Source of the DNA: an uncultured Synergistales bacterium
Lineage (GTDB): Bacteria > Synergistota > Synergistia > Synergistales > Aminobacteriaceae
Length of the DNA stretch: 9,782 nucleotides
Assembly (NCBI GenBank): GCA_905234205.1
Contig: CAJOGG010000033.1
Span: 1-9,782 of the forward strand
Direction of reading: 5' to 3'
Shown here: in pieces, positions 1 to 9,782 of the stretch
How the letters are laid out: each line of letters begins with the position of its first letter
Numbering within the stretch: position 1 is the stretch's first letter
Notes under the pieces: model-generated
Databases searched by the model: none
Seen by the model: only the letters and a program-made list of their open reading frames with translations
Told to the model about the DNA's origin: nothing
Program-made: the position numbers and the translations under genes

Positions 1-923
1 GTAACTGCGCAAAGAGTGTTCATGATGTTGAAATCACCAACTAATGGGGAATGCAGCGTTATATCTTTGAAGCCCTCCGTGTGAATCGTCAATTCTGTCC
101 CGTTAATGCTTGTTCGTGAGTTAATGACACGTGATGAAGCTCCGTCGCTCAAGCCAAATCCGCGCAAGTTATTCGGAAATTCAGCGAGTAACTTTTTCCC
201 GTAAGGGTCATCGAAATTCGCCGCGCCCATAAAATTTTTCTTAACGTATCGCGTGAACAATAACTTCTTGGCCTCGAAATAGTTATCCATAGTAACGTGA
301 AAATCTAAATGCTCGGGGTAAAGGTTAGTGAAGACTGGCACATCATATAACGCGCCCTTGATTCGTCCCAAGAATAACCCATGTGAAGACGTTTCCATTA
401 CGCAAGCCCCACAACCATTCTTAACCATTGAGGCTAATTGCCGCTGTATTATGCAACTTTCCGGCGTAGTTCTGTCGGCTTCCTTGTCTGTTATTCCGTC
501 GCTCTCTATGATCGTTCCCAAGAGTCCGACTCTCATTCCTGCGGCCTGTAAAATGCTACGTGTTATGTAAGTCGTGGTTGTCTTGCCATTCGTTCCTGTT
601 ACACCGACCATTAATAATTTCTCTGATGGATTGCCATAAACAAGAGCTGCCACTTCACCGAGATAATCGCGAACACTTTCAACGATAATTTGAGGCTTGC
701 TTGTGTCAAGTTCACGTTCACAAAGAAAAGCACATGCTCCCTTTTCCTCGGCGGCTTTCGCAAATTCATGCCCGTCAGATTTTTCGCCTTTGATACAACA
801 GAATAGCGTCCCTGGTTTTACGTCCCTGCTGTCTGATATAACGTCAAGGATTTCTGGATTATCGTTTGCTATAACTCGTGCTTTATCAACAAATTTTGCA
901 ATCTCTTCAAATTTTACGCTCAA
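1..923 (-). CDS. murE: UDP-N-acetylmuramyl-tripeptide synthetase MurE (N-terminal 307 codons, cut by window edge)
   Basis: MurE is a cytoplasmic ATP-dependent ligase that adds the third amino acid to UDP-MurNAc-L-Ala-D-Glu in peptidoglycan precursor synthesis. Read on the minus strand, the frame is open from a TTG at 923 to the window edge. An N-terminal Mur domain carries SDSRDVKPG near residue 30. The ATP-binding loop GTNGKTTTT is at 110-118, TTPES at 152-156, ETSSHG at 177-182 and HLDFH at 205-209. Lys219 in FEAKK fits the lysine that is carbamylated in this family, and GDFNIMNTL lies at 297-305. The TTG start is chosen because GGGAAGG lies eight bases upstream; the ATG at 943 is out of frame and stops quickly. 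The motif before HLDFH reads NLYPE instead of the common NLTRD. The C-terminal domain, which sets the choice of diaminopimelate or lysine, is outside the window. It follows ftsI in the dcw order but is separated from it by two opposing genes. Confidence 0.93.
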   Translation of the reverse strand, partial: MSVKFEEIAKFVDKARVIANDNPEILDVISDSRDVKPGTLFCCIKGEKSDGHEFAKAAEEKGACAFLCERELDTSKPQIIVESVRDYLGEVAALVYGNPSEKLLMVGVTGTNGKTTTTYITRSILQAAGMRVGLLGTIIESDGITDKEADRTTPESCIIQRQLASMVKNGCGACVMETSSHGLFLGRIKGALYDVPVFTNLYPEHLDFHVTMDNYFEAKKLLFTRYVKKNFMGAANFDDPYGKKLLAEFPNNLRGFGLSDGASSRVINSRTSINGTELTIHTEGFKDITLHSPLVGDFNIMNTLCAV

Positions 924-931
924 GAATAAAA

Positions 932-938
932 CCTTCCC
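932..938 (-). promoter_or_regulatory. ribosome binding site supporting the TTG start of murE
   Basis: The minus strand reads GGGAAGG here, eight bases before the TTG at 923. No in-frame ATG or GTG with a comparable site lies nearby, so this site fixes a non-ATG start. Confidence 0.65.
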
Positions 939-954
939 TTCATGCTAGGTTTAA

Positions 955-974
955 CGTTTATTATAATGTAAACG
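955..974. promoter_or_regulatory. inverted repeat enclosing a two-way -10-like element between murE and the DUF4405 gene
   Basis: CGTTTA (955-960) and TAAACG (969-974) form a perfect 6-base inverted repeat around an 8-base centre. The overlapping ATTATAAT at 960-967 is itself palindromic, so TATAAT occurs on the plus strand (962-967) and on the minus strand (965 to 960). This gap must serve both divergent genes, so a shared promoter or operator is plausible. No good -35 box was found at 16-18 bases on either strand; TTCATG at 939-944 is a weak plus-strand candidate. The regulatory role is inference. Confidence 0.4.
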
Positions 975-987
975 GGAGGGAAAATTT

Positions 988-1677
988 ATGTTAAGACCTG
1001 CTATAGATATACTGATGACAATAATTTTGTTGCTCTCAATGTCGTACGAATTAATCGGCCCGGCGTTGGAAAAGTTCATTGAATTTGATGGCTATGAATA
1101 CGGCGGAATGATTCATGAATGGCTGGGAATGAGTCTCGTAATATTATTCTTCGTGCATTTGTGGCTCAATCGTTGGTGGCTTAAGGGAATGTTCAAAGGA
1201 CACTACAACCTAGCGCGAACGATTTTAACGAGCATAAATATTTTGTTGATCGCCGATGTGATTTTGTTGACGTTCAGCGGAATGATAATGTCGCAAATTT
1301 TTCTTGAGCTCACTGAAACAGATAGCTTAATGTCATTCGCAAGGACTTCACATATTTGTGCATCATATTGGGGATTCGTGCTAATGAGCTTTCACGCCGG
1401 ACTCAACTGGCATATATTTAGCGCGATGATGTTCAAAAAGTTGAAGTTGCGAGCAAAAGTCTTACCACATGTTTTAGCCTTGGCCATAATGATCTACGGG
1501 GGTTTTGCATTTATCAAGCGTCAATTCTGGGATTATATGAGCCTTAATGTTGCGTTCGTGTTCTTTGACTTTGAGGAGCCATTTATGTATTTCATGCTGG
1601 ATTATATAGCTATTATGATTCTGTTCGGGTGCATTGGGCATTACATTATTCTAGGGTTGAGGAGGCTGAAAAAGTGA
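988..1677 (+). CDS. DUF4405-family, cytochrome b-like integral membrane protein
   Basis: This 229-residue protein is almost entirely hydrophobic, with about five or six membrane helices (roughly 5-25, 43-62, 80-105, 122-146, 158-176 and 200-223). It resembles the DUF4405 family, known as a flavinylation-associated cytochrome domain in extracytosolic electron transfer systems. His43/His57 and His122/His136 lie in two helices and each pair is separated by 13 residues, the spacing of bis-histidine diheme cytochrome b proteins. His142 is an additional histidine. Heme binding and a redox role at the inner membrane are inferred. GGGAGGG at 974-980 gives a ribosome site seven bases before the ATG. 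The gene heads a two-gene unit with a DUF4491 gene and runs against the surrounding murE and ftsI genes. No FMN-binding partner is visible in this window, so the electron donor and acceptor are unknown. Confidence 0.72.
   Translation: MLRPAIDILMTIILLLSMSYELIGPALEKFIEFDGYEYGGMIHEWLGMSLVILFFVHLWLNRWWLKGMFKGHYNLARTILTSINILLIADVILLTFSGMIMSQIFLELTETDSLMSFARTSHICASYWGFVLMSFHAGLNWHIFSAMMFKKLKLRAKVLPHVLALAIMIYGGFAFIKRQFWDYMSLNVAFVFFDFEEPFMYFMLDYIAIMILFGCIGHYIILGLRRLKK
1659..1665 (+). promoter_or_regulatory. ribosome binding site that decides a GTG start for the DUF4491 gene
   Basis: GAGGAGG lies inside the end of the DUF4405 gene, eight bases before the GTG at 1674. It supports that start over an in-frame ATG at 1629, which would add 15 residues read only from the overlapped upstream gene. 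Confidence 0.75.
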
Positions 1678-1970
1678 ACTGGTCAGGAATTATAATCGGC
1701 GTGTTTGCGTTCGTGATAACCGGGATATTTCACCCTGTAGTCGTGAAGTGCGAATATTATTTCACGGAAAAAATCTGGCCAGTATTTCTCGTACTTGGAT
1801 TAATTTGCGCGGGCTTGTCATTAATGATTGAGGATCAAATTATTTCGGGCGTGCTAGGGATATTGAGCTTTGTATTATTGTGGTGTATTCGTGAACTCAA
1901 AGAACAAACCCGGAGAGTTGAGAAAGGTTGGTTTCCCAAGAATCCCCGGCGTAAGTACAATCAAGAATAA
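1674..1970 (+). CDS. DUF4491-family small membrane protein
   Basis: This 98-residue protein matches the DUF4491 family as I know it: an N-terminus like MNWSGIIIG, an HP pair at 20-21, EYYF at 27-30, three membrane helices, and a conserved tail with RVEKGWFPKNPRRK at 81-94. Its biochemical role is unknown. The GTG start overlaps the TGA of the DUF4405 gene (GTGA), so the two are probably translationally coupled and their products may work together. An ATG at 1629 would give a 113-residue form but lies deep in the previous gene and lacks the strong ribosome site. The last 10 bases overlap the end of ftsI on the opposite strand, leaving no room for a terminator between the two genes. Confidence 0.82.
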   Translation: MNWSGIIIGVFAFVITGIFHPVVVKCEYYFTEKIWPVFLVLGLICAGLSLMIEDQIISGVLGILSFVLLWCIRELKEQTRRVEKGWFPKNPRRKYNQE

Positions 1971-3640
1971 TATTCAAGCTCTGCCATTTCTTCAACGATT
2001 GCTTTGAAGGGCGGGGCAGCTAATTCTCCTCCGTAAATTCTTCCGCTAGTGGGCTCACCGATAACTACGAGCATTAAATATTTCGGATCCTCATAAGGCC
2101 AGAACCCTATGAACGACGCTACGTAACGATTACGCGAATATTTGCCTCCTTCGGGAACTTGTGCTGTGCCTGTTTTGCCTGCTAGATCAGTGATTGTGGT
2201 TGCTGCTCTTTTTCCTGTGCCTTCAGTAACAACTCGCCTCATAGCACTTCTGATCCAGGCCGTAGTTTCTGGGGTATACACTTCACGCATAACTTTAGGT
2301 TCTCCCTTGTAGACTATTTCGCCCAACGAGTTCATAGCTTCTTTAACGATATAAGGACTCATCAATCTGCCACCGTTGACTATGGCTCCCATGGCCGTGA
2401 TTAGTTGCAGAGGCGTAACGGCGAGTCCCTGACCTATAGCAATATTAGCCGGAGTAATTCCTCGCCAACTTTCAGGGTAAAGCAAAATCCCTTTAGCGAT
2501 TCCAGGTAACTCAATGTCACTTTCTTGACCAAAGCCTAAAGCCATTAAGCTCTCGTACATTTTCGCCTTGTTAGCTCTGATTCCGATTTGAGCCATTCCG
2601 ACGTTTGACGACTTAACCAACAATTGCGCAGTATCAATATTTCCGAAAGCAACATTTGAACTTGACTCACGAATAAATCCATCAGCCACTTTCAATTTCG
2701 CCGGGCAGAAGAACACTTCATCTTTACGAGTCAATCCTCTGTCTAACGCAACACCTAAATATATTGGCTTAAAAGTTGAGCCAGGTTCATAGCCTCGACT
2801 TACAACACTGTTGGACAATGACGCAATGTCAAGATCCTTTCTGTTATCGGGGTCATATGAAGGCCAGCTAGCCATCGCTAAAATTTCGCCGGTGTTAGGA
2901 TTCATGCACACACATGCAGCCCATTTCGCGCCGTCGTCCTGTGCAGCTTTGAATAAATGTTTCTCGACGACGTATTGAATTCTGCTGTCAAGCGTGAGAG
3001 TTATTACAGGTGTAACAGTTCTGTGTTCGGGTTCGCTCTCGAAAAGTGAAACGGGTTGACTTCCTGGACGTCGCACCACAATTTTTTGTCCAGGCGGATT
3101 ATAAAGCATCTCGTCCCATTTCTGCTCAATCCCGGCCAAGCCTCTGTTATCAGCGTCACAGAATCCCAACACGTGCGACATTAAATGCTCGTTCGTATAT
3201 TTTCTATAAGGTTCGTCGATTTTTATTAGGGCACGAGTTTTTTTCATGAGGTCGATATATTTTTTCGCTTCAGCTTCGGGTAGCCTATGAGCAAGCCACA
3301 TAAAACGCGATTTTGTGTTCATAGCCGCCGCGATTTTCTGAACTAAGTCTTCCGACATAATTTGCGCAAATTCTTGAAGGTCATCGGATTTTACCATTGA
3401 GGGATCTATTGCGAATGAAGGAATTGTTTCGGAGATCACGAGCGCATTACCCTTAGTATCTTGAATGATTCCGCGTGTGGATTTCAAGGGAACTTTGCGC
3501 CAGTATTGACGTTGCGATTGTTGTACGATTCTAGGATTAGGATAACAATGACGTGCTACTAAAGTTACTCCGATGACTGTGAAGAATAAAACAAATAAAA
3601 TCCAGGGATTTCCAGCCCTGCCTTTTCGTGTATCTGCCAT
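1961..3640 (-). CDS. ftsI: class B penicillin-binding protein, FtsI/PBP3-like septal transpeptidase
   Basis: FtsI cross-links septal peptidoglycan in the periplasm during division and is membrane-anchored. The 559-residue product has one N-terminal membrane helix (about 13-30), a pedestal/dimerisation region starting around RGIIQDTKGN (56-65), and a transpeptidase domain from about 210. All three active-site motifs are present: S288-T-F-K291 (catalytic Ser288, Lys291), S344-S-N346 and K489-T-G491. There are no PASTA repeats, unlike many Gram-positive or SpoVD-type relatives, and the length suits a diderm FtsI. It lies 21 bases after the ftsL-like gene, as in a standard dcw cluster. The region upstream of its ATG has only a weak ribosome site (AAG about seven bases away). 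The 3' end overlaps the opposing DUF4491 gene. Confidence 0.92.
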   Translation of the reverse strand: MADTRKGRAGNPWILFVLFFTVIGVTLVARHCYPNPRIVQQSQRQYWRKVPLKSTRGIIQDTKGNALVISETIPSFAIDPSMVKSDDLQEFAQIMSEDLVQKIAAAMNTKSRFMWLAHRLPEAEAKKYIDLMKKTRALIKIDEPYRKYTNEHLMSHVLGFCDADNRGLAGIEQKWDEMLYNPPGQKIVVRRPGSQPVSLFESEPEHRTVTPVITLTLDSRIQYVVEKHLFKAAQDDGAKWAACVCMNPNTGEILAMASWPSYDPDNRKDLDIASLSNSVVSRGYEPGSTFKPIYLGVALDRGLTRKDEVFFCPAKLKVADGFIRESSSNVAFGNIDTAQLLVKSSNVGMAQIGIRANKAKMYESLMALGFGQESDIELPGIAKGILLYPESWRGITPANIAIGQGLAVTPLQLITAMGAIVNGGRLMSPYIVKEAMNSLGEIVYKGEPKVMREVYTPETTAWIRSAMRRVVTEGTGKRAATTITDLAGKTGTAQVPEGGKYSRNRYVASFIGFWPYEDPKYLMLVVIGEPTSGRIYGGELAAPPFKAIVEEMAELEYYS

Positions 3641-3661
3641 ATTTACTTAACAAGAATTAAT

Positions 3662-4051
3662 TTATCTACCAAATAACCAAGCTAAACCAGATCGCCAACC
3701 TTTGTTATCAGAGCCAGCATTGTTGTTCTTGGAAGCTGTTAAGACGTTGCCACGAACACGTACCGGTAAAGTTTCAGCCTTCAATACTTTCTGCATACCC
3801 AAATTTTCCTTGCAATAGCTGTAGATTCTTATGGGCGCAACTAGAGCAGAAAGCTCTTGACGTAAGATTACTTCTTCATCTGAATATTTCTGAATAGATT
3901 GATTTACCGATTCAAGGTAGTATGCTAAACGTGCCGCATGAAATCTGAGAATGCCCAGTCCGATCAGCAAGCACATCACAACGAATAAAGCTGCTATAAA
4001 TTTCATGGTGGTTCTAAATTTCACTGTGTTAGTGTTATTTTTGCTATGCAC
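3662..4051 (-). CDS. ftsL: FtsL-like cell division protein
   Basis: A small single-pass membrane protein sits between rsmH and ftsI, the standard place of ftsL. From the GTG at 4051 it has 129 residues: a short basic cytoplasmic tail, a membrane helix at about 17-36, then a helical, likely coiled-coil stretch (about 40-72) and an ENLGM motif at 82-86 typical of FtsL/DivIC proteins. FtsL works with FtsB and FtsQ to activate septal synthesis by FtsW and FtsI. The sequence is weakly conserved in this family, so the call rests on topology and position. The frame extends upstream to a GTG at 4105 (147 residues, with a run of arginines), but that codon lacks a ribosome site, while GGAGG lies nine bases before 4051. 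Confidence 0.75.
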   Translation of the reverse strand: MHSKNNTNTVKFRTTMKFIAALFVVMCLLIGLGILRFHAARLAYYLESVNQSIQKYSDEEVILRQELSALVAPIRIYSYCKENLGMQKVLKAETLPVRVRGNVLTASKNNNAGSDNKGWRSGLAWLFGR

Positions 4052-4060
4052 TCTCCTTCG

Positions 4061-4065
4061 CCTCC
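4061..4065 (-). promoter_or_regulatory. ribosome binding site favouring the shorter ftsL start
   Basis: The minus strand reads GGAGG nine bases before the GTG at 4051. The alternative GTG at 4105 has only an AGG about 17 bases away. Confidence 0.5.
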
Positions 4066-4127
4066 GACTTTCCTTATAAAATTTTGTGTGAGTGAATAAT
4101 ATCACAAGTTGCGTAAATTGCCTAGTG

Positions 4128-5024
4128 TTAATTAATACAAAATGCCCTTAATTTTGCGCTGCGAGCTTTATAATTTTTGCTAACCTCATCTTGTGAAGGA
4201 ATTAAGGGGTGCCGTGTCAATACTCTTCCCATCTCTTCATTTTGCCATTCTCGAAACGCTCTCTTGATTAATCTATCCTCAATCGAATGATACGAGACGA
4301 ATATTATAAGCCCATGTGCAACTTGTTTAAGCCCGCGCAATAAATTTTCAAGCTCTCCAGTTTCGTCATTGACATAAATTCTCAAGGCCTGAAAGACTCT
4401 GCGTGCGGGGTGAGTTCCCATTTTGCGTTGAACGGGTTGCGGAAGAGTATCACGAATCAAATTCACTAAATCAGTAGTAGTTCGTAAAGGTGATTTAGTT
4501 CTCTTGATGGCCGACGCAATTTGTCTTGAGTATCTCTCTTCGCCATAATCCCAAAATATTTTCGCTAGTGTTCTCTCGTCAGTTTTACTTAAAACTTCTG
4601 CGGCCGTCAATGAGTCTTGATCGTTCATTCGCATATCCAACGGACCTTCATTCTGGAAAGAGAATCCGCGCTCGGGTAAGGTCAATTGCATGTTCGATAC
4701 TCCTAGATCAAACACGTAAACATCAAATGAATCTATCGCGGGAATTTCGTTGAGGCTGGCAAAATTTTTATGACAAGTTGAAAACCTTGACGCGTAATTC
4801 TTGAGTCTCTCCTTTGAAAAGTTTATAGCCTGTTCATCTCTATCAATGCCAAGAACTTCAGAGCCTGGAAATTTTTCTAGCATAGCTTGCGAGTATCCAC
4901 CAAGACCAAGAGTCCCGTCAAGAATCTTTGCGTGAGGAAATTGCGCCACGAGTTCAAGCACTTCATTTAACATTACTGGTTCATGATACAAGATTCGAAA
5001 TCGCCTCTTTTTGGTGAATATCAT
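4128..5024 (-). CDS. rsmH: 16S rRNA (cytosine1402-N4)-methyltransferase RsmH (MraW)
   Basis: RsmH uses S-adenosylmethionine to methylate N4 of C1402 in the decoding centre of 16S rRNA. The 298-residue product contains YHEPVML at 13-19, the SAM-binding DGTLGLGGYS at 36-45, GIDRDEQA at 59-66, FDLGVSNMQL at 105-114, the GFSF...GPLDMRMN block at 120-134, ARRVFQALRI at 207-216, VSYHSIEDR at 243-251 and the tail motif ARSAKLRA at 287-294. It is the first gene of the minus-strand dcw cluster; no mraZ precedes it. The ATG at 5024 has no ribosome site. A TTG at 4991 (codon 12), with GAGG 12 bases upstream, would begin directly at the conserved YHEP block where family members usually start, so the first 11 residues are uncertain. 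Confidence 0.95.
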   Translation of the reverse strand: MIFTKKRRFRILYHEPVMLNEVLELVAQFPHAKILDGTLGLGGYSQAMLEKFPGSEVLGIDRDEQAINFSKERLKNYASRFSTCHKNFASLNEIPAIDSFDVYVFDLGVSNMQLTLPERGFSFQNEGPLDMRMNDQDSLTAAEVLSKTDERTLAKIFWDYGEERYSRQIASAIKRTKSPLRTTTDLVNLIRDTLPQPVQRKMGTHPARRVFQALRIYVNDETGELENLLRGLKQVAHGLIIFVSYHSIEDRLIKRAFREWQNEEMGRVLTRHPLIPSQDEVSKNYKARSAKLRAFCIN

Positions 5025-5081
5025 AACATGCGATAAAATTATCTCGTTCCATAAATTATTTCAAGGGGTGCAAATTCAATT
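5025..5081. promoter_or_regulatory. divergent intergenic region between rsmH and the winged-helix/ATPase/nuclease operon
   Basis: These 57 bases must serve both directions. GATAA-AA-TTATC at 5032-5043 is a perfect short inverted repeat with -10-like bases on both strands. For the plus strand, TTGGTG (5011-5016) and TAAAAT (5034-5039) are 17 bases apart. For the minus strand, TTGAAA (5064 to 5059) is followed by GATAAT (5043 to 5038) at 15 bases or TAATTT (5041 to 5036) at 17. AAGGGG at 5063-5068 is a rather distant ribosome site for the ATG at 5082. These boxes are matches by eye and unproven. Confidence 0.35.
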
Positions 5082-5777
5082 ATGCCAGAGAAAAATATTG
5101 CTGATATTGTTCAGGAAGTTCTTGACAAAAGCGGTAAACCTTTCGCGACATTGACGTCTCTTCCAAGAGTCAAATTAGGTCTCAAGAGCAACAGTCCTGT
5201 ATCTCAAGTTCATAAATATCTTGAATCAAAGCTTGAGGATCGCTTCATGTTCGTGAAGAATGGTCGCAAAATGTACATATTAAAGCCATGTGAGCCAAGC
5301 GAGTTGGTGTTGTCAGCTTTATCGAAGACAGTAGCAAAAAGTCCTAAGGTCATAGCAAATTCATTACCATTCTTAAAGCGTCCTGAGTTCGTTGCAGTTC
5401 TGAATGAGTTAATCAACAACGGCCAAGCCAAAACTATTCTTACAGCAGACCTTGAGCCAAGAGTTATGTTAGCTGATAGGCCCGCAACAGTTTCAGAGAG
5501 CAAGCCCACATCTTCAAGAGCTTACACGCAACAGGAGTTTAAGAAAGCCTTTGACGAACTTGACAGGGGGAAAATTTTTGTGCGCATATGTGATTTACGT
5601 AGAGAATTGAATTGGCCGCGCAAAGTTTTCGATAACATGATCAAGAATTTACGTGATGCGGAAGTTATACAGCTTCACACCGGCGACGCTTCTCTCATGA
5701 CTCCAGACGAAGTTAATGACTGCTTTGTCGACGAGAACAACTTCAGAATGGGATCGGTAACATGGTATGCTAGATAA
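5082..5777 (+). CDS. uncharacterised protein with apparent winged-helix modules
   Basis: I do not recognise a named family for this 231-residue soluble protein. It appears to contain three helix-turn-helix-like units: residues 4-69 (ending in the wing-like MFVKNGRKMYILKP), 72-133 and 148-231. The last unit carries FVRICDLRRELNWPRKVFDN at 166-185, followed by a helix and IQLHTGD, a pattern of winged-helix proteins that read or scaffold on DNA. A low-complexity linker (about 134-147) separates units two and three. It is the first gene of the plus-strand operon and overlaps the ATPase gene by 11 bases, so the products likely act together, perhaps with this protein as a DNA-binding adaptor. That role, and the number of winged helices, are inference. 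It could also be an autoregulator of the operon. Confidence 0.6.
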   Translation: MPEKNIADIVQEVLDKSGKPFATLTSLPRVKLGLKSNSPVSQVHKYLESKLEDRFMFVKNGRKMYILKPCEPSELVLSALSKTVAKSPKVIANSLPFLKRPEFVAVLNELINNGQAKTILTADLEPRVMLADRPATVSESKPTSSRAYTQQEFKKAFDELDRGKIFVRICDLRRELNWPRKVFDNMIKNLRDAEVIQLHTGDASLMTPDEVNDCFVDENNFRMGSVTWYAR

Positions 5778-7761
5778 TGAAATTCAGGAGCTTTTGCGGA
5801 AAAACAATCCGTTTATTTCTTCAGCTTCCCCACTTCCTTGGGACAATATGAATCCCGACTTGGCCCAGTTAAATCGTGAAACTTCTGACAATATCGAGCA
5901 ACTTATACGCCACAAACGTAGAAATCCTTCGATACCTTTAGCCGGGCTTATACTTGGTGAGGCAGGTTCCGGGAAGACTCATATGCTCACAAGAATTTTA
6001 CGTAGACTCCGCAGTAATGCACAATTCGCAATTTTTGTAACCGTCAAGACATTCAAAGATCCTAATAGCGCGGTTCAGCATTTACTGTCGGAAATATTCA
6101 TAAGCCTTAAAAGAATCCATAGTGCCGGTAAAAGTCAATTCGATATGCTTATGAGCGAGTTTATAAAATCTTATCAAGAACACAGACGAAACGAAGGCAT
6201 TACTAGGACTGATAATATTGACATCAAGAAATATTTATCTCGTGATATTCCTGGACTCGATCGAAATTTTCTGAAGTGTATCATGCTTTACATTGGCACT
6301 AGCGACGAAGATACACGCTCTGATGTTATTGATTGGTTGAACGAAGGACTCGACGAAGAGGACTCAATGCGTCTTGGGCTCTCCGTGAAAGATATTTACG
6401 CAATGACTGACGAGAGACGCGAACACGAAGCCGAAAAGGTCTTAATGAATCTTGGGCTTATGCTTGCTTATGCGAAAGTCTCAATGATAATTTGCTTTGA
6501 CCAGCTTGACTCGATGAAGGACAACAGGAAATTAATCGACGCTTGGGGAAATTTAATTGCGCTAATGGTAAATGACTTGTCAGGAATTTTGCCGCTATGT
6601 TTCTTGAGGGCTGCAACTTGGAATGAAAATTTCGTTCCTGTTCTTGATGACGCAGTGAAAGACCGTTTATGGCAGAATGTCATGTTCATGAAGTCATGCA
6701 CGCTTGAACAGGCAAGACAGATAATCCAAGACAGAATAAATTACGCCTTCAAGGAAGAAGGAAACGCCAAAGAGATTTATGCGTGGCTGATAAATAAATT
6801 ACAGAATAATTTGAAACCTGGTTCACCTACTAGAATGGTTATAGAACTTGCCAATCATGTCATCAATAATACGAGCGTCCCAACTAGTCCTGAAATAGAC
6901 GACAAAAACGACGACTCCGAAGACATTATTAGGGATATTCAGGAAACTTATAAGGACGAGTACAACAAAGTTCAAGCAGAGCCACACATATGGCCACCTA
7001 ACGCGGATCAATTAGCTTTGACGCTCAACACATGGCTGGAAGTTTTTGATGGATTCATTTTTTCTAGCAGCGAATTAAAGAGCGTGAAGTCAGCAGGTTA
7101 TTATAGGGATCGAATTTTCGAGATAATCATTGTTACGGCCAAGAATAGTACTGTAGCATGTGCGACGATAAAGCACGGAATAAATTTCTTGAAGATTAAT
7201 GGTGGAGGATATCGTTGTTACATAACGGAAGACAAAATCCACAAGAAAACCTGGAAAAAAGCTAACGAGTTGATGAAAGCTTTCAAAGACGACGGCGGCC
7301 AAGTAATAATATTGGACTCGAACAGTCGCATAAAATGGTACGCTCTCACAGCCTTGATTAATCGCGTTGATAATGGTGACGTGAACTTGTATTTGAAAAA
7401 CTGCAATAGGATCGCTACTCGTGATGACCTGAAATTATTTATGCGGCGAATTAAGCTCTTCGATTTCCCGTTTCTTGGTGAGGAGCATAGTAACGAAATA
7501 GTAATTCAACCTGAAATTGATACGTCAGAACAGTCCCGAGAAATTAGCGACGATGATTTGATTACGACATTAAAAGATTGCGTGAAAAATTCTCCCATGA
7601 AGATATTAAGCACGGATAAAGCTTTGGAGTTGTTGGTACAGCGTGATATTTTGGTGACGCGAGAAAAACTTTTAGAGCTCGTGAAAGATAATAGCAACGT
7701 GTTCAGGACGTTCACATCACAGAATGACGAAATACTGATAACTTTTGCACGCAAAAAATGA
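5767..7761 (+). CDS. P-loop (AAA-type, ORC-like) ATPase, uncharacterised
   Basis: This 664-residue protein starts with an ATPase domain. Walker A is GEAGSGKT at 64-71, and a Walker B-like strand MIICFDQLD is at 240-248, with Asp245 followed by Gln instead of the common Glu. ARQIIQDRI (316-324) and GSPTRMVIELANH (352-364) resemble the lid of ORC/Cdc6 or STAND-like ATPases. An acidic linker (about 374-400) leads to a second part at 410-560 containing alternating strand-like segments (FEIIIVTAK, GQVIILD). A C-terminal helix-rich segment (592-664) may be another winged helix. The start at 5767 overlaps the upstream gene by 11 bases, and the stop overlaps the nuclease start by four bases (ATGA). 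It probably powers or gates an action on DNA together with its two neighbours. Substrate and exact family are unknown. Confidence 0.72.
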   Translation: MLDNEIQELLRKNNPFISSASPLPWDNMNPDLAQLNRETSDNIEQLIRHKRRNPSIPLAGLILGEAGSGKTHMLTRILRRLRSNAQFAIFVTVKTFKDPNSAVQHLLSEIFISLKRIHSAGKSQFDMLMSEFIKSYQEHRRNEGITRTDNIDIKKYLSRDIPGLDRNFLKCIMLYIGTSDEDTRSDVIDWLNEGLDEEDSMRLGLSVKDIYAMTDERREHEAEKVLMNLGLMLAYAKVSMIICFDQLDSMKDNRKLIDAWGNLIALMVNDLSGILPLCFLRAATWNENFVPVLDDAVKDRLWQNVMFMKSCTLEQARQIIQDRINYAFKEEGNAKEIYAWLINKLQNNLKPGSPTRMVIELANHVINNTSVPTSPEIDDKNDDSEDIIRDIQETYKDEYNKVQAEPHIWPPNADQLALTLNTWLEVFDGFIFSSSELKSVKSAGYYRDRIFEIIIVTAKNSTVACATIKHGINFLKINGGGYRCYITEDKIHKKTWKKANELMKAFKDDGGQVIILDSNSRIKWYALTALINRVDNGDVNLYLKNCNRIATRDDLKLFMRRIKLFDFPFLGEEHSNEIVIQPEIDTSEQSREISDDDLITTLKDCVKNSPMKILSTDKALELLVQRDILVTREKLLELVKDNSNVFRTFTSQNDEILITFARKK

Positions 7762-9194
7762 CAGAGCCTCGTACTTTTAGCATAACTGTTAGCGATATAG
7801 CAATATGTCAAAGATGCCCAATGCTTTTGGCTTACAGAATTCATAAGAACTATAAATCTGCGTGGCGTGTCGGAATGAAGGGGAGCGGTGATTATTACGG
7901 GTCAGCTTTTCATAAACACATCGCGCAAGTTTTCTTTGAGGCGGCCTCTGATCCACGAGATAAACTTCACGGAAAAATTCTAGCTGCTACGCTCAACGGA
8001 GCTGAAGCACTTGAAGAAATGATCTGCGAGGAAATATTTATGCCTTACGTAACAAAGTATTCAGTACGATTAACTTCGGGGCAGATAATTTCAATGGCAC
8101 GTGGTGTAACAACTTGGGTTAAGGCCATGTACGATTTTTTCCAGGAAATTCCTTCGCTTACCAAGGACGCCGAAACTGTTTTTATTAAGCCTGAAGGAGG
8201 TTTGCGGGGAAATTTTGACGTGAAGGACGAAAACTTTGAAGGACGGCTTGAGATTAACGGTCGCTATGACGCTTTGATGTTCAACGTTGATAAACAGGAG
8301 GCAAGGCTATTTGAGTTCAAGGGACTGAAGAAATCTGATGTTACTGTCCCATTGTCGCAAACGTTAATTTACGCGTGGCTGCTATATAAGTCTACTGGCA
8401 TAATTCCTTCGATTGAGATAGTTTATCTTGACGAGGAGGAGCCGATTATATTCTCATCACAAACAGTTAGGGCTATGATAATTTCAGCTTTGCCGGAGTT
8501 ATTTACGACTGTATTCAATGTAATTTCATTAAGGAGGGCACCAAAGATTTTGACGGATAAAGAATTATGTTCATCATGTAAATATCATAAGCATTGTCAA
8601 AATGAAGTTGATAAATTGTTCCGTAAGAAACGAACGGGCGCATCATTGTTAAGTGTGTTGATATTCTTCATGGCCGCAATGATGATAATGACACAAGCTT
8701 TTTTCTTTACCACGAACTCAAGCGAATCGCTAGCTGAAGAACGTCAACTAGTTGGAATAAAACTGAAGCTTACAAATAAAATTGAAGAGGCAAAAGAATA
8801 CATAAAGACTCACGACACAACAACCTTGACAGCCGAGGAAAATGAAGCGACGAACGCAACGTTTTATCAGTATACAATGGTCTCGCCTGATTATGATGAC
8901 ATTAAGAACAAAATCATCAGCCGTAATTGGAAAAACGCAAACAGCAGAGAATATTTTCTCACAATTAACGATTTAAATTATAGCTTAGACACTGAATATC
9001 ATGTTCGAGATAGTGATGGTGCACCTGTTGACGAAATTCAGCATAAACGAGTTTTCCCTGCCATGGGAGAAGGTTATTATCTCATTAGAGCTTACACAAA
9101 AACTTTTGCGGGCACGTCGTTAATGTATCAAGTACTCGTCAAGAAGAACGGCGATAAAGTTGAAATAATTTCTTACGAAGAGGTCTGGTACTGA
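7758..9194 (+). CDS. Cas4/RecB-like PD-(D/E)XK nuclease joined in frame to a pseudopilin-like domain
   Basis: One 478-codon frame holds two unrelated parts. Residues 1-285 look like a RecB/Cas4-type nuclease: His52 in GSAFHKHI, Asp171 in NGRYDAL, E186-F-K188 as the ExK pair, and QTLIY at 201-205 as the trailing Q-x3-Y motif. Cys20 (in CQRCP) with Cys271, Cys274 and Cys280 (CxxCx5C) matches the 4Fe-4S arrangement of Cas4 and AddB-type nucleases; Cys17 is extra. Such enzymes resect DNA ends. Residues 287-478 resemble a minor pseudopilin: a basic leader ending in KKRTG, a hydrophobic helix (296-318) and a soluble domain. The nuclease would normally end shortly after Cys280, exactly where the pilin part begins. 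Either this is a true fusion, or the pilin part is translated separately from TTG at 8616, or a stop codon has been lost. It overlaps the ATPase gene by four bases (ATGA) and pilM by one (TGATG). Confidence 0.75.
   Translation: MTEPRTFSITVSDIAICQRCPMLLAYRIHKNYKSAWRVGMKGSGDYYGSAFHKHIAQVFFEAASDPRDKLHGKILAATLNGAEALEEMICEEIFMPYVTKYSVRLTSGQIISMARGVTTWVKAMYDFFQEIPSLTKDAETVFIKPEGGLRGNFDVKDENFEGRLEINGRYDALMFNVDKQEARLFEFKGLKKSDVTVPLSQTLIYAWLLYKSTGIIPSIEIVYLDEEEPIIFSSQTVRAMIISALPELFTTVFNVISLRRAPKILTDKELCSSCKYHKHCQNEVDKLFRKKRTGASLLSVLIFFMAAMMIMTQAFFFTTNSSESLAEERQLVGIKLKLTNKIEEAKEYIKTHDTTTLTAEENEATNATFYQYTMVSPDYDDIKNKIISRNWKNANSREYFLTINDLNYSLDTEYHVRDSDGAPVDEIQHKRVFPAMGEGYYLIRAYTKTFAGTSLMYQVLVKKNGDKVEIISYEEVWY
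8616..9194 (+). other. pseudopilin-like domain, possible nested gene
   Basis: Starting at the TTG at 8616, the same frame would give a 192-residue protein of normal minor-pilin size. An eight-residue basic leader ends in Gly, giving a plausible prepilin peptidase site before ASLLSVLIFF. Position +5 is Ser instead of the usual Glu, as in PilX/GspK-like minor pilins that lack it. A hydrophobic helix and a charged amphipathic stretch (EERQLVGIKLKL) follow, then a predicted soluble domain. GAAG eight bases upstream is only a weak ribosome site. The location directly before a pilM-like gene supports a pilus role. The domain call is by pattern and is not a confirmed family match. Confidence 0.55.
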
Positions 9195-9782
9195 TGAAGA
9201 TTCCGTTTGAGATTAATACCCCAAAACTTTTGGCAACCTCCGCTGGACTTGCAATTCACAATGAGTTTTTGTTCTTCATTGAAGTTGATGAAGAGGCTAA
9301 TTCGATGCGCAAGATCACTGTCCCGCTTGCTGAAGGCTGTATTGTGAACGGTCAAATAAAACATTTCTCAATGCTCGAAGCCGGATTTAATGAACTCCAT
9401 AAACAAGTCGGAAAGATTCGTGAACCCGTCATCATAGGCATTCCGGAAGGTGAAGCGATAATAAGGCTGCCTTCATTTCCAAACATGAGCATTGACGACA
9501 TAAGAGGCTCGCTTGATCTAAATTTTGACGAGTATTTCCCATTTCCTAGGCATGACGCAGTGTTTGACATTATACGAATAAAAACTCCGGCGGATTTACA
9601 AGAACGTGACGAAGTAACTGTATTAGCTGCTGCCGCGAAAAGAGCAACCGTCGATAAAATCCTAGACGCCACGAGAAAAGCTGGTGTCCCCGCAGGAGCT
9701 GTTGAACCCGTAAATTTTGCTATGCTTCGATCAATTCCAGAGGCTAGAGAAGGTTTGTGCGTATTTGCTGATGCTCATAACA
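9194..9782 (+). CDS. pilM: PilM-like type IV pilus assembly protein (N-terminal 196 codons, cut by window edge)
   Basis: PilM is a cytoplasmic actin-fold protein that binds the N-terminus of PilN and links the inner-membrane pilus platform to the motor. The visible part shows DEYFPFP near residue 117, followed by VLAAAAKRATVDKILDATRK and AGAVEPVNFAMLRSI, matching the PilM/GspL-type pattern of an alanine-rich strand, a helix, then a reference to a second subdomain. The usual N-terminal GIDIG nucleotide-binding signature is not evident; the protein starts with PKLLATSAGLAIHN, so ATP binding may be lost or altered. The ATG shares a base with the TGA of the preceding frame (TGATG), and GAGG about 10 bases upstream gives a fair ribosome site. 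It could instead be a GspL-like secretion protein; the missing downstream genes (pilN, pilO) would settle this. Confidence 0.68.
   Translation, partial: MKIPFEINTPKLLATSAGLAIHNEFLFFIEVDEEANSMRKITVPLAEGCIVNGQIKHFSMLEAGFNELHKQVGKIREPVIIGIPEGEAIIRLPSFPNMSIDDIRGSLDLNFDEYFPFPRHDAVFDIIRIKTPADLQERDEVTVLAAAAKRATVDKILDATRKAGVPAGAVEPVNFAMLRSIPEAREGLCVFADAHN

Follow-up and report, generated by a model that had tools for sequence, protein, structure and literature searches.

The window, i.e., the whole stretch of 9,782 nucleotides analyzed here, stems from a draft assembly of 311 contigs, and at least one gene elsewhere in it is broken. On the forward strand, an open frame of 478 residues (ORF 7758-9194) joins a nuclease half to a pseudopilin half that follows it without a stop codon between the two (Table 1). 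The nuclease is a member of a three-gene module, with a winged-helix-like (wHTH-like) protein and an Orc/Cdc6-type ATPase encoded upstream. Rumen Synergistaceae bacteria are the hosts of this gene for a predicted nuclease joined to a predicted pilus-tip-like subunit.

TABLE 1. Features of the nuclease-pseudopilin locus, with positions counted from the first nucleotide of the window.
Feature	Position	Strand	Basis and remarks
First module gene, 231-aa winged-helix-like protein (weak support)	5082..5777	+	ORF; alignment A3, 31 rows
Second gene, Orc/Cdc6-type AAA+ ATPase with α/β (possibly REase-like) domain and winged-helix-like end	5767..7761	+	Profiles and model
Fe-S PD-(D/E)XK nuclease half, Cas4/AddB/Dna2 type (predicted)	7758..8609	+	Residues 1-284 (end at about 284)
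Variable linker, from last cluster Cys (Cys280) to predicted cleavage Gly	8598..8636	+	Homolog comparison and internal-start scan
Predicted prepilin-peptidase site Gly294/Ala295	8637..8642	+	Residue counts in 120 homologs
Pseudopilin half, GspK-like minor pseudopilin without Glu5 (predicted)	8640..9191	+	Residues 295-478; membrane helix from about residue 297 (about 8646)
pilM, cut by contig end	9194..9782	+	PilM_2 (Pfam) 42.9 bits (cut-off 27); start overlaps fusion stop codon by 1 base

In a profile search with the window protein, residues 9-281 match the Pfam model PDDEXK_1 with 37.3 bits (cut-off 22). An earlier note on this DNA had named a set of catalytic and cysteine residues, and all of them are present: His52, Asp171, Glu186/Lys188, and Gln201-x3-Tyr205, as well as the cluster cysteines Cys17, Cys20, Cys271, Cys274, and Cys280, are invariant in 21 of 21 aligned fused proteins. 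Profile and catalytic residues together place the nuclease half in the PD-(D/E)XK superfamily, with nuclease activity and an Fe-S cluster being predicted. The nuclease half shares catalytic residues, cluster cysteines, and fold with Cas4, AddB, and Dna2 nucleases, whereas the Pfam profile search finds neither a helicase nor a Cas1 domain in the window protein. Cas4 models of PADLOC match the nuclease; for the Cas4 equivalog TIGR00372 the window protein scores 24.6 bits, below the cut-off of 65. Foldseek with the whole fusion yields six matches at E ≤0.001, all of them nucleases.

The second half begins with a prepilin-type signal, K-K-R-T-Gly294/Ala-Ser-Leu-Leu-Ser (the slash marks the predicted cut), followed by a strongly hydrophobic segment from about residue 297, where hydrophobicity peaks. 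These features agree with the class III signal of a type IV (pseudo)pilin, namely basic residues, Gly or Ala at position -1, and about 20 hydrophobic residues. The predicted structure of the fusion, with a single long helix (297-351) and subsequent strands (440-477), is consistent with the long N-terminal helix and C-terminal β-sheet of such proteins. Signal and predicted fold thus bear out the pilin assignment of the earlier note, as the PDDEXK_1 match does for the nuclease. Searched alone, the pilin half matches no Pfam model and no NCBIfam prepilin model, and neither P0001 nor P0003 is matched by TIGR02532 (prepilin N-terminal) or the Pfam pilin models; a Glu5-bearing pilin further downstream does match TIGR02532. 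The GspK equivalog NF037980 does not match the window protein; the pilin-like protein encoded ahead of pilM in genome G019 scores 20.9 bits with it (cut-off 130). In Foldseek the pilin half was matched only by the VIA-align second look with the whole fusion as query, and PADLOC finds nothing for it. GspK itself lacks Glu5.

The in-frame fusion of a nuclease with a GspK-like pseudopilin is real and is confirmed by its relatives, which were searched for the same fusion or for separate genes. Among 37 informative loci of the genus, from which L057 and L106, cut by contig ends, are left out, 26 including the window are fused in frame, 10 are split into two genes, and one (L050) is intermediate, coding for a nuclease with signal and helix but without the remaining pilin, after which comes a complete pilin gene that stands alone. 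In L063, which counts among the 26, the frame is broken inside the nuclease part and continuous at the junction. Of 205 database homologs matched, all 120 listed are fused, one of them being 91% identical and located on an 84-kb contig. A stop codon is therefore not a general feature of the relatives, and the uninterrupted frame cannot be put down to an assembly slip, because 26 of 37 genus loci and all 120 listed homologs share it. A search of genome contigs with the alignment identified 32 named loci; the same kind of search with a single protein as query gave no match.

A tree from which nuclease and pilin sequences were left out shows fused and split states in alternation, with at least eight changes required, as would be expected if both states were nearly equivalent; this fits a polyprotein that is cut apart. 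Alternatively, the fusion might reflect a near-neutral loss of the stop codon between neighboring genes, translation of the pseudopilin still beginning internally and the fused protein being a by-product. In line with this alternative, the two genes overlap by ATGA or GTGA in 6 of the 10 split loci, and the fusions L040, L044, and L110 of one mixed clade still have an in-frame start together with a 5-nt Shine-Dalgarno match. However, 10 of the 26 fused loci (frame-broken L063 included) have no ATG, GTG, or TTG between the last cluster cysteine and the cleavage glycine, so that the pseudopilin is apparently made there only within the fusion. In 13 others a linker start occurs without a 5-nt Shine-Dalgarno match, and in only three with one; the linker of the window contains such a start, the in-frame TTG at 8616, which lacks a Shine-Dalgarno sequence. 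Two clades, moreover, are fused throughout (9/9 and 5/5), and we regard such a by-product as unlikely, although it is the most credible of the alternatives.

Linker length from the last cluster cysteine to the glycine varies from 10 to 27 residues among the 120 listed database homologs. Of these same proteins, 117 have Gly and 3 have Ala at position -1, 118 have Arg or Lys at -3, 115 have Ser at +2, and none has Glu5. The entropy amounts to 0.17 bit at -1, compared with 2.77 at -2 and 3.16 at -6. Of the 26 fused genus loci, 24 encode Gly and 2 encode Ala at -1. A prepilin peptidase is matched in 34 of 37 genomes, and in 22 of 23 within the genus. The pilin genes of the 10 split loci encode leaders of about 4-8 residues, e.g., MTKRRG. 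Two outcomes had been proposed for the fused protein in the earlier note, and the sequence evidence favors cleavage by prepilin peptidase over permanent tethering, because of the Gly or Ala at -1 in all 120 homologs and because sister loci encode the pilin as a separate gene with a short leader. The further idea of that note, a link from DNA processing to a pilus or uptake machine, is conjectural.

If tethering nevertheless applied, the uncut nuclease would be held at the inner membrane by the pilin helix and would work at the base of a pilus or pseudopilus, e.g., on incoming DNA. Nuclease and membrane helix do lie in one frame, the window genome encodes ComEC, three pilus/secretion ATPases over cut-off, and two secretins, the nuclease of L050 has kept just signal and helix, and the fusion-bearing genome G016 gives no prepilin-peptidase match. 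A near-invariant Gly or Ala at -1 would be unexpected for an uncut protein, however, and the two separate genes in 10 of 37 loci likewise speak against tethering; we think it quite improbable that the nuclease remains attached.

The leader of the fused form would comprise 294 residues, outside the range of 6-26 residues that PMC4471445 gives for prepilin leaders. This sets the window protein apart from a GspK-type minor pseudopilin of type II secretion, as an enzyme would take the place of the leader. The same paper calls the last Gly of the leader "absolutely critical" and Glu5 dispensable for processing, and PMC8179133 allows Gly or Ala at -1 of the prepilin-peptidase site. A pilin is likewise joined to an unrelated functional domain in modular type IV pilins, e.g., S. 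sanguinis PilB; as described in PMC8179133, this domain comes after the pilin module and is exposed on the outside. Unlike in the PilB type, the extra domain of the window fusion precedes the cleavage site, as part of the leader, and would remain in the cell.

The first and second genes of the module overlap by 8-26 bases in 33 of 33 loci compared. For the first product, Pfam HTH_ParB scores 17.0 bits, below the cut-off of 22.6, PDB MarR matches appear only at E of about 0.3, and PADLOC finds nothing. The ATPase matches AAA_22 (33.8 bits, cut-off 27) and KAP_NTPase (27 bits, cut-off 20) of Pfam, and scores 25.8 bits for TIGR02928, far below the cut-off of 181.3. Its AF2 model (mean pLDDT 85.1) finds 1fnn Cdc6 as best Foldseek match (E 3.5e-6), followed by further Orc/Cdc6 entries, and shows an α/β stretch (430-560) and a wHTH-like end (595-660). 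In PADLOC, Avs2, mad8, PtuA, and RtcR match it weakly; the ATPase has no match in plasmids, PHROGs offer nothing useful, and PDB sequence searches with alignments A1, A2, and A3 give no firm match.

In sister genera, an FtsK motor stands where the window genus has the pseudopilin: in 9 of 15 loci the module nuclease runs into a motor that has a Walker A motif, and FtsK-α is present as well. SspH models of PADLOC match the motor half. Searching plasmids with the nuclease-FtsK protein gave 748 records, all with less than 80% query coverage, and the ten matches listed lie mostly in the FtsK half. Neither the fused protein nor the module of the window genus contains a detectable FtsK, and the best FtsK matches in 25 genus genomes are only 25-37% identical, which suggests that the genus has lost the motor of the module. 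In PMC10853773, 'HerA/FtsK capture' counter-invader systems are described, for which protection against invading DNA is a prediction. They share with the module a PD-(D/E)XK nuclease, a small wHTH-like protein, and an AAA+ ATPase of Orc/Cdc6 type that has an α/β domain ahead of its winged-helix-like end. An inactive REase lies between AAA+ core and C-terminal wHTH in those systems, to which the α/β stretch of the module ATPase may correspond. Compared with what is described there, the window genus differs in that no module FtsK was found, the nuclease ends in a pseudopilin, and the neighborhood is largely conserved rather than mobile. The terms Synergist-, pilin, and Cas4 do not occur in the main text of PMC10853773.

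Of 38 loci, 27 continue with a pilM-like gene; 10 more are truncated by the end of their contig, and L061 has no pilM. Past pilM and mltG, a few kilobases downstream, ftsK follows in 20 of the 38, and the module might serve chromosome maintenance by using the cell-division FtsK for its lost motor, the pseudopilin fusion being incidental. The low identity of the best FtsK matches in the 25 genus genomes and the detection of the ATPase in 39 of 43 (in one as a weak partial match) would fit such a role. In L060 and L062, however, no ftsK was found despite more than 5 kb after pilM, and gene order may reflect the place of insertion only, which makes this explanation very unlikely. An assembly or sequencing artefact, for which the draft state of the assembly and the broken gene could be adduced, is rejected as practically inconceivable, as fused proteins recur in other assemblies, among them the relative on the 84-kb contig.

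We consider it probable that the frame encodes a nuclease-pseudopilin polyprotein with a predicted prepilin-peptidase cut at Gly294/Ala295, within a domesticated counter-invader-like module. Membrane insertion would keep the nuclease on the cytoplasmic side, and prepilin peptidase would trim it away as an outsized leader. The predicted Cas4/AddB-type nuclease would then be a cytoplasmic protein, while the other product, predicted to be a GspK-like minor pseudopilin, would sit in the membrane. Once freed, the nuclease would likely cooperate with the products of the two genes just upstream, the wHTH-like protein and the Orc/Cdc6-type ATPase, and these three genes may form a domesticated relative of the HerA/FtsK-capture systems that has apparently lost the FtsK motor. 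Provided that both halves are functional when separated, the likely benefit of the fusion is their one-to-one, co-translational synthesis and not joint activity. A more daring reading, which we hold to be unlikely, is that a counter-invader nuclease exchanged its FtsK DNA pump for the pseudopilin that initiates the tip of a pilus for DNA uptake or secretion; each new pilus primer would then deliver one nuclease to the inner membrane face where foreign DNA enters, and prepilin peptidase would be the release switch.

We know of no other pilin precursor with a complete enzyme as leader, and the open-licence papers searched, which give weak evidence of absence, include none on such a nuclease-pilin fusion. 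If cleavage is confirmed, a bacterial polyprotein would have prepilin peptidase as its processing protease, and the range of pilin fusions would include the cytoplasmic side as well. Since sister genera have the same nuclease joined to an FtsK motor, motor-fused, split, and pilin-fused forms make up a natural series within the family, which may be useful for asking how defence-like modules get rewired.

The in-frame fusion of a predicted Fe-S PD-(D/E)XK nuclease with a GspK-like minor pseudopilin is conserved in a genus of Synergistaceae that lives in the rumen. The window protein found matches in 33 of the 61 genomes searched, all 33 in the window's genus (33/37, its own included). Among 39 loci of this genus that carry the neighboring ATPase gene, 26 are fused, 10 are split into two genes, one (L050) is intermediate, and two (L057 and L106) are cut by contig ends, L052 and L065 being pilin ends only and left out of this count; in L063, one of the 26, the frame is broken within the nuclease part and continuous across the junction. 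A profile search matched 205 proteins, and both parts are present in all of the 120 matches listed (436-551 residues), one of which is 91% identical and encoded on an 84-kb contig. By their record titles, 32 related loci belong to uncultured Synergistaceae, Synergistales, and Fretibacterium, mostly from goat, deer, reindeer, and sheep. The fusion, whose reality the earlier note had left conditional, is therefore real (26/37 informative genus loci; 120/120 listed proteins), and the search of relatives for the same fusion or for separate genes found both. Searches of open-licence papers turned up no account of a nuclease-pseudopilin fusion. The junction of L050 looks like a partial duplication, and in the database proteins P0114, P0119, and P0121 it appears as if duplicated.

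Features located in the window and in related loci or proteins
Locus or protein	Position	Feature
Window	7758-9194 (+)	Nuclease-pseudopilin fusion
Window	988-1677	Membrane-protein-like ORF; DUF4405 match of 37.3 bits (cut-off 26.7)
L041	8543-9946	PilM and PilN-like membrane part, apparently one 467-residue protein; separate genes in most sister-genus loci compared
L050 (G024)	7882-9512	Nuclease with pilin signal and helix only, stop, then complete separate pilin gene
L066 (C104, window's genome)	1023-1797	Prepilin peptidase gene, interrupted and lying in two separate frames of this assembly
L073 (G009)	1-3756	One long open frame: surface-protein-like part, Cys-Asn-Ile-Gly-Phe segment, and prepilin peptidase as C-terminal end; another in-frame fusion in the genus
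L114 (G080)	6006-9305	Module ATPase and FtsK motor, apparently one protein
P0114, P0119, P0121	near residues 280-310	Long linkers, partly repeated stretch ahead of predicted cleavage signal

Of the 120 listed fused proteins, 117 have Gly and 3 have Ala at position -1 of the predicted cleavage site (Gly 24 and Ala 2 in the 26 fused genus loci), position -3 is Arg or Lys in 118/120, and +2 is Ser in 115/120, whereas Glu5 was found in none of the 120; the linker between the last cluster cysteine and this site varies in its letters and in length (10-27 residues). Prepilin leaders are described in part of one source as having 6-26 residues with a critical last Gly, Glu5 not being needed for processing (PMC4471445), and a passage of another has them end in Gly or Ala (PMC8179133). 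As the signal is kept beside a varying linker, a pattern with no evident reason if the nuclease stayed attached, we infer from these sequences that prepilin peptidase cuts the nuclease from the pseudopilin. Of the two outcomes that the earlier note had set side by side, cleavage is thus favored by Gly or Ala at -1 in 120/120 and by the variable linker; a nuclease acting while permanently tethered at the pilus base, the bolder reading, is less likely and fits that pattern poorly. Prepilin peptidase (PF01478) was matched in 34 of 37 genomes, above the cut-off in 32, and in 22/23 within the genus; in the window's genome its match does not reach the family cut-off, which most of the searched relatives exceed. 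No PF01478 match was obtained in G016, an 89% complete genome carrying a fusion without internal start, which counts against cleavage unless its peptidase falls in an assembly gap.

In the split loci the pilin starts 3 to 7 codons ahead of the Gly, i.e., with leaders of 4-8 residues, and ATGA/GTGA overlaps with the nuclease gene and Shine-Dalgarno matches of at least 5 nt each occur in 6/10. The linkers of the 26 fused loci were scanned for three start codons, ATG, GTG, and TTG. Ten contain none of these (L033, L036, L037, L039, L043, L045, L047, L063, L107, and L108), three combine a start with a 5-nt Shine-Dalgarno match (L040, L044, and L110), and 13 have a start without such a match, among them L048 and L038 with 4-nt matches and the window, with TTG seven codons before the Gly.

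On a tree of the ATPase plus first gene (54 rows, careful method; nuclease and pilin left out), at least eight changes between fused and split states are needed. The window's clade is fused in 9/9 rows and a second one in 5/5 (L063 included), and a ten-row clade comprises six split, three fused, and one cut, its three fusions being the ones that have a good internal start. By unordered parsimony the two states tie at the genus root (8 vs. 8), and for the 38 rows that exclude L064 fused is favored (7 vs. 9); L064 and L122 are long branches of unsure placement. Because a stand-alone pilin-like gene lies just ahead of pilM in 6 of 22 pilM loci examined outside the fused set (L136, L137, and L144 from other genera; L151, L152, and L153 from genus members without the nuclease), the module seems to have landed ahead of a pre-existing minor pseudopilin gene; in the remaining 16 the sequence pattern used recognized no pilin-like gene.

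Two genes precede the fusion, one for a small protein whose winged-helix matches are weak and then that of the ATPase; their frames overlap in 33/33 loci compared. The ATPase model (mean pLDDT 85.1) matches Cdc6/Orc structures best; in it an alpha/beta stretch follows the AAA+ core, and the end is winged-helix-like. This ATPase is present in 39/43 genus genomes, in G025 by a match both weak and partial. Another 14 genomes of the same family have it, and in a set of 180 genomes from the order no others matched. A pilM-like gene follows in 27/38 loci, the contig ending first in 10 and L061 having none despite about 3 kb of room. Farther downstream, past a second pilin (unmatched in L032) and mltG, ftsK occurs in 20/38 loci; in L060 and L062 no ftsK turned up in the more than 5 kb that follow pilM, other loci being shorter. 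Upstream, rsmH occurs in 22/38. The neighbor labels mltG, ftsI, rsmH, murC, and murB are presumptive, assigned by reading the sequences.

In 9 of 15 loci from sister genera (L111, L112, L113, L115, L117, L119, L120, L121, and L123) the nuclease is fused in frame to an FtsK motor bearing a Walker A motif, and Pfam FtsK_SpoIIIE and FtsK_alpha were above cut-off in the one such protein tested. The nuclease frame ends alone in L116, L122, and L124, and the nuclease profile found no nuclease in L114, L118, and L125. In L114 the ATPase is apparently joined directly to the motor in one protein, as in P0242, P0243, P0245, P0246, and P0247 (1023-1099 residues, L114 included), where no nuclease was found; this is a third arrangement of the parts. 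One nuclease-FtsK query matched 2193 of the 7994 best candidate proteins; names from Desulfobacterales, Planctomycetes, and Methanospirillum occur among the 120 matches listed. When the FtsK half was searched against 25 genus genomes, the best matches shared 25-37% identity and mostly lay in frames 500-800 residues long, the size expected of cell-division FtsK. The motor of the module thus seems to have been lost in this genus. A 2024 analysis describes neighborhoods in which an Orc/CDC6 ATPase, bearing an inactive REase ahead of its wHTH, occurs together with wHTH proteins, an active REase, and a HerA/FtsK, and it predicts a counter-invader role for them (PMC10853773).

We propose that the gene encodes a polyprotein of nuclease and GspK-like pseudopilin, which peptidase cleavage would separate into a GspK-like subunit and a predicted nuclease, the latter staying in the cytosol, where it may serve the ATPase module, the fusion securing equal, coupled synthesis of both products. 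If so cleaved, the enzyme would be the leader peptide of a pseudopilin; the nuclease type, the pseudopilin type, and the processing enzyme are each known, and an arrangement making an enzyme a leader peptide would be new.
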